64,000 bases of DNA, taken from contig JAFRRW010000011.1 of the NCBI GenBank assembly GCA_017427885.1, positions 248,001 to 312,000 of the forward strand, in the 5' to 3' direction. Every line of letters starts with the position of its first letter. Positions within the stretch are counted from its first letter, which is position 1. The translations under genes and the position numbers were made by a program. The notes beneath the pieces were generated by a model, which saw nothing but the letters and a program-made list of their open reading frames with translations, was not told the origin of the DNA and did not search any database. This stretch comes from Bacteroidales bacterium. GTDB taxonomy: Bacteria > Bacteroidota > Bacteroidia > Bacteroidales > UBA932. Positions 1 to 64,000 of this stretch are shown piece by piece.

Positions 1-593
1 ATCACGGAATTGCCGACCTTCACCGGGATATCCAGGATAATGCCCGAAACTGTGGAACGGACAAGGGTGGAACTGGAGTTGGCGTTGCTCCTGGCCACAC
101 CGTCGCGGACAACCTCGAGGGATTCCTCCGCCGCTTTGTATTCCTCCTTCGCCTGAGCCAGGGCCTGGGAATACTTCTCATACTCCTCGGTGCTCACCAG
201 TTTCTTGTCATAGAGGGACTTCTCCCTGTCGAAGTCGGTCTGGGCCTGCTGGAGGTTGATTTTCGCCAGGCGGACGCGGCTCTCGGAGGAGGACAGCGAG
301 CCCATGTCGGGAATGACCTTCACCTTGGCTATTATCTCACCGGAAGCCACGTTTTCTCCGGCCTTCTTGTAGAGGGTTGAAATGATTCCGCTGATCTGCG
401 GCTTGATGTTCACCTCGTCCCTCGGGATGATCTTCCCCGTGATCACCGAAGTCTTGTCGATGGTCTTTACCGTCACCTCGACGTTCGTGAACCTCTCGGG
501 CTTCGGCCGGGACTTCTTGTAAAGATATACGAAAGTCCCTACGAACACCACGGCAATCAGGGCCAGGAAGAAATATCTCAATATCTTTTTCAT
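1..593 (-). CDS. Efflux transporter periplasmic adaptor (HlyD/MacA type), 3' part cut by window edge
   Basis: Membrane-fusion protein that would link the inner-membrane ABC transporter encoded just upstream to an outer-membrane TolC-like channel. The reading frame opens with ATG at 593 (MKKILRYFFLALIAVVFVGT), giving a single N-terminal membrane anchor. A biotinyl-lipoyl-like half follows (VNIKPQISGIISTLYKKAGE), then a long alpha-helical hairpin rich in Q, E, K and A (QQAQTDFDREKSLYDKKLVS onward), and then the return into the second lipoyl half (TVSGIILDIPVKVGNSV) where the window ends. About 197 codons are present; family members run to roughly 400. It follows two permease genes on the same strand with a 41-nt gap and is probably the last-but-one or last gene of a MacAB-like operon. 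The product class is clear; the exported substrate is not visible. Confidence 0.88.
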   Translation of the reverse strand, partial: MKKILRYFFLALIAVVFVGTFVYLYKKSRPKPERFTNVEVTVKTIDKTSVITGKIIPRDEVNIKPQISGIISTLYKKAGENVASGEIIAKVKVIPDMGSLSSSESRVRLAKINLQQAQTDFDREKSLYDKKLVSTEEYEKYSQALAQAKEEYKAAEESLEVVRDGVARSNANSSSTLVRSTVSGIILDIPVKVGNSV

Positions 594-634
594 ATGTATT
601 GGTTTTATTATCTGTAAAAATCCATTGTCAAACC

Positions 635-1888
635 TTATTCATCCCTCATCGCGTCCACCGGCTTTATGCTCATCGCCCTCATCGCAGGTGCCAGTCCGGC
701 AAGTACTCCCAGGACGGTCAGCACCGCAACGGCCCCGATGGCGGTCCAGAACTTTATCTGGAAGGCTGCCGTCAGCACCCCATCCTTGGTAGCGGCCAGT
801 TCGGCGCCGGAGAGGATAAGCACGGTGAACATTATCCCGAGGGCTCCGGCCGTCAGGGTCAGCACGATGCTCTCCTTGATGATCTGGCTGAGGATCATTT
901 TCGGAGTAGCCCCGATGGCCCTGCGGATGCCGATCTCCGACGTCCTCTCCTTCACGGTGACCATCATTATGTTCGACACTCCGATGGCCCCGGCGAGCAG
1001 GGTTCCAAGACCGATGAGAAGAATCATTATGTCCACACCCTTCAGGAGGTTGTCCATCATTGTGAATATGCTTTCAGAGTTCACGGTAACCGAGGCGACG
1101 TCATCGGCCGGATCGAAATAATGGCGGCGGGCGAGGATGTCATTCACCTCCTTGAACAGGGTTTTCACCCTCCAGCCTTCCTTCGCCGTGAATCCGAAGA
1201 ATTCCACCTCGTCACCCTTACCGTACAGTTTGTTGAACACCTTCAGGGGGGTGGTTATCGTCCAGTCCGGAGGGGCTCCCACGGATATGCTGCTCTCGCT
1301 GAAATCGACTCCAACCACCTGATAGAACACTCCTCCCACTTTCACGAACTCCCCGCAGGGATCTTCCCCGCCGGGGAACAGTTCCTCCCACGGCCTCTTC
1401 CCGAGCACGCATACCTTCCTCTCATCTTCCATATCCATCTGGTTCAAGGGCCTCCCGAACTTTATCTTCGGTGTCTCTATGGAATAATAGTCCATCGTTA
1501 TGCCCTTGAAATTGCCGTCGTAAGTCCTGTCTCCGTAAACGGCCACGGCCCCCCACCTCATACCCACGGGAGCGACGGCGTCCACCCCCGGCACCTGAGC
1601 CTTGATGGCGTCGATGTCGCTTAAGTCCATCTTCCACTCCCTGCCCCTCTGGAAACCCTTATAGGGACGTGACGTCTGGGTTGGAATATAGAAACCGGAA
1701 TTCGATGCGAATCCCTTGAAATTATTCAGCAACAGGTCTTTCAGTCCCTGCGATCCTCCTGTGAGGGCAAGGAGCATGAACACTCCCCAGAATATTCCGA
1801 AGCCGGTGAGAAGGGTACGGCTGCGGTTCCTGGACAAGGTGTCCAGGATTTCCTTGAAGCGGTCTATGTCGAAAAACGTCTTCATCAC
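635..1888 (-). CDS. ABC transporter permease, MacB/FtsX type (second permease)
   Basis: 417-residue inner-membrane permease. It has the MacB fold: one N-terminal membrane helix at about residues 28-46 (GFGIFWGVFMLLAL), a large periplasmic domain (about 48-275), and three C-terminal helices of the FtsX domain starting near residue 285. The coupling motif after the first of these helices is classic for the family (VKERTSEIGIRRAIGAT). Its start codon overlaps the stop of the upstream permease by four bases (ATGA), so the two are translationally coupled and likely form a heterodimer served by the single ATPase. Such systems export lipids, peptides or antimicrobial compounds, or transmit mechanical force to periplasmic partners; which applies here cannot be told. 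Confidence 0.9.
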   Translation of the reverse strand: MMKTFFDIDRFKEILDTLSRNRSRTLLTGFGIFWGVFMLLALTGGSQGLKDLLLNNFKGFASNSGFYIPTQTSRPYKGFQRGREWKMDLSDIDAIKAQVPGVDAVAPVGMRWGAVAVYGDRTYDGNFKGITMDYYSIETPKIKFGRPLNQMDMEDERKVCVLGKRPWEELFPGGEDPCGEFVKVGGVFYQVVGVDFSESSISVGAPPDWTITTPLKVFNKLYGKGDEVEFFGFTAKEGWRVKTLFKEVNDILARRHYFDPADDVASVTVNSESIFTMMDNLLKGVDIMILLIGLGTLLAGAIGVSNIMMVTVKERTSEIGIRRAIGATPKMILSQIIKESIVLTLTAGALGIMFTVLILSGAELAATKDGVLTAAFQIKFWTAIGAVAVLTVLGVLAGLAPAMRAMSIKPVDAMRDE

Positions 1889-3150
1889 TCCGCCCTCAAC
1901 GCTTCAATGGGTTTGACTTTGGAAGCCTTCACCGCCGGCATCAGTCCGGCTATAGTCCCGGCTATGATAAGCACGACCGTCGCCTCTATGGCCACGTCGA
2001 TTCCCACGGTAGGGTCCTTGAACATATACATCTTCATAAAGCCTATATCCACCGCCTTGCTTCCGATGGTGCTGTCCATTACCTGGTTGGCAATCAGGCC
2101 CATCAGCATTCCGATGTATCCGAAGAAAGCCGTGATCGTCACGCTTTCAACTATGATGAGTTTAAGTATCGACCAGGGACGTGCGCCCAGGGCCTTCCGG
2201 ATTCCGAATTCGTGCGTCCTCTCCTTGACCGAGATCAGCATTATGTTCGAGACTCCCACTATTCCGCTCATCAAGGTGAAGAGGCCTATGATCCACAGGG
2301 CTATCCGGATGTAAGTTATGGCCTTGGAGGTCTGCATCTCAGAGGTCAGGCGGTTCCAGATGTAACTGGTTGATTTATCATCCGGGGAAGCGAGATGGGC
2401 CTCGTTGATGGCTTTCTTGATCCTGTCTTCGAAGACTACGTTCTCCTTTTCCGTCTTAAGTCCGTGGAAGGTGAACTTTATCTGGTCAAGGGAATCGTCC
2501 CCGTTCTTGAGGACGTTCATGAAGGCCCAGGGAATGTAACAGGTGCTGTCATATTCCCCTTCCGAGTCCTTGAAGATTCCAACCACCTTGAACACCAGGC
2601 CTCTCATCGTCACCTCCCTGCCTATTATCTTTCCGGTGTCCTCGTCGCCTCCGAGAAGGATCGACGCCGTGCGGTTGCCTACCACCATCACCTTCCTGGC
2701 ACCTTCCTCATCCGGAAGATTCACGAACCGTCCCTTGATTATCTTTATCTTCTCTATGTCCTCAAGTACGGGGGAGGCCCCGACCAGACGCACGGAAATG
2801 CTTTCCCTGCCAAGGGCTATGGTGTCGCTGACGCTCACCTGGGGAGTCACATCGTCGATGATTTCCTTGAAGGCCGGAGCCTCGAGGAGGTTTATGTCCC
2901 TCTTGTCGAACCTGATCCGGGTACCGGTTTTCAGGCCGTTGTAAGGGATGCTCATCGAGCCGGGATAAACGGCCATAGAGTTGGTCATCACGTCGCCGCT
3001 GCTGTCCAGGAGTGCATTGAGAAGACCGTTTCCGGCTCCGAGCAGGGCGATGAGCATGAACACGCCCCAGGCCACGGCAAAGCCGGTCAGGGATGTGCGC
3101 AGCTTGTTGTGCCCAAGCGTACTCCGAAGTTCGTCGAAAAGGTCTTTCAT
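1885..3150 (-). CDS. ABC transporter permease, MacB/FtsX type (first permease)
   Basis: 421-residue permease with the same architecture as its downstream neighbour: membrane helix near residues 20-42 (SLTGFAVAWGVFMLIALLGA), a periplasmic MacB core of about 230 residues, then three helices with the motif VKERTHEFGIRKALGARPWS between helices 2 and 3. The C-terminus reads PAVKASKVKPIEALRAE, the usual ending of this family. The two permeases are clearly paralogous but far from identical, consistent with an obligate heterodimer. It lies downstream of the ATPase gene but is separated from it by a structured 114-bp inverted-repeat cassette, unlike the other junctions in this operon, which overlap or nearly do. 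Confidence 0.9.
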   Translation of the reverse strand: MKDLFDELRSTLGHNKLRTSLTGFAVAWGVFMLIALLGAGNGLLNALLDSSGDVMTNSMAVYPGSMSIPYNGLKTGTRIRFDKRDINLLEAPAFKEIIDDVTPQVSVSDTIALGRESISVRLVGASPVLEDIEKIKIIKGRFVNLPDEEGARKVMVVGNRTASILLGGDEDTGKIIGREVTMRGLVFKVVGIFKDSEGEYDSTCYIPWAFMNVLKNGDDSLDQIKFTFHGLKTEKENVVFEDRIKKAINEAHLASPDDKSTSYIWNRLTSEMQTSKAITYIRIALWIIGLFTLMSGIVGVSNIMLISVKERTHEFGIRKALGARPWSILKLIIVESVTITAFFGYIGMLMGLIANQVMDSTIGSKAVDIGFMKMYMFKDPTVGIDVAIEATVVLIIAGTIAGLMPAVKASKVKPIEALRAE

Positions 3151-3165
3151 CTATCTTTCTTCCTT

Positions 3166-3279
3166 GAAATGACCCGTATGGTTTTCAGTGACTCTGCCAC
3201 CCTCGGCAAGATAAGAGGGAGGGGCCCTTCAGGGAGGGGCCGCGAAGCGGCGTCATCTGAAAACCATACGGGCCATTTC
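3166..3279. repeat. 114-bp inverted-repeat cassette between ATPase and permease genes
   Basis: Two 23-bp arms (3166-3188 and 3257-3279) are inverted copies with one mismatch; each carries the core CCCGTATGGTTTTCAG or its complement. The interior is GC-rich and holds further small hairpins, for example GCCGC-TTC-GCGGC near 3239-3254. The cassette fills almost the whole gap between the permease start and the ATPase stop, so it would be transcribed as part of the operon mRNA and could fold into a long stem. It resembles a MITE or an intercistronic stability/attenuation element. No coding capacity is seen. Confidence 0.75.
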
Positions 3280-3291
3280 TAAAAACAATAT

Positions 3292-4014
3292 CTATTTAAT
3301 AAGGTCGCCTGAACCGAAACGGGCGGCATTGTGGTCACGGTTCTGTTCGATGGAGCCGATGACTCCGTCGCTGATGTGGATTATCCTGTCGGCCGCGTTC
3401 GCAACGCCGCTCTCGTGGGTGACCACGATGATCGTCATCTTGTCTTCGCGGTTCAGTTCCCCGAGAAGGTCCATTATCTCAACGGAAGTCTTCGAATCAA
3501 GGGCTCCCGTAGGCTCGTCGGCGAGGATGATGTCTGGATGGGTGACGAGGGCCCTGGCTATGGCTACCCTCTGCTTCTGGCCTCCCGACATTTCGTTCGG
3601 GAAATGGTTGGCCCAAGGAGCAAGGCCCATCCGGTCGAGGTATTCCATCGCCATCTGATGCCTCTTCCTTCGGCCGATTCCCTGATAGAAAAGCGGAAGC
3701 TCCACATTCTCGACGGCCGTCTTGAAACCGATCAGGTTATACGACTGGAAGATGAAACCTATCATCCTGTTCCGGTAGTCAGCGGCCTGCTTTTCGCTCA
3801 GGTCCTTGATGAGACGGCCGTCCAGCCAGTATTCGCCGCTGTCGTAGTTGTCAAGGATACCGATGATATTCAAAAGGGTGGACTTCCCCGATCCCGACGC
3901 CCCCATTATGGAAACGAACTCCCCTCTCCCGATGGAGAGGTTGATGCCCTTCAGGACGTGCAGGGGCTGGGCCCCGAAATAAGTCTTGTTTATGTCTTTA
4001 AGCTCCAACAACAT
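3292..4014 (-). CDS. ABC transporter ATP-binding protein (MacB/LolD family)
   Basis: About 240-residue ATPase that energises the two downstream permeases. All nucleotide-binding motifs are present in order: Walker A GASGSGKST (about residue 38), Q-loop in FIFQSYNL, signature MSGGQKQR, Walker B IILADEPTGALD, and the H-loop in VVTHE. The LolD/MacB subgroup is indicated by the NLIGFKTAVENVELPLFYQG region. The frame could begin at GTG 4017 or the adjacent ATG 4014; I take the ATG. It is the first gene of the operon ATPase-permease-permease-adaptor. Confidence 0.93.
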   Translation of the reverse strand: MLLELKDINKTYFGAQPLHVLKGINLSIGRGEFVSIMGASGSGKSTLLNIIGILDNYDSGEYWLDGRLIKDLSEKQAADYRNRMIGFIFQSYNLIGFKTAVENVELPLFYQGIGRRKRHQMAMEYLDRMGLAPWANHFPNEMSGGQKQRVAIARALVTHPDIILADEPTGALDSKTSVEIMDLLGELNREDKMTIIVVTHESGVANAADRIIHISDGVIGSIEQNRDHNAARFGSGDLIK

Positions 4015-4214
4015 CACATATTGACTCTATTTATAGGTATATACACCCTTCTTCCTCTCTTTCCATCAAACCGTATTGGTGTATGAGTTTATTAATACAC
4101 TGCAAAAATATATTATCGATTTCACATATGCAACACTTCTGCAAAAATTTTTCCATAAATACGGTAAAAATCATTTTTTCGGAATGAAAAACGATTTTGG
4201 CACGATAATGGTAT

Positions 4215-4311
4215 TATGTCCTTTCGGACAAAACACACATAAGCTGATATTGATTTAGTTAGTTAGAATTGCAACGGGGCCTGTCGGGAAGACACGCCCC
4301 GTTTTCTATTT
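4215..4311 (+). ncRNA. Possible small RNA (or leader transcript) ending in a strong terminator
   Basis: The gap 4015-4326 contains no convincing protein gene, but it has the makings of a short plus-strand transcript. A partial sigma-54-like element TGGCACG-N4-TGGTA lies at 4198-4213: its -24 half is perfect, but its -12 half has GT where GC is expected. A small hairpin GTCC-TTTC-GGAC follows, and the stretch ends in a clean intrinsic terminator at 4273-4311 whose U-tract points along the plus strand. No plus-strand gene follows (atpG is convergent), so a transcript of about 80-95 nt is the simplest reading. The promoter call is weak. Confidence 0.3.
4273..4311 (+). terminator. Intrinsic terminator between atpG and the ABC operon
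   Basis: An 8-bp stem AACGGGGC/GCCCCGTT (4273-4280 and 4296-4303) is extended by an inner TGTC/GACA pair across a single mismatch, followed by TTTTCTATTT on the plus strand. Read on the minus strand it lies about 25 nt past the atpG stop, so it may also end the ATP synthase transcript, although the U-tract is poor in that direction. Confidence 0.75.
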
Positions 4312-4326
4312 GTATGCGTTACCTTC

Positions 4327-5181
4327 CTATTCCTGGCGGCCGCCGGCGATGTCGAGGATTTCGCCGGTGATTTTCTGCTGGCGGGACTTGTTGTATTCCA
4401 GGGTCAGGTCCTCGAGGATTTCGTTGCCGTTGTCGGTGGCGGTCTGCATCGCCACGGTACGGGCGGCGTGTTCGGCCGCGGCAGTGTCCAGAAGTACGGT
4501 GAAGACTTTCAGGCGGAGGTAATTGGGGAGAAGGGATAGCAGCAGCTCTTCCCTGGAAGGCTCCACTATATATTCCACCTCTTCTCCCGCGGTTTCTTCA
4601 AAGGACAGAGGAAGCCAGGCCTCGTGCAAGGAGGGCTGGGACGCAGTGGATTGGAAATGGTTGTATACAAGCTCCACCCTGTCATATTTCCCTTCGGTGA
4701 ATGCCTCCATAATCTCAGATGCCAGGGCCGAAGCCCCTTCGAAGGCCGGATGTTCGGAAAGTGAAGACCAATCCCCAGGGGAAGGATAACCCTCTTTCTT
4801 CATCGCATCGGCCATCTTCCTCCCTACTGAATAAACGGTAATCCCTACACCCTTGTCCTTATATTCCTTTATGACCTTGCGTGCTAGGCGGATTGCATTG
4901 GAGTTGAAACTGCCGCAGAGGGAAGTGTTGGAGGCGAAGGCGATGAGGGCCACGTTCCTGACCTCCCTTTCCTCGGCGTAGGGACTGCCGGAGACGGACA
5001 CCCCTTCTCCCCTGAGGCCTTCCAGGATATGGTTAAGCCTGGTCTGATAAGGCAGCATGCCTCCTATCGCATTCTGCGCCTTGTGCAACTTCGCCGAGGC
5101 GACCATTTTCATGGCCGTCGTAATCTTCAGGGTGTTGCGGACCGAATTGATCCTGCCCTTTATTTCCTTCAGCGAAGGCAT
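4327..5181 (-). CDS. atpG: F0F1 ATP synthase subunit gamma
   Basis: 284-residue central rotor shaft of the F1 sector. The N-terminal helix begins MPSLKEIKGRINSVRNTLKITTAMKMV-type, the hallmark of gamma (KITTAMKMVASAKLHKA), and the C-terminal helix has the matching AMQTATDNGNEILEDLTL segment that packs against it inside the alpha3beta3 ring. It is the last gene of the operon, six bases after atpA. Length and both signature helices are normal. It couples rotation of the c-ring to catalysis in the beta subunits. Confidence 0.96.
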   Translation of the reverse strand: MPSLKEIKGRINSVRNTLKITTAMKMVASAKLHKAQNAIGGMLPYQTRLNHILEGLRGEGVSVSGSPYAEEREVRNVALIAFASNTSLCGSFNSNAIRLARKVIKEYKDKGVGITVYSVGRKMADAMKKEGYPSPGDWSSLSEHPAFEGASALASEIMEAFTEGKYDRVELVYNHFQSTASQPSLHEAWLPLSFEETAGEEVEYIVEPSREELLLSLLPNYLRLKVFTVLLDTAAAEHAARTVAMQTATDNGNEILEDLTLEYNKSRQQKITGEILDIAGGRQE

Positions 5182-5187
5182 CCTCCC

Positions 5188-6783
5188 TTATTGTTTTCCC
5201 TTTTTGTAATTGCGTGCGACCGATGCCGCCACTTCCTTGATTATCTTCTCAACCTTCTCGTCAAGACGGCCGCTCTCAAGGACGTCGAGCACGTCCTCCT
5301 GATGGGAGGCGCGCATCCTGTCGAGGAACTCGTCCTGGAACTCCCGGACCCTTTCGATGGGCACATCCTTCATAAGGTAACGGGTGCCGCAGTAGAGAAC
5401 GGCCACCTGCTCGCCCACCGGCATCGGGCTGTACTGGGCCTGGATCAGGAGCTGGTTGTTCTTACGGCCTTTGTCGAGAGTGCGTATGGTAACGGGATCC
5501 ATATCGGAGGAGAACTTGGAGAAGGCCTCCAGCTCGTTGTACTGGGCCTGGTCTATCTTGAGTGTGCCGGCCACCGCCTTCATGCTCTTGACCTGGGCGT
5601 TGCCGCCAACCCTGGACACCGATATACCAACGTTCACCGCAGGACGGAAACCCTGGTTGAAAAGACTCGTATCCAAATATATCTGACCGTCGGTGATGGA
5701 AATCACGTTTGTGGGGATATAGGCGGAGACGTCTCCGGCCTGGGTCTCGATGATGGGGAGGGCGGTGAGGGAACCTCCCGCCTTCACCTTGCCCCTGAGG
5801 GACTCGGGAAGGTCGTTCATGCTCTCGGCCACCTCCTGCTGGGAAGTTATCTTGGCCGATCTCTCCAACAGCCTGGAATGGAGATAGAAGACGTCGCCGG
5901 GATAGGCTTCACGGCCGGAGGGGCGCTTGAGGATCAGGGACACCTCTCTGTAGGCGACGGCCTGCTTGGAAAGGTCGTCGAAGACGACGAGGGCGGGACG
6001 GCCGGTATCGCGGAAATACTCCCCGATGGCAGCGCCGGAGAAAGGGGCGAAATACTGAAGGGCGGCGGGGTCGGCGGCAGTAGCCGCAACCACGGTCGTA
6101 TAGTCCATGGCACCTTTGGCGCGGAGGGTGTCCACCAGGTTCGCCACAGTAGATCCCTTCTGTCCCACCGCCACATAAATGCAATATACCGGCTTACCCT
6201 TGAGGTATTCGGACCTCTGGTTGATGATGGTGTCGATGGCTATGGCCGTCTTTCCGGTCTGGCGGTCTCCGATGATGAGCTCCCTCTGGCCTCGGCCTAT
6301 GGGAATCATCGCGTCAATCGACTTGAGTCCGGTCTGGAGCGGTTCGTTCACCGGCTGACGGTAGATGACACCGGGAGCCTTCCTTTCAAGGGGCATCTCC
6401 ACGAGGTCCCCCTTGATGTCTCCCAGACCGTCGATGGGGTTCCCGAGGGGATCCACCACCCTGCCGACGATGGACTCGCCCACCCTGATGGAGGCGATGC
6501 GTCCCGTCCTGCGGACGCTCATCCCTTCCTTCACCTGGTCTGTGGGACCGAGAAGTACGGCTCCCACGTTGTCCTGCTCGAGGTTCATGATGACGGCCGT
6601 GACCCCGCTCTCCGTTTCCAGAAGTTCTCCGGCCTCGGCCTTTCCCAGGCCGTAGATGCGGATCACTCCGTCGCTGACCTGAAGGACCTTGCCAATCTCC
6701 TCGAATTTAAGGGAGACGTCAATGTCCCTCAACTGGGAGAGAAGCACCTGGGAGATTTCACTTGGTTTAATTGTCTGCGCCAT
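5188..6783 (-). CDS. atpA: F0F1 ATP synthase subunit alpha
   Basis: 531-residue non-catalytic nucleotide-binding subunit of F1. The beta-barrel N-terminal domain contains [20 protein letters not shown]. The P-loop is GDRQTGKT, and the family signature [14 protein letters not shown] appears near residue 365. The C-terminal region is the expected helical domain ending [15 protein letters not shown]. It follows atpH with a three-base gap. Nothing unusual is seen. Confidence 0.97.
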
Positions 6784-6786
6784 ATT

Positions 6787-7344
6787 CTAAACTACCCTTC
6801 TGTTTTTCTCTATGAACTGATGCCTTATGGTCTCGATCTGCCGGGCCACGCTTGCATCCACCATATAATCGTCTATCTCGAAGATGAAACCTCCTATCAG
6901 TCCGGGCCTCACCTCGGTTTCCACGATTATGTCGTCGCCGGTCACCCGGCTCATAAGGTTCACCAGGGAGTCCCTGAGCCCTTCCGATTCCACCGCCGTG
7001 ATGAGCCTGCACATCCGGATGCCCCTGGACCTGTAGTACTTCGTGAGATAATCCTGGAAAATGAGCCTGAGTTCCGGTTCGCGGCCGTTGTGGATGACCT
7101 GGCGGAGAAACCTGTCCAGTTCCGGACAGAGTTCCTCTCCTCCCAAGGCCGCGGAGAACAGGGATATCTTCGTCTCTATGGGGACGGCCACCGGATCCTC
7201 CAGGGCTCTCTGGAGTTCAGGCACGCCGGACAGAGCCCGCACCAGCACGGGAACCTGGGCCGCAACGGCTTCGCTGTTCCCCGTGCCCTCGGTATACTCG
7301 AAAAGGGCCTTGGCGTAGCGTGACGATATGATTCCGGTGTTCAT
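6787..7344 (-). CDS. atpH: F0F1 ATP synthase subunit delta
   Basis: 185-residue peripheral-stalk subunit that ties the top of alpha3beta3 to the b subunits. It starts MNTGIISSRYAKALFEYTEG, the typical SRYAKALF opening of delta/OSCP, and ends in the conserved LIGGFIFEIDDYMVDASVAR beta-hairpin region. It lies between atpF (six-base gap) and atpA. The length is normal for Bacteroidales. Confidence 0.94.
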   Translation of the reverse strand: MNTGIISSRYAKALFEYTEGTGNSEAVAAQVPVLVRALSGVPELQRALEDPVAVPIETKISLFSAALGGEELCPELDRFLRQVIHNGREPELRLIFQDYLTKYYRSRGIRMCRLITAVESEGLRDSLVNLMSRVTGDDIIVETEVRPGLIGGFIFEIDDYMVDASVARQIETIRHQFIEKNRRVV

Positions 7345-7350
7345 CCTATC

Positions 7351-7866
7351 CTAGTTTCTCACTCCGGAAGGAAGGTTGGAAGCTATCTCTCCAGCCATCT
7401 TTTCCGCCAGACGGATCTGCTCCTCCTGGGAGGACAGCCGTTCCCTGACCACTTTCTCGGCCACCTCCACGGAAAGCTCCGCCACCTGGCGGCGTATGTC
7501 ACGGATGGCGCTCTCCTTCTCGGCCTCGATCTCGGTCCTGGCCTTCTTGATGATGATCGCCGCCTGCTCACGCGCCTCTTCCTTCGCCTGGGCTATCATC
7601 CGGTCCTTCGTATCGACGGCTTCCTTGATCAGCCTTGCCTGTTCCTTCCTGGTCTCCTCGATTAGTCTGGCCTGCTCCTCGGACAGGGACCTCACCTTTT
7701 CCTGTGCCTCACGGGCGAGTCGCAGGGAGGTATTGATATGCTCGCTCCTCTTCTCCACCATCCTGGTAATCACAGGGAAACCGTATTTGGCAAGGATGAA
7801 GAAGACGATGCCGAAGATTATGACCATCCAGAGCAGGAGGCCGGTGTCAGGGGTGACAAGAAACAT
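7351..7866 (-). CDS. atpF: F0F1 ATP synthase subunit b
   Basis: 171-residue stator subunit. A single N-terminal membrane helix (LLLWMVIIFGIVFFILAKYG, about residues 9-28) is followed by a long charged coiled coil rich in E, K, R and A, as expected for the b dimer. The gene is 12 bases downstream of atpE and six upstream of atpH. No sign of a second b-type subunit. Confidence 0.94.
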   Translation of the reverse strand: MFLVTPDTGLLLWMVIIFGIVFFILAKYGFPVITRMVEKRSEHINTSLRLAREAQEKVRSLSEEQARLIEETRKEQARLIKEAVDTKDRMIAQAKEEAREQAAIIIKKARTEIEAEKESAIRDIRRQVAELSVEVAEKVVRERLSSQEEQIRLAEKMAGEIASNLPSGVRN

Positions 7867-7878
7867 TGTCCGTGAAGT

Positions 7879-8136
7879 TTAATGGACGACTATTGCCAGC
7901 AGGCAGACGATGATGGCGAACAGGGCCGCACCTTCGATCATACCGGCGACGATTATCATGCTTGAACGGATGTTGCCGGCGGATTCCGGCTGGCGGGCGA
8001 TGGCCTCCATCGAAGAAGAGCCGATCTTGCCGATTCCATATCCTGCCGCAAAGGCCGCGAAGGAAGCTCCTATGGCTGCTCCCACCTTGCCCAAAGCCGC
8101 TCCGGCGACTGCCTGAAGAATGATTGTAAGTAACAT
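7879..8136 (-). CDS. atpE: F0F1 ATP synthase subunit c
   Basis: 85-residue proteolipid forming the rotor ring. Two membrane helices flank a polar loop (ARQPESAGNIRSSMI). The ion-binding carboxylate is the Glu in GMIEGAALFAIIVC of helix 2. It is followed by Gly rather than the Ser/Thr, and helix 1 lacks the Gln, that mark Na+-type c subunits, so proton coupling is the more likely reading. It sits in the standard position between atpB and atpF. Confidence 0.95.
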   Translation of the reverse strand: MLLTIILQAVAGAALGKVGAAIGASFAAFAAGYGIGKIGSSSMEAIARQPESAGNIRSSMIIVAGMIEGAALFAIIVCLLAIVVH

Positions 8137-8157
8137 GGTTCTATGGTTTTAAATTGT

Positions 8158-9348
8158 TTATGATTTCTGTCTCGCAAGTCCTATGTAGATGGATGAAAGC
8201 ATAGTGAAAACGTAAGCCTGGATGAAGGAAATGAGGAGTTCCAGACAGTCCAGGAAGATACCGAAGAACAGGGACACCAATCCCATCGACCCCGTCAGCA
8301 CGGCCCCGTATTTCGCCATGATGAAGATGAGGCACACCACGCAGAGTATCTGGATGTGGCCTGCCAGCATATTGGCGAAAAGCCTTATGGTGAGGGAAAC
8401 CGGTTTCATCATGGCGCTGAACACCTCGATGACCGGCATGATGGGTTTGAGGAAGGAGGGGACGTCGGGGGCGAAAATCTCCTTGTAGTAGTGTTTCGAG
8501 CCGGTGGCGTTGACAATGATGAAAGTAAACAGGGCCAGCACCATCGTGCAGGCGATGTTGCCGGTAAGGTTGGCTCCCCCGGGGAAGAAGGGGATGATGC
8601 CGAGAAAATTGTTCAGTATGATGAACAGGAAGGCCATGATGAGATATGGGGAATACTTACGGTAATCCTCCTCTCCGATATTCTCCCTGGCCATTTCGTG
8701 GATCATCATCACGACGGGTTCCATGAAGGCGGCGATGCCCGACGGGGCCTCGTTGAGGGAATCGTGCTTCCTGTACCACCGGGCCGTCGCAAGGATGACC
8801 ACCAGAAGAAGGATACCGCTCATTATCAGCGACAGCACATTCTTCGTGATCGACAGGTCCAGCGGACGGTACTCGCTCCCGTCCGGCGCCCTTTCCACCA
8901 CCTTCCCTTCGTGGGCCGAACCCTCCGGCCCCATATAAAACCCCTCGTATCCTTCTCCCTCCAGCTTCTTCGAACTGAATAAGTGCCAGCCCGAATACTT
9001 CGACCTCACTATCACAGGCAGGTACAACTCAACCTTCCTGTCCTTCCCCCAATCCAGTATATGCCATTCATAGGCATCTCTCACGTGTCCGAAAATAATC
9101 TCCGGCAGGTCGATTTCCTCCTCCTGAACTGCTGCTCCGGCAGGTTCCGTCCCGCCCGGCGAAAGATTTTGGGAGAGGCCGGGCTCAGCCGGAACCTGTC
9201 CGTCGCCGACAACTGCAACCTCTTCCGTCCGGTCAGACTTCTGTCCGGACGAACTTTTTCCTAAATCTTCCGTGAGGACGGCAGAAGCCTGACCGGACGA
9301 TACGAAGGCCAGTAATGAAAGCGAAAGTATGAGCAGTAACCTTTTCAT
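8158..9348 (-). CDS. atpB: F0F1 ATP synthase subunit a, with long exported N-terminus
   Basis: 396-residue membrane channel subunit of F0. A cleavable-looking signal sequence (MKRLLLILSLSLLAFVSSGQ) and about 150 residues of periplasmic extension precede the five or six membrane helices; this extension is usual in Bacteroidota and absent in Escherichia coli. The essential Arg of the proton path is in PVSLTIRLFANMLAGHI. The start overlaps the atpC stop by four bases. The extension contains a low-complexity stretch (about residues 30-75, rich in S, G, E and P) of unknown role. Confidence 0.95.
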   Translation of the reverse strand: MKRLLLILSLSLLAFVSSGQASAVLTEDLGKSSSGQKSDRTEEVAVVGDGQVPAEPGLSQNLSPGGTEPAGAAVQEEEIDLPEIIFGHVRDAYEWHILDWGKDRKVELYLPVIVRSKYSGWHLFSSKKLEGEGYEGFYMGPEGSAHEGKVVERAPDGSEYRPLDLSITKNVLSLIMSGILLLVVILATARWYRKHDSLNEAPSGIAAFMEPVVMMIHEMARENIGEEDYRKYSPYLIMAFLFIILNNFLGIIPFFPGGANLTGNIACTMVLALFTFIIVNATGSKHYYKEIFAPDVPSFLKPIMPVIEVFSAMMKPVSLTIRLFANMLAGHIQILCVVCLIFIMAKYGAVLTGSMGLVSLFFGIFLDCLELLISFIQAYVFTMLSSIYIGLARQKS

Positions 9349-9599
9349 TCTTCCACGCAGGCAACGACTTTGTTCTCAAAAACTTCCACGAACCCGGAGC
9401 TGATTTTCAGCGCCCCTTCCTTACCGTCGAGCCTCCATCGTATCTCTCCGCCGGAAAGGGAAGAGACCAGCGGGGCGTGGTTCCACAGGACCTCGAAAGC
9501 ACCGGCACTCCCCGGAAGGAACACGCAGTCAACCTGCCCCTTCTTCAGAGTCCTTTCCGGTGAAAGGATTTCCAGATATATGGTCCCTTTGTCCTCCAT
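9345..9599 (-). CDS. atpC: F0F1 ATP synthase subunit epsilon, short form
   Basis: 84-residue subunit consisting only of the N-terminal beta-sandwich (YLEILSPERTLKKGQVDCVF... FEVLWNHAPLVSSLSGG). The C-terminal two-helix arm that inhibits ATP hydrolysis in many bacteria is missing, as is common in Bacteroidota. It connects gamma to the c-ring. It overlaps atpB by four bases and follows atpD by six. Confidence 0.92.
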   Translation of the reverse strand: MEDKGTIYLEILSPERTLKKGQVDCVFLPGSAGAFEVLWNHAPLVSSLSGGEIRWRLDGKEGALKISSGFVEVFENKVVACVEE

Positions 9600-9605
9600 C
9601 GCGCC

Positions 9606-11138
<1,533 letters not shown>

Positions 11139-11208
11139 CTAACTTGTAAAATTGCATAAAAATCCGCACAAAAGCAAATCAGATTCCACCCTCTGTTTTA
11201 TTATGTAA

Positions 11209-12591
<1,383 letters not shown>

Positions 12592-12613
12592 TTCCTTCCA
12601 GGAAAAAATAATC

Positions 12614-12654
12614 AAGGCCGGCTCCTTATTCTTCGGGGCCGGCCTTCTTGTTCG
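12614..12654 (+). terminator. Intrinsic terminator after eno
   Basis: A 9-bp stem AAGGCCGGC/GCCGGCCTT (12614-12622 and 12638-12646) is followed by CTTGTT. It lies 22 nt past the eno stop and just before the convergent amidase gene, so it may serve both strands. Confidence 0.75.
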
Positions 12655-12664
12655 GTCACACCCG

Positions 12665-13522
12665 TCAAAGCGGGCGGACTATCTTGATGCCTGCAATTGA
12701 TTTCGGGCGGGACAGGACATAGGCGGAAACCGAGCGGTCGTCCACGACGACCTTCCCTGCAGTGGTCGATGCGTGGATGAAACCGGTGACCCCGTCGTGA
12801 CGGAGGGCTATCCCCACGTGGGAAATATCCAGTCCCTCGACTTTCGAGACAAAACAGATGATGTCGCCGTCACGGATGAAACGTTCTGCCCGGGCGACCT
12901 CAGAAGAGGGGATATATGTCATAGGGTCCTTGTTGAGTGACGCTTCCACGTCCCTGATTGCCTGAATGTTGTCTTCATTGATGTGAGGATAGGACCCGGA
13001 GTGTGACGACATGAATGATATAGGGTGGTTATAGACCTTCCCTCCCGCTTCCGTCGTCTTATCATCCAATATTCCAATCCTCTCCCCCTGGCGGATCCAC
13101 TCCGTGGTGTAATGGACCCGGCTGGCATAGCCGTCCACGACACCGCCGCGGTACCTCATCCGCCTTACGTTCCCGGCAAAATCATCGAAACCGGCATCAT
13201 TCCCACATTCCTTCACCGTCCTGGCGAGATTCAGGCAGGCCTCGACGAATATGATGCAGTCGGTTTTCTCGAGCGGCAGCCTGAACACCTCTTCTTCACC
13301 TTCGTCTAATATACCTCCGACATAGGGGACACCTAGCATCGCCTTTGCGGCTTCCGCGGTCATTTCCCCCATATCTCCGCTTTTCAGCGATGCCATCACC
13401 CTTCCCGCAACCGCCCTGTCCTCCGCCGTCGCGACAAATGAAGAATCGGCGGCGGGACTGCCGTTCCGGGCACCGCAGGCGCACTGCCACAGCAATGGGA
13501 TGATATAGAACAGGAATCTCAT
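12665..13522 (-). CDS. DUF1460 protein, N-acetylmuramoyl-L-alanine amidase-like (NlpC/P60-related fold)
   Basis: 285-residue exported protein. The N-terminus MRFLFYIIPLLWQCACGARN is a signal peptide with cysteines that could serve as a lipobox, though the match is poor. The presumed nucleophile is Cys89 in KTDCIIFVEACLN, and the partner His lies in GLDISHVGIALRHDG near residue 230; this Cys/His arrangement is that of the DUF1460 group of cell-wall amidase-like enzymes. It is the last gene of a six-gene run, eight bases after the third esterase. Substrate is inferred to be peptidoglycan or a related amide; direct activity is not proven by the sequence. Confidence 0.75.
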   Translation of the reverse strand: MRFLFYIIPLLWQCACGARNGSPAADSSFVATAEDRAVAGRVMASLKSGDMGEMTAEAAKAMLGVPYVGGILDEGEEEVFRLPLEKTDCIIFVEACLNLARTVKECGNDAGFDDFAGNVRRMRYRGGVVDGYASRVHYTTEWIRQGERIGILDDKTTEAGGKVYNHPISFMSSHSGSYPHINEDNIQAIRDVEASLNKDPMTYIPSSEVARAERFIRDGDIICFVSKVEGLDISHVGIALRHDGVTGFIHASTTAGKVVVDDRSVSAYVLSRPKSIAGIKIVRPL

Positions 13523-13530
13523 AATTCAGA

Positions 13531-14919
13531 TCATTTCATCCTGCTGTCGGCGAAGGAAATGTACTGCTCCCAGTCCCAATCGGTAATGTCGTGCTTACCG
13601 GTGCGGACGTGATAGCCGACGAAGCCGTCCTTGAGAGGGGTGTCGGCCTTGGGGAAGCCCTTGAACAGGAGAGCATCGGAGATGACATTTCCCCTGTCTC
13701 GCGCCGGACCGCTGACCGTACCTCCGTTGAACTCGTTCGTAATGGCATATCCGCTCACGCGCTTATACCCTTCAGAAACGGGTTCTGCAAGGTCCGGGTC
13801 GGTCACGAGTCCCTTCTCCCCATACAATACGAAGGCCGGAGAGGCCAGTTTACCGGAAAGGAACTCCCCGTGGGGATCGGCCCAGATGTCTTCCGCGGCG
13901 CTGGAAATGTACACGGGCCTCGGCGCAATCAGGGCTATGAGGAAATGCTGGTCGAAGGGGAGGGTGTTCTCGTCGTCGGCATACCTGTCGAATTCAGGGG
14001 TGAACCACTGGGGGAAGTTCTGCCGGACCGCGGCCAGCGTCTCTCCTATCTTTCTGCGGGAAAAAGCGGCCCCGCAGCAGCCGGAGCAACTGGACACCGC
14101 CATCGCGAAACGCCTGTCCATCGCGGCGGCCCAGAGGGACGTCTTGCCCAGACGGGAATGGCCCACAACGGCAATCCTGCCAGGATCGAGGGCCGGATCG
14201 GTCACGAGATAGTCCATCGCACAGCTCAGTCCCCAGGCCCAGGCGCAGATGTTACCCCAGTCTTTCCCAAATGGAAGGATGCCGCTGGCAGGATGTCCTG
14301 GGATGTCGGGGGTCATCTCCTCGTAGAAAACCGTAGCCAGGGCATAGCCGGCATCCATCAGCCTCTCCACCGGCCACCTCGACGATGCGGCTCCCCTCTC
14401 GGGTATGCCGATGAAACGGGTGGTATCAATCTTCTCCGGGTCAAAGACTGTGATTCCCGGATCGTCGTTGATGGTATGGTTCCCCTGGAAATTAAGGCCG
14501 AGGAAAGCCGGAACGGGACCGGTCTTACCATTGGGAACGTACATCAACATAGTGAAGGATTGGCTCTCGTCAGCATTCAGGAAGACCGTCACCTCCTTCC
14601 TGGTGGCCTTCCCGCCTATCGCCCCGGAGTCCTCGTTGCCAACTTTGAAATGCAGGTCCTTAGGATGCTCCGGCATATGGCCGTACATCTCCTTCTGGAG
14701 CATCTCCAGGATATCCGCACGCCTTTCTTCCCATTGCTTTACGGTCGTTATGGGAGTCCCGTCACCGGAAACGAGGAAATCCGGAATGGAATAGCGGGGG
14801 ATGGCGGTTTCGTCATAGGTGGCGATGGCGCCGTAATTGACCGGTTCGGGTTCCTGCGCCCTGACGCAGACGGAAAGGGCGAAAGCCAGGAAAACCGGGA
14901 GTATTACCTTCTGAATCAT
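13531..14919 (-). CDS. CE15-like glucuronyl esterase, paralogue 3 of 3
   Basis: 462-residue secreted alpha/beta hydrolase. The ATG at 14919 opens a good signal peptide (MIQKVILPVFLAFALSVCVRA); a longer in-frame extension would start before the previous stop and is not needed. The nucleophile serine is in GHSRLGKTSLW and the catalytic His is in YHVRTGKHDITDWDWEQY. A conserved Asp lies in AAEDIWADPHGEF. In CE15 enzymes this fold cleaves the ester between 4-O-methyl-glucuronic acid of xylan and lignin alcohols. The canonical acid position after the SG of CSGCCGAAFSRR is Cys, where several bacterial CE15 enzymes have Glu, so the Asp above may be the working acid. Eleven bases from its paralogue. 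Confidence 0.82.
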   Translation of the reverse strand: MIQKVILPVFLAFALSVCVRAQEPEPVNYGAIATYDETAIPRYSIPDFLVSGDGTPITTVKQWEERRADILEMLQKEMYGHMPEHPKDLHFKVGNEDSGAIGGKATRKEVTVFLNADESQSFTMLMYVPNGKTGPVPAFLGLNFQGNHTINDDPGITVFDPEKIDTTRFIGIPERGAASSRWPVERLMDAGYALATVFYEEMTPDIPGHPASGILPFGKDWGNICAWAWGLSCAMDYLVTDPALDPGRIAVVGHSRLGKTSLWAAAMDRRFAMAVSSCSGCCGAAFSRRKIGETLAAVRQNFPQWFTPEFDRYADDENTLPFDQHFLIALIAPRPVYISSAAEDIWADPHGEFLSGKLASPAFVLYGEKGLVTDPDLAEPVSEGYKRVSGYAITNEFNGGTVSGPARDRGNVISDALLFKGFPKADTPLKDGFVGYHVRTGKHDITDWDWEQYISFADSRMK

Positions 14920-14930
14920 ACTGCAATCTT

Positions 14931-16313
14931 CTATTTCATCCTTTTGTCGGCAAAAGCTATATACTGCTGCCAATCCCAATATGTTATGTCGTGGAATCCG
15001 GAACGGACGTGGTAGCCGACTAAGCCGTCCTGCAAGGGCGTATCGGCCTTGGGGTAACCCTTAAGGAGGATGGCGTCCGAAATGACGTTGCCTCCGTCCC
15101 TGGCGGGGCCGTTCGTCGTCCCTTCATTGTCCTCATCAGTGACGTAACCGCTGACGGGAACGTAACCGGCCGGCACGGGTTCGGTCCTGACGGGATCGGT
15201 CACCAGGCCCTTCTCCCCGTAAAGTGCGAATACCGGAGAAGCCATCCTGCCGGACAGGAACTCTCCGTGGGGGTCAGCCCAGATATCCTGGGTGGCGCTG
15301 CCGATGTAAACAGGCCTGGGAGCAATGGCGGCGATAAGGAAATGCTGGTCGAAAGGAAGGGCTTCCTCGTTGTCACCGTATTTGCAGAAACCAGGAGTAA
15401 ACCAATGAGGGATGACGTCACGGATGGCGGCCAGGGTCTCTCCCATCATACGGCGGGAGAAGGCCGCTCCGCAGCAACCCGAACAACTGGAAATGGCCAT
15501 CGCGAAGCGTTTGTCCATCGCAGCAGCCCAAAGGGACGTCTTGCCGAGACGGGAATGACCTATGACGGCAATCTTTCCCGGATCAAGGGCCGGATCGGTC
15601 ACGAGATAGTCCATCGCACAGCTAAGGCCCCAAGCCCAGGCGCAGATGGTTCCCCAGTCTTCCCCGAAGGGATGGATGCCGTCGGTAGCGTGATCAGGCA
15701 CATCGGGTGTCATCTCCTCATAGAATATGGTTGCGAGGGCATATCCCGAATCCATTATCATATCCACGGGCCATCTTGAAGATACATAGCCCCTTTCGTG
15801 GGGGTCGCCGAAACGGGTGACGACCTTCAAGGTGTCATATATCGAGATTCCGGGATCGTCGCATATGGTGTGGTTGCCGCAGAAATTCAAACCCAGGAAG
15901 GCCGGAACGGGACTCTTTCTCCCATTAGGAACATACATCAGCATCGTGAAGGATATGCTCTCGTCGGCATTCATGAACACTTTCACTTCCTTGCGGGTGG
16001 CTTTACCGCCGATGGCTGCCTCATCCACATTCCCTACCTTGAAATGCAGGTCCTTCGGATGCTCCGGCATATATCCGTACATCTCTTTCTGGAGCATATC
16101 CAATATTTCGGCGCGCCTTTTCTCCCACTGGCCCACGTTCGTTACCTGAGTGCCGTCAGTCATCTCCAGCACATCCGGGATGACATAGGGAGGTATGGTC
16201 ATTTCATCGTAATCAGCCTCCAGTCCGTAATTCCTGACAGGCTTGGACTCCTGCGCCGATGCGGAGAATGCAAGGACGAGGACGGCGATGGATGAAATCA
16301 GCAACTTGTTCAT
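14931..16313 (-). CDS. CE15-like glucuronyl esterase, paralogue 2 of 3
   Basis: 460 residues with signal peptide MNKLLISSIAVLVLAFSASA. The motifs match its neighbours: GHSRLGKTSLWAAAMDKRFA with the nucleophile, CSGCCGAAFSRR, TQDIWADPHGEF and YHVRSGFHDITYWDWQQY with the His. Long stretches are identical to paralogue 3, showing recent tandem duplication. The gap to paralogue 1 is a single base. The expected role is removal of uronic-acid esters from plant cell-wall glycans in the periplasm or outside the cell. Confidence 0.82.
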   Translation of the reverse strand: MNKLLISSIAVLVLAFSASAQESKPVRNYGLEADYDEMTIPPYVIPDVLEMTDGTQVTNVGQWEKRRAEILDMLQKEMYGYMPEHPKDLHFKVGNVDEAAIGGKATRKEVKVFMNADESISFTMLMYVPNGRKSPVPAFLGLNFCGNHTICDDPGISIYDTLKVVTRFGDPHERGYVSSRWPVDMIMDSGYALATIFYEEMTPDVPDHATDGIHPFGEDWGTICAWAWGLSCAMDYLVTDPALDPGKIAVIGHSRLGKTSLWAAAMDKRFAMAISSCSGCCGAAFSRRMMGETLAAIRDVIPHWFTPGFCKYGDNEEALPFDQHFLIAAIAPRPVYIGSATQDIWADPHGEFLSGRMASPVFALYGEKGLVTDPVRTEPVPAGYVPVSGYVTDEDNEGTTNGPARDGGNVISDAILLKGYPKADTPLQDGLVGYHVRSGFHDITYWDWQQYIAFADKRMK

Positions 16314-16314
16314 A

Positions 16315-17643
16315 TCATTTCAATCTTCTATTCGCAAAAGAGATTATCTGCTCCCAGTCCCAAGACGTGATGTCGTGGACTCCGGTACGCATGTGATAGC
16401 CGATGTATCCGTCCTGGAGAGGGGTGTCGGCCCGGGGGAAACCTTTGAGCAGGATGGCATCGGAAACCGCGTTCCCTCCGTCCCGCGCAGGGCCCTTGGC
16501 GGTACTGTATGTATCGAACATCCTATAACCGCTCACCGGAACGTAACCTTCAGGCAACGGCTCAGTAAGCACAGGATCGGTCACAAGGCCCTTTTTACCA
16601 TATAATGAATAGACGGGAGATGCAAGTCTGCAGGAAAGGAATTCTCCGTGAGGGTCGGCCTGGACGTCTTCCGTGGCATCGGTGATATACACCGGCCTGG
16701 GAGCGATGGAAGCAATCAGGAAATGCTGGTCGAAAGGAAGGTATTCCTCCCGGCCGACATATTTGAAAAAAGCCGGAGAGAACCAGTGGACGACGGATAT
16801 GACCTCACCTATCCTCCTGCGGAACAGCGCGGCCCCGCAGCAGCCAGAGCAGCTGGACACTGCCATCGCGAAGCGCCTGTCCATCGCGGCGGCCCAAAGG
16901 GCCGTCTTGCCAAGGCGGGAATGGCCTATGACGGCGATCCTTCCCTTGTCAAGGTCCGGATCTTTCACAAGATAATCCATCGCGCGACTCAGGCCCCAGG
17001 CCCAGATGCAGGCCGTCCCCGGGCCCTCGTCCGTATAGTGGCCCGATTCCTCATAGTCAGGGGCGATCTCTTCATAATAAACTGTGGCCAGGGCATACCC
17101 GGAATCCACTATCATCTCCACAGGCCAACGGTAAGACTGCGCCCCCCTTGCCTTCGGCGCCCCGAATCTGGTGACCAGGTTCAGGGTATCATACAACGAG
17201 ATTCCCGGGTCGTCACAAACAGTATGATTCCCCTGGAAGTTAAGGCCCAGGAAGGCCGGCACCGGCCCCCTCCTTTCATTCGGAACATACAACAGCATCG
17301 TGAATGAAACGCTCCCGTCGGCGGAAAGGAACACTTTCACTTCCTTGCGGGTGGCTTTTCCGCCAAGGGCCGATTCATCCACGTTCCCCACCTCGAAATG
17401 CAAGCCCGCGGGACGTGCCGGCATATGGCCGTACATCTCTTTCTGATAGGCCTCCAGGATGTCCCGGCGCCTCTTTTCCCATTGCCTCACACTTGTAACC
17501 GGAGAGCCGTCGTCCTTCGCGAGTACATCGGGAATCATGTATGGGGCTATTGCCATCTCATCGCAGTTTTTCCAGTCGTCCTGGGCTCCGGCCGAGACGG
17601 CCAGGGCCAGAATGGCGATGACTGAAAAGACTGCCTTTTTCAT
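16315..17643 (-). CDS. CE15-like glucuronyl esterase, paralogue 1 of 3
   Basis: 442 residues with signal peptide MKKAVFSVIAILALAVSAGA. It carries GHSRLGKTALWAAAMDRRFA, CSGCCGAALFRR, and YHMRTGVHDITSWDWEQI. It is the most diverged of the three: it is shorter by about 20 residues, mostly N-terminal to the nucleophile and before the loop that follows the CSGCC segment, and it reads TEDVQADPHGEF where the others have DIWADPHGEF. Different loops could mean different substrate side groups. It starts eight bases after queF. Confidence 0.82.
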   Translation of the reverse strand: MKKAVFSVIAILALAVSAGAQDDWKNCDEMAIAPYMIPDVLAKDDGSPVTSVRQWEKRRRDILEAYQKEMYGHMPARPAGLHFEVGNVDESALGGKATRKEVKVFLSADGSVSFTMLLYVPNERRGPVPAFLGLNFQGNHTVCDDPGISLYDTLNLVTRFGAPKARGAQSYRWPVEMIVDSGYALATVYYEEIAPDYEESGHYTDEGPGTACIWAWGLSRAMDYLVKDPDLDKGRIAVIGHSRLGKTALWAAAMDRRFAMAVSSCSGCCGAALFRRRIGEVISVVHWFSPAFFKYVGREEYLPFDQHFLIASIAPRPVYITDATEDVQADPHGEFLSCRLASPVYSLYGKKGLVTDPVLTEPLPEGYVPVSGYRMFDTYSTAKGPARDGGNAVSDAILLKGFPRADTPLQDGYIGYHMRTGVHDITSWDWEQIISFANRRLK

Positions 17644-17651
17644 AGCGACTC

Positions 17652-18107
17652 CTATTCGTGGGTGGCAAACCTGCTGGCCGCCAGTTGTTCGTACTTCGTT
17701 CCGGGACGGCCGTAGTTGGCATAGGGGAAGATGCTGATGCCTCCGCGGGGTTTGAAGAAACCGGTGACCTCGATGTATTTGGGATCCATCAATTTGATCA
17801 GGTCCCTCATTATGGTGTTCACGCAGTCTTCGTGGAACCCCCCGTGGTTGCGGAAGGAGAAAAGGTAGAGCTTGAGGCTCTTACTCTCCACCATCCTCCT
17901 GTCGGGTATGTAGTTGATGAGGATCTCACCGAAATCCGGCTGTCCCGTAATGGGGCAGAGGGTGGTGAATTCGGGGCAGTTGAACCGCACCCAATAGTCT
18001 TTTTCCGGAAACTTGTTCTCGAATGTCTCAAGGACTCCCGGGTCGTAGTCCATACTGTATTTAGTGAAGTTGCCCAGGGCTTTCAGTCCCTCGTCTTTCC
18101 TCTCCAT
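17652..18107 (-). CDS. queF: NADPH-dependent 7-cyano-7-deazaguanine reductase
   Basis: 151-residue type I QueF, which reduces preQ0 to preQ1 in queuosine tRNA modification. The ATG at 18107 ([12 protein letters not shown]) is chosen because upstream in-frame codons lie inside the preceding gene. The active-site Cys is in [14 protein letters not shown], and the family motif [16 protein letters not shown] with FHEDCVN supplies the substrate-binding Glu and His. It lies four bases after the queuosine-precursor transporter, which fits a shared pathway. Confidence 0.95.
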
Positions 18108-18111
18108 ATTT

Positions 18112-18798
18112 CTAAATATCATTAATTCTGAAAGGGTTATACGATATGCCGTCATCAAAGGCATCCTCGCCTTCGACGGCCTTCAATTTCCTGACCACCG
18201 CTCCGGTAACCGGCAGGATGACCATTTCGTAGAGCACCTTGAAACTCACCTGGACCAGCATCATCACTGCAAGGGTCTTCACGGGAGTGCCCCAGAAGGC
18301 GATGGGCATGAAGATAAGGGAATCGCAGAACTCTCCGGCAAAGGAGGAAACGATGGCCCTCCATCCGAAGTTCCTGCCCCCGGATGCAAGTTTCATCTTG
18401 CTGAGGACCAGGGAATTGAGGGTGCTTCCCGCCAGGAAGGCCAGGAGGGAGGCAACCACCACCCTCGGGGCCATGCCGAAGACGAAGTTGAAATGGTCGC
18501 CGCCCTGCCAGAAAGAGGCTGCGGGAAGGGCGACGGATAACAGACCGAACGCCACGACCAGAAGGTTCATGGCGAACGCCACCCAGATTACCAGCCTTGC
18601 CTTACGGTAGCCGTAAACCTCAGTGAAACAGTCATTGAGGATGTACGAAAGCGGAAACACCAGGACGGCGCACGGCAAAGAGATCTTCGTCCCTATGGCG
18701 AAGATCTTAGTTGCCAGGAGATTGCTCGTGATGAGACAGACCGTGAACAACACGGTCATAAAGAGGAATGTCGCGGAAAATCGCGCTTTTGCTTTCAT
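18112..18798 (-). CDS. Queuosine precursor transporter (YhhQ/VUT family)
   Basis: 228-residue inner-membrane protein with about six membrane helices. Family features include the opening helix with [28 protein letters not shown] sequence, [20 protein letters not shown], and [18 protein letters not shown]. These proteins take up preQ0/preQ1 or related deazapurines. It is the first gene of a run that continues into queF and three esterases, and a preQ1-I-like aptamer immediately precedes its ATG. Confidence 0.9.
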
Positions 18799-18830
18799 GA
18801 TCAGTTTTTTAAGTGGTACCTGCTACACTT
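18799..18830 (-). promoter_or_regulatory. PreQ1-I-like riboswitch aptamer overlapping the start of the queuosine transporter gene
   Basis: On the minus strand the leader reads P1 AAGTG, a 10-nt loop TAGCAGGTAC, P1' CACTT, then AAAAAACTGA ending two bases before the ATG. This is the layout of a preQ1-I aptamer: a small hairpin, an A-rich tail, and a loop-tail pseudoknot. The loop CAG can pair with the tail CTG, a plausible covariation of the UAG/CUA pair in the Bacillus subtilis aptamer, and the last loop base is C, as in the ligand-pairing position. Overlap with the start region suggests translational control. The loop is about two bases shorter than usual. Confidence 0.5.
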
Positions 18831-18861
18831 GATTCCAAAGTGGAATCGCACCGCAAATATA
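18831..18861 (-). promoter_or_regulatory. Promoter -7 box and leader hairpin of the queuosine/esterase run
   Basis: TATATTTG (complement of 18854-18861) is a perfect TAnnTTTG box, placing the start of transcription near 18848, about 50 nt before the ATG. Directly downstream is a hairpin GATTCCA-ctt-TGGAATC (18831-18847), abutting the riboswitch-like element. The hairpin could be an operator or simply an upstream stem of the leader. Confidence 0.6.
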
Positions 18862-18885
18862 GCAAAAGCGGAATAAAAACCGACT

Positions 18886-19902
18886 TTACCGGTTGAATTC
18901 CCTGGCACGGGCCTCAGCCTCCTCCTCAGTTAGGAAACCTCCGTCCTTGACGATGACCTTGTAAGTGAACGTCACCGTCTCGGAAGGATCCAACGTGAGT
19001 TTCACGGGCTCGGGAAGAGTGCTGTCGAAGGGCCTTCCGCCAAGGCTGTTCACGGCGAAAAGGCCGTAGCCGCGGGCGTGGGACCAGGCCGGGAAGTTGG
19101 GATTGTCCTTGGAATCTATGATGAGGATGGATATGTCATCCCCTTCCTTCGTGCCGTTGAGCATCGTCCACTCGGCCCTCTTCGACCATACGTCGTCCCC
19201 CCTGTCTCCGAGACTGTTGACATATTCGCCGTTGATCCCTTCATTGTTGACAACCGCCACTTCCGTAACGTTCCCTTTGGCGTCAGTGTACCTTTCGGGA
19301 TTGTTGGAAGGCTTCTGGAAGGCCCTGTCCACGCGAAGTCCCAGGATGCCCTCCTTGCTCTCGCTCATCACCACGGTGTCCACAGCGGTGAGTTTTGCGG
19401 AACGTATCACCGACCTTTCCGAACCTTTACCTCCAAATATGAAGGTGGTTTCTTCGATGAGAAGGACCTTGCCGTCGTTGTCAACCCAGTTTGAAAGGGT
19501 GACGAGCCGGTTTCCCTTCGCCGACACTATCCTGTCAAAAATGATGGAACCGTAGTTCTTCTTCTGTTCCTGGGGTATGGCGAAGGAATTGTTCCAGAAA
19601 TCCAGCCCGTTGACGTCTCCGAAATTGAACCAGAGTCCCACGTGGTGGGGATGGTCAATGCTCTCGAAGGGCCTGGGCGCCCGGGGATAGCCTCTGGTTA
19701 TATCCTTTCCGGAGGCGGTGAAAACAGGCCAGAGGACAGGCTTGGCCACGTCATCGGGATGGATGTAACTGGTGAAAAGGGTTCCTCCGACGTTCACGTC
19801 CACCTTTCCGACCGCGTCATCGCGGACTAAGGAGACCCTGGCATCCCTGCAGCAGCCGGCAAAGACGGCCAGCAGCGGAAGGACATAAAGCAGTTTCTTC
19901 AT
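18886..19902 (-). CDS. PmoA-like lipoprotein (DUF6807 family)
   Basis: 338-residue lipoprotein; the signal peptide ends in a lipobox (LLAVFAGCC). The body has the PmoA/DUF6807 signature [21 protein letters not shown] near residue 84 and a beta-rich fold. Despite the family nickname, members are not methane monooxygenases; they occur in Bacteroidota sugar-oxidation loci next to Gfo/Idh/MocA oxidoreductases, as here, 12 bases downstream of one. A role in handling an oxidised sugar or glycoside is inferred from that pairing. Confidence 0.78.
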
Positions 19903-19914
19903 GTCGTTTCGCTT

Positions 19915-21267
19915 TTAATACCTGAACACCTTTCCTCCGGCCATCACTTCCTGGGCGACGGGATCGAAGACGGTGAATTCGTGGGTGCGGAGGGCCGCCG
20001 TCACCATTATGCAGGCGATGGAATGGTTGTATCCGGCCATATAGTTGGCGTTGGGCTGCCTGCGGCTGCGGACGCACTCCATCCAGTTGAGCATATGGAG
20101 GTTGGTCATCGGATCGCCGCCGGTGTTGGCGTCGGTGTTGATCTTGACGTTGTCAGCGAGGGAGAAGGACTCCAGTTTGTTCTCCTTCATTCCCATGGCA
20201 GCCGCTTCCCTGGCCGTGAGATAACCGTTGGAAGTCACCTGGTTGGTGTCGAGATTAAGTTCTCCGCCATTGGAATAGTAGATTTCCTTGGTACCCCCGG
20301 CTCCGTTGGTGAAGCGGGAAGAATAAACCACCTGGAATCCCTTTCCGGGCATGTCGGCGGGACCGTAGTCAAGCACTGCGGTCATCGTGTCGTAGTTGGT
20401 GCGGCCGTCCTTCCAGAGATATATGCCTCCGTTGGCGGCTACGCTGCGGGGATAATTGAAACCGGTGAACCAGTGGACCGTATCGATCTGGTGGGCCATC
20501 CACTGTCCGGGGATGCCTGAGGAATAGGGCCAGAAAAGACGGAATTCCAGATATTTGCGGGGATCGAAATCCTCCCAGGGACGGTTCATCAGGTAGCGCT
20601 TCCAGTCAATATCCTCTTCCTGGAGAAGGGAGACCTCCTTCGGGCGGCGCCAGCGGCCGGGCTGGTTGACGTTCCAGGTCATCTCCACCATAACGATGTC
20701 ACCGAACTTTCCGGAACGGATGAAATCGTTGGCCGCGTGGTAGTTGGGGGCGCTCCTGCGCTGGGAACCCACCTGCACGATGGTCCCGGCCTTTTCAATG
20801 GCTTCCTTGGCCTTGCGGGCGTCGGCCATGGACTCGGCGAAGGGTTTCTCAACATAGGCGTCCTTGCCGTTTTCGGCAGCTTCGGCCACGTGGAGGGCGT
20901 GCTGGAAATCGGCCGTGGAAATGATCACGGCGTCTATGTCATTGTCTTCGTAAAGCTGGTCGTTGTTCAGCCAGGTCTTGATCTTATGCCCAAAAATGTC
21001 CTCCATCTTTGCCTTGCCCTCGGCACGACGAAGACTCCAAAGGTCGGAAACCCCGACGATGTCGAAATTCAGCTTGTCCGCGTGGGCCTTGAAGGACGGA
21101 AGCAGGGAGCTCCTGAACCTGTCCGAAAAACCAATGACACCGACATTGACACGGTCGTTGGCCCCGATTATCCTTTTATAACTGGCGGCGCTCATTCCCT
21201 TGCCGCCCATCGTTATACCGGCGGCGACGGCGAAACCAGCCCTTTTCAGAAATTCTCTTCTTTCCAT
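19915..21267 (-). CDS. Gfo/Idh/MocA family oxidoreductase with Tat signal
   Basis: 450-residue exported dehydrogenase. The N-terminus MERREFLKRAGFAVAAGITM carries the twin-arginine motif RREFLK, so a folded protein with bound NAD(P) is probably exported. The Rossmann domain begins VNVGVIGFSDR, and the family lysine lies in DAYVEKPFAESMADA. The C-terminal domain has WMAHQIDTVHWFTGFNYPRS. Neighbours are the PmoA-like lipoprotein downstream and the RelA/SpoT protein upstream (14-base gap). Periplasmic 3-keto-sugar chemistry is a plausible role, inferred from family members. Confidence 0.88.
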   Translation of the reverse strand: MERREFLKRAGFAVAAGITMGGKGMSAASYKRIIGANDRVNVGVIGFSDRFRSSLLPSFKAHADKLNFDIVGVSDLWSLRRAEGKAKMEDIFGHKIKTWLNNDQLYEDNDIDAVIISTADFQHALHVAEAAENGKDAYVEKPFAESMADARKAKEAIEKAGTIVQVGSQRRSAPNYHAANDFIRSGKFGDIVMVEMTWNVNQPGRWRRPKEVSLLQEEDIDWKRYLMNRPWEDFDPRKYLEFRLFWPYSSGIPGQWMAHQIDTVHWFTGFNYPRSVAANGGIYLWKDGRTNYDTMTAVLDYGPADMPGKGFQVVYSSRFTNGAGGTKEIYYSNGGELNLDTNQVTSNGYLTAREAAAMGMKENKLESFSLADNVKINTDANTGGDPMTNLHMLNWMECVRSRRQPNANYMAGYNHSIACIMVTAALRTHEFTVFDPVAQEVMAGGKVFRY

Positions 21268-21281
21268 ATGTGTTCGAATGA

Positions 21282-22397
21282 TTATTGATTGCTTTTTTGT
21301 TTGGACATAAAATGGAGGGTCGAGGCCTTCTCGAAGACCTGGTGTGCCCGTACGGCATTATAAGGGGAAGCGCCGCCCACTTCCGTGTACAGCATCTCAA
21401 GGCCCTTCTCTCCTCCTCCGTTGCAAAGGATATAGACTGTGAGAAGGTCGTGGATGGCTACGGAAGAAGCGATGATGTCTATGTCGGTCCCGCCGAGCTG
21501 GCTCAGCGCAAGCTGATAGGCATCCTCCTCATATTCCTTCTTGAGCCTTTCAACGTCGGCGAGGGTCTGGAAACCCAGCCCCTTCATCACCTTCAGATAC
21601 GGCATGGACGAAGCCTTCTGTATCTCTGCCTGGTTTATGAGGGCTATCTTCCTTGTCAGCGAGCCGAACGGATCCATTTCGAGATATCTACGGAAGGTGT
21701 CTCCGTCCAGCTCGACCTCTTCGAACTTGCCGTTCTCCACAAGACTGTTGATCTTGCGCCTGTAGTCGTTGATGGACGAACGGATGGAACTGAACTGCTC
21801 GTCGGCAAGTTCCAGCATCCCGGCGAGGCGGTTGAGATTCCGGAGATACTCCTTGGGGACTTCTACGCCAGACTTGTAGCCGGTGTCGTGGTTGATGGTG
21901 GCCCAGACGTGCTGAAGGGCCGTGCGCATCTGGATCTCGAAACGCAGTTCGTTCAGTTCCGGCATCGAGGGATCCTTGTACAGCGACTCAGGGATACGGC
22001 AGATATAGTGGAGGGAATCATAGCCAAAACTGTCGAGGTTATGCTGCTTCCTCTTGTCCACGGACTCGTTCCAGTCCACGTCGAAAACGCCTTCCACCAG
22101 GGAGGCGATCTTGTCCACCTCCTCCGAATAGAAGGTGATGACACGGGCGCCCACGATGTCGGTAAGGTCGCTGATCGTACGGTACTTCGACCCCTTGAGC
22201 TCGAGTTTCCCCGCAAGGGAGGCCTCTTCCTTCACCCTCGCCTCGGAACCGGACACATACAGTCCGGCCCTGGATATCAATGACCTGAGTTCCCCGAGGA
22301 CCACCTCCTTCATCTTGTTGAAGACGGGGAGGAGTTCACGGTATTCCTCCAGGATCATCGTACAGTGGAGGTCCAGGCCGTATTCCTTGACATCCAT
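21282..22397 (-). CDS. RelA/SpoT-domain (p)ppGpp synthetase-like protein
   Basis: 371 residues. The synthetase domain occupies about residues 20-205. It has the ATP-binding basic stretch ARVKEEASLAGKLELKG, DLTDIVGARVITFY, the GTP-contacting FGYDSLHYI, and EIQMRTALQHVWATINHD. These match the core motifs of small alarmone synthetases, so the domain looks active. The remaining ~165 residues form a mainly helical C-terminal region I do not recognise; no HD hydrolase, TGS or ACT domain is present. It is the fifth gene of the signalling run, six bases after the STAS gene. The matching hydrolase is a separate gene at the other end of the module. Confidence 0.85.
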   Translation of the reverse strand: MDVKEYGLDLHCTMILEEYRELLPVFNKMKEVVLGELRSLISRAGLYVSGSEARVKEEASLAGKLELKGSKYRTISDLTDIVGARVITFYSEEVDKIASLVEGVFDVDWNESVDKRKQHNLDSFGYDSLHYICRIPESLYKDPSMPELNELRFEIQMRTALQHVWATINHDTGYKSGVEVPKEYLRNLNRLAGMLELADEQFSSIRSSINDYRRKINSLVENGKFEEVELDGDTFRRYLEMDPFGSLTRKIALINQAEIQKASSMPYLKVMKGLGFQTLADVERLKKEYEEDAYQLALSQLGGTDIDIIASSVAIHDLLTVYILCNGGGEKGLEMLYTEVGGASPYNAVRAHQVFEKASTLHFMSKQKSNQ

Positions 22398-22403
22398 GAT
22401 ATC

Positions 22404-22706
22404 CTACTCGATATTGAACAGGGTGGCCATTCCGGTGATGTTGAGGACCTCGCCGACCTGGGAAGTCAGATCCTTCAGTGTCAGGGTTCCGCCGATGGGG
22501 GTCGTCCTCTTGTAGATCGTCATAAGCACCCTGAGGCCGGAAGAACTTATGTACTCGAGACCGGAGCAGTCGATGGTCACATCCCTGATTCCGTTGTCAA
22601 GCTGTTCTGTCACCTGGGTCATGAAATCCCTCGAGGCGAGGGTGTCGAGCCTTCCCGTCACCTTGATGGAGAGGCTGCTGCCTTGTTTGTCAAATTGTGC
22701 TTCCAT
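22404..22706 (-). CDS. STAS-domain anti-sigma factor antagonist
   Basis: 100-residue SpoIIAA/RsbV-like protein. The fold is complete (SIKVTGRLDTLASRDFMTQV through the C-terminal helix), and the phosphorylatable serine is in the YISSSGLRVLMTIY motif. The partner kinase and phosphatase domains are fused in the gene three bases upstream. In partner-switching systems the dephosphorylated form binds the anti-sigma kinase; here the ultimate output could be the adjacent synthetase rather than a sigma factor, which is inference. Confidence 0.92.
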   Translation of the reverse strand: MEAQFDKQGSSLSIKVTGRLDTLASRDFMTQVTEQLDNGIRDVTIDCSGLEYISSSGLRVLMTIYKRTTPIGGTLTLKDLTSQVGEVLNITGMATLFNIE

Positions 22707-22709
22707 ATT

Positions 22710-24830
22710 CTATTGAATCTTTTTCGTCATTGTAAGGATGTTCTTTCCGTCCTTCCTCTCATACACCACGTTATCCATAAGTTTCTTTACAAGGAAGATA
22801 CCAAGACCGCCGATAGGACGTTCCTCCCCGGGGACGTCGAGGTCCGGATCCTCCCTGAGCGTCGGGTCGAAAGGCTTTCCGTTGTCTTTGATCACCATCG
22901 TCGCAATCCCGTCCTTGACGGAAACGGAGATTGACACAGGCCCCTCCTCGGGGGCGTCGTAGGCGTACATCACTGAATTCGTAGCCGCCTCCTCCAGGGC
23001 GAGATTCAGGTCCATCGCCGTCTTCGAATCCAATCCCAGGCTGTCTATCTTGTCAGGGATGGCTTCCAGTTCGTTGATGTCGTTCTTCATCTCCAGCTGG
23101 AAACTCCGTCCTCCCTTATAAGTGATGGCAAGCATCGTGAGGTCGTCGCTCTGCTTGGCTCCCGTAGTGAAGGAGTCGACGGCTTCGTGCATGTTCGTGA
23201 TGATCTCCTTCGGAGAACCTTCTTTCCTGAGGACTTCAATCATCCTTTCCTCCCCGAAAAGGTTCTTGTCTATATCCTCGGCTTCGGTAAGTCCGTCGGT
23301 ATAGAGGAAGATAGTACCGCCGAGAGAAGGCATCTCAGTCTTTTCTGCCTTGAAATCATATCCAGCGATGAGACCGAGAGGAAGATTGGTCTCCATACGG
23401 AGCATCCTGGGTCCCTCCTTCCCGATTATGACCGGAGGATTGTGGCCCGCATTGCAGAAATCCAACTTCCCGGTCCTGAGGTCAAGTTCCCCTATGAACA
23501 TCGTGACGAACATATTCTGCTCGTTCATGTCGGAGAAGGTCTCGTTGATCGACCTCATCACCCCGGCGGGTCCGCTTTCGTGCATTGCCTCGGCCCTGAA
23601 GAGACTCCTGGTGACGGACATCACGAGGGAGGAAGGAACGCCCTTTCCGCTTACGTCGCCGATGCAGAACCAAAGCTTGTTCTTGGAAATGAAATAGTCG
23701 TAAAGGTCTCCTCCCACCTCCTTGGCTGCCGTAAGGGATGCGTACAGGTCGATGTCGTCCCTGTCAGGGAAGGGAGGGAAGGTCTTGGGGACCATTCCCA
23801 TCTGGATTTCGTGGGCTATATAGAGCTCGTTCTCTATCTTCTCCCTGCTCCTTTCCACATCCCTCAGTTTGCTGTATCCCTTAGCGAAACGGTACATAAT
23901 GAATCCCAGCAGGAACAAACCCAGCAGTCCCAGCAAGGAAAGAAGGGTGGTAAGCCGGTTGAGATTGTCGAACATGTCCTTTTCCGGACATACGATGGCC
24001 ATCGACCAGCCGTGTTCTCCGATGGGGGCGTAGAAAGCCATGCTGGAGGTGTCCCTGTATGAGACCCGGCTCTCTCCCTTTTTCTGTGAGACCATATCTC
24101 CGAACACGCTCTCCATTTCCTGCGGCACGGAGTCCCCGCGGGTCTGAACGATAGGTTTCCCGAATTTGTTCAGAATGAAACTGAATGAATTGCCGTAAGC
24201 GGCCGCCCCTTCCTCCACGAGTCTCCTCAACCTCTCCATGGACAGATCGGCATAAAACGCCGCCACTATCACCCCGGAACTGTCCCTGATGGGAATTGAA
24301 TACGTGCATATCATCTCTCCGTCGGTGTGGGAGATGTAAGGATCCGTCCAGCCGCTTTCCCCCATTTCGACGGCATTGATGAACCAATGTCTCTTGGAAA
24401 AGTCGAAATCCTCCGCCCCAAGGTCAAGGGATACCAGTTTCCCGTCTTTCTCCCTGTGCGTGTGGGGATGGAAAGGAACTCCCTGCCTGCCATAGTATCC
24501 GCGGACGAACAGGATCCCCGTTTCCTTCACGATGGGGTTTATCTCCATCAGGTCCTTCGTGATGCCGATCATGTCGGACGGACGCTCGAGACTGCCGGTA
24601 ACGAAATGGGATACATTGTTCACGGCCGTTTCCATGGCCGACATGCTAGATTCGACCAACCTGTTGGCGTTCTCCAGACGTATGGTGGCCATATTCCTGG
24701 CTTCGTCCTGAATACTCTTCTTGGAATAGAAGAACTGGACGGCTGAGATCGTTTCCAAAAGGGCGGCGGCAAGGAAGATTATTCCGAGCCCCCTCGCTGA
24801 AGCCTTTCTTTTTCCCCAGAGTTCTTTCAT
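22710..24830 (-). CDS. Membrane sensor SpoIIE-type PP2C phosphatase fused to an anti-sigma-like ATPase/kinase domain
   Basis: 706 residues. Order: membrane helix (about 10-30), a periplasmic dCache-like sensor (about 35-290, including RSDMIGITKDL-like helices and GWTDPYISHTDG), a second helix (TLLSLLGLLGLFLLGFIMYR), and a PP2C/SpoIIE domain. That domain carries AKEVGGDLYDYF, CIGDVSGKGVPSSL, FLYTDGLTEAED and SDDLTMLAI. The C-terminus is a GHKL ATPase with EEAATNSVMYAY, DNGKPFDP and GGLGIFLVKKL. One protein therefore combines a phosphatase and a putative serine kinase acting on the STAS protein next door. Its start overlaps the upstream kinase gene by four bases. Confidence 0.92.
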   Translation of the reverse strand: MKELWGKRKASARGLGIIFLAAALLETISAVQFFYSKKSIQDEARNMATIRLENANRLVESSMSAMETAVNNVSHFVTGSLERPSDMIGITKDLMEINPIVKETGILFVRGYYGRQGVPFHPHTHREKDGKLVSLDLGAEDFDFSKRHWFINAVEMGESGWTDPYISHTDGEMICTYSIPIRDSSGVIVAAFYADLSMERLRRLVEEGAAAYGNSFSFILNKFGKPIVQTRGDSVPQEMESVFGDMVSQKKGESRVSYRDTSSMAFYAPIGEHGWSMAIVCPEKDMFDNLNRLTTLLSLLGLLGLFLLGFIMYRFAKGYSKLRDVERSREKIENELYIAHEIQMGMVPKTFPPFPDRDDIDLYASLTAAKEVGGDLYDYFISKNKLWFCIGDVSGKGVPSSLVMSVTRSLFRAEAMHESGPAGVMRSINETFSDMNEQNMFVTMFIGELDLRTGKLDFCNAGHNPPVIIGKEGPRMLRMETNLPLGLIAGYDFKAEKTEMPSLGGTIFLYTDGLTEAEDIDKNLFGEERMIEVLRKEGSPKEIITNMHEAVDSFTTGAKQSDDLTMLAITYKGGRSFQLEMKNDINELEAIPDKIDSLGLDSKTAMDLNLALEEAATNSVMYAYDAPEEGPVSISVSVKDGIATMVIKDNGKPFDPTLREDPDLDVPGEERPIGGLGIFLVKKLMDNVVYERKDGKNILTMTKKIQ

Positions 24831-25663
24831 TTCAAAATATCGTCGAGCAATTTATGGAATTCGGGGAAGGCTACCCCGGAGTTGCGTTCAATAATAAGGG
24901 TCTTAAGTCCTGCGTAAGGTCTGAGCAGGCGGGTAATCTCATCAAGGGAGGCGTCGTCCCCGAAGTATCCCTTTACGAAATATTTCCAGAATTCGGCGGA
25001 GGTGCCCTTCCCCATATGGAAAGTTTCCAGGATAAACTCTTCGCTGCTGTGAAGACAACAGATCTCCACCATCCCAAGATCGAAATACGGATGACCGCAG
25101 CAGAAGTCCCCGAGGTCGATGAAATACTCGTTCCCCCCGGAGTCCATCACGGCATTGCTGAACTGGAGGTCGCCGTGGCAGGGGGCGTCACCGTCCGGGG
25201 CGGAATCGATGAAGGCCGCTATCTTCTCCTTTTCCTCTGTCGAGAAGAAAGGATTATCGGAAAGAAGCCTCCTGTCCACGTCCTTCACGTTCTCGAACCG
25301 ACCCTTTCCCAGATGGATGGAGTGAAACCTCCTGCAGAGGGCGGCGAACCTTCGGGCATATTCCTCCACCTTTTCCGGATGGTCGCCCACGGCCCTCGAG
25401 AAGGAAATCTTACCGGGAATGCGCTGGAAGCGGATGCCCAGGCGTGTCCCGTCTGTGACGAGGTCGCCGGGACGGGGGGTGGGAATACCGGCTTCGAAAA
25501 CCTTGTGGGAGAGTTCCAGTTCGTTGATGATAATCTCCCTTGGGGCCGTCTCGTTATAAAGCTTCAACATTATGGAAGGGTCGCTCCGGTGGAAGAAGCT
25601 CTCTCCGTTGGCTCCTTCTCCCGAATGGACGTATTCCGACAGGTCTATCCTCAACGGTTCCAT
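24827..25663 (-). CDS. Aminoglycoside-phosphotransferase-fold kinase, TIGR02172-like
   Basis: 278-residue soluble kinase of the APH/choline-kinase fold. The catalytic loop is PCHGDLQFSNAVM (Asp in HGD, Asn for metal), followed by the metal Asp in YFIDLGDFCCGHPYFDLGM. The N-lobe contains SFFHRSDPSIMLKLYNETAP. The sequence fits the TIGR02172 paralogous group, whose substrate is unknown to me. It is two bases after the HD gene and overlaps the SpoIIE gene by four bases, so it is an integral part of the module. Antibiotic resistance is unlikely. Confidence 0.8.
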   Translation of the reverse strand: MEPLRIDLSEYVHSGEGANGESFFHRSDPSIMLKLYNETAPREIIINELELSHKVFEAGIPTPRPGDLVTDGTRLGIRFQRIPGKISFSRAVGDHPEKVEEYARRFAALCRRFHSIHLGKGRFENVKDVDRRLLSDNPFFSTEEKEKIAAFIDSAPDGDAPCHGDLQFSNAVMDSGGNEYFIDLGDFCCGHPYFDLGMVEICCLHSSEEFILETFHMGKGTSAEFWKYFVKGYFGDDASLDEITRLLRPYAGLKTLIIERNSGVAFPEFHKLLDDILK

Positions 25664-25664
25664 A

Positions 25665-26240
25665 TCAGCCGAAAATTGCTTTTACCAGTTGAACGAACTC
25701 CTTGTAGGCAAAGGTATCCGAAAGGGGTTCCAGGGCTGCGGCAAGGCCCTCGTAATGCCATCTATGGGAAGCCTTGTCCTTGACGTGGAACAGGTTCCAT
25801 ACCTCATCCCCCATTTCGATGTAATCCCTGTAAATAATCCTCGCATTCGAGAGTTTGTCGCCCAGGGCCACCATCTGGGCATCCCTGGAAGAAGCGGCGA
25901 TCCTTTCTATAGCTCCCCTTTTCCTCTCATGCCAGCTATCCTCATCGGCGACCCCATCGATGAACGAATCCGTCTCCACTTCCACGAGGTCGGCTATCCT
26001 GTGGCCGAACTCCTTGCGGATATCCTCGATTGAAATGTCAGTATCCTCCACCGTATCGTGCAGGGCCGCCGCAGCCAGGAGTTCCTGGTCGGAAGTCATC
26101 GTGGCGACGATGGACACGACCTCGAGGGGATGCACTATGTAAGGATAGCCCTTTCCCCGGCGCTCGGTGTTACGGTGGGCGGAAACAGCGAAGCAGATGG
26201 CCCTGTCCAGAAGAGAAGTATCGATGTGAGCGTTCCTCAT
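25665..26240 (-). CDS. Small HD-domain alarmone hydrolase-like protein (RSH hydrolase domain only)
   Basis: 191 residues containing only the hydrolase half of the RelA/SpoT family. The metal and catalytic residues are all visible: His in YIVHPLEVV, the HD pair and following ED in AALHDTVEDT, and the late Asp and Asn in VALGDKLSNARII. This corresponds to stand-alone alarmone hydrolases of the MESH1/SAH kind, which remove the 3'-pyrophosphate from (p)ppGpp. It begins the signalling module, ten bases after the antiporter gene. Confidence 0.85.
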   Translation of the reverse strand: MRNAHIDTSLLDRAICFAVSAHRNTERRGKGYPYIVHPLEVVSIVATMTSDQELLAAAALHDTVEDTDISIEDIRKEFGHRIADLVEVETDSFIDGVADEDSWHERKRGAIERIAASSRDAQMVALGDKLSNARIIYRDYIEMGDEVWNLFHVKDKASHRWHYEGLAAALEPLSDTFAYKEFVQLVKAIFG

Positions 26241-26250
26241 TTCAAAAAGG

Positions 26251-27777
26251 TCAAAGGAGTTCTTCGGGTATGTTATCTTCCGTGTGCTCAGACACGAGGA
26301 TTACCATCATGTCGCCTGGTTTGAGGGCCAGGCTGCCGTGGGGAGCGAGGTAATACTCGCCTCTTTTCAACATTATCACCCTGGTGCCGTGAGGCAGGTG
26401 CAGGTCACGGAGGGTGTTCCCCCTCTTGAGGTCCGACTCTTTCAGGGTGTAGTTCGTGATGTCTCCGAGTTCTTCGGGAATGTCGATTCCGAGTGTGTCA
26501 ACGGGGGGAGCCTCGTCGAGACTTACCTTTAGGAGTTTTGCCACAGGAGCAAGGGTCATCCCTTGGATGATGAGAGACAGGAGGGTGACTACGAACACTA
26601 TGTCGAATATCCTGGTTGCGTTGGCAAGTCCGGCGGCCACAGGAGCCACGGCGAACATTATCGGACCGGCCCCCTTCAGCCCTACCCAAGACACGAAGAG
26701 TTTACCCCTGAAAGACAAAGACTTGACACGGGAGAGGCAAATGAAGACACTAATCGGCCTGGCCACGAACATCATGAACAGGGCCACGCAGATGGCAGAC
26801 ACCGAAACGGAGGGTAAACGTCCCGGACTGGCCAGCAGGCCCAGCATAAGGAACATCAGGAGCTGGGCGAGCCAGGTGATTCCGTCCATCACTTTCTGGA
26901 CGTCCTTCCTGAAAGGCATGTTTACGTCGTTCCCGATAATCAAGCCCGTCACGTAAATTGCCAGGAGGCCGCTGCCCCAGAGCATGGACGACAGGCCGTA
27001 TGAGAAAAAGCCCATCGTGAGGATCAGGATAGCGTAGAGAGGACTGCCGCCGAGGCGGATCTTCTTGAATATCAACGTCGATCCCTTTCCTACCGCATAG
27101 CCGATGGCGGCACCGATAATTATCTTCATCACTAACTCGAAGGCGGCCGACGCTATCAGGGAGCCAGACTTTACAGGCCCGGAAGAAGCCCCCTGAAGGG
27201 CGGCCACCACCCCCACCATGATGATGGTGAGCAGATGGGCCAGGGGGTCGTTACTGCCGGATTCCATCTCCAGCACGGACCCGATATTCTCCTTCAGGCG
27301 GAGCCTCTTGCTACGCAGAAGGGAAAAGACTGAAGCGGAATCGGTGGAGGCCATGACGGAAGCGACGAGCACGCTTTTGGCAAGGGCAACCGACACCGGT
27401 GAGGAACCGTTCCTCCCAAATGTCAGGAACAGGAAGAACGCGGTGAGGGCGACCGTGACCAGGACTCCTACGGTGGAAAGGAGGATTCCCTGTTTCATCA
27501 CGGGCCGGACCTTCTTCATATCCGTTTCCAGGGCGCCGGAAAGGATGATGACGCACATCGCAAGCTCGCCGATTATCTCCGCAGATTCGTAATTGTCAAA
27601 CTTGAGGCCTATGATGTCATTCCCGGCCATCATTCCCACCAGCAGGAATAGCAACAGGGTCGGTATCCCGAACCTGTGTCCCACCTTAGTCATCATCAGG
27701 GCAATGAACACAAGCAACGACAGCACCAGCATCGTGCCGTCTGTGAAAATGGACGCGGATAATACTGAAAACAGCAT
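26251..27777 (-). CDS. K+/H+ (cation/proton) antiporter with TrkA-C domain
   Basis: About 508 residues. Some 12 membrane helices of the CPA1/NhaP2 type cover residues 10-400 (for example FGIPTLLLFLLVGMMAG and MASTDSASVFSLLRSK, the latter with the ion-site Asp). A cytoplasmic RCK_C/TrkA-C regulatory domain follows at the C-terminus (HLPHGTRVIMLKRGEYYLAP...PGDMMVILVSE). RCK_C domains bind nucleotides, in some cases c-di-AMP. I take ATG 27777 (MLFSVLSASIF); the in-frame TTG nine bases earlier is part of the -7 box, and an ATG at 27732 is a further alternative. First gene of the eight-gene run. Confidence 0.88.
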   Translation of the reverse strand: MLFSVLSASIFTDGTMLVLSLLVFIALMMTKVGHRFGIPTLLLFLLVGMMAGNDIIGLKFDNYESAEIIGELAMCVIILSGALETDMKKVRPVMKQGILLSTVGVLVTVALTAFFLFLTFGRNGSSPVSVALAKSVLVASVMASTDSASVFSLLRSKRLRLKENIGSVLEMESGSNDPLAHLLTIIMVGVVAALQGASSGPVKSGSLIASAAFELVMKIIIGAAIGYAVGKGSTLIFKKIRLGGSPLYAILILTMGFFSYGLSSMLWGSGLLAIYVTGLIIGNDVNMPFRKDVQKVMDGITWLAQLLMFLMLGLLASPGRLPSVSVSAICVALFMMFVARPISVFICLSRVKSLSFRGKLFVSWVGLKGAGPIMFAVAPVAAGLANATRIFDIVFVVTLLSLIIQGMTLAPVAKLLKVSLDEAPPVDTLGIDIPEELGDITNYTLKESDLKRGNTLRDLHLPHGTRVIMLKRGEYYLAPHGSLALKPGDMMVILVSEHTEDNIPEELL

Positions 27778-27783
27778 AGTTTT

Positions 27784-27791
27784 CAAATATA
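27784..27791 (-). promoter_or_regulatory. -7 box almost touching the antiporter start codon
   Basis: TATATTTG on the minus strand ends six bases before ATG 27777. If used, the transcript would be leaderless or nearly so, unless the protein starts at ATG 27732, which would give a leader of about 45 nt. No -33 TTG at the usual spacing. Confidence 0.45.
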
Positions 27792-27815
27792 GGCAAAATC
27801 TACATAATTATACCA

Positions 27816-27858
27816 TTTTCCTAAAGGAAAAACTGCTATAGGGAGGATTGAAGCCTCC
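27816..27858. other. Two palindromes in the divergent region before the CNNM gene
   Basis: TTTTCC-TAAA-GGAAAA (27816-27831) and GGGAGG-attgaag-CCTCCC (27841-27858 region) lie side by side between the divergent antiporter and CNNM promoters. They could be operators; no T-run follows either in a way that would make a good terminator. Confidence 0.35.
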
Positions 27859-27902
27859 CCACATAATGCAAACCGACGGTTTCAAGTTTGCCGAATAATC
27901 AG

Positions 27903-27910
27903 TATATTTG
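27903..27910 (+). promoter_or_regulatory. Promoter -7 box for the CNNM/CBS gene
   Basis: TATATTTG, a perfect TAnnTTTG, lies 14 bases before ATG 27925, implying a very short leader. Confidence 0.55.
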
Positions 27911-27924
27911 CAAGTTATTTAATC

Positions 27925-28992
27925 ATGATGGTTCTTCTTCTGACATATCTACTGATTACGATGGGGATTTCCTTCCTTTGCTCCCTGTTGGAATCGGTAC
28001 TGCTGTCCACCCCCATCTCCTACATCTCGATGAAAGAAGACGAGGGTGACAGGAACGCCGCTCTGTTTTCAAAGATGAAACAGGACCCCGACCGTCCGCT
28101 CAGCGCCATCCTCTCCCTCAACACCATCGCAAACACCCTCGGCGCCGCGGCCGTAGGCCACCAGGCCACCCTCCTCACCGGAGACCACTGGTTCGGAATC
28201 ATCAGCGCCGTGATGACCATCCTCATTCTCGTTTTCTCGGAAATCGTCCCGAAGAGCATCGGTACCTCCCATTGGAAAGACCTCCTCTGGCTCGCCAGGA
28301 TAATGAAATTCCTGGTCTGGATTCTCTTCCCGATCGTATGGCTCATCGAGAAACTCCACAACACCATCTCCGACGAGGAACCCGACACTACGATTTCCCG
28401 CGAAGAGGTGTCCGCGATGGCCAACATAGGTGAAGAGGAGGGAGTCCTCGACAACAACGAGAACAAGATCATCCAGAATATCATCCGTCTCGACGGCATC
28501 AAGGCCTACGACGTGATGACTCCCCGGGTAGTTGCGGCAATCGCCTCGGAGAACATGACTCTGAAGCAGTTCTACCGTCAGGAAGAACTCTCCCATAACT
28601 CCCGCATACCCGTATATTCCGATTCTCCCGAGTTCATCACCGGCTACGTTCTGCGCTACGACGTCCTGGAGAACCTGGCCGAAGATAAGTTCGATATGAG
28701 GTTGAGGAGCATCAAGCGCAAGATTGCCGCCTTCCACGAGGAGACCTCGGTGGGCGACATTTGGGAAAGTCTCCTCAAGACGAAGGACCAGATCGCCCTG
28801 ATCATCGATGACTATGGGTGCTTCCAAGGCATCATCACGCTGGAAGACATCATGGAAACGATTCTCGGAATGGAGATTATCGACGAGAACGACACCATCA
28901 CCGACATGCAGCAATACGCCAGGGAGCGCTGGAACAAACGCAAGAAGCAGTACAAGCAGATCGTCCTCCCGGAAGACGACGCCGAAAACTGA
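27925..28992 (+). CDS. CNNM/TlyC-type membrane protein with CBS pair (DUF21)
   Basis: 355 residues. The N-terminal DUF21/CNNM transmembrane domain (about 1-170) has three main helices and the NTIANTLGAAAVGHQ segment with small residues. A CBS pair follows (YDVMTPRVVAAI..., then IALIIDDYGCFQGIITLEDIMETILG). The C-terminal CorC_HlyC domain of longer relatives is absent. Family members are linked to Mg2+/Co2+ efflux or homeostasis; the old name hemolysin is misleading. Two ATGs are adjacent at 27925 and 27928. Monocistronic by context, followed by tRNA-Val. Confidence 0.88.
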   Translation: MMVLLLTYLLITMGISFLCSLLESVLLSTPISYISMKEDEGDRNAALFSKMKQDPDRPLSAILSLNTIANTLGAAAVGHQATLLTGDHWFGIISAVMTILILVFSEIVPKSIGTSHWKDLLWLARIMKFLVWILFPIVWLIEKLHNTISDEEPDTTISREEVSAMANIGEEEGVLDNNENKIIQNIIRLDGIKAYDVMTPRVVAAIASENMTLKQFYRQEELSHNSRIPVYSDSPEFITGYVLRYDVLENLAEDKFDMRLRSIKRKIAAFHEETSVGDIWESLLKTKDQIALIIDDYGCFQGIITLEDIMETILGMEIIDENDTITDMQQYARERWNKRKKQYKQIVLPEDDAEN

Positions 28993-29029
28993 TTTTTTCC
29001 CCGGAGTATAGGATTATCCAAAAAAAGTG

Positions 29030-29037
29030 TATATTTG
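29030..29037 (+). promoter_or_regulatory. Promoter -7 box for tRNA-Val
   Basis: TATATTTG lies 12 bases before the first base of the tRNA, the expected distance for a tRNA gene transcribed on its own. Confidence 0.6.
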
Positions 29038-29049
29038 CAGTCCCAATTC

Positions 29050-29127
29050 GAGGCTTTAGCTCAGCTGGTTCAGAGCGCTTGCTTGACAGGCAAGAGGTCA
29101 GCAGTTCAAATCTGCTAAGCCTCACCA
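29050..29127 (+). tRNA. tRNA-Val (anticodon GAC)
   Basis: Acceptor GAGGCTT pairs with AAGCCTC (29117-29123); the D-arm GCTCAGCTGGTTCAGAGC and T-arm GTTCAAATC are standard. The anticodon stem-loop CTTGC-TTGACAG-GCAAG gives anticodon GAC (Val). The 3' CCA is encoded (discriminator A, then CCA to 29127). Confidence 0.95.
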
Positions 29128-29132
29128 CAAGG

Positions 29133-29166
29133 AATCAACCACTTTCACCGGTGGTTGATTTTTTTT
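29133..29166 (+). terminator. Intrinsic terminator after tRNA-Val
   Basis: A 10-bp stem AATCAACCAC/GTGGTTGATT (29133-29142 and 29151-29160) is followed directly by six more T residues. Confidence 0.85.
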
Positions 29167-29194
29167 ATCTTTGTGTATGTCATTTAACCCGGTT

Positions 29195-30409
29195 ATGAAA
29201 AAATTCCTCATCGCAGTCCTTACGGCAGCCACAGCCCTGACTTCCTTCGACAGAGATGCCCTGACAACGGAAAACAACGCTTTGACCTTCGATTTGACCG
29301 CCAATTACCCTAGCGACAAAGAAGCTTTCAAGTGCGGCTGGGAGACCGGGGACGTCATCCTGGTTTTCCTTTCCGGTGTCGCCGCTCCCGGATATCTGAA
29401 GATGGAATATGACGGCAACTCCTGGAAGACCAGGGAAATGAACGGGAATGATGAGGGTGCGACCGGGCTTCAGAACGGCGACGGCGGCACGATGCGCGCC
29501 ATTTATCTGCCTTTTACTGGCAAGGACGTTACCGTTTCAGTCGGAGACAACGGCAGTTTCTCTCTCGGCAATTCCGGTCATTCATATTACCTGACCGCCA
29601 CAAAGGATTACTCTGTCTCCGACAATATTCTCTCAGGGACATTCGATATGGCCATTACGGATGGTTACAAGATTTTCTTCGTACAGGAGGCGGGGGTCCG
29701 CGACGGGGAATACGTCCTTGGCAGCGACGCCGTGATCCCGACGGGGCTTGAATCTGTCGCGGCCGACGGGACCATTAACGAAACCTCTGACAGGAAGGCC
29801 GGGGATGATATGCCCGGTTACGCTTGCAAGGGCGGCTGCGTTTTCAGCGGCAGGCTGACCGGAGACTATCCCTACGGGGGCTATTACTTCGCCAAGACGA
29901 AGGTGTCCGACGGGAGCCGGGCGGACTGGTTCATCCTCGGGAAAGATCTTCCAGGCAACCCTCTAGTGATTTTCCCACCCGCCGGACAGTGGCAGAAAGT
30001 AGGAGAAGGGGTCAGTGTCAGGATGGTGAAAGACGGGAAATACCGCGGGACCTGGTTCACCTGTAACCTCGGCAGCACCAAACCGGAAGATCCGGGAGTA
30101 ATACACAGTTACGAAGAGGCTGTCGCGCAGGGAATCACTCTGCCGTCAAAGCAGCGCTTCTGGGACATCGAGGACACCAACACCTGGACCTGGCTTTCGG
30201 TGCACGGACAGACCGGAATGGTCGTCAGGTCCGACACGGGATTCCTGTTCCTTCCGGCCTTTGCCGGTTTTTACGGTGACTATTGGTCATCGACCACTGA
30301 CAGCCTCGGAGAGGTAAGCAGAGGTATGTTCTTCAATTATACCGGCTACCACCGCGTAATGTACAACGACCGCCATTACGCGTGCTCGATCCGTCCAGTA
30401 AAGGATTAG
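29195..30409 (+). CDS. Exported surface protein with FISUMP-like C-terminus
   Basis: 404 residues from ATG 29195 (MKKFLIAVLTAATALTSFDR). The first ~240 residues look like a beta-rich fimbrillin-type region (for example ENNALTFDLTANYPSDKEAF). The last ~110 residues resemble the Fibrobacter succinogenes major paralogous (FISUMP) domain: GITLPSKQRFWDI, then YWSSTTDS and YACSIRPVKD at the very end. The signal peptide ends ALTSFDRD where such proteins normally read SCxxD; a single base change TGC to TTC would remove the lipobox cysteine. Function is unknown; surface adhesion or carbohydrate contact is a guess from family. Its stop shares TTAG with the stop of the convergent TraX gene. Confidence 0.75.
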   Translation: MKKFLIAVLTAATALTSFDRDALTTENNALTFDLTANYPSDKEAFKCGWETGDVILVFLSGVAAPGYLKMEYDGNSWKTREMNGNDEGATGLQNGDGGTMRAIYLPFTGKDVTVSVGDNGSFSLGNSGHSYYLTATKDYSVSDNILSGTFDMAITDGYKIFFVQEAGVRDGEYVLGSDAVIPTGLESVAADGTINETSDRKAGDDMPGYACKGGCVFSGRLTGDYPYGGYYFAKTKVSDGSRADWFILGKDLPGNPLVIFPPAGQWQKVGEGVSVRMVKDGKYRGTWFTCNLGSTKPEDPGVIHSYEEAVAQGITLPSKQRFWDIEDTNTWTWLSVHGQTGMVVRSDTGFLFLPAFAGFYGDYWSSTTDSLGEVSRGMFFNYTGYHRVMYNDRHYACSIRPVKD

Positions 30410-31101
30410 AGATTTCCCTGCAGGAAATAGAGTAAGAGCAGATGGGCGGGGTAGAAAATATAGAAAAGATATTTTCCGACCTGTCCCCGGATGAAGCCGC
30501 GCTCTCCATTGTACATTCCGATTGGAATGAAGGCCAGGCCGGCCACCCATTTCATTGGCAGGATGCAGCACCCCACCAGCGCCTGAAGCGCCAGATGACG
30601 GCGCAATACGTAAAGAAGAATTATCAGGGCGAATCCCGGACCGCTGTAGTCTGCCCGGAAAACGAACGCGACACCCAGCATCGCTATCAGGATTAAACCA
30701 ATCCTGCGCCAGTCATCACGGAAACGGTCAACAGCGCACAGACCAAGGAAGCCCCACAACAGGGTGAAGATGACATTGTGCCCGAAAATGTGGAATCCGT
30801 TATGCAGCAGAGCCCAGGGAATCTCGGATATCAATGCGAATATCAAGAGGTTCCGCCCGTACTTGAGCCGGTCGTGGGTGTGAATGAAACCTTCCACGAT
30901 GAGGAAGGCGAAGATGGGGAAGGCGAGCCGCCCGAAGCATCGCATCAGATAATACCAAGTGATCTCCCTGCCGTGCCAACTGAACAGGGACTGCGAAAGC
31001 ACCAGCTGGTTCTTCAGCAGAAAAAGAGCCGAGTGGTCGACGACCATGGACACCATGGCTATCAACTTCAACGCGCTTCCTGAAAGGATCCTGTGGTTCA
31101 T
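30406..31101 (-). CDS. TraX family membrane protein
   Basis: 231 residues from ATG 31101 (MNHRILSGSALKLIAMVSMV). About seven membrane helices with the TraX signature ALKLIAMVSMVVDHSALFLL at the N-terminus and GRLAFPIFAFLIVEGFIHT. The F-plasmid TraX acetylates pilin; chromosomal relatives are widespread acyltransferase-like membrane proteins of unknown substrate. Longer in-frame translations upstream run into the repeat region and lack a promoter. Convergent with the FISUMP-like gene; stop codons overlap. Confidence 0.88.
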   Translation of the reverse strand: MNHRILSGSALKLIAMVSMVVDHSALFLLKNQLVLSQSLFSWHGREITWYYLMRCFGRLAFPIFAFLIVEGFIHTHDRLKYGRNLLIFALISEIPWALLHNGFHIFGHNVIFTLLWGFLGLCAVDRFRDDWRRIGLILIAMLGVAFVFRADYSGPGFALIILLYVLRRHLALQALVGCCILPMKWVAGLAFIPIGMYNGERGFIRGQVGKYLFYIFYPAHLLLLYFLQGNL

Positions 31102-31133
31102 AGGGCTATTGCAGTTCCTCCCATTTTCAGTTA

Positions 31134-31163
31134 CAAATATAGAATCAATATCCAGTATTGTCA
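31134..31163 (-). promoter_or_regulatory. Promoter for TraX gene
   Basis: On the minus strand, TTG (near 31163), a 20-nt spacer and TATATTTG (complement of 31134-31141) form a full Bacteroidota promoter, putting the start about 25-30 nt before ATG 31101. Confidence 0.65.
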
Positions 31164-31191
31164 AGTCAAACTCACCCTCTTTTCCTTTCCA

Positions 31192-31281
31192 GTGCGGGAG
31201 ATGTCCCAAATAATTGCAGAGTACCCGCAAAAACGGCCTATTTTGCGGGAGATGTCCTTGTTTTTGGGACATCTCCCACAT
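31192..31281. repeat. 90-bp REP/BIME-like element, copy A
   Basis: First half TGCGGGAGATGTCCC... to CCCGCA, a short AAAACGGCC-like spacer, then a second half that is a long hairpin, here TGCGGGAGATGTCC/GGGACATCTCCCACA with a 15-position stem and a few mismatches. It aligns end to end with copies at 60705-60794 (inverted) and 63432-63521. It lies between the TraX promoter and the tRNA-Ala terminator, in noncoding DNA. Confidence 0.85.
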
Positions 31282-31308
31282 TATCTCGATCAAGGGTGGA
31301 GGTACTGT

Positions 31309-31442
31309 CACAGAAAAAGTCCGGCGTAAACCGGACAGGGAAAGATTCGGAGCGGAGCGACCGGGGGAAGTTTGAGGGGGAACGCCCCCTCATTCAATGA
31401 AAGGAGCATCGCTCCACAGAAAAAGTCCGGCGTAAACCGGAC
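31309..31442. repeat. 28-bp direct repeat duplicating the tRNA-Ala terminator stem
   Basis: Two identical 28-bp copies (31309-31336 and 31415-31442) carry the AAAGTCCGGCGTAAACCGGAC core, 106 bp apart. Between them are small hairpins: TGAGGGGG-aacg-CCCCCTCA (31373-31392) and GGAGC-atc-GCTCC (31402-31414). Only the right copy keeps the full A/T-tailed terminator; the left copy diverges after CCGGAC. Looks like a partial duplication or a small insertion bounded by the repeat. Confidence 0.7.
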
Positions 31443-31448
31443 TTTTTC
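31419..31448 (-). terminator. Intrinsic terminator after tRNA-Ala
   Basis: A perfect 12-bp stem GAAAAAGTCCGG/CCGGACTTTTTC with a 6-nt loop begins two bases past the tRNA 3' end; symmetric A and T tails make it bidirectional. Confidence 0.88.
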
Positions 31449-31449
31449 G

Positions 31450-31522
31450 TGGAGCATAGGAGGATCGAACTCCTGACCTCCAGATTGCGAACCTGGCGCT
31501 CTACCAGCTGAGCTAATACCCC
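31450..31522 (-). tRNA. tRNA-Ala (anticodon CGC)
   Basis: On the minus strand, acceptor GGGGTAT pairs with ATGCTCC and contains the G3-U70 wobble that identifies alanine tRNA. The anticodon stem-loop CCAGG-TTCGCAA-TCTGG gives CGC. The T-arm includes GTTCGATCC. 73 nt; CCA is not encoded. Confidence 0.93.
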
Positions 31523-31568
31523 AAAGAAAACTGTCGGAAAAGCCCCTGCCTTCCCGACAGTCGTTATG

Positions 31569-32117
31569 CTATTCTTCCGCTTTCTTGGCGGCAGTCTTCT
31601 TCGCAGCGGGCTTCTTGGCAGCAGGCTTTTCGGCCTTCTCCTCCGCGGGCTTCTCTGCCTTGGGAGCAGCCTTCTTGGCGGCGGGCTTTTTAGCTGCAGG
31701 CTTCTTCTCCGCTTTTTCCTCGGCGGGTTTCTCCGCATTCTCCTCGGCAGCCTTGGCGGTCTTCTTGGAGGCGGGTTTCTTCGCTGCAGGTTTCTCAGCC
31801 TTCTCTTCCGTGGGCTTTGCGGCCTTCTTCGCCGGCTTGGGGCCTTCGACGGACTCCTTCACAAGCTTGCTGAGCTTCTCATAAAGCTCGTCGGTTTTCA
31901 CGAGAAGGTCTTTGCGCACCTGTGCGAAATCAGCCTTCTTCATCCCCTTGGCGTTCACGCGGTCCTTGAGGCCGTTGAACAGGTCCACGGACTCCTCGAT
32001 GAGACCTGCGACGTCATTCTCGTCGACATTGGGATTGACGGTTCCCACCAGGGTGCAGTCATCGATGAACGCGCCGAGCACGTATTCGATGTCTTTCTTG
32101 ATGTTACGAAGATTCAT
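31569..32117 (-). CDS. Histone H1-like lysine/alanine-rich tail on a conserved N-terminal helical domain
   Basis: 182 residues in two parts. Residues 1 to about 92 (MNLRNIKKDIEYVLGAFIDD...) form an acidic, probably helical domain that I associate with a small conserved Bacteroidales protein of unknown function. Residues 93-182 are a low-complexity tail built from repeats such as PAAKKPAAKKTA and EEKAEKP, like eukaryotic H1 C-terminal domains and chlamydial Hc proteins. The tail should bind DNA or RNA by charge. It is not the usual short Bacteroidota H1-like protein. Repeat number is likely to vary between strains. It has its own -7 box upstream. Confidence 0.8.
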   Translation of the reverse strand: MNLRNIKKDIEYVLGAFIDDCTLVGTVNPNVDENDVAGLIEESVDLFNGLKDRVNAKGMKKADFAQVRKDLLVKTDELYEKLSKLVKESVEGPKPAKKAAKPTEEKAEKPAAKKPASKKTAKAAEENAEKPAEEKAEKKPAAKKPAAKKAAPKAEKPAEEKAEKPAAKKPAAKKTAAKKAEE

Positions 32118-32146
32118 AAAATTGTATCCTTTTTAAATGTAGGTTG

Positions 32147-32154
32147 CAAATATA
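32147..32154 (-). promoter_or_regulatory. Promoter -7 box for the H1-like gene
   Basis: TATATTTG on the minus strand, 30 bases before the ATG at 32117. Confidence 0.55.
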
Positions 32155-32181
32155 GTAATATTTTTCAATTATCTCGCTTCC

Positions 32182-32211
32182 GCCTTCAAAAGCCTTCAAA
32201 AGCCTTCAAGA
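32182..32211. repeat. Three tandem 10-bp units upstream of the H1-like gene
   Basis: GCCTTCAAAA twice and GCCTTCAAGA once, in perfect tandem. The array lies 28 bases upstream of the -7 box, overlapping or just beyond where a -33 element and activator sites would be, and so could be a binding-site cluster. Confidence 0.6.
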
Positions 32212-32249
32212 CCGATTCGGGACCGGGACTATACTGATGCGAATCTATG

Positions 32250-33161
32250 TCAGAGCAGAACCTTCACGATTACCGGGAAATGGTCGGAAAGGGTACGGGC
32301 GGTCCAGGTGGAGAATCCGACTTCGACGGGGAAATCCCCGGAAGTGGTTGTCGTCCAGCTGTCCTCGCCGGGCGAACGCCAGGTCTCGGTCATCACGCCG
32401 TATGAAACGACGCGGATTCCGGGGCTCACGAAGACGTGGTCGATTCTGCTTTCGGTACGGGAAGACGGGTCGAATCTGTTTATGGTCCCGTTGGGCGCAT
32501 AGCGGATGGCTGCGGTCTCGTAACTGTCGGAAAGGACACCTGAAGTGGTGTAGATCTGATAGATGTCGTTGGTCTGGTCGACGTTGAAGTCTCCTGTAAG
32601 GAACACGATCTCTCCGCTCCGGCACATTTCCTTGATCCGGCGGACTACTAGACGGGCGCTTTCAGCGCGGGCCTTGACGCCTACGTGGTCGTTATGGAGG
32701 TTGAACATCCATATTTTCTTATGTGTCACCCTGTCCTTGAAATATCCCCAGGTGCAGATGCGGTTGAGGGCGGCGTCCCAGCCTCGGCTCGGGGTCTCCG
32801 GCGTCTCCGAGAGCCAGAAGTCGCCGTGTCGGAGCAGCTTGAATCGGTCGCGGCGGTACCAGATGGCCGAATGTTCGCCCTTGTCCGCCCCGTCGTCCCT
32901 ACCGACTCCGATGTGGCCGTATTCGGGAAGCAGGGGTTCCATGTCTTCGATCTGCGACTGGTAAAGTTCCTGGGTCCCGATGAGGGCCGGGGCCTCGAAG
33001 CGGATGAAACTGCAGATCCAGGGACAGCGCTGGTCCCACCCGTTGCCGCGCTCGGCATCTCCCCTGTTGACATACCGGAGATTGAATGAGGAAACGGTGA
33101 GGTTCTGGGCTCCTCCGACAAGCGGCAGGAAGAAAAGGATTAAAGGAAGAAGGCGTTTCAT
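32250..33161 (-). CDS. Exported endonuclease/exonuclease/phosphatase-family protein
   Basis: 303 residues from ATG 33161 (MKRLLPLILFFLPLVGGAQ signal peptide). EEP-fold motifs: SSFNLRYVN (metal Asn), IGTQELYQSQ (metal Glu), LHNDHVG (catalytic His), TGDFNVDQTN (Asp/Asn) and the C-terminal DHFPVIVKV (Asp-His). In Bacteroidota such secreted proteins act on nucleic acids, sphingomyelin-like lipids or phosphate esters; the substrate is not evident. It stands alone, convergent with nothing, divergent from radA. Confidence 0.88.
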   Translation of the reverse strand: MKRLLPLILFFLPLVGGAQNLTVSSFNLRYVNRGDAERGNGWDQRCPWICSFIRFEAPALIGTQELYQSQIEDMEPLLPEYGHIGVGRDDGADKGEHSAIWYRRDRFKLLRHGDFWLSETPETPSRGWDAALNRICTWGYFKDRVTHKKIWMFNLHNDHVGVKARAESARLVVRRIKEMCRSGEIVFLTGDFNVDQTNDIYQIYTTSGVLSDSYETAAIRYAPNGTINRFDPSSRTESRIDHVFVSPGIRVVSYGVMTETWRSPGEDSWTTTTSGDFPVEVGFSTWTARTLSDHFPVIVKVLL

Positions 33162-33256
33162 GTCTATGAATAATTGTTTTCCAAATACAAATATCAACTT
33201 TTTTCGGATATTGGAAGAATATCGCTATATTCGTTTTGCTTAAAAAGTAGAGATTA

Positions 33257-34633
33257 ATGGCAGTGTCAGGAAGTCAGAAGGAGAAGAAGGTGTGGTTCTG
33301 CACATCTTGCGGGAACGAGACCCCGAAATGGATGGGGAAATGCCCATACTGCGGGGAGTGGAATACCCTTGTGGAGAAGAGCGTGGTGACCGGAAAGGGG
33401 CAGGCGAAGAGAAGCGCCGAGGCCCGGGCCGCAGGGCGCAAGCCCGTGAGCATCAATGAAGTGACATCGACTTCCGAGGTGCGCCGTTCCCTGGGCAACG
33501 CCGAGATGGACCGCATCCTCGGAGGCGGTCTCGTGGAAGGATCGCTCGTGCTGATAGGCGGCGAGCCCGGTATCGGAAAATCAACCCTGTCTCTCCAGAT
33601 ACCCCTGCGCTGTCCTTCGATGAAAACACTTTACGTGAGCGGGGAGGAGAGTTCGAGGCAGGTGAAGATGAGGGCGGAGAGGCTCGGAGGCGACGCTTCC
33701 AACTGCTTCATCCTCTGCGAGACGATGATGGAAAAGATACTGGAGGAAGCAAGGGATATGCAGCCGGACCTGATGGTGGTGGACTCCGTCCAGACGATGT
33801 TCACCGAAACGGTCGAGTCCTCTCCAGGGTCGGTGTCGCAGATAAAGGAGGTTGCCGCCATATTGCTGAGGTTCGCCAAGGAAAGCGGGATTCCGGTAAT
33901 CCTGATAGGACATATCACCAAGGACGGATACATCGCCGGGCCGAAAATCCTCGAGCACATCGTGGACGTCGTTCTGCAGTTCGAAGGAGACAACAGGGGC
34001 ACCTACAGGATACTCCGCAGCATAAAGAACAGGTTCGGTTCCACCTCTGAACTGGCCGTCTTCGAAATGACCGGCACGGGCCTGAGGGAGGTCAGCAACC
34101 CTTCCGAACTCCTCATCCCGATGCACGACCAGAGCCTCAGCGGGACGGCGATCGCCGCGATGCTTGACGGCAACAGGCCGTTCTTGTTCGAAGTCCAGGC
34201 CCTTGTGAGTTCCGCCGTGTACGGCACCGCCCAGAGGTCAGCCACCGGCTTCGACGTCAGGAGGCTGAACATGCTGCTTGCTGTACTGGAAAAGAGGGCT
34301 GGATTCAAACTGGGGGCGAAAGACGTCTTCCTCAACATGGCCGGAGGCCTGAAGATTTCCGACCCGGCCTGCGACCTTGCAGTCGTGGCCTCGGTGCTTT
34401 CCTCGACATTCGATTTCGCCCTGCCACAGGACATCTGTTTCGCCGGAGAAGTGGGCCTCAGCGGGGAAATCCGCCCCGTCTCCCAGGCCGACCGCCGGAT
34501 CGGAGAATCCGCCCGCCTCGGTTTCCGGAAGATCTACGTCTCATCCTTCACCTCCCTCGGATCGAAACCCGAAGGCATAGAAGTCGTGAAGGTCGCGGAC
34601 ATCCCGGCCCTGGTCCGGAGCCTGTTCAAATAG
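33257..34633 (+). CDS. radA: DNA repair protein RadA
   Basis: 458 residues. The N-terminal zinc finger is CTSCGNETPKWMGKCPYCGE; a RecA-like ATPase follows with Walker A GGEPGIGKST and Walker B DLMVVDSVQTM. The RadA-specific KNRFGSTSE motif is present, and the Lon-protease-like C-terminal domain covers about 350-458 (GGLKISDPACDLAVVASVLSS). It is a branch-migration helicase in recombination. It has a 5' end at ATG 33257 and is convergent with the phosphoesterase gene. Confidence 0.96.
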   Translation: MAVSGSQKEKKVWFCTSCGNETPKWMGKCPYCGEWNTLVEKSVVTGKGQAKRSAEARAAGRKPVSINEVTSTSEVRRSLGNAEMDRILGGGLVEGSLVLIGGEPGIGKSTLSLQIPLRCPSMKTLYVSGEESSRQVKMRAERLGGDASNCFILCETMMEKILEEARDMQPDLMVVDSVQTMFTETVESSPGSVSQIKEVAAILLRFAKESGIPVILIGHITKDGYIAGPKILEHIVDVVLQFEGDNRGTYRILRSIKNRFGSTSELAVFEMTGTGLREVSNPSELLIPMHDQSLSGTAIAAMLDGNRPFLFEVQALVSSAVYGTAQRSATGFDVRRLNMLLAVLEKRAGFKLGAKDVFLNMAGGLKISDPACDLAVVASVLSSTFDFALPQDICFAGEVGLSGEIRPVSQADRRIGESARLGFRKIYVSSFTSLGSKPEGIEVVKVADIPALVRSLFK

Positions 34634-34646
34634 GATATTGTCGCCG

Positions 34647-35171
34647 TCAGCGGGGGAACTCGCATTTCTCGAGAGAGGACACTTCTCCGTTCTCGATCTT
34701 GAACCGGAGCGCCATTCGGGGAACCTCACGGGGCCCTTCGTAGCCGCAGGCACCGGGGTTCATGAACAGGAAGCCGTAGCGCTTGTCCCTGAATACCTGA
34801 GGTATATGGGTATGGCCGCAGACGAAGATGTCCGGCCGGTATGACTCTATCTCCGATTCCGCGACGATGTCATACTTGCCCGCAGCGGGAGTGTACGCCC
34901 AGTAGGCTCCCCGGCTGAGACCGATATGTGTCATCAGCACCTTCACCCCCTCGCATTCGAACCTCCGGAATCTCGGGAACTCCTTCCTGACGTCGGCACC
35001 GTCGATGTTACCGAACACGCCGACCAGGGGCTTGAAAGCACGGATCCTGTCCGCGAGATCCAACCCTCCCCCGAAATCCCCGGCGTGCCAGATGACGTCC
35101 ACCGGTTCGAGGAATTTCCTGACATCTTCAGGAAATACCCCGTGGGTGTCGGATATGAGGCCTATGAACAT
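34647..35171 (-). CDS. YfcE-type metallophosphoesterase
   Basis: 174-residue calcineurin-like phosphodiesterase. Metal motifs: LISDTHG (residues 6-12), WHAGDFGG, GNIDG, MTHIG and CGHTHIP, ending with FMNPGACGYEGPREVP typical of the MJ0936/YfcE group. Last gene of the mutL operon; its start shares one base with the rsmE stop. Physiological substrate is unknown. Confidence 0.92.
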   Translation of the reverse strand: MFIGLISDTHGVFPEDVRKFLEPVDVIWHAGDFGGGLDLADRIRAFKPLVGVFGNIDGADVRKEFPRFRRFECEGVKVLMTHIGLSRGAYWAYTPAAGKYDIVAESEIESYRPDIFVCGHTHIPQVFRDKRYGFLFMNPGACGYEGPREVPRMALRFKIENGEVSSLEKCEFPR

Positions 35172-35884
35172 TATAAGTATTTGAAATACACGGCTTCGGC
35201 GGCGGTGACGGCGGCGGTCTCCGTCCTCAGGCGGGACTCTCCCAGATGGACCGGGAGGAATCCGCAGTCAACCGCAAGAGCCACTTCTTCAAGGGAAAAA
35301 TCCCCTTCCGGGCCTATCAGGATTATATATGAAGATCCATCGAACCTTTCCAGCGCCTCTTTCACGGATATCCTCTCCCCTTCCATGCAATGGGCTATGA
35401 GTTTCAGGGCATCGCTGTCCTTGCAGGATTTTATGAACTCTTTCACTCCCAGCGGCTCCCTGACCTCAGGCACCTTCCCTTTCAGGGACTGCTTTGCCGC
35501 TGAAAGAAGGATTCTTTCCAGCCTTTCCGTCTTGAAAACCTTACGTTCCGAATGGTCCCCTATTACCGGAACAATCTCATCCACACCCACTTCGGCGGCT
35601 TTCTCGGCGAACCATGCGTAACGGTCGTTGTTCTTGGTGGGGCAGACGGCAAGGGTGAGTTCATAAGGATGGCCTCCCCAGTCCGGAGTTCTCTCCTCTA
35701 TCTCCGCCTCCGCACCCTTGGGAGAATCACCGATGAGCCGGCAGCGCATCAGGGTGCCTTCCCCGTCGATTACATAAATATCGTCACCCGCACGGTGCCG
35801 GAGGACACGGACGCAGTGCGCTGACTCCTCGGCACCAAGCCTCACGACGTTCCCGTCAATGTCCTTGCTGAAAAAGATTTCCAT
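35171..35884 (-). CDS. rsmE: 16S rRNA (uracil1498-N3)-methyltransferase
   Basis: 237 residues of the SPOUT class. An N-terminal PUA-like part (FFSKDIDGNVVRLGAEESAHCVRVLRH) precedes the knotted SAM domain with ILIGPEGDFSLEEV and HLGESRLRTETAAVTAAEAV. It methylates U1498 of 16S rRNA. It sits two bases after the Sua5/YrdC gene. Confidence 0.95.
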   Translation of the reverse strand: MEIFFSKDIDGNVVRLGAEESAHCVRVLRHRAGDDIYVIDGEGTLMRCRLIGDSPKGAEAEIEERTPDWGGHPYELTLAVCPTKNNDRYAWFAEKAAEVGVDEIVPVIGDHSERKVFKTERLERILLSAAKQSLKGKVPEVREPLGVKEFIKSCKDSDALKLIAHCMEGERISVKEALERFDGSSYIILIGPEGDFSLEEVALAVDCGFLPVHLGESRLRTETAAVTAAEAVYFKYL

Positions 35885-35886
35885 AC

Positions 35887-36567
35887 CTATGTCCTGATTA
35901 TCTCCACCTGCCCGTCAACCTCCAACTTGATTATCTGAGACGCCGTGCCGGTCGCTCCCGCACCCAGGGAAGGGGCCACCACATAGTCCACGGCATCAAC
36001 GATCTCCCTGTCTATCTCCTTGAAAGATTTCGGCGTCGGATTGCCCGAAATGTTGGCCGACGTCGACACCAGCGGCCTTCCCAGCCTCCGTATCAGGTCC
36101 CTGCAGAAATCGTTCATCGGAATCCTTATCCCCACCGACCCGTCTGCCGCCACGGCATTGTACGCCAGATGCCACTTGTCCCCGGCCGGAGCGGGATTGC
36201 CCCGCCTCGCAGAATCCAAGGCTTCGCCAAAATGCTCGGCTTGGGCAAATCCCGACTCCGGCCTCTGGCCGACGATGGCGCCGGGGTAGATGATGGTCAT
36301 GGGTCGGTCGTTGACCTCGACGAGGTCGATGGCTATGTCGGGAATCTTCATCACATACCTCGCGACCATATCGAGGTCGGAGGCCAGCAGGACGAGGGAC
36401 TTGCTGTCGGAACGCCGCTTGATGTCGAAGATTCGGGCCACGGTGGAAGGGTTGGTGGCGTCGCAACCAAGGCCCCAGACCGTATCGGTAGGATAAAGTA
36501 TGGTTCCGCCGGAGCGAAGGATTCCCAAAGCTTCGGACAGGACCCTGTCGTAGTTCTCCTTATTCAT
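35887..36567 (-). CDS. L-threonylcarbamoyladenylate synthase (Sua5/YrdC/YciO family)
   Basis: 226 residues. The signature is GTILYPTDTVWGLGCDATNP with the KRRSDSKSLVLL substrate-binding segment (KR..K) and PLVSTSANISGNPTPKSF. It makes TC-AMP for the t6A modification of tRNA. An insertion of about 30 residues (SGFAQAEHFGEALDSARRGN region) interrupts the usual fold spacing. Start overlaps the upstream gene by four bases. Confidence 0.92.
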   Translation of the reverse strand: MNKENYDRVLSEALGILRSGGTILYPTDTVWGLGCDATNPSTVARIFDIKRRSDSKSLVLLASDLDMVARYVMKIPDIAIDLVEVNDRPMTIIYPGAIVGQRPESGFAQAEHFGEALDSARRGNPAPAGDKWHLAYNAVAADGSVGIRIPMNDFCRDLIRRLGRPLVSTSANISGNPTPKSFKEIDREIVDAVDYVVAPSLGAGATGTASQIIKLEVDGQVEIIRT

Positions 36568-37631
36568 ATCATCAAATCCGCCTGGATGGGATAGTGGTCC
36601 GAATACTTGACCTTCTCCATCCTGTAACCGGCACAGTCGAAATGGGAAGGATAAAGGATATAGTCTATCCTGAGAAGGGGCCAGAAAAGCCTGTAGGTCG
36701 CCCCGTAGCCCTTCCCGGCCTTGACGAAGGCGTCGGAACGGCCCCGGGAAAGGCGGCGGTAGGTGCAGGAGACCGGAGAATCGTTGAAATCCCCCACCAC
36801 GAGGGACTCGTAGGGCGAAGACTCCATGCTCGAAACCATCATGTCCACCTGCCCGGCCCTCCTCTCGATTGAATGCTTCATCTTCAGTTCGGTACGCCGC
36901 ACCAGGGTGCTGTCGGTTCCGAGGTCGTGGGTAAACTTCTCAGTCTCTATGTTATAACTCTCAAGATGGCAGTTATATACCCTCAGCATATTCCCTCTTA
37001 CGTCGATATCCGCATACATCGCGATATTGGCGCTCTTCGGCAGATCCAGTTTTCCCTTCGACCTGACCGGAAAACGGCTCAGAATCACATTCCCGTAGAA
37101 CCCGTGGGCGTTCTGGTTGAGATAATACTCTGCCTGGTAGTTCCTGAACCTTTCTTCCAAGTAATCCTTGGTCCTCAAGCCGCCCGGGAAATGGAATTCC
37201 TGAAGGCAGATTATGTCGGCCCCGGTGCCCAGCAGGTAGCGGAACACCGAATCCACGCACTCCTGCTCGTTCAGTTTCAATCCCTTGGCCGCCGAAGCGA
37301 ACCTTCCGACATTGTAGGACACCACCTTCAGGTTGCCCCTTTCCTCCGTCTCGGAGCCTGAGAATTTCACATACCTGCCGGAGAGGAACAAGGCCGGGAC
37401 AAGGATGACCAGCGAGAATAGGGCCGAACGGGACCAGTGCAGCACCCCGGCGAGGAACATCACCGCGTTAAGGACGGCGAAGACCACGAACAGGAGGCCG
37501 AAAATGGTCATATACCAGGCCTTTGCGGGGTTTACGTACATCGCCAGGTAGCTCGCGGCCAGTCCCCCGGCCATCAGGATGGCCAGGAACCAAAGTAAAG
37601 GATGCCGTTTCTTATTCTCCCTTCCGGACAT
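36564..37631 (-). CDS. Membrane-anchored endonuclease/exonuclease/phosphatase-family protein
   Basis: 355 residues. Three N-terminal membrane helices (about 10-90) precede an EEP domain with VVSYNVGRFA, CLQEFHF, NCHLESYN, VVGDFNDSPVS and YSDHYPIQADL, which supply all metal and catalytic residues. This AP-endonuclease-like family is common in Bacteroidota and its target is unknown. It lies one base after the rhomboid gene. Confidence 0.88.
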   Translation of the reverse strand: MSGRENKKRHPLLWFLAILMAGGLAASYLAMYVNPAKAWYMTIFGLLFVVFAVLNAVMFLAGVLHWSRSALFSLVILVPALFLSGRYVKFSGSETEERGNLKVVSYNVGRFASAAKGLKLNEQECVDSVFRYLLGTGADIICLQEFHFPGGLRTKDYLEERFRNYQAEYYLNQNAHGFYGNVILSRFPVRSKGKLDLPKSANIAMYADIDVRGNMLRVYNCHLESYNIETEKFTHDLGTDSTLVRRTELKMKHSIERRAGQVDMMVSSMESSPYESLVVGDFNDSPVSCTYRRLSRGRSDAFVKAGKGYGATYRLFWPLLRIDYILYPSHFDCAGYRMEKVKYSDHYPIQADLMI

Positions 37632-37632
37632 G

Positions 37633-38265
37633 TCAGCGATACAGTCTCTTCGTCTTTTTCCAGTACATTATCAGCAGCCAGCCCACGAGCATTCCTCCGA
37701 GATGGGCGAAATGGGCGATCCCATCCATGGTGCCGAAGATCCCGGTGACAAGTTCTATGCCTGCGAATATGAGGATGAACCATTTGGCCTTGAGGGAAAC
37801 GGGAGGGAAGATGAGGGTGAGTACGGAATCGGGATAGAACATCGCGTAGGCGATGAGGACTCCGTAGATGGCACCGGAAGCCCCGAGCATAGGAACCCTG
37901 AGGAGGGAAACCGACCCGCCGTGGGTAAGCTGGAACCAGGTTACCGCAAGATGCAGTGCCGCCGCACCGAGGCCGCAGACGAAATAAAAAATAAGGAACC
38001 TTTTAGACCCCAGGACCCTCTCCACGACGACTCCGAAGATGAGGAGTGTGTACATATTGAAGAAGATGTGCCACACCCCTCCGTGCATGAACATATGGGT
38101 TATTGGCTGCCACAGGCGAAAGTAAGGGGAAGTGGGGAAGAACATCGCGAAAGTCCCTATCATCACATTCTCGTTCAGCATCGTGGCGATGAAAGCGATG
38201 ACATTGACGATGATGATGTTCTTCGTCACCGTGGGTATGTTGTTCAGGAAAGAGTTTCCGTTCAT
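37633..38265 (-). CDS. Rhomboid-family intramembrane serine protease
   Basis: 210 residues with six membrane helices. The catalytic serine is in MLGASGAIYGVLIAYAMFYP (GxSG) and the His in GIAHFAHLGGMLVGWLL. The HMFMHGGVWHIFFNMYTL segment of helix 2 carries the conserved His and Asn of the oxyanion hole. It is one base downstream of mutL. Substrates are single-pass membrane proteins, unknown here. Confidence 0.92.
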   Translation of the reverse strand: MNGNSFLNNIPTVTKNIIIVNVIAFIATMLNENVMIGTFAMFFPTSPYFRLWQPITHMFMHGGVWHIFFNMYTLLIFGVVVERVLGSKRFLIFYFVCGLGAAALHLAVTWFQLTHGGSVSLLRVPMLGASGAIYGVLIAYAMFYPDSVLTLIFPPVSLKAKWFILIFAGIELVTGIFGTMDGIAHFAHLGGMLVGWLLIMYWKKTKRLYR

Positions 38266-38266
38266 A

Positions 38267-40072
38267 TCAGAATTTCTTGTCTATTTCCCCGACGGGGATA
38301 TGGGTAAGTATCCTGCGGCCGCCGATGGTGAATTCGGGGGTGTCGCAGGAGAAAAGGGCGTCCAGCAGCCTCTGGGCCTCTATCGGGGAGGTGAGTTCTT
38401 CGCAGGAAGCCGCACCGAGGGTGGCGAAGGCCTGGGCTTTCCTGGACTCCATCACCCCGGGGAGGGACGCGCCCTCGTCGGAAAGGATAAGGAGAAGGTC
38501 GCCGATCATCGACTGCACCTTCCCCGCTTCGTTGGAGAAGCCCTCCGGAACACCGTTGACCACGATGGTGTCGTTGCCGAAAGGGGTGATGTCGAAGCCG
38601 AGGGAACGGAGTTCGTCAGCACGGGAATCGAAAACAAGCCGGTTCTCCACCCCCACCTGCACGGTGACGGGGAAGAGGGAAACCTGGGTGATATGTCCTT
38701 CCTTGGACAGGACTCGGAGGAATCTCTCATAGAGGACCCTTTCCCTGGCCCTGCGGATGTTCACGACGGTGAGCCCCTCCTTGCCGGGAGTGACTATGTA
38801 TTTGCCTTGGAGGATTATTATCTTGGTCGTGGGAAGCGTCTTCTCTTCGAAAAGGCGGCCGTAGTCCGGCCTGCGGTCCACAAGGCCTCCGGTCCTGTAC
38901 TCTCCTGAATTCCAGTCGTGTCCCGAGAAATCCATCTGTCCCTGGACACCTTCCCTCACGAACGGGTCATAGTCGGGGTCCGTGGACGGCGTGGGCTCCG
39001 TAACGGGATGGAAATCCTCGTAACGGCTGCTGAAAACCGGCATCCCGCCCGTGTTCCCGCCTTCGAAATCTATCGTTCCGGCGGCGGAATTCCTGCCGAG
39101 GGACTCCTTGATGCAGGCATATATGACCTGGAAGATGACGCTGTCGTCTTCGAACTTGATTTCGGTCTTGGTGGGGTGGATGTTGACATCCATCGACCTC
39201 GGATCCACCTCGAGATAGAGGAAATATGATGGGGTGACCCCTTCGGGGATAAGGTCCTCGTAGGCCTTCATCACCGCCTTGTGCATATAGGCACTTCGGA
39301 AATACCTCCCGTTGACGAAGAAATACTGGTTGCCGAGGGTCTTTTTCGCAGTATCGGGCCTGCCTACGAATCCCCTCAGCTTCACAACAGAAGTGTCGGC
39401 GGCCACATCCACGACCTCTCCGACCACACCTGTTCCCAGAAGGTCGGTGATCCTGAACTTCAGGCTCTTTGCCGGCTTCAGCACATAGACGTCACGGCCG
39501 TTGTGCGTAAGGGAGAATCCGACCTCAGGCCTCGTAAGGGCCACGCGGGTGAATTCCTCGACTATATGCTTGAACTCGACGTTGTCAGACTTCAGGAATT
39601 TCCTTCTCGCCGGGACGTTGTAGAAAAGGTTCCTCACAGCGAAATTGCAGCCCACGGGGCAGGCCGTCTCGTTGGTGGAAACGTGCCTCGAATCCGCAAA
39701 ACGCACCTCGCAGCCCAGGCTCTCCCCTTCCTTCCTGGTCCTCAGGGTGACTTCTGACACGGCTGCTATGCTGGAGAGGGCCTCCCCCCTGAAGCCGTAC
39801 GTTATGATATCCCCGAGGTCTTCGGCCGTCGCTATCTTCGAGGTGGCGTGACGCTCGAAGCAGAGCACCGCTTCGTCCGGATCCATCCCGCAGCCGTTGT
39901 CGATGACCTGGATGAGCGTCCTTCCGGCATCGGTGATGACGACGGTGACCTGTGTGGCCCCCGCGTCCACCGCATTCTCCATCAATTCCTTCACCACCGA
40001 AGACGGTCTCTGGACCACCTCCCCGGCAGCGATCATGTTCGCGATGTTTGACGGAAGGATCTTGAGTTCCAT
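38267..40072 (-). CDS. mutL: DNA mismatch repair protein MutL, endonuclease motif degenerate
   Basis: 601 residues. The GHKL ATPase half is canonical: ELMENAVDAGATQVTV, DNGCGMDPDEAVL, TYGFRGEALSSIAAV and a transducer with QYFFVNGRYF. The C-terminal half is the dimerisation domain. At the place where nuclease-active MutL proteins carry DQHxxxER, the sequence reads VVNIRRARERVLYERF, so the Asp, Gln and His of the metal site are absent. It ends normally (IGGRRILTHIPVGEIDKKF). The protein is probably a MutL that does not nick DNA itself. Second gene of a seven-gene operon. Confidence 0.95.
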   Translation of the reverse strand: MELKILPSNIANMIAAGEVVQRPSSVVKELMENAVDAGATQVTVVITDAGRTLIQVIDNGCGMDPDEAVLCFERHATSKIATAEDLGDIITYGFRGEALSSIAAVSEVTLRTRKEGESLGCEVRFADSRHVSTNETACPVGCNFAVRNLFYNVPARRKFLKSDNVEFKHIVEEFTRVALTRPEVGFSLTHNGRDVYVLKPAKSLKFRITDLLGTGVVGEVVDVAADTSVVKLRGFVGRPDTAKKTLGNQYFFVNGRYFRSAYMHKAVMKAYEDLIPEGVTPSYFLYLEVDPRSMDVNIHPTKTEIKFEDDSVIFQVIYACIKESLGRNSAAGTIDFEGGNTGGMPVFSSRYEDFHPVTEPTPSTDPDYDPFVREGVQGQMDFSGHDWNSGEYRTGGLVDRRPDYGRLFEEKTLPTTKIIILQGKYIVTPGKEGLTVVNIRRARERVLYERFLRVLSKEGHITQVSLFPVTVQVGVENRLVFDSRADELRSLGFDITPFGNDTIVVNGVPEGFSNEAGKVQSMIGDLLLILSDEGASLPGVMESRKAQAFATLGAASCEELTSPIEAQRLLDALFSCDTPEFTIGGRRILTHIPVGEIDKKF

Positions 40073-40075
40073 TTC

Positions 40076-40387
40076 TTACAGAAGGGAATAGAATTTCGTG
40101 ATGAAAATAAGGATGATGACGAAAAGTATCAGTCCGATGATGCCTATTATACCGGAGAGTTTCCCGGGGCCCTTGCGGGTGGCATAGTTCCCGTCACGGA
40201 AGGCACCCTGGACATACGAGCCGGGGACATATGCCTTATCCTTTCCCTCCTCATCCTTCCCTTCAAGGGATCCGTCTACGGCGCCGAACTTGCGTTTGCG
40301 CTCCTCCTCTTCCTTGTCGTAATAGATGGGCTTGTAGTTGAACACCCTGTGTTCTTCCTGAGCGAAAAAATTATTGAAAAGTCCCAT
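40076..40387 (-). CDS. Small C-terminally membrane-anchored protein, conserved in Bacteroidales
   Basis: 103 residues from ATG 40387 (MGLFNNFFAQEEHRVFNYKP). A charged, lysine/glutamate-rich N-terminal half (YYDKEEEERKRKFG) is followed by one membrane helix (GIIGIIGLILFVIILIFI) at the C-terminus. I recognise it only as a conserved small protein that precedes mutL in Bacteroidales; function unknown. It starts the mutL operon and has its own -7 box. Confidence 0.7.
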   Translation of the reverse strand: MGLFNNFFAQEEHRVFNYKPIYYDKEEEERKRKFGAVDGSLEGKDEEGKDKAYVPGSYVQGAFRDGNYATRKGPGKLSGIIGIIGLILFVIILIFITKFYSLL

Positions 40388-40407
40388 TTCCTTCGATGTT
40401 AGGAAAA

Positions 40408-40435
40408 CAAAGTTAGTCAATTTTATTTATATTTG
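40408..40435. promoter_or_regulatory. Divergent -7 boxes for the mutL operon and the NVEALA pair
   Basis: TAACTTTG on the minus strand (complement of 40408-40415) serves the small membrane-protein/mutL operon, and TATATTTG on the plus strand (40428-40435) serves the NVEALA gene about 40 nt downstream. Neither has a clear -33 TTG at the expected spacing. Confidence 0.5.
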
Positions 40436-40475
40436 TAAAAGCCGACTTCCGGATATCTTTTAAACATATTGTCCA

Positions 40476-40748
40476 ATGAAAAAAAAGGTTCTTTTGTTTT
40501 TCTGCCTGACTGCAACTGTTCTGGCTGCGACCAGTTTTGTATTGACTAAATCATTCAAAACCTATTACTTTTATTTAATGAACGTCGAAGTTCTTTCTGC
40601 GTGTGAGAATCACTCGGGTTTTTGTAGGGAAGAATCTGGCGAATGTATGGGGTATTGTCCGATTTGCGGCGAACTCATCTGGGCTGATGGACATAAAGGT
40701 CCCGCTTATGGATTAAGTGGTAATTGTACCGGTCATAAAACTGAGTAG
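40476..40748 (+). CDS. NVEALA-family small exported protein
   Basis: 90 residues. An N-terminal hydrophobic export segment (MKKKVLLFFCLTATVLAATS) is followed by FYLMNVEVLSACE, which is the NVEALA motif with NVEVLS. The C-terminal mature part of about 45 residues holds six cysteines (for example GFCREESGECMGYCPICGEL). Such proteins are Bacteroidota-specific and are thought to be processed after the NVEALA motif and exported; their role, perhaps as signal or bacteriocin-like peptides, is unproven. It is two bases upstream of the propeller lipoprotein. Base composition is visibly more AT-rich than the surroundings, suggesting acquisition. Confidence 0.85.
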   Translation: MKKKVLLFFCLTATVLAATSFVLTKSFKTYYFYLMNVEVLSACENHSGFCREESGECMGYCPICGELIWADGHKGPAYGLSGNCTGHKTE

Positions 40749-40750
40749 GT

Positions 40751-41818
40751 ATGCAGCACTTTTCCAAGGTGGCTATTTTCATATTTATCCTTTTGTTCTT
40801 ATTGTCAGGATGTTCGCAAAAAGACAAGGGATATGCATTGCCGGAATTCAAAAAAGTTGAACAGGCAAGTTTTGAAATTATCGGTGAAGAGCTGCTCGGG
40901 GTCAACGCCTCCACCAATCTGTTACCCTACAAATCATATTTGATACTTGTCGCATACGATGCCTCCAACAAGAATTGTTTGCACATATTTGACAAAAACG
41001 GGAAACCGGTCATCTCAACAGTGAGGATTGGAAGAGGTCCAGGTGAAATATTGTTCCCGGGGAACCCGTCCTTCGATAGAGAGAACGGAATCCTTACTTT
41101 TTTTGATCTTATCGGAAAAAAAACATTAGCAATAGATATCAATCTATTGAGTGAATCCGGACAACTTATCGATTCCATCATTGAAGAGTACAGGGAATTG
41201 AGTTACCCGACTTTATCAAGGCTTACCAATAAAGGAAGAGTGGATTTCAATGGCGTATTACCACTAGGGAAAGACACCGGACCAAGATTTGTATATGTGG
41301 ATTACACCACCAACGACACCCTGACATTCAACGACTATCCTTTAAAATTCGGCGATGACGCTTGGGATAAGTATTATATGTATGACACCAATACAATGAT
41401 GGAATTGTCCCCGAAAGGAGACAAAATGGCAATCTGCAGCCAATGGTGTGGTATTCTGGAAACTTTTTCGATAGGGTCGGAGTTCAAATTGATTTCCACC
41501 TCTTATTTTGCGGAACCGAAATATTCTGGGCAGAAAAATGGCGGCGGGATGATTATTTCAGATGAAGCCATCCTGGTTTTCAACGACATTTATACGACAG
41601 ACAAAGAATTATTATGTGCATATGACGGGGGACAACGCGGACAGTCCATTCCTGGAAACTGGTATAATAAAATTGCGATCTTTGATTGGAAAGGCAAACC
41701 CATAAAGGAGATAATAACTGACAAGAGAATCGAACAACTTTGTATGACTCAGGAAGGACAGATTTTCGCCCTGGTCAACAATGCTCTTGGAGAATGCTAT
41801 TTAGCAAAATTACCATAG
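40751..41818 (+). CDS. 6-bladed beta-propeller lipoprotein (BF3164/TolB-like)
   Basis: 355 residues. The lipobox is in FLLSGCSQ (signal MQHFSKVAIFIFILLFLLSG). Repeated propeller blades are visible (LHIFDKNGKPVISTVRIGRG, PGEILFPGNPSFD, KIAIFDWKGKPIKEI). The PGE/FPGNP and GRGPGE motifs are those of the 6-bladed propeller lipoproteins that accompany NVEALA peptides in Bacteroides and relatives. It shares the AT-rich composition of its partner. A role as receptor, immunity or maturation partner of the peptide is inference. Confidence 0.85.
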   Translation: MQHFSKVAIFIFILLFLLSGCSQKDKGYALPEFKKVEQASFEIIGEELLGVNASTNLLPYKSYLILVAYDASNKNCLHIFDKNGKPVISTVRIGRGPGEILFPGNPSFDRENGILTFFDLIGKKTLAIDINLLSESGQLIDSIIEEYRELSYPTLSRLTNKGRVDFNGVLPLGKDTGPRFVYVDYTTNDTLTFNDYPLKFGDDAWDKYYMYDTNTMMELSPKGDKMAICSQWCGILETFSIGSEFKLISTSYFAEPKYSGQKNGGGMIISDEAILVFNDIYTTDKELLCAYDGGQRGQSIPGNWYNKIAIFDWKGKPIKEIITDKRIEQLCMTQEGQIFALVNNALGECYLAKLP

Positions 41819-41860
41819 GTTATTGTATTTTTATCATTCATTGTAAACTGAATTACGAAC

Positions 41861-42343
41861 TTGGAAGACATCAGGATAGGCAACGGCTACGACGTTCACG
41901 AAATCGCCCCCGGACTGCCCCTCTGGCTGGGAGGAATCAACATAGACTACCACTGCGGCTTCGTCGCCCACTCAGACGGAGACGTGGCCATCCACGCCCT
42001 CTGCGACGCCCTTCTGGGTTCTCTCGCCCTCGGGGACATCGGCCATTTCTTCCCTGACACCTCCGACGAATGGGAGGGGGTGGACAGCAAGATCCTTCTG
42101 GCGAAGGTGGTGGAGATGGTGGCCGCAAAGGGATACCGGATCGGCAACGTGGACATCACCATCGCCCTGCAGAGGCCCAAACTGGCTCCGCACATCCCGG
42201 CGATGAGGGGATGCCTCGCCTCGGTGATGGGCATCTCCCCCGACAGGGTCGGAATAAAAGCCACCACGGCCGAGAACCTTGGATTCGTCGGCCGCGGAGA
42301 AGGCTGTCAGGTCTGGGCTAGCGCCCTGGTTTACAAGCCGTAA
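41861..42343 (+). CDS. ispF: 2-C-methyl-D-erythritol 2,4-cyclodiphosphate synthase
   Basis: 160 residues of the MEP isoprenoid pathway. The N-terminus IRIGNGYDVHEI holds the metal-binding Asp and His. It is followed by HSDGDVAIHALCDALLGSLALGDIG, FPDTSDEW and the C-terminal TTAENLGFVGRGEG. No ATG is available: an in-frame stop lies at 41849-41851 and the only reasonable initiator is TTG at 41861, so a TTG start is proposed. It is 42 bases past the propeller gene. Confidence 0.94.
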   Translation: MEDIRIGNGYDVHEIAPGLPLWLGGINIDYHCGFVAHSDGDVAIHALCDALLGSLALGDIGHFFPDTSDEWEGVDSKILLAKVVEMVAAKGYRIGNVDITIALQRPKLAPHIPAMRGCLASVMGISPDRVGIKATTAENLGFVGRGEGCQVWASALVYKP

Positions 42344-42345
42344 GG

Positions 42346-43017
42346 CTATTTCACCTCAGGATACTCGTTGCAGAGAAGGCGGAAAGGCTTTTCGTCTTCC
42401 TCGATGGCAGGGAAACGGCCCGTAGGTTTGTAGAAACGGTTGTCGTTGGCGTCGTCGTTCACCTTCGACACCTCTCCCACCATGCAGGGCTCGCCTTCTG
42501 CCCAGAACTCGTGATAGACATAGGGCTCGTTGGAGACGCTCTGGCCGGGATGCAGGCGCAGAATCTCTCCGGGCTGGAGGGTGCGCTCGACACCGTCAAC
42601 TTTCACGGTGAAGGGCTCATTGAGAATCTCTTCAGTCTTCTCGTCGGCCTTCCACATCTGCTGGCAGAAGGTGCCGCCGCCACGGTTGATGATATCCTCG
42701 GTCTTGAACCAGTGGAAATGGGCCGGAGTCCTCTGGCCAACTCCGACCGCCATTATCTTCTCGCAATAGGTCTTTCCTCCCTTTTTCACGTTTCCGTTAC
42801 GGATGGTGACCAGGGTAAGGCCGACCTTCTCGAAATCGCCGCTGCCGAAATCGGTGATGTCCCAGCCGAGGCCGTTCTCACGGATCTCGTCGCACTCGTG
42901 GCCCTTGGCCTCCCAATCCTTCGGTGTCCAGTCCGCCCACTCGGGGAGACGGAACTGGAATTTGTCGAACATGGCCTTGGCCTCTTTGATGATCTTGTTG
43001 ACTTCTGAACGTTTCAT
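42346..43017 (-). CDS. D-lyxose/D-mannose-type sugar isomerase (cupin)
   Basis: 223-residue cupin isomerase. Metal ligands are in RTPAHFHWFKTEDI (two His and a Glu) and in NEPYVYHEFW (His). The LRLHPGQSVSNEPYVYH loop is typical of D-lyxose isomerases, which also interconvert D-mannose and D-fructose. It is 14 bases after a PfkB sugar kinase, and the same strand continues upstream with GH127 and GH92 alpha-mannosidase genes, which favours mannose as the natural substrate. That preference is inferred. Confidence 0.85.
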   Translation of the reverse strand: MKRSEVNKIIKEAKAMFDKFQFRLPEWADWTPKDWEAKGHECDEIRENGLGWDITDFGSGDFEKVGLTLVTIRNGNVKKGGKTYCEKIMAVGVGQRTPAHFHWFKTEDIINRGGGTFCQQMWKADEKTEEILNEPFTVKVDGVERTLQPGEILRLHPGQSVSNEPYVYHEFWAEGEPCMVGEVSKVNDDANDNRFYKPTGRFPAIEEDEKPFRLLCNEYPEVK

Positions 43018-43031
43018 TGTATATGTATTGA

Positions 43032-44036
43032 TTATCTGGTTTTCAGGAATTCCTGTATCTTCTTGATTTCCGGCGCTCCGCCGGTGCTGGTAGGGTTGAA
43101 GAGGTTGAACCTGGCGCTGGCGTTCGCAAAATCGAGGATGTCCTTCAAGGCATAACCCTCGTGGATTGCAAACAGGGCTCCGGCGCAGAATGCGTCGCCC
43201 GCACCGACGGTGGAAACGATTTCTTCCTTCGGAGGAGAGAACGAGGCGGCATAGTGGCTGCCTCCATCCTTCGACAAGGCATATCCCCCTTCGGGGAAAT
43301 GGATGAGAATAAGTTCCCTGACACCTCCCGCCATAAGTTCGGCGGCAGCGGCGGCCACGGACAGGGGATTGATGGAGCCGTCGTCCCTGCGGAGATTCTT
43401 CCCGGTGCAGGCTCCGGCCTCGACTTCGTTGAATATCAGGTAGTCGGTGTATTTAAGGCAGGGTTTCACCACGTGCTGGAAACGGTCTCCCTGCTCGGAG
43501 ACGACATCCACGGAGGTCTTGTACCCCGCCCTCAGGAGTCCGTCGAGTACGCGGGCCGCGACGATGCCGTATTCGGGGTCGTCCTTGTCGAGTTCGTCGA
43601 GAAGCAGTAGATAGCCCAGATGGAAAATCTTCGCGTCGGTCTTGCAGGACAGGACGTCGGCGACTGAAAGCTTCGCATTGGCGCCGCGGTAATGGAAGAA
43701 GGTCCTGGCTCCTCCTGGCTCGGTCATCACATCGGTGTATGAGGTCGCCTCGTCATCGAGGATCTTCATATTCCCGTGATCGATTCCGAAGGCGTCAAGT
43801 TCCTCGAGCAGCATCTTCCCGTGATCGTCGTTCCCTATGCAGCCTCCGGCATAAAGCGGGAGCCCGCTCTTCAGGGCGGCAAGGTCCAGAAGCACATTGT
43901 GGGAGCAGCCTCCCCCTCCTTCCTCAACCCTTCGGATTGTGGTCAGGTTGCCCTTGGAGGGCAGCACATCGATGAATTTCACGCTGTCGACAACCCAGTT
44001 GCCAGCGGAGATTATTCCTTTCCTTTCAGAATCCAT
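43032..44036 (-). CDS. PfkB-family carbohydrate kinase
   Basis: 334 residues of the ribokinase fold. The N-terminal sugar-site motif is EEGGGGCSHNVLLDLAAL, and the catalytic Asp is in STVGAGDAFCAGALFA. Substrate is not determined; the neighbouring isomerase suggests fructose or another ketose made from mannose or lyxose. It has its own -7 box 29 bases upstream. Confidence 0.88.
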   Translation of the reverse strand: MDSERKGIISAGNWVVDSVKFIDVLPSKGNLTTIRRVEEGGGGCSHNVLLDLAALKSGLPLYAGGCIGNDDHGKMLLEELDAFGIDHGNMKILDDEATSYTDVMTEPGGARTFFHYRGANAKLSVADVLSCKTDAKIFHLGYLLLLDELDKDDPEYGIVAARVLDGLLRAGYKTSVDVVSEQGDRFQHVVKPCLKYTDYLIFNEVEAGACTGKNLRRDDGSINPLSVAAAAAELMAGGVRELILIHFPEGGYALSKDGGSHYAASFSPPKEEIVSTVGAGDAFCAGALFAIHEGYALKDILDFANASARFNLFNPTSTGGAPEIKKIQEFLKTR

Positions 44037-44064
44037 GGTCTTTATCGGTTATCAGTTCGGATAT

Positions 44065-44072
44065 CAAAGATA
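44065..44072 (-). promoter_or_regulatory. Promoter -7 box for the kinase-isomerase pair
   Basis: TATCTTTG on the minus strand matches TAnnTTTG. Just upstream, AGCAC-aagac-GTGCT (44082-44096) is a small hairpin that may end the DUF1080 transcript. Confidence 0.5.
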
Positions 44073-44106
44073 GGGAATAATAAGCACAAGACGTGCTTTT
44101 CTGTCT

Positions 44107-44754
44107 TTATTTCCCAGTTACTATATACACGTTCCTGAACTCAATGGGGCCGCCTTCGCTCTGGAGGCCTATGTAGCCTTCGGTGAAGTCGCCGTCGGCC
44201 TCGTTCTGGAGCTGGCCGTTCACCCAAACCTTGACGTGGGTGCCTACAACCTCGATATCCGCCTCGTTCCACTCCCCTTCGGGCTTTTCGGGATTCCCTT
44301 CGAAAGTCCTGTTCTTGTAATAGAGTCCGGGACGGTTGTCTTCCATTCCTTTCAGGGTGGTTCCGCCCATACCGAGCAGGTCTCCTGCGTGGCCGCCTTG
44401 GAGCTGGACCTCAAGCACGGAGGGCCAGATGCAGTCCCCGTCCTGGATGCGCTGGAAAAGGCCGCTGTTGGTGGCGGCGCCTATCCATCTCCACTCCGCG
44501 TGGAGCTTGTAGTCACCGTATTTCTTATCCGTACGCATATAGCCGTAAGGAGTGCCGCTCACCACGACCTTGCCGTCAAAGACACGGAACACATCGGTAG
44601 CCGGGGCGCCTCCTTCCGGATTGACGTACAACACCCAGCCGTCAAGGTTCTCTCCGTTGAAAAGAACCGTCTTCTTCCCTTTGCAGCAGGAAGAAAGGAT
44701 TGCCGCGACCGCGAGGACCGAAGCGGCATAAACCATTATCTTTTTCATATTCAT
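44107..44754 (-). CDS. DUF1080 (3-keto-disaccharide hydrolase-like) lipoprotein
   Basis: 215 residues. Lipobox in AAILSSCCKGK. The domain has the laminin-G-like signature VLFNGENLDGWVLY, then HAEWRWIGAATNSGLFQRI, VLEVQLQGGHAGDL and the closing EGGPIEFRNVYI. Several DUF1080 proteins hydrolyse 3-keto-glycosides, and others bind glycans. Starts by a 4-base overlap with the GH127 gene, so the two are coupled. It may be functionally linked to the Gfo/Idh/MocA and PmoA-like pair elsewhere in the window. Confidence 0.88.
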   Translation of the reverse strand: MNMKKIMVYAASVLAVAAILSSCCKGKKTVLFNGENLDGWVLYVNPEGGAPATDVFRVFDGKVVVSGTPYGYMRTDKKYGDYKLHAEWRWIGAATNSGLFQRIQDGDCIWPSVLEVQLQGGHAGDLLGMGGTTLKGMEDNRPGLYYKNRTFEGNPEKPEGEWNEADIEVVGTHVKVWVNGQLQNEADGDFTEGYIGLQSEGGPIEFRNVYIVTGK

Positions 44755-46775
44755 TCGGTTGTATTGGGGAATGCTGAAATCCTGATCATAGCGGAGCCCA
44801 TCGGCACCAAGGTTATGGGCTCAACCTCCGCACGGGGTGCGCACTCCTCGGGAAGAACGTTGCAAAGGCCCGTTTCGTCAAGGGTCCAGGAAGGCACCCT
44901 GCGGCCGATGGCGGTGACCTCGAGGGGAACGCTGTCGATGGTGAACGGCCAGTTGTCGGAAGGCCAGTCCTTAGTCCTGACAGTGAATCCCTTGAGCGGA
45001 TCGTCACCCTTCGAAAGCACGAGGGAATAGTTCCAGGAGGTGGTGGGCCAGATCTCAGTGGAAGGCCACTCGTCAGGATTCGTGCCGTTAATCCAGGCAT
45101 ATCTTCCGGGAGCAGGAACGATCCTCTCCTCCTGTCCTATCTTCAGTGAAAGGGTAAGGGGCCCGTAATCCACGCTGACGCTGTTCTTGTTCACCTCCCA
45201 GCGCCTCAGTGTGAGTTCCTTCGGCAACGAAAGTTCCACCTTGTCCCCGGCCTTCCAGGTCCTTTCGATCCTCAGATACTTGCCATTCTCCAGAGTCCCT
45301 CCGACAGGTTTTTTGTTGACGGTCGCCTTCGCACCGCGTGCCCAGGAAGGGATACGGAGATAGAGAGGGAAGGAAACTGAGGATTCGGGATCGATGGAGA
45401 AGGTTATCTTCTCGTCGAAGGGGTAGTTGGTGGTTTCGCAAATCCCGACCTCGACGCCGCCGGAGACTTTCACTTTGGCAGAGCAGGCAGAATACAGCAC
45501 CGCCGCGATTCCGTCATCCGGGGTAGCATAGATCATGTTCTCGGCCAGATAGGGCCAGCCCTGGCCGTGGTCGTGCTGGCAGCAGCGGTGGCTGACGGGA
45601 GTCATCAGGAACATATGTCCCCCGTTCTGGATTCCGGGGGAGTGATTGCGGGCGTCGCTCACGACCATGTTGGGAGAGGTAATGTACCTGAGGCCCTTGA
45701 GGTCAGGGGTGAGGGCGACGGTGTAGGTGTTGAAAGCCACGTCCTCGCAGTTTTCGGCCCAGAACGGGTCGCCGGTCTGGCGGAGGAGGAGTTCGTCGGA
45801 GTTCATCTGCTCTACGAGGGCGCAGGTCTCTATTCCCTGGCGGGGATCGATATAACCGAGACGGGAGTTCTCGTCGCCGGCCCACATACCTCCGGGAGCC
45901 TGTCCGAAGGTCCTGCGGATAAGGCTGAAGTTATTGTAGGCCGCGTAAAGCATCGAAGAATCCTTCGAATATGCGAAATACTGGGCCGGCTCACGGAAAC
46001 ACTGGGCTATGTTCACGTTGTGCCAGTTGGGCAGGTTGGAATCCTGGTGCCAGTTCTGGGCGTTCCGGTGGATCTTTTCTATCAAAGGGAGAATTGTGTC
46101 GTCGCCGGTGCGGTTGTACAGCCACATCACGCTTTCGATGTTGTCCCCGGCGCGACTGCTGCCCCAGTATTCCTTCAGGAAGTCCTCGTCGGGGACGGTG
46201 AGTTCCCAGCGGAAATACTTCGTCATGAAATCCAGCACCCGGGTGTCTCCGGTGTAGTCGTAATACGACTGGAGGCACCAAAGCATTATCATATTGGGCC
46301 ACAGGTCGGGCTTGCCGTTCTCCCTGTTGTCAGGTCCGAAGAAGCCGTCCGCCCTCTGGCTCGCCAGGGCGCCTTCGATCCATACCTTCGCCTCTTCCAC
46401 CATCTTGTCATCGTGCAGTACATAGGCGAGGTCGCCATAGCCCTTGAGCCAGTACGGGACTTCCTCCCATCCGTGATTTCCCCCTTTGTTCAGCCAGGCG
46501 TTGTCCTCCCTCTTCAGGTAATGGCTCAATTCTCCCAGACGGCCGTTCATTCCGTTTCTCTGCCGCTCAAGGGCCTCCCCAAGCCAGCCTTCGGCCTTGA
46601 TCGTCCCCACGGGGAGTTTGATGAAACTCTGGGGTACAAGGGGCGCGCGGTTCGACACGTAATTCGAATTAATCGCGCCAGTGTCGGGACGGTCGACCAG
46701 ACTCACTCCCTGCACCACTCCCCTTCCGGAGCATCCCGCCAGCGCTATCGCCAGCACAATGACAAGTTTTCTCAT
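44751..46775 (-). CDS. GH127-type beta-L-arabinofuranosidase-like lipoprotein
   Basis: 674 residues. Lipobox in IALAGCSG. The (alpha/alpha)6 barrel carries GIETCALVEQM (the Glu-x-Cys pair) and SHRCCQHDHGQGWP (the Cys-Cys pair), which together make the zinc/cysteine site of GH127 enzymes. YATPDDGIAAVLYSA continues the family pattern. Family members release beta-L-arabinofuranose; relatives in the same fold have other specificities. It follows a GH92 gene by 22 bases. Confidence 0.85.
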   Translation of the reverse strand: MRKLVIVLAIALAGCSGRGVVQGVSLVDRPDTGAINSNYVSNRAPLVPQSFIKLPVGTIKAEGWLGEALERQRNGMNGRLGELSHYLKREDNAWLNKGGNHGWEEVPYWLKGYGDLAYVLHDDKMVEEAKVWIEGALASQRADGFFGPDNRENGKPDLWPNMIMLWCLQSYYDYTGDTRVLDFMTKYFRWELTVPDEDFLKEYWGSSRAGDNIESVMWLYNRTGDDTILPLIEKIHRNAQNWHQDSNLPNWHNVNIAQCFREPAQYFAYSKDSSMLYAAYNNFSLIRRTFGQAPGGMWAGDENSRLGYIDPRQGIETCALVEQMNSDELLLRQTGDPFWAENCEDVAFNTYTVALTPDLKGLRYITSPNMVVSDARNHSPGIQNGGHMFLMTPVSHRCCQHDHGQGWPYLAENMIYATPDDGIAAVLYSACSAKVKVSGGVEVGICETTNYPFDEKITFSIDPESSVSFPLYLRIPSWARGAKATVNKKPVGGTLENGKYLRIERTWKAGDKVELSLPKELTLRRWEVNKNSVSVDYGPLTLSLKIGQEERIVPAPGRYAWINGTNPDEWPSTEIWPTTSWNYSLVLSKGDDPLKGFTVRTKDWPSDNWPFTIDSVPLEVTAIGRRVPSWTLDETGLCNVLPEECAPRAEVEPITLVPMGSAMIRISAFPNTTE

Positions 46776-46797
46776 AATCAGTCCGGTTTAAAAAACC

Positions 46798-48996
46798 CTA
46801 TTTCTGCAGCGAATAATCCAGGGACGAAGGAGGGGCCGCCTCGGGAGCGGAGCCCCAGGACTTGTTAGGCTGGGGACCCATTACGAGTTTCAGCACGCCG
46901 CCGGCCATGAGTTCGTCGTGTGAGAACCAGGGCCTGTCGAGAGGCTTTCCGTTAAGGGTTGCGCTCTGGATGTATTTGTTGTCCTCGGAGAAGTTCTCAG
47001 CCTTGACGGTGAAGTCCTTGCCGTTGGGAATATGCATCGTGGAAGTCTCAAAGAAGGGGCTGCCGATGGCATATGCGGGAATACCGGGGGATACGGGGAA
47101 ATAACCCATCATGCTGAACACCAGGAAGGCCGACATACCGCCGCCGTCCTCGTCGCCGGGAAGGCCGTAATATGAGTCGTTGAACTGGCTGTCGATGATC
47201 TTGTGGATCCATTTCTGCGTCTTCCAGGGCGAACCCAGATAGTCGTAGAGATAAGGGGTATGGAAGCCGGGTTCGTTACCCACGGCATACTGACCGATCA
47301 TACCCGTGGCGTCGGGATTGATGACCCAGAAACGGTATTTGTCCATTCCCAGGGGGATGCGGAACATCTCGTCCATCGCCGCCTCGGCCTTCTCGCGGCC
47401 GCCCATCAGTTCGAAGAGCCCCTTGAAGTCGTGCTTGACGTCCCAGAGGAAGGTGTAGGCGTTGTTCTCGGTGTAGTAGTTCCTGTCGGTGTAGCGGGGA
47501 TCCACTCCCTCAATCCAGTTGCCGTTCGAATCCTTCGGCCAGAGAAGCTTCAGCTCGGGGTTATATAGGTTACGGTAATATGTGGCCCTGCGGAGGAAGT
47601 CGGCCTTGTCCTGCTCCTTGCCGAGCAGGCCGGCGATCTGAGCGGTCGCCCAGTCGGCATAGCTGAAGGCGGTGGTGATGGCCACGCTCTGGCGGCGCTC
47701 CCAGCGGGTATCCACTACGGGCTCGGTCTCCTTCTCGCCCGGTCTCAGGCCTGGGAAGAAGCCCTTCTCCTCATAGAACTTGTCGAGAGGTGTGCTGGGG
47801 TCGAGCCTCCAGGGAATGTGGGTTACCTCGAGCGACCTCTTCTTGAGGCCCTCGTAGGCTGTCTCAAGGTCGAAACGGAGCCCCTTGGCCCAGGCGTCGG
47901 CCATCCAGACGGCGGCGTAGTTGCCGGTCATTCCGCGGGAGAGGCCGAAGGTAAGTCCGAAGGACGGCATTATGCCGCACTGGGTGTACATGTCGATGTA
48001 GGACTTGATCTTGTTGGTCTCCATCTCGGGCTGGAGTATTGTCTCGAGGGGTTCGAGGGCGATATGGGTGTCCCAGAGCCAGTTGTCCACGTAGAAGGGA
48101 TGGTCGGCCTGATGCACCTTTCCGTCGAAGCCGCTGAAGTAGCGGTCGCCTTCGGTGATGTTCACCATCCTCTCGCAGCAGCGGTACAGGGAGGTGTAGA
48201 ATATCCTCAGGTGCCTTTCCGTGCCGCCGGAAACGTCGATCTGGCCGATCCTGTCCTCCCAGGCCTTGCGGCAGGCGGCGGTGACCTTCTCAAGGTCGAA
48301 GGCGGGAATTTCCGCCTCGAGGTTGGCAGCGGCCTGGTAGCCGTCGATGAGGGATATGCCGTAGCGCATCGACACCTTTCCTGCTCCGGGGCCGAAGCCC
48401 ACGAGTACCGATCCCCTCTCTCCGGAGATGAATTCCTTGATCTCCGAATCGAAAACGGCCTTGACATACATCGTGAAGCCCCTCATCGACTCTATGCCGG
48501 CGATGGTGTGGTCGTCAACCTTGGTATAGGAGCCGTCGCGGGACATCAGGTTGAAACGGAACCATTTGCCGCTTTCGCAGCAGAAGTCCACCTCGGCGAT
48601 TCCGCACTTGGGTGTCGGGGAGTACTCTATGTGGCAGCCGTCGAGGTCGGAGGAGTACCTGTAGGGGCGGGCCACCTCGTTGTCATAGGTCTGCCGCATC
48701 CTCCAGAGGGCGTCGGGGTTGTCCCCGGCCAGGGGAAGGAAGCCGAACACGGAACCGTTCCTGTGGGAAACCATCGTGAGGGGATAATTGGTGATCTGGT
48801 CGTCGAGGAGGTCGGCCCTGGAAGGAGTCCACCTGATGAATTCATTGGGAACCTGGACGGTGGCCCTGGTGGGCTGGAGCAGGAGTCCGACGCCGCCGAT
48901 GGTGGGATCGACATAGTCGAGGGAAGTCTTTTCAGGGGTTCTGGCGCAGGCTGCTGCCATCAGGACCGCCATCAACGGAAGAATAATCCTTTTCAT
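46798..48996 (-). CDS. GH92 family alpha-mannosidase-like lipoprotein (first)
   Basis: 732 residues. Lipobox in LMAAACART. The GH92 catalytic domain is recognisable by VDNWLWDTHIALEPL, KGLRFDLETAYEGLK and GDEDGGGMSAFLVFSMMGYF. Many GH92 enzymes read NEDCGQMSAW at that point, as the second copy in this window does, so this protein belongs to a diverged subgroup that may differ in linkage preference. It begins a glycan operon (GH92, GH127, DUF1080). Confidence 0.88.
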   Translation of the reverse strand: MKRIILPLMAVLMAAACARTPEKTSLDYVDPTIGGVGLLLQPTRATVQVPNEFIRWTPSRADLLDDQITNYPLTMVSHRNGSVFGFLPLAGDNPDALWRMRQTYDNEVARPYRYSSDLDGCHIEYSPTPKCGIAEVDFCCESGKWFRFNLMSRDGSYTKVDDHTIAGIESMRGFTMYVKAVFDSEIKEFISGERGSVLVGFGPGAGKVSMRYGISLIDGYQAAANLEAEIPAFDLEKVTAACRKAWEDRIGQIDVSGGTERHLRIFYTSLYRCCERMVNITEGDRYFSGFDGKVHQADHPFYVDNWLWDTHIALEPLETILQPEMETNKIKSYIDMYTQCGIMPSFGLTFGLSRGMTGNYAAVWMADAWAKGLRFDLETAYEGLKKRSLEVTHIPWRLDPSTPLDKFYEEKGFFPGLRPGEKETEPVVDTRWERRQSVAITTAFSYADWATAQIAGLLGKEQDKADFLRRATYYRNLYNPELKLLWPKDSNGNWIEGVDPRYTDRNYYTENNAYTFLWDVKHDFKGLFELMGGREKAEAAMDEMFRIPLGMDKYRFWVINPDATGMIGQYAVGNEPGFHTPYLYDYLGSPWKTQKWIHKIIDSQFNDSYYGLPGDEDGGGMSAFLVFSMMGYFPVSPGIPAYAIGSPFFETSTMHIPNGKDFTVKAENFSEDNKYIQSATLNGKPLDRPWFSHDELMAGGVLKLVMGPQPNKSWGSAPEAAPPSSLDYSLQK

Positions 48997-49074
48997 AAAT
49001 ATTGATTTTGATTATTAATTTTTTCAAATAAGACTCTAATCGCCTAAATTTAGTCATTTCCGCTAAAAAAGTAA

Positions 49075-49082
49075 TAAATTTG
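49075..49082 (+). promoter_or_regulatory. Promoter -7 box for mtlD
   Basis: TAAATTTG matches TAnnTTTG, 23 bases before ATG 49106. The 109-bp gap also holds the unidentified promoter for the divergent GH92 operon. Confidence 0.5.
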
Positions 49083-49105
49083 TAAAGAATTAAATTATAT
49101 CAGGG

Positions 49106-50320
49106 ATGAAAAGGGCTGTTATGTACGGTGGCGGCAACATCGGCCGCGGATTTGTAGGGGCGCTTATGAGCCTTTCGGGCTATGAGGTCACTTTCATAGA
49201 CGTAGCTGAAGCAGTAGTGTCCAGGCTGCAGACCGATCATTGCTATCCGGTCAGGATCGTCGCCAATGAAGGGAACGACGACATAATCATCAGGAACGTG
49301 TCGGCAGTGAACGGGAATGACACCGAGGCGGCCTCCCTGGCAATCGCGGAGTGCGACCTGATGGCCACGGCCGTGGGAGCCCGTATCCTGAAGTTCATCA
49401 TTCCCAACATCGTGGCCGGGCTTCGCAAGAGATGGGCGGCTGGGAAAGGTCCCCTCAACATCATCATCTGCGAAAACCTCAACGACGCCAACAAGGTCGT
49501 GGAAGGTATGATAAAGGAGCAGTTGACGGATGAAGAGAAGGCCCTTTTCGATGAGAGCGTAGGCCTCGTCGAAGCCTCCATCGGCAGGATGGTCCCGGTC
49601 CAGACCGACGAAATGAAGGACGGGGAACCTCTGAGAGTCTGCGTGGAGAGATACGGCTTCCTTCCCGTGGACAAGGCCGCCTTCAAGGGAGAGATTCCGG
49701 ACATCAGGGACATGGTCCCCTTCGAGCCCTTCGACTTCTTCGTTAAGCGCAAGCTCTTCATCCACAATATGGGACACGCCACCACGGCCTATCTCGGCGG
49801 CCTGACCGGCTGTACCTATATCTCCGAGGCCATAGACAATCCGGAAATCCGCATCGTGGCCCAGAACGCCATGCTTGAGAGCGCACTCGCCCTGAGCAGG
49901 CATTACGGAGTCGCCCTCGCGGACCTTCAGCTCCACATAAGCGACCTGCTCGGACGTTTCGCCAATGCTTCCCTCAAGGACACCTGCGAAAGGGTGGGCG
50001 GCGACCCGGCACGAAAACTCGGCCCCACCGACAGGCTGATAGGCGCCTCCCTGATGGCGGTATCCGAAGGGATCGCCCCTGAATACATTTCCCTCGGCTC
50101 CGCGGCGGCCCTCAAACGCTTCTTGGACGAGTCCGGAAAGGCCCAGGGAGAAGAAGAGGCCCTGAAAGTCCTTGAAGAGGTGAGCTGCCTCAAGGAAGAC
50201 GACGCCCTGGTTCCCCCCATCCTCGGATACTACAGGCTGATAATCGGCGGAGCCACCCTCTCCGACCTCCGGCGCGCTGCCGACAAGGCCAAGGCCGGCA
50301 GCCTGAAGAACATCATCTGA
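49106..50320 (+). CDS. mtlD: Mannitol-1-phosphate 5-dehydrogenase family protein
   Basis: 404 residues, NAD-dependent long-chain polyol dehydrogenase. The N-terminal Rossmann motif is YGGGNIGRGFVGALM, and the catalytic segment is KRKLFIHNMGHATTAYLG (Lys, Asn and His). It converts mannitol-1-phosphate to fructose-6-phosphate or the reverse. It is divergent from the GH92 operon and three bases upstream of two Stealth genes, so its product may feed glycan synthesis. The phosphorylated rather than free polyol specificity is inferred from the length and N-terminus. Confidence 0.88.
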   Translation: MKRAVMYGGGNIGRGFVGALMSLSGYEVTFIDVAEAVVSRLQTDHCYPVRIVANEGNDDIIIRNVSAVNGNDTEAASLAIAECDLMATAVGARILKFIIPNIVAGLRKRWAAGKGPLNIIICENLNDANKVVEGMIKEQLTDEEKALFDESVGLVEASIGRMVPVQTDEMKDGEPLRVCVERYGFLPVDKAAFKGEIPDIRDMVPFEPFDFFVKRKLFIHNMGHATTAYLGGLTGCTYISEAIDNPEIRIVAQNAMLESALALSRHYGVALADLQLHISDLLGRFANASLKDTCERVGGDPARKLGPTDRLIGASLMAVSEGIAPEYISLGSAAALKRFLDESGKAQGEEEALKVLEEVSCLKEDDALVPPILGYYRLIIGGATLSDLRRAADKAKAGSLKNII

Positions 50321-50323
50321 TCC

Positions 50324-51202
50324 ATGGATGCCGTCATAACATACGTCAACGGACTCGACCCGGTGTGGCAGGCGGAATATGAAAAGGCCGTCGGCCCGCT
50401 GCCTCTTCAGAAAAGGTTCCGCGACTGGGGGACCTTGAAATACCTGCTTAGGGGCATCTCCGACTGCCTTCCGTTCATAGATAAGGTCTTCCTTATCGTA
50501 TCCTCTGACAGCCAGGTCCCTTCCTGGGCGGACCGGAAAAACCTCCGGGTAGTCCTTCATAAAGACATCATCCCCGCAGAACTGCTTCCTACGTTCAACA
50601 GCTGCACCATAGAGATGTTCCTCCACAGGATTCCCGGACTTTCCGAGGAGTTCCTCTATTTCAACGACGACATGTTCCCCCTCTCCCCCTGCGACAGGGA
50701 GGATTTCTTCCGGGACGGCAAAGGCCTCATCGGCATTTCCCGCCATATCTATGCAGGAAACATCTTCAAGAAGAACTGCAAGGTGTCGTCGAATCTGGCC
50801 CTCAAGGCCCTGGGGAAGCGAAAAAGGCCGTATTTCATCCGGCCCCAGCACATCTGCTCGCCGATGCTTGTGAGCAGCGGCAAGGAAGCATTCTCCGCAT
50901 TGGAGAACGAGATCCTGGCCTCCTGCTCCCGTACCCGCAGCAAGGATAATCCCAACCAATACCTCTTCCTCGATTATATGTATTTCAGCGGGAAGCTCGT
51001 TCCAAGGCGGATTTCCAAAATGCATATCTCGCAGGGCGTCTGGCCGGGAGAGAAGATAGCCGGATACATAAAGAATCCGAAGACGAAATTCGCCTGCATC
51101 AACGACGTGGAGATGCCGGAAGGGAAATACGTCCAGATGAGAAAGGTCATACTCGACGCCTTCGAGGAAAGGTTCCCCGACAAATCCCGGTTCGAACTAT
51201 GA
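50324..51202 (+). CDS. Stealth-family glycan phosphotransferase (first of two)
   Basis: 292 residues. Conserved region 1 is MDAVITYVNGLDPVW at the N-terminus; region 2 contains RFRDWGTLKYLLRGISD, and region 3 includes FLYFNDDMFPLSPCDREDFF and FIRPQHICSPML. Stealth proteins transfer sugar-phosphates in capsule and cell-wall polysaccharide synthesis. Three bases after mtlD; overlaps the second Stealth gene by four bases. Product structure unknown. Confidence 0.88.
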   Translation: MDAVITYVNGLDPVWQAEYEKAVGPLPLQKRFRDWGTLKYLLRGISDCLPFIDKVFLIVSSDSQVPSWADRKNLRVVLHKDIIPAELLPTFNSCTIEMFLHRIPGLSEEFLYFNDDMFPLSPCDREDFFRDGKGLIGISRHIYAGNIFKKNCKVSSNLALKALGKRKRPYFIRPQHICSPMLVSSGKEAFSALENEILASCSRTRSKDNPNQYLFLDYMYFSGKLVPRRISKMHISQGVWPGEKIAGYIKNPKTKFACINDVEMPEGKYVQMRKVILDAFEERFPDKSRFEL

Positions 51203-52137
51203 GTTTCCCCATCGACGCCGTAATCACCTGGGTGGACGGATCCGATCCACAGCTTGCCGCAAAAAGGAAACGGTATGCTCCGGAACTGTCCCTGCAGGAA
51301 AACGACGTCGCCGGAGCGACCCGGTATGCCAACGACGGGGAAATCTACCTTTGCGTGGAGTCCCTCCTGAAGTACGCCCCCTTCCTCCGGAGGATATGGA
51401 TAGTTACAGACGGTCAGGATCCCCATATTCCCGAAGGGAACATTCCCGTGACCATAGTTGACCACAAGGAAATCTTTACGGACGGTTACGGACGGTTCCT
51501 CCCCGTATTCAATTCAGTGGCAATCGAATCGATGACCTGGAGGATTCCAGGACTGGCGGAGCACTACCTGGAATTGAACGACGATTTCCTGCTTTGCCGT
51601 CCCCTCTCTCCCGATGACTTTTTCGATACGTCCGGCAATCCCCTCTGCTATGCGGTCCGCGCATGCATCCCCCTCACACGGCTCACCCGGGCCATCAAAA
51701 AGAGTGAGAACGGGCACCGCAAGGTCACTTTCAAAGGGCTGATGGTGAACGGGGCCGTACTGGCAGGAGCCAGATTGTGGTACCTCCGCATCAACCACAC
51801 CCCGAGGGCCCTGTCCCGGGTTTGGTTCGAAGAGTGGTTCTCCAAACACCCCGAAGCCCTGGAGCATAACGTTTCTTTCCGGTTCCGGAATCCCGACCAG
51901 TTCTCTCCCGAAGAACTCCAGTACGTTTCCCTTTGGAAACAAGGGGAACTCAAGGTCCTTCCCATCAGGAAAAACCTGTTCTATATGGAAACCCGCAATG
52001 GAAAGGACTATATCCGCCACAAGCTGGACCGGTTCCGCAAGGGTTCTTACAAATTCCTGTGCCTGAATTCCCTGGACAGGACAAGTCCTGACGATCTCAG
52101 GCTAATAGACGGTCTGGTCGAAGAAATCCTCGGGTAA
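51199..52137 (+). CDS. Stealth-family glycan phosphotransferase (second of two)
   Basis: 312 residues with PIDAVITWVDGSDPQLAAKR (region 1), RYANDGEIYLCVESLLKYAP (region 2) and HYLELNDDFLLCRPLSPDDFF (region 3). It is only distantly similar to its upstream neighbour, so the pair are old paralogues or separately acquired enzymes rather than a recent duplication. The ATGA overlap couples the two, suggesting that both act on one glycan. Confidence 0.88.
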   Translation: MSFPIDAVITWVDGSDPQLAAKRKRYAPELSLQENDVAGATRYANDGEIYLCVESLLKYAPFLRRIWIVTDGQDPHIPEGNIPVTIVDHKEIFTDGYGRFLPVFNSVAIESMTWRIPGLAEHYLELNDDFLLCRPLSPDDFFDTSGNPLCYAVRACIPLTRLTRAIKKSENGHRKVTFKGLMVNGAVLAGARLWYLRINHTPRALSRVWFEEWFSKHPEALEHNVSFRFRNPDQFSPEELQYVSLWKQGELKVLPIRKNLFYMETRNGKDYIRHKLDRFRKGSYKFLCLNSLDRTSPDDLRLIDGLVEEILG

Positions 52138-52141
52138 TCAG

Positions 52142-52504
52142 TCAGCGCACGGCAGGCTTCGTCGCGAACAGCACCCCAAGGGAAACGGCGCAGACGGCGA
52201 TCAGTCCCACTAGGACAACCCTCCATTCGCGAAGGAATCCGACGGCTTGCGCCATCAGGTCGGAACCGTCCTCAATCAACGGCCGCACAGGATAGAACAT
52301 CACCACGAGCGTCATCACGCATCCTAGCGCCAGGCTCGAGGCCAGAGCCACCGTCAGCGCTATCCTCCAATGGCGGCGTTCCTCGTCCACGGTCTTCTTT
52401 ATTCCCTCCGCCAAACTCAGCCGGGCATTCGTTTCTATAAGGAACTGCCCCTCTTCCGGAATCTCCGGAACGTTTTCACGCAGATACTGTTCTATGTCCT
52501 TCAT
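52142..52504 (-). CDS. Probable anti-sigma factor-like membrane protein
   Basis: 120 residues: a cytoplasmic N-terminal ~48 residues (MKDIEQYLRENVPEIPEEGQ...), then two membrane helices (LTVALASSLALGCVMTLVVM and VVLVGLIAVCAVSLGVLF). Overlap by four bases with the ECF sigma gene and membrane anchoring suggest it is the cognate inhibitor. No known anti-sigma domain is recognised. Confidence 0.6.
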   Translation of the reverse strand: MKDIEQYLRENVPEIPEEGQFLIETNARLSLAEGIKKTVDEERRHWRIALTVALASSLALGCVMTLVVMFYPVRPLIEDGSDLMAQAVGFLREWRVVLVGLIAVCAVSLGVLFATKPAVR

Positions 52505-52977
52505 AAATTAATGTGCCTTTTAAGGTGTTCCCTTCCCACCGAGAGATAATACTTGACCGTCCCTGAAGGTATCTGCATCACAGATGCGATTTCTTTCACG
52601 GGAAGGTCCTCGAAATAATGCAGGACTATCGCCGTCCTTTCCTTTTCCGGAATCTGCGCCAGGGCCCTGCGGAGCTCCTCGTGTCTGAAGGAGGCATCCG
52701 GGACGGCGGCGTCCGCCACGTTCATCGCCTCATAAGACTCCAGCGGAGACGACGGTCCGGGAATCCGTCTCAGGTTGTCGATGAAGCAATTGTACGCTAT
52801 CCTGAATATCCAGGCCTTGAAGTTACCGGTAAAACGCCCCGAACAGACATAAGCCCGCACCAGAGCCTCCTGCGCGATGTCATCGGCCAGAGCGGCATCC
52901 CCGCACAGCGAAGCCAGGAACCGCCGAAGCCGTCCCTGGCACGCCCTCACTTCGGAGATGAACCGCTCCCGGGTCAT
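52501..52977 (-). CDS. ECF RNA polymerase sigma factor
   Basis: 158 residues. Region 2 is ALADDIAQEALVRAYVCSGRF...KAWIFRIAYNCFIDNLRR; region 4 is ALAQIPEKERTAIVLHYFEDLPVKEIASVMQIPSGTVKYYLSVGREH-like, with a complete helix-turn-helix. It lies between a DUF6249-like membrane protein gene (three-base gap) and the membrane protein described above. The regulon is unknown, possibly including its own promoter. Confidence 0.92.
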   Translation of the reverse strand: MTRERFISEVRACQGRLRRFLASLCGDAALADDIAQEALVRAYVCSGRFTGNFKAWIFRIAYNCFIDNLRRIPGPSSPLESYEAMNVADAAVPDASFRHEELRRALAQIPEKERTAIVLHYFEDLPVKEIASVMQIPSGTVKYYLSVGREHLKRHINL

Positions 52978-52980
52978 GGA

Positions 52981-53388
52981 TTATTCCTGATTCAGGAACT
53001 TTTTTTCTTCCGCCTCTATTTCTTTGGCCAGCATCTTCTTGCCAGTGAAATAGACGACAAGGTAAGCCAGACCGACGGCGAGAAGAACCCCTCCGGCCAT
53101 CAAGAAGAAGTCATTCCTGCAGGAAAGCAGATAGATTGCTCCTATAACCAGCCCCAGGAAAGAGCAGATACAGGCCGCAGTCAGCCGGCCGAGCAGCTTT
53201 TCCTTCAGCATTCTGTTCACTCTCCGGCGTTTGAACAATTCAGTATCGACGGTCACGCCGTTATCTATGGCCTTCAACATGATTTCCGCCTTCCTGTTCG
53301 TTTCATTCTGACTCATACGGCTGATCAACCATACTATCAGCACCGGCATCGCCAGGCATATACCCAGGGAAATAAGAACTTCTTCCAT
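52981..53388 (-). CDS. DUF6249-like membrane protein
   Basis: 135 residues: an N-terminal membrane helix (LISLGICLAMPVLIVWLISR), a charged middle (KAEIMLKAIDNGVTVDTELF), and two further helices (LTAACICSFLGLVIGAIYLL and LMAGGVLLAVGLAYLVVYFT). The KAIDNGVTVDxELF segment is characteristic of small Bacteroidales membrane proteins in ECF sigma operons. First gene of that operon. Confidence 0.7.
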   Translation of the reverse strand: MEEVLISLGICLAMPVLIVWLISRMSQNETNRKAEIMLKAIDNGVTVDTELFKRRRVNRMLKEKLLGRLTAACICSFLGLVIGAIYLLSCRNDFFLMAGGVLLAVGLAYLVVYFTGKKMLAKEIEAEEKKFLNQE

Positions 53389-53422
53389 TGTATTTAAGTT
53401 TTAAATAATTCAACATTCCCCA

Positions 53423-53467
53423 CTTCCGGGGCGGTTTCATAGCTATAACGCAAAAACCGCCCGGAAG
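53423..53467. repeat. Palindrome in the leader of the ECF sigma operon
   Basis: CTTCCGGGGCGGTTT (53423-53437) and AAACCGCCCGGAAG (53454-53467) are inverted copies, 14 pairs with one bulged G; an ATAGCTAT palindrome sits in the loop. It lies 35-80 bases before the operon start and 43 or more bases after the GH92 stop. Without a following T-run it looks more like an operator or leader structure than a terminator. Confidence 0.6.
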
Positions 53468-53509
53468 GTTGGGAAAAAATGAAAATTTTCTAGTCTGGTG
53501 ACAATTGAC

Positions 53510-55807
53510 CTACCTTGCGCTGACAGGCCTGTCTTCGGGAGCCAGACCGAAATTCTCATCGGGCTTGGAATCCATCGTGAATTCCAATGTCCCGCCGGCC
53601 ATGATGTCTTCGTAGGTAATGAAAGATTTCGTGTATTCATTTCCGTTGAGCTTCACTCCACGGATATAGATGTTGCTGTCGCTGACACCCTTGGCCGTTA
53701 CAGTGAAGGTCTTGCCGCCGGGAAGGTTGATGACGGCTTTCGGGAAAATGGGGGTACCGAACACGTAAACGCCTCCTGCGGGATTCACCTGGAAGAAGCC
53801 GAGTGCCGACTGAACGTGCCAGGCAGACATCTGTCCGCAGTCTTCGTTGCCACTGAGGCCGTCAGGCTCGTCAGTGTACAGTTCCTTCTGGATCTTGTTG
53901 ACGATACGGGCCGTCTTCCACGGGCATCCGGCGAAGTTGTACATATAGGCGGTCTGGTGGCTGGGTTCATTCCCGTGGGCATACATTCCGATAAGACCGG
54001 TGACATCGACGGCCCTTCCTCCAAGGCTGCCTTCTGCGACGAACAGGTTGTCAAGGTTCTGGATGAAGGGTTCGTCACCACCGTGAAGACGGATCAGGTC
54101 TTCAGGACTCTGCGGGACCATAAAGGTGTACTGCCATCCGTTGCCTTCCGTGAAATGTCCCCTGCCGTCTTTTTCCCTCACGGCGCAGGGATCATAAGGC
54201 GTAACCCATTCACCAGTAACTTCCTTCGGACGGATCTTGTTGATGCTGCTGTCCCAGAAATTCTCGAATGTATGGCCATAACCCATGAATTTCTCATAAA
54301 TGTCCTCCTTTCCGAGCTTCTTGGCCAGAAGGGCGATGGCCCAGTCATCCACGGAATATTCCATACAGGCGGACGCCCTCAGACGGTAACCGATATCCTC
54401 GAACTGTGTGTTCGTCGGCCTCTTGCTGTCCTTGGATGCAGTCAGCAGCATGCACTCAAGGCTTTCTTCCGGATCTATCCCCTCTATACCTTTCAGGCAG
54501 GCATCCGCCACGATGGGGATGGAGCCGATTCCGGGCATGCACCAGGTTTCCCCGGCCTGCAGCGGCCAGATGGGCATAAGGTTCTGCTGGCGGCAGATGG
54601 CAAGCATCGAATTCATCATATCAGGCACCCTGTCCCTTTCGATAATGGTAAATAACGGATGCAGGGTACGGTAGGTATCCCAGGTTGAGAAAACCGTATA
54701 ATTGTCGGATGCGGCGGTATACACCTTGCCGTCCAGGCCGAGGTACTCTCCGTTCACATCGCAGTAGAGCTGGGGTTCTATCATCGTATGGAAAAGGGAG
54801 GTGTAGAAAATGCGTTTCTGCCTCTCGGAGCCGGTAGCTTCTATGCAGGAAAGCTCCTCGTTCCACTTGTCTCTGGCGGCCTTTTTCACTGCTTCGAAGT
54901 CCCACTCCGGCATTTCCTTTTCAAGGTTGGCCTTGGCATTGCCGCAGCTTACGGAAGAGATGGCAACCTTGACCATAAGATCTTCCATATCCGCACCGAA
55001 AGTAGCTACCGCCTTCACTCCTTCAGCCTTTTCCTTGCCTGAGCGATAGAGTCTGATATCCTCTGTAAGAGGAATCTGTACATGCAGTTCGTCCTCGCCG
55101 GAAAAGGTGTCACCCGTGAAGGTCTGGAAATCCTCTATGTCCTGGTTGAATACAGCATAGAAATAGACTTTCCGTTCGGGAGACCAGCCCTTGCACACAC
55201 GCCAGCCTTCCACGCTCCGGCCGTCTATTTTCCTGATGTAGGTGTCATAGGCGATATTGTCATTGCCATATTCCAGGTCTATAAGCAGGCGGCGGGCGTC
55301 TCCGTTCTTGTAGGAGTAATGATGAAGGCCTACCCTCTCTGTGGCGGTAAGTTCCACGTCAACCCCGTTTTCAAGGCCTACAGAGTAGTACCCAGGGGAT
55401 GCAGTCTCCCTGTCATGCCTATAGAATGACGACGTCGTGCCGTCCACGGTGACCACTTCGGCATTCCTGTCAGCCCTCATGGTACGGGACGGCCCGGTGA
55501 AAGGCATCAGGTTGATGTCGCAGAGGTCGGCGCAGCCGGTGCCGCTCAGGTGGGTATGGGAAAAACCGATGATGACGCTGTCGCTGTAGTGATAGCCGGA
55601 GCACCAGTCCCATCCGGTATGAAGGTCGGTAGGACCTAGCTGAACTGCGCCGAACGGTACGCTTGCACCTACGAACACGTGTCCGTGCCCTCCCGAGCCT
55701 ATGAACGGATCCACGAAAGAGGCCAGATCCCTGTCCTTATTATCAATTCTGTTCGAGCAGTCTGCGAAAGCCAGAACGATAAGGAATGCAAAAAAGATTT
55801 TTTTCAT
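53510..55807 (-). CDS. GH92 family alpha-mannosidase lipoprotein (second, canonical)
   Basis: 765 residues. Lipobox in LAFADCSN. Contains the canonical GH92 motifs FSTWDTYRTLHPLFTI, GNEDCGQMSAWHVQSALGFF and FSHTHLSGTGCADLCDINLM. These exo-acting, calcium-dependent enzymes trim alpha-mannose from N-glycans or yeast mannan. It follows the S46 peptidase by 36 bases and is probably cotranscribed with it, which would suit glycoprotein degradation. Confidence 0.93.
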   Translation of the reverse strand: MKKIFFAFLIVLAFADCSNRIDNKDRDLASFVDPFIGSGGHGHVFVGASVPFGAVQLGPTDLHTGWDWCSGYHYSDSVIIGFSHTHLSGTGCADLCDINLMPFTGPSRTMRADRNAEVVTVDGTTSSFYRHDRETASPGYYSVGLENGVDVELTATERVGLHHYSYKNGDARRLLIDLEYGNDNIAYDTYIRKIDGRSVEGWRVCKGWSPERKVYFYAVFNQDIEDFQTFTGDTFSGEDELHVQIPLTEDIRLYRSGKEKAEGVKAVATFGADMEDLMVKVAISSVSCGNAKANLEKEMPEWDFEAVKKAARDKWNEELSCIEATGSERQKRIFYTSLFHTMIEPQLYCDVNGEYLGLDGKVYTAASDNYTVFSTWDTYRTLHPLFTIIERDRVPDMMNSMLAICRQQNLMPIWPLQAGETWCMPGIGSIPIVADACLKGIEGIDPEESLECMLLTASKDSKRPTNTQFEDIGYRLRASACMEYSVDDWAIALLAKKLGKEDIYEKFMGYGHTFENFWDSSINKIRPKEVTGEWVTPYDPCAVREKDGRGHFTEGNGWQYTFMVPQSPEDLIRLHGGDEPFIQNLDNLFVAEGSLGGRAVDVTGLIGMYAHGNEPSHQTAYMYNFAGCPWKTARIVNKIQKELYTDEPDGLSGNEDCGQMSAWHVQSALGFFQVNPAGGVYVFGTPIFPKAVINLPGGKTFTVTAKGVSDSNIYIRGVKLNGNEYTKSFITYEDIMAGGTLEFTMDSKPDENFGLAPEDRPVSAR

Positions 55808-55843
55808 TTTGATTAACTGTTTATATGTGAACTCTCTAAATTC

Positions 55844-57808
55844 CTACTGAACGAAAGTCATCTCGTCCAGGAGATAGTCTGCATGGCCTATTTCCTTGAT
55901 GATGAATACTATATATCTCACGTCAATGGAAATGTTCCGGCAGAATTCCGGATCGAACACAATGTCGCTCATGGTTCCCTCCCAAACTCTGTCGAAGTTT
56001 ATGCCGATAAGGTTGCCGTCGGCGTTCAGGACAGGGCTTCCGGAATTGCCTCCGGAAGTGTGGTTGGTCGCCAGGAAGCACACCGGCTGGCTGTCGTGCC
56101 CCCCGGCGGCATAGACGTCCCTCAACTCCTGGGGGATATTGTAATCGAAGATGTCGGGGTCGTCTTTCTCGATGATTCCTTTAAGGGTGGATACTGGCTT
56201 GTAATAGATTGCGTCCGAGGGACTGTAGCCTTCCACGTGACCGTAGGCTACCCTGAGCGTGAGATTGGCGTCGGGATAGAAGTCCTTGTCCCTCAGATAA
56301 TCCATCTGGGCCTTCATATACGTGCGGTTGGCCAGGTTGATGGACCTGTTCAAGGCGTTCACCTGGGGTATAAGGTTCTTGGTATAGAATTCATCCAGGG
56401 ACGTTGCAAGGGCCTTCGCCTCCAGGCTGTCGGCGAACACGGCGTCCTTCCACCGCTCCATGTCAGCGTACTTTTTCCTGCCTTCGATGAAATATTCCGG
56501 TTTGTAACTGTCGTCCAGGGCCCCGTCGAAAGCCTTCATCATCGCCACGAAGGTCTCCTCGTCGATCGGCTGGTAATAGTCTTTCGGGTCCACCTTGCGA
56601 CCGGAGGCCATCTGCAGTTTTTCTATCGACCTGACCGTCTCATTATAGTATTCCGCGGCCCTGTACAGTGGATTCCGGGCCGCATACAGGTTGGCGAGCT
56701 GACCGGTGATCCCTTCGTACTGAGTACCCCTCGCCCATTCCTCGAAATCCTTCTCGAACCGCCGCTTTACGGCCACCGTGTTCATCTTCCTTATGCCCTT
56801 GGCCTCTCCCTGCCATTTCTTCCAGGCATTGGCCACCCCGGCATATTTCGAAGAATACTGGATCCTGACGGCCTGGCTCTGCGACATATACTTCTTCATA
56901 ATGTCGAGCCTGGTGGTCCTGAGGGCTATCTTTTCAGGATCGGAGACGTTGGCGATATAGTCCACCTCGGCGGAATGTACATATTCCCTGGTGCTCCCGG
57001 GGCAGCCGTAAACGAAGGTAAAATCCCCCTCCCTGACCCCTGCAAGGGATATTTTAAGAGATTTCTTAGGCCTGTAAGGCACGTTGTCTTCGCTGTAATC
57101 CGCCGGCAGGTTGTCCTTCCCGGCATAGATGCGGAAGATGGAGAAATCCCCGGTATGGCGGGGCCACATCCAGTTGTCGGTCTCCCCTCCGAACTTGCCT
57201 ATCGAAGAGGGCGGCGCACCCACCAGGCGGACGTCCCGGTACTCGCGGAATACGAACAGGAAATACTGGTTCCCATAGTACAGGGCTTCCACGCTGGCCT
57301 TAAGGCCATTCCCGTCCTTTACCGCCGCCTCCCTGAGTTTCTCCGAATTCTTCCTGACGATGTTCAGGCGGGCCTCCTCGTCCATCTTCTTGGGATTATA
57401 CCCCTTCAACACCTGCGCCGTCACGTCCTCCATCCTCTCGAGGAACTTCACCGTCAGGCCAGGGTTGGGCAGTTCCTCATTCCTCGTAAGGGCCCAGAAA
57501 CCATCCTTCAGATAGTCGTATTCCACGGAGGAATGCTTCTGGATGAAACTGTAGCCGCAGTGATGGTTGGTGAAGAGGAGCCCCTCGTCGCTCACCAGTT
57601 CCGCGGTGCAGCCGCTGCCGAAAAGGACTACGGCGTCCTTGAGGGAAGCCTGGTTCACGCTGTATATGTCCTCCGCGGTGAGGCGGAAGCCCTTGGCCTG
57701 CATGTCGGCTATCCTCTGGGAGATAAGTGCCGGCAGCCACATCCCCTCGTCCGCCCGGACCGGCAGGAAAGCAAGGAGGGAAAGCAGTATGATTACGGTT
57801 TTTCTCAT
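55844..57808 (-). CDS. S46-family dipeptidyl-peptidase (DPP7/DPP11-like)
   Basis: 654 residues with signal peptide MRKTVIILLSLLAFLPVRADEG. The catalytic His is in LLFTNHHCGYSFIQ (about residue 82) and the Ser is in TSGGNSGSPVLNADG. The pocket-forming segment reads INFDRVWEGTMSD; an Arg in that FDR position is associated with DPP11-type preference for Asp/Glu, whereas DPP7 has Gly. Family members are usually about 700-720 residues, so this one is 50-60 shorter. Role: release of dipeptides from peptides in the periplasm. Confidence 0.92.
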   Translation of the reverse strand: MRKTVIILLSLLAFLPVRADEGMWLPALISQRIADMQAKGFRLTAEDIYSVNQASLKDAVVLFGSGCTAELVSDEGLLFTNHHCGYSFIQKHSSVEYDYLKDGFWALTRNEELPNPGLTVKFLERMEDVTAQVLKGYNPKKMDEEARLNIVRKNSEKLREAAVKDGNGLKASVEALYYGNQYFLFVFREYRDVRLVGAPPSSIGKFGGETDNWMWPRHTGDFSIFRIYAGKDNLPADYSEDNVPYRPKKSLKISLAGVREGDFTFVYGCPGSTREYVHSAEVDYIANVSDPEKIALRTTRLDIMKKYMSQSQAVRIQYSSKYAGVANAWKKWQGEAKGIRKMNTVAVKRRFEKDFEEWARGTQYEGITGQLANLYAARNPLYRAAEYYNETVRSIEKLQMASGRKVDPKDYYQPIDEETFVAMMKAFDGALDDSYKPEYFIEGRKKYADMERWKDAVFADSLEAKALATSLDEFYTKNLIPQVNALNRSINLANRTYMKAQMDYLRDKDFYPDANLTLRVAYGHVEGYSPSDAIYYKPVSTLKGIIEKDDPDIFDYNIPQELRDVYAAGGHDSQPVCFLATNHTSGGNSGSPVLNADGNLIGINFDRVWEGTMSDIVFDPEFCRNISIDVRYIVFIIKEIGHADYLLDEMTFVQ

Positions 57809-57878
57809 AATTCGGATTTATACGGCAATTTACAAAAAAGTCCCGGATTATCCGTTTTAAAAATTACCCGAAATGATG

Positions 57879-57886
57879 TAACTTTG
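57879..57886 (+). promoter_or_regulatory. Promoter -7 box for the D-serine ammonia-lyase gene
   Basis: TAACTTTG matches TAnnTTTG, 21 bases before ATG 57908. Confidence 0.5.
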
Positions 57887-57907
57887 ATATCCCGCAACAG
57901 CAGAGCA

Positions 57908-59251
57908 ATGGACATCAAGGAATATATTGACAGGGATCCGGCGCTGAGAGAGGTATCTCAGATGAAGGAGACGGTCTGGATCAATCCCAGGCTACTGTCT
58001 GTCGACAGGACGGCCGCAGATCTTCAGAAGGTGGTGTCGGACGGGGACATCGCGGATGCGGAAGCCCGGCTCGGACGCTTCGCCCCCTTCATCGCACTTC
58101 GCTTCCCCGAAACCCGGGCGGACGGAGGGCTGATCGAATCCCCCCTGGAAGACATTCCCTTGATGCAGAAGGCTCTGGAAGAGACTTGCGGCTGCCGGAT
58201 ACCGGGGCGGCTGATGATGAAGATGGATTCGCACCTTGCCATAGCCGGTTCCGTCAAGGCACGGGGAGGGATCTATGAAGTGCTCAAGCACGCCGAGGAC
58301 CTCGCCGTAGCGGCCGGGAAACTCGACGTGAATGAATCCTATACCAGGCTGGCCGGGCCGGACATGAGGGAGTTTTTCGGACAATACACCATGCAGGTCG
58401 GTTCCACGGGGAATCTCGGAATGTCCATCGGAATAATGTCTGCGGCCCTGGGATTCAAGGTCAAGGTCCACATGTCGGCAGACGCGAAACGATGGAAGAA
58501 GGACCTGCTCAGGAGCAAGGGGGTGGAAGTGATTGAATATGATGACGACTACTCCCGGGCTGTCGCCGAAGGACGCAAGAATTCAGACCTCGACCCCCGC
58601 AGTTATTTCGTGGATGACGAGAAGTCCGTGGACCTGTTCCTGGGATATGCGGTGGCGGCAGGACGCCTGAAAGGGCAGCTGGAAGAAAAGGGGATAAAAG
58701 TGGATGCCGACCATCCGCTGATAGTGTATATTCCTGCAGGGGTGGGCGGAGCGCCGGGCGGCGTGTCATATGGACTCAAGAGGATCTTCGGAGACGATGT
58801 CCACTGCTTCTTCACCGAGCCCGTGCGCTGTCCTTCCGTCCTTCTGGGCGTTGCGACGCAGCTGTTCGAGAAAGCGAATGTCCACGATTTCGGCATCAGC
58901 GGAAAGACGGAGGCGGACGGCCTTGCCTGCGCAAGCCCGTCCGGATTCGTGACGAGGATGATGACGAACCTGCTTTCCGGAGAGTTCACGGTGGACGACT
59001 GGCGCCTGTACGATTATCTGCGGCTTCTGGACAAGACCGAAGGGAAGCGCGTCGAACCCTCCAGCTGCGCCGCCTTCATCGGTCCCTGCAGCCTTCTTGA
59101 GGCTGAAGCCTCCGGGAAGTACTGCTCCATCCACGGCCTTTCGGAAAAGAGGCTCGCCGATTCCACCCAGATCGTCTGGATGACAGGCGGCCTCCTGGTA
59201 CCTGAAAAAATCTGGGAGGAGTACCTTTCCAGGCACCTCTCCCAGTCTTGA
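57908..59251 (+). CDS. dsdA: D-serine ammonia-lyase
   Basis: 447 residues, PLP-dependent fold II. The PLP lysine is in IAGSVKARGGIYEV; the phosphate loop is VGSTGNLGMSIGI and the C-terminal glycine loop is PAGVGGAPGGVSYG. The start at ATG 57908 gives MDIKEYIDRDPALREVSQMK; an open frame continues upstream only because it runs antisense through the S46 gene. It deaminates D-serine to pyruvate and ammonia, relieving toxicity. Confidence 0.94.
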   Translation: MDIKEYIDRDPALREVSQMKETVWINPRLLSVDRTAADLQKVVSDGDIADAEARLGRFAPFIALRFPETRADGGLIESPLEDIPLMQKALEETCGCRIPGRLMMKMDSHLAIAGSVKARGGIYEVLKHAEDLAVAAGKLDVNESYTRLAGPDMREFFGQYTMQVGSTGNLGMSIGIMSAALGFKVKVHMSADAKRWKKDLLRSKGVEVIEYDDDYSRAVAEGRKNSDLDPRSYFVDDEKSVDLFLGYAVAAGRLKGQLEEKGIKVDADHPLIVYIPAGVGGAPGGVSYGLKRIFGDDVHCFFTEPVRCPSVLLGVATQLFEKANVHDFGISGKTEADGLACASPSGFVTRMMTNLLSGEFTVDDWRLYDYLRLLDKTEGKRVEPSSCAAFIGPCSLLEAEASGKYCSIHGLSEKRLADSTQIVWMTGGLLVPEKIWEEYLSRHLSQS

Positions 59252-59261
59252 CATCTTCACA

Positions 59262-59274
59262 TGCCGTTCCGGCA
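59262..59274. terminator. Short hairpin between convergent genes
   Basis: TGCCG-TTC-CGGCA in the 30-bp gap between dsdA and the GH39-like gene; probably a shared weak terminator. Confidence 0.35.
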
Positions 59275-59281
59275 GAACTGT

Positions 59282-60646
59282 CTACCGAAGTTCGACTATC
59301 AGGAAAGCGTTGGGTCTCAAGACAATCTCGACGTAGTTGTCCTTTATCTCAAGGGGAATTTCCGTATATATGTGGGAATCGTCCGTCAGATGGCCGGTCA
59401 CTTCGGTGTACTGGCCGTCCAATATGATTTTCATCCCCTTCACGAAACCGGAATCCGAGTCGTCGCTGTACCTCGTGACAAGGACGGCTACCTTGTTCCC
59501 CTCCCCCTTGACTGCTGTCGCATAAGTGTCTTCGACTCCGCTGGTTATCACCGTTTCCGCATCAACCTGGGTACCGTAACGCGATAGTTTGTCCCAGGCC
59601 TGGAAAGCATAATATGTCTTGGTCGGTTCCCATCTTTCCCTGTCGACCAGGCCGTTGTAGGATGCTCCCGGATTGGCGCAATAATACATCATCATGTCGC
59701 AGCTTTCATCCTGCATCAGCTGCATAGCCGCCATCACGAAGGATGCGCCTATTTCCGACCCCATCCGCCTGTAGGAAAGATGGGCGTACCTTTCCTTCAT
59801 GTAATTCCATTCGTTGAGGATACTCTCCGTATCCTTGAAGCCACGTTCGTCCAACATTTTCCGGACAAGACGACACCTTTCGACAATGTCCTCTGGAGAC
59901 GTCGTGTAGATATGCCAGGAAAAGAAATCGAGCGGGAGCCTGTTCTTGGCGGCGAAATCGAGGAAATGCTCCGTAAAAGGAATGGTAGCATTGGCGACCG
60001 CGGGCCCGCCGATCATAAGGTCGGGGAAACACTTCTTCAGGTGCAGGGAGGCGGTCTTGTACAATTCGAAGAATTCCTCTTCCGTGCCTGTCCACATAGG
60101 CTCTCCGATATCGGGCTCGTTCCATATCTCCCAGTACCTTATGTTGTAGTGGAAACCCTCGGCCCATCCCTCGTTGTAGTGCCTTATGATGTGCTCGCAG
60201 ATCTGCGCCCACTTCTTGAAATCCTTCGGAGGATTGACGTTATATTTCTTCACGGACCACTCTATCCTCTGGCCAAGGCGGTAGAATATCTCCGTCCCGA
60301 CGGCGAGATTGTTCTTGATGAACCTGTCAGTCTCCTTGAACACATATGCCGACGGATCGTTGACGTTCTTCGAGAAATCCGGGAAAATCGCCGAGATGTC
60401 GATGGTATGCTCCCCGCCGTAACCCGTCCATTCGGATGTGTCGTGGGTCCTGGCGTAGGGTATATGGACCGCCTTGACTGCTCCTCCTCTGTCCGAATTG
60501 TAGAACTGGCTGCCAAGCGGACCGTTGTTCAGGCCGTTCATCGGCTTGACGGGACCGATTACCCGGGAAGTGTTGACCTTGACGTCGTCCGCAAAGACCA
60601 CCGAACCGACCAGCAGCAAAGAGAGAAGAAGAATGATTCTTTTCAT
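59282..60646 (-). CDS. GH39-like glycoside hydrolase
   Basis: 454 residues with signal peptide MKRIILLLSLLLVGSVVFAD. The TIM barrel has the acid/base in YWEIWNEPDIGEPMW and the nucleophile in TESILNEWNYMKE, with FFSWHIYTTSPED between them; these match clan GH-A family 39 (beta-xylosidase / alpha-L-iduronidase group). A C-terminal beta domain follows. Substrate is unknown. REP-like copy B lies in its upstream region. Confidence 0.85.
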   Translation of the reverse strand: MKRIILLLSLLLVGSVVFADDVKVNTSRVIGPVKPMNGLNNGPLGSQFYNSDRGGAVKAVHIPYARTHDTSEWTGYGGEHTIDISAIFPDFSKNVNDPSAYVFKETDRFIKNNLAVGTEIFYRLGQRIEWSVKKYNVNPPKDFKKWAQICEHIIRHYNEGWAEGFHYNIRYWEIWNEPDIGEPMWTGTEEEFFELYKTASLHLKKCFPDLMIGGPAVANATIPFTEHFLDFAAKNRLPLDFFSWHIYTTSPEDIVERCRLVRKMLDERGFKDTESILNEWNYMKERYAHLSYRRMGSEIGASFVMAAMQLMQDESCDMMMYYCANPGASYNGLVDRERWEPTKTYYAFQAWDKLSRYGTQVDAETVITSGVEDTYATAVKGEGNKVAVLVTRYSDDSDSGFVKGMKIILDGQYTEVTGHLTDDSHIYTEIPLEIKDNYVEIVLRPNAFLIVELR

Positions 60647-60704
60647 TGGTTATCGAACTATATTTTTTACAAGATAGCGATTATTCCTGGCAAAACCTCA
60701 CAAA

Positions 60705-60794
60705 CTGCGGGAGGTGTCCCTAAAACAGGGACATCTCCTGCAAAAACGGCCTTATTTGCGGGTACTCTGACGATTTTTGGGACATCTCCCGCAG
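60705..60794. repeat. 90-bp REP/BIME-like element, copy B (inverted)
   Basis: The reverse complement aligns with copies at 31192-31281 and 63432-63521 across all 90 positions. CTGCGGGAGATGTCCCAAAA opens it (on the minus strand), followed by ATCGTCAGAGTACCCGCA and then the palindromic half. Left-hand stem here is GCGGGAGGTGTCCC/GGGACATCTCCTGC with small changes. It fills the gap between the glycosylase stop and the GH39-like start. Confidence 0.85.
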
Positions 60795-60799
60795 CGGGC

Positions 60800-61366
60800 C
60801 TAAATGGAAGGGAACAACCGGCGATAGATTTCAGCCTTCTGATTCAGGGGAAGAGGGTAGGCGCGGGAGGTGGAAGGCATGCGCCAGAAGTGCAGGTGGC
60901 GGGAACCGACCGTCAGGTCAACGTATTCTCCGACGGGCGGAATCCTGCACCCATAACGCCCGGTGATGGTTTCCGTCGCTTTCTGGCCGGTGGTCACCAG
61001 AGTGTCGCAGGCGGGAATCTGCTCCAACAGGGCCTCTATGTCGGTGGTGGTCACCACCTCCAGGAAGGCGTCGGAGGCATTGTCCTTCAGGCGTCTGACC
61101 TCGTATGCCGTATCGTAGAAAGCCAGCCCTTCCCGGAGGCAGAACTCCCGGATGGCGGCCTCGTCGAACCGCTTCTCTGGATTTATGCAGAAATGGTCCT
61201 TGTCATCAAAGCGGATAAGTCCGAGGATGCGCCAGAAGTCGTTGATCCAGTTGGGGTAATAGAACGGCATGCACCAGCGCTTCCTCTGCGGCGGGAAACT
61301 TCCCAGGAACAGGATGCGCGCATCGGGCGGCAGAAAGGGCTTGAAAGGATGTTTTTCAGTGGACAT
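60800..61366 (-). CDS. Uracil-DNA glycosylase family protein (TDG/MUG-like)
   Basis: 188 residues from ATG 61366 (MSTEKHPFKPFLPPDARILF). Motif A is LFLGSFPPQRKRWCMPFYYP and the C-terminal motif is RMPSTSRAYPLPLNQK, replacing the usual LPSTSP/LPSPS. Predicted to remove uracil or other deaminated bases. Its start overlaps the end of the AlkD-like gene by 11 bases. Confidence 0.8.
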   Translation of the reverse strand: MSTEKHPFKPFLPPDARILFLGSFPPQRKRWCMPFYYPNWINDFWRILGLIRFDDKDHFCINPEKRFDEAAIREFCLREGLAFYDTAYEVRRLKDNASDAFLEVVTTTDIEALLEQIPACDTLVTTGQKATETITGRYGCRIPPVGEYVDLTVGSRHLHFWRMPSTSRAYPLPLNQKAEIYRRLFPSI

Positions 61367-62108
61367 TACCGGATAGATAGGCTTTTCTCTCCGCCTCCGG
61401 GAACTTCTCAACGGCATAACGGAGCATTGTTCGTGGCATTGTCTGGCAGCGGATGGATCCCCTATCAGGTCGGGGATGACAATCGGGGTCCGGGCCTTGA
61501 AGATATGCTTCCAGGGCCGCCTTGTCGCGTTTCCCGGCTTCGCGGAGAAGCCAGCCTACCGCCTTGTGGATAAGGTCGTGCGTATGATGAAGGAGGATGT
61601 CGGCTATGGCGAAGGTGTCGGTAATCTGCCCGTGACGGATGAAGGTCATCGTGCTCACAATGCCTATCCGCTGTTCCCAGATGGTCCTGCCGTTCCGGGC
61701 CAGGTCATAAAGCAGGGAACGGTCCCTGTCCAGCAGCCATTCTCCCAACAATGGGTAGCACGACAGGTCGACAAGGTCCCAGTTGTTGATCCTGTCCGTA
61801 TGCGCCAGGTAGAACCCGACGAACTCCTCGCGGTCCTTTTCCTGACGGTCGTGCCGGAACATCTCCACCAACGCCAGCAGGGCTGCCAGCCTCACCTCGT
61901 GGTACCCGCTGGCAAGGCATTCCTCTAGTTCCGCCAATCCCACGTCCCGCCAGCACTCTTTCACCACGGCCCTCGTCACCGGCACCTTGATTCCCAGGAA
62001 TTTATCCCCCTCTCCGTACTGCCCCTTCCTGGTCTTGAAGAATCTGGCCAGCCCCTCCACCTGGGACGGGTCGGCATTTTCCAGCATTTTTGAAATCAGT
62101 ATATTCAC
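61356..62108 (-). CDS. DNA alkylation repair protein (AlkD-like, HEAT repeats)
   Basis: 250 residues of helical HEAT-like repeats. Family signatures: KFLGIKVPVTRAVVKECW near the N-terminus, NNWDLVDLSCYPLLGEWLL in the centre and HDLIHKAVGWLLREAGKRD near the end. AlkD proteins excise positively charged alkylated bases without flipping. Coupled on both sides by overlaps to the glycosylase and to a small unknown gene. Confidence 0.9.
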   Translation of the reverse strand: MNILISKMLENADPSQVEGLARFFKTRKGQYGEGDKFLGIKVPVTRAVVKECWRDVGLAELEECLASGYHEVRLAALLALVEMFRHDRQEKDREEFVGFYLAHTDRINNWDLVDLSCYPLLGEWLLDRDRSLLYDLARNGRTIWEQRIGIVSTMTFIRHGQITDTFAIADILLHHTHDLIHKAVGWLLREAGKRDKAALEAYLQGPDPDCHPRPDRGSIRCQTMPRTMLRYAVEKFPEAERKAYLSGNVH

Positions 62109-62335
62109 TTTGATTCGTGATTGATTGTGTTCAGGTTTCCTTTCCGGACTATGACGAATTCGTTCTCATACGGCCGGCCCTCGCAAATCCGTTTCGTGCG
62201 GAATGTCTGGTACTTGATTTTCAACAGGTTCTTTACCCTGGAATCTTCGAACATCGCTGCCGCCGACCCAAAGTAGAAATGCTCACGGGAGTCCTTGACC
62301 TCCACGTGGATGATTGTCCTGTCGTGTTTTAACAT
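62105..62335 (-). CDS. Small unknown protein heading the DNA-repair operon
   Basis: 76 residues from ATG 62335 (MLKHDRTIIHVEVKDSREHF). No domain recognised; sequence is basic with a predicted beta start and helix (AAMFEDSRVKNLLKIKYQTF). I recall similar small proteins in Bacteroides but no function. Stop overlaps the AlkD-like start (ATGA), so it is part of the operon. A TATATTTG box on the minus strand (62348-62355) lies 13 bases upstream. Confidence 0.65.
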   Translation of the reverse strand: MLKHDRTIIHVEVKDSREHFYFGSAAAMFEDSRVKNLLKIKYQTFRTKRICEGRPYENEFVIVRKGNLNTINHESK

Positions 62336-62383
62336 TGTGCTGCTCCGCAAATATAACGATAATCTACAAATAATTCAGAAATG

Positions 62384-62413
62384 TTGAGTGTTTTAAACAA
62401 ATGTTTATCTTTG
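62384..62413 (+). promoter_or_regulatory. Promoter of the RAYT gene
   Basis: TTG (62384-62386), 19-nt spacer and TATCTTTG (62406-62413) match the Bacteroidota -33/-7 pattern well. It rules out the in-frame ATG at 62381 as the start and supports ATG 62447. Confidence 0.7.
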
Positions 62414-62446
62414 CTGAGCCGGGGCAAAAGAGCCGGAAGGATTATT

Positions 62447-63319
62447 ATGAGAGGGATATATTTGCTCACGACGGAACATCTTGAAAACTGCCTGTGGTTC
62501 CGGGATGAAGAGGATTTCAAAGTTGGGATGAACTACGTCGCCATACAGGCCGCCTGCAGTACGGAGGTAACTGTGCTCACCTTCATCCTAATGTCCAATC
62601 ACGTCCATTTCTTGTTGAACGGCAGGAAGAAAGACGTGATCGCTTTTGTCAATCAGTTCAAGCGCAGGTATTCCATTTATTACAGACGCAGGTACGGCGT
62701 CAAGGAATTCCTGAGGCACAATGGCCTGGACGTAAGGTTGATCCTTCAGGAAGACGAAGAGATGGAAAGGGCGTTTGCATATGTTCAGATGAACTGTGTG
62801 GCCGCCAATATCTGCGCCCATCCCGGTCAATACCCGTGGGGGACAGGAACCACGTTCTTCAGTCAGCAGGGAACCAGGGGAAAACGCTTGGGAGATTTAT
62901 CGGCCCGTGAACGCGAAAGGCTGATGCACAGTGAATGCAAAGGGCTACCGGAAGAATGGCGGATATGTGAAGAGGGATATGTCAACCCTGAGGAATATGT
63001 GGATGTCAGGACGGTGGAGGCCTGTTTCCGCACGCCCAATCGGATGAATTATTTCCTCAACAACTCCTCAAAGGCCAAGAAACGGATAGAAATGGCGGAT
63101 GACAACCTTCCGGCATTCCGGGACCAGACCATCCTCGCCTCCTTGCCGGACCTGTGCCGGAGCCTGTTCCAGAAAAGGTCTTTCGACCTCCTGCAGGCCG
63201 ATGAACAAGCCGAACTTGCCCGACAGATCCGTTTCCGTTTCAGTGCCGATCCCAATCAAATCGCCCGTGTTTGCGGAATATCATACCCGGAAGCCGCCCG
63301 GTTGCTTGACAGTATCTAG
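62447..63319 (+). CDS. REP-associated tyrosine transposase (RAYT, IS200/IS605-like Y1 family)
   Basis: 290 residues from ATG 62447 (MRGIYLLTTEHLENCLWFRD). The HUH motif is TFILMSNHVHFLLNGRKK (His52, His54) and the catalytic tyrosine is in ERAFAYVQMNCVAANICAHP (about Tyr112), giving a complete Y1 active site. The C-terminal ~90 residues include a helix-turn-helix-like segment DPNQIARVCGISYPEAARLL, probably for DNA recognition. No inverted-repeat insertion-sequence ends or direct target duplications are seen; instead the gene is directly followed by REP-like repeats, which is how RAYTs differ from ordinary IS200 transposases. It appears intact. Confidence 0.88.
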   Translation: MRGIYLLTTEHLENCLWFRDEEDFKVGMNYVAIQAACSTEVTVLTFILMSNHVHFLLNGRKKDVIAFVNQFKRRYSIYYRRRYGVKEFLRHNGLDVRLILQEDEEMERAFAYVQMNCVAANICAHPGQYPWGTGTTFFSQQGTRGKRLGDLSARERERLMHSECKGLPEEWRICEEGYVNPEEYVDVRTVEACFRTPNRMNYFLNNSSKAKKRIEMADDNLPAFRDQTILASLPDLCRSLFQKRSFDLLQADEQAELARQIRFRFSADPNQIARVCGISYPEAARLLDSI

Positions 63320-63449
63320 TTTCACCAGGAAAGGTGTTCCAACCAGGTTCGCTGCGGGAGAGGGGCTAACTATGTTTTCTGCCGGAAATGTCCCAACTAT
63401 GTTCGCTCGGGAAAGGGTCAAACGGGGTTCTCTGCGGGAGATGTCCCAA
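63320..63449. repeat. Tandem degenerate ~27-bp units between RAYT and REP copy C
   Basis: Units at about 63320-63342, 63343-63369, 63370-63396, 63397-63422 and 63423-63449. Consensus is CTATGTTCGCTGCGGGAAATGTCCCAA-like: TTC, then CTGCGGGA, then GTCCCAA, with substitutions in each. The last unit runs into REP copy C. The array begins at the RAYT stop codon. Confidence 0.75.
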
Positions 63450-63521
63450 AAATCGTCAGAGTACCCGCAAAAACGACCGATTTTGGGGGAGATGTCCCTA
63501 TTTTCGGGACATCTCCCGCAG
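63432..63521. repeat. 90-bp REP/BIME-like element, copy C, beside the RAYT gene
   Basis: Left half CTGCGGGAGATGTCCCAAAA... to CCCGCA; right half GGGGGAGATGTCCC-TATTTTC-GGGACATCTCCCGC forms a near-perfect hairpin of about 14 pairs. Starting 112 bases after the RAYT stop, it is the natural candidate for the RAYT's own substrate. Confidence 0.88.
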
Positions 63522-63659
63522 TGTGCCAATTAAACAACGTGACGTTCAAGCAGTGAAGCCTTTAAGCAATGTGTAATTTAAGAGTGCGCCTTTTGAACAG
63601 CGCGCCATTTAAGCAACGTGCCTTTTAAACAGTGCGTCGTATTAGGTGCGTGCCGTCAG
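63522..63659. repeat. Eight or nine degenerate 16-bp tandem units
   Basis: Starting right at the end of REP copy C, units of 16 bp (one of 15) follow the pattern (T/C)GTGCCTTTTAAGCA(G/A): 63522, 63538, 63554, 63570 (15 bp), 63585, 63601, 63617, 63633, then a partial unit at 63649-63659. No coding potential. The region 63660-63742 beyond it shows nothing I can name. Confidence 0.7.
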
Positions 63660-63742
63660 AAAAAAGAAAACCGCCGCTGTGTAAAGCGTCGGAAGCATAT
63701 GATGGATTCCCCGGCCCGAGGCCGTAGAAGGATATTTCAGAG

Positions 63743-63816
63743 TAGCGAGAGTGGGGCATGATCCCACGACCTCCGGATTATGAATCCGACGCTCTAACCA
63801 GCTGAGCTACCTCGCC
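63743..63816 (-). tRNA. tRNA-Met (anticodon CAT), probably elongator
   Basis: Acceptor GGCGAGG pairs with TCTCGCT, including two G-U wobbles (positions 1-72 and 7-66). The anticodon stem-loop CGGATTCATAATCCG gives CAT, and the T-arm is GTGGG-ATCATGC-CCCAC. 74 nt with discriminator A; CCA is not encoded. The non-initiator acceptor and the D-arm fit elongator Met; a lysidine-modified Ile tRNA is a less likely alternative. Confidence 0.88.
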
Positions 63817-63956
63817 GTGATGTACCGGGGATTCCGCTCGCTTCGCTTGCGCTATCCTTCCCGCCTGCGGCGGTGGTACATGATTTACAACCTTTTTCGG
63901 CTTCGCCAACTTTTTTTGTCGGAACTCTTATGTGAGTGCAACTCCCATCGCGTTCC

Positions 63957-63983
63957 ACAAAAAAAACCGGGCGCACAGCGCCA
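63957..63983 (-). terminator. Intrinsic terminator of a gene to the right of the window
   Basis: On the minus strand, GGCGC-TGT-GCGCC (63970-63982) is followed by CGGTTTTTTTT. The 63817-63956 stretch between it and tRNA-Met holds a few short GC-rich stems (for example ATGTACC/GGTACAT at 63820-63826 and 63875-63881) but no gene. Confidence 0.65.
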
Positions 63984-64000
63984 GGCTGTAAATTTGTTGA

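What the first reader, a model, noticed from the sequence alone, without database searches (positions are those of the whole stretch)
62384..63659. RAYT gene with an adjoining compound repeat locus: 27-bp array, 90-bp palindrome, 16-bp array
An intact Y1 transposase (HUH His52/His54, Tyr about 112) with a well-formed promoter is followed, starting at its stop codon, by about five degenerate 27-bp units. These are built from the same CTGCGGGA...GTCCCAA core that opens the 90-bp REP-like element beginning 112 bases downstream. A second array of 16-bp units begins at the exact end of that element. RAYTs normally sit beside one REP or BIME. A graded series of degenerate half-sites leading into an intact element, plus an unrelated array on the other side, is unusual and may record repeated rounds of transposase action. 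It could also be a reservoir from which REPs are spread.
Basis: partly seen in the sequence, partly recalled or inferred. Interest (0 to 1): 0.75.

Follow-up and report, generated by a model that had tools for sequence, protein, structure and literature searches.

The report
Transposase with private fixed-spacing double-hairpin repeat
A transposase-like bacterial gene sits beside a 90-base double-hairpin repeat that also stands at nine other places in the same genome and was likely spread by that protein; related bacteria carry such genes with differently spelled repeats, yet the internal spacing is almost always 51 or 52 bases.

Summary
The gene (62447-63319) encodes an intact HUH/Y1 protein; the best structural match of its model is the E. 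coli RAYT bound to a REP hairpin. The 90-bp element (63432-63521) is two hairpins joined by an AT-GC-AT linker. This genome has ten copies; no hit was listed in 148 other family genomes (shallow search) or in 11 searched deeply. A second RAYT here (57% identical) has its own, differently spelled doublet.

Across 63 related RAYT loci, doublets and/or arrays of their units were detected at 52. Sequences are mostly private to the RAYT: 76 of 84 sites lie in the cognate genome. In a scan allowing head spacings of 30-79 bp, all 73 flank doublets had 51 or 52. Three orthologous flank pairs differ by 51, 103 or 416 bp (1, 2 or 8 units). The degenerate 27-bp array has a 53-bp super-period, and relative L130 shows the same stop-array-doublet layout. 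The 16-bp array is real but unexplained.

Best reading: a REPtron variant without the GTAG foot, whose RAYT likely processes hairpin-plus-linker units; length stays constant while stem letters carry specificity. Enzyme activity is inferred. Dispersed copies are enriched on the 3' side of tRNA genes.

The parts
62406..62413 (+). putative -7 promoter box TATCTTTG
   Evidence: by eye; consensus recalled, no promoter tool run
62447..63319 (+). RAYT gene (HUH H52/H54, Y112), 290 aa
63320..63431 (+). degenerate head array, 27+26-bp half-units, period 53
63432..63521 (+). 90-bp double-hairpin element (doublet)
63433..63447 (+). head 1
63455..63465 (+). conserved asymmetric stretch GTCAGAGTACC in hairpin 1; CAGA and TACC invariant in 10 of 10 copies
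63470..63483 (+). linker (A-rich, GC core, T-rich)
63484..63498 (+). head 2, direct copy 51 bp after head 1
63506..63520 (-). inverted head closing hairpin 2
63525..63660 (+). degenerate 16-bp array, no link to the RAYT shown
60705..60794 (-). dispersed copy of the doublet (90%)
31193..31280 (+). dispersed copy of the doublet (89%), 168 bp from the 3' end of tRNA-Ala 31449-31522

Best explanation
This is a RAYT locus (a REPtron variant) whose protein likely recognises, as folded single-stranded DNA, its own ~90-bp double-hairpin element and is predicted to have spread it to the nine other places where it stands in this genome. Shown by sequence: in this genome the element stands as a whole doublet (head, same head 51 bp on, inverted head 72 bp from the first). 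RAYTs of the lineage have their own head sequences beside them. Head spacing is held at 51/52 bp while the sequence is free. Some orthologous arrays differ by whole 51/52-bp units. Inferred: the RAYT binds the hairpins, cuts in or beside the AT-GC-AT linker, and takes out and re-inserts hairpin-plus-linker units of 51/52 nt through a single-stranded intermediate, as IS200/IS605 relatives do. A unit added beside the gene would lengthen the array; a two-hairpin product inserted elsewhere would give a dispersed doublet. Stem letters would carry the specificity and co-evolve with the protein, so they turn over between species while the length set by the protein does not. The degenerate 27-bp array is likely an older, decayed run of such units.
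For: Catalytic residues invariant in 41 proteins and closest solved fold 4er8, RAYT with REP hairpin, E 2.6e-4. Ten copies in the genome; in a 464-kb sample the 0-1-mismatch heads lie in 10 complete triads, with one solo exception. Second RAYT with its own doublet. Element families: 76 of 84 sites in the cognate genome. Mantel r 0.448, 0 of 2000 permutations, n = 41. Spacing 51/52 in 50 of 51 validated elements and in 73 of 73 flank doublets with 30-79 allowed. Arrays of period 50-54: 20 arrays at 17 of 63 loci near the gene, 0 in 172 kb far from it. Unit-sized gaps of 51, 103 and 416 bp. Same-genus genome without a listed RAYT homologue (G072): 0 doublets in 400 kb, against 6 in 464 kb (G000) and 6 in 397 kb (G114).
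Against: No activity was tested. 8 of 84 sites lie in other genomes, and G091 carries a G113-type copy without a close RAYT. Some families hardly disperse (G014 2 sites, G134b 1). Copy numbers are low compared with REPs. The strict scan finds 46 of 63 loci, and 11 of 63 have no detected doublet or array (most of these look like degenerate doublets by eye). 8 of 11 flank alignments show no unit-sized gap, several with gaps of other sizes; L078/L082 also has a 55-bp gap of other sequence. Several loci are close relatives, so counts are not independent.
Confidence: 0.68

Rival explanations
1. Arrays grow and shrink by ordinary replication slippage or recombination; the RAYT spreads doublets but does not make the arrays.
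For: Unit-sized gaps are also what slippage gives; unrelated short arrays stand near some RAYTs (7 bp in L117, L118, L122), and the 16-bp array here is unrelated to the doublet.
Against: The same 50-54-bp period recurs in unrelated sequences near the gene and 0 times in 172 kb of far flanks.
Confidence: 0.35
2. The doublets are kept as transcription terminators or mRNA 3' hairpins at ends of transcription units, and the RAYT link is by descent only.
For: Most doublets tested beside RAYTs are close to gene ends; dispersed copies lie mostly on the 3' side when near tRNA genes (13 of 15).
Against: A terminator needs neither a private sequence shared genome-wide nor a 51/52-bp head spacing; doublets also stand 5' of RAYT genes.
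Confidence: 0.1
3. The element is a MITE of an ordinary DDE insertion sequence that uses the 14-15-bp terminal inverted repeats.
For: Perfect terminal inverted repeats and about 90 bp length.
Against: Internal head copy at fixed distance; element similarity follows RAYT similarity; no obvious target duplication by eye. A DDE transposase with such ends was not searched for.
Confidence: 0.05

Closest known systems
REPIN / BIME with RAYT of gammaproteobacteria (PMC3116915, PMC2817692; passages read)
   Same: RAYT beside a private inverted doublet that is the dispersed unit; repeat and protein co-evolve; the P. fluorescens R0 repeat is 89 bp
   Different: No GTAG/GTGG foot (3 of 51); about 10 copies, not hundreds; two direct heads plus an inverted one with 51/52-bp spacing; 50-54-bp arrays beside the gene
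TnpA_Y1 subclass 2.6 / group 5 of Bacteroidetes (PMC6006769; passages and sections 13, 20 read)
   Same: Bacteroidetes; atypical secondary structures with copies elsewhere in the genome; SS motif
   Different: HuH-Y distance 58 in 37 of 41 against median 82; 278-311 aa against median 179; Y motif YxxMN[CSP] against YIH[QN]NP
TnpA_Y1 subclass 2.1 / TIRYT (PMC6006769; PMC3733652, passages and section 16 read)
   Same: NHVH, HuH-Y distance near 58-67, SS motif, long C-terminal tail of helices; some TIRs are double palindromes and form families
   Different: No REP-like sequences were found beside 2.1 genes in that paper; GGGGWSAS motif 0 of 51 here; no HTH family passes its cut-off

Membership tests
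RAYT / TnpA_REP superfamily | HUH pair and one catalytic tyrosine | tested here: met
   H52, H54, Y112 invariant in 41; Pfam Y1_Tnp hit in 41 of 41 at E<=1, window 1.3e-6
RAYT / TnpA_REP superfamily | Fold of a solved RAYT | tested here: met
   4er8_A rank 1, E 2.6e-4, TM by target 0.52
RAYT / TnpA_REP superfamily | NCBIfam REP_Tyr_transpos above its cut-off | tested here: not met
   39.6 bits against 80 for the window protein; 41 of 41 members hit at E<=0.1
RAYT / TnpA_REP superfamily | Cognate palindromic repeat beside the gene and elsewhere in the genome | tested here: met
RAYT / TnpA_REP superfamily | Cleavage of cognate single-stranded repeat | not testable with these tools
   needs protein and oligonucleotides
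Canonical REP | GT[AG]G tetranucleotide at the hairpin foot | tested here: not met
   3 of 51 around outer feet, 3 of 51 around inner feet; about 13% expected by chance for the outer
REPIN | Inverted doublet is the dispersed unit | tested here: met
   10 of 10 copies aligned as doublets; heads in triads with one solo exception
Subclass 2.6 / group 5 | HuH-Y median 82, length median 179, YIH[QN]NP | tested here: not met
   58 in 37 of 41; 278-311 aa; YxxMN[CSP]
Subclass 2.1 / TIRYT | HTH-like C-terminal domain | tested here: inconclusive
   helices in the model; only weak HTH hits, HTH_29 in 1 of 41 and TrmB in 2 of 41
Subclass 2.1 / TIRYT | GGGGWSAS motif in the flanking repeats | tested here: not met
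   0 of 51

The most novel reading that the evidence does not exclude
A RAYT lineage that reads length rather than letters: the enzyme measures a fixed 51/52-nt hairpin-plus-linker unit, the unit's sequence is rewritten from species to species, and the enzyme builds species-private satellites beside its own gene while sending out doublets that settle behind tRNA genes. Sister RAYT lineages may carry other rulers (74 or 83 bp, or a 128-bp element).
Probability: 0.33. Interest if true: 0.82.

Novelty: new variant of a known kind. Interest (0 to 1): 0.62.

Why it matters
How RAYTs choose and move their repeats, and what the moving unit is, is still open. Here nature supplies dozens of enzyme/repeat pairs that share geometry but not letters, two of them in one genome. 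That makes it possible to map which residues read the stem and to test directly whether the enzyme requires a 51/52-nt unit. It also explains compound repeat loci beside RAYTs in this group as a recurring product rather than a curiosity.

Tried and rejected
Canonical REP (GTAG) and TIRYT (GGGGWSAS) labels were tested and rejected; subclass 2.6 was rejected on protein features. Phage origin: the distant search of 62300-64000 hit phage records only over the tRNA-Met stretch. A conserved GTCC..GGAC apex seemed general by eye but is weak: 30 of 51 against 19 of 51 shuffled; dropped. Linker columns are only weakly conserved when anchored on the heads, so only an AT-GC-AT pattern is claimed. The first concatenated search scored 2 candidates per genome and cannot count copies; one search replaced it for 12 genomes, and its list was cut by the tool. 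Sequence search of solved structures: 0 hits with the single protein, best E 0.27 with the alignment. Order-level search: 0 of the 294 genomes other than G000 reach 1e-45. No relative of the 16-bp array was found beside other RAYTs; L087 has a 16-bp array of other letters about 0.7-0.9 kb upstream. Target duplications were looked for by eye only.

Rows dropped before counts: fragments L157 and L158; duplicates L120, L135, L145, L150; L131 and L132 (internal stop in the translation) from the protein alignment only. 14 of 65 outer palindromes failed the inner-copy test and were dropped; some of them are true doublets caught off register. Arrays give several of the 73 doublets. The tRNA test used 51 dispersed copies; RAYT-flanking copies and several sites listed (some G114c arrays, G067- and G079-type sites in G134) were not fetched for it, and its baseline is G000 alone (10 tRNA genes in 464 kb). 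One paper search used a cut-off word with whole-word matching and so could find nothing; another asked for five terms at once and found 0.

Full report
What is there. The ORF 62381-63319 is best started at ATG 62447, where relatives align. The protein has H52/H54 and Y112, invariant in 41 aligned proteins. It matches Pfam Y1_Tnp, and its AF2 model (pLDDT 88.8) has 4er8, the E. coli RAYT bound to a REP hairpin, as best PDB match. Behind the stop come a degenerate array of period 53 built of 27+26-bp half-units, the 90-bp element, and a degenerate 16-bp array. For both arrays 0 of 1000 dinucleotide shuffles reach the observed periodicity.

The element. Three heads, TGCGGGAGATGTCCC, nearly the same again 51 bp on, and its inverse 72 bp from the first, make two hairpins joined by an A-rich / GC / T-rich linker. 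G000 has 10 copies; the nine others are 80-90% identical over about 88-90 bp. In the alignment of all ten the mean column identity is 87%; heads are invariant or nearly so, loops vary, and CAGA and TACC of an asymmetric stretch that breaks the pairing of hairpin 1 are invariant. In a 464-kb sample the heads with 0-1 mismatch stand in ten triads, with one solo exception. So the doublet is the dispersed unit, as in REPINs (PMC3116915, passages).

One RAYT, one element. G000 holds a second RAYT, 57% identical. Just behind its stop is a doublet of the same build with other letters, with hits at three further places on the same contig, one of them upstream of that gene. Of 149 family genomes 48 hold a homologue at 1e-20. 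I gathered 63 non-duplicate loci of the close lineage (where named, mostly Bacteroidales MAGs from ruminant stomachs; one record, L125, is titled Clostridia). Fifteen elements searched in 12 genomes gave 84 sites for 14 families; 76 lie in the genome of the cognate RAYT, 8 elsewhere (list cut by the tool, sites within 300 bp merged). RAYT and element similarity correlate (Mantel r 0.448, 0 of 2000 permutations, n = 41). Yet at 70-74% protein identity element similarity can already be near the shuffled background (L116/L115 0.06, L128/L127 0.09; 95th percentile of shuffles 0.08).

The spacing. Of 65 outer palindromes in the flanks (33 of 63 loci at 3', 32 of 63 at 5', shuffles of the 3' flanks 2 of 63), 51 also hold inner copies beyond shuffled interiors. 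In 50 of these 51 the direct head spacing is 51 (25) or 52 (25). A second scan that allowed 30-79 found 73 doublets within 600 nt of the 63 genes, at 46 loci, and all have 51 (29) or 52 (44). Far flanks (173 kb) held 7, three at 51. Tandem arrays of period 50-54: 20 at 17 loci near the gene, 0 in 172 kb far from it. Of 11 flank alignments between close relatives, three show a unit-sized gap: 51 bp (L078/L082), 103 bp (L117/L122), 416 bp = 8x52 (L118/L122). The others show none or gaps of other sizes. A strict de novo scan found 0 doublets in 400 kb of the same-genus genome G072, for which one search lists no homologue. It found 6 in 464 kb of G000 (5 at 51, 1 at 73 through an extra head) and 6 in 397 kb of G114 (4 at 51, 1 at 52, 1 at 72) (it misses some known copies). 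With arrays counted, 52 of 63 loci have a doublet, an array or both; most of the 11 others look like degenerate doublets by eye. Of 20 distant RAYT loci, six gave a doublet call, with spacings 52 (L095), 74 (L096, L104), 83 (L109), 62 (L097) and 55 (L111); L097 and L107 share a 128-bp palindromic element.

The compound layout. Stop - degenerate half-unit array - doublet also stands at L130, whose RAYT is 60% identical and whose letters differ (the doublet there was read by eye and fails the strict palindrome test). Half-period repeats inside 50-52-bp arrays are also reported, with weaker scores, for L084, L085 and L086. The 16-bp array has no counterpart that I could link to the RAYT.

Where copies settle. 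Of 51 dispersed copies from 11 families, 15 have a tRNA gene within 500 bp, 13 of these on the tRNA's 3' side. For this window's own family it is 5 of 9. Noncoding positions in G000 give 5.7% and 3.3% (binomial tails 9e-8 and 9e-9). The baseline is one genome with crude ORF calls, and copies are treated as independent. The window's own doublet lies 221 bp from the tRNA-Met at 63742-63816.

Mechanism. Shown: largely private sequence, fixed geometry, whole-doublet dispersal, whole-unit length differences at some orthologous loci, link to the RAYT by genome and by correlated divergence. Inferred: single-strand binding and cutting by the RAYT, hairpin-plus-linker as the unit cut out, and decay as the origin of the 27-bp array. 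E. coli TnpA_REP processes single-stranded REP and needs its GTAG foot; in a Marinomonas system changes in that motif shifted the cut site (PMC8266576, abstract and first part of the Discussion). Here the foot (3 of 51) and the W[EQ]/FQ motif before the tyrosine (0 of 41) are missing. Another guide is then needed; the linker and the asymmetric stretch are candidates.

Known or new. RAYT-repeat co-evolution and REPINs are known. Atypical structures beside Bacteroidetes genes are noted briefly for subclass 2.6 (PMC6006769). This lineage fails the protein features of 2.6 and looks more like 2.1, for which that paper reports no REP-like sequences. I saw no report of a fixed 51/52-bp unit or of placement behind tRNA genes in ten searches of the open-licence library (two of these were poorly set). 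The 2017 RAYT classification paper was not held and figures and supplements were not seen, so absence in print is not proven.

Noticed in passing
31193-31280, 63432-63521; L003, L005, L006, L008 and ten loci of other genomes: Dispersed doublets are enriched near tRNA genes, 15 of 51 within 500 bp and 13 of those on the 3' side, against 5.7% and 3.3% of noncoding positions.
   Followed up: partly
L095, L096, L104, L109, L097, L107, L111: More distant RAYTs have doublets with other spacings (52, 74, 74, 83, 62, 55) or a shared 128-bp element, as if each lineage had its own ruler.
   Followed up: partly
window 63525-63660: 16-bp array, real but without a known partner or relative.
   Followed up: partly
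L231:12689 (copy L007): A dispersed copy is also preceded by degenerate heads, a small version of the array beside the RAYT.
   Followed up: no
L287:5430 (G114): A doublet with 51-bp spacing and letters not matching the G114 elements used here; perhaps an orphan family.
   Followed up: no
G091:C51:12959-13046: G113-type element in a genome whose best RAYT hit is distant (1.5e-28): possible loss of the RAYT or a gap in the assembly.
   Followed up: no
L117, L118, L122, 3' flank: 7-bp arrays (GAACTGA / GAAGTGG) or a 14-bp array stand behind the 52-bp arrays, an unrelated second array as in the window.
   Followed up: no
L119 and L120: Two differently named MAG contigs are 99.98% identical over 5461 bp, so these two species representatives are not independent here.
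   Followed up: no
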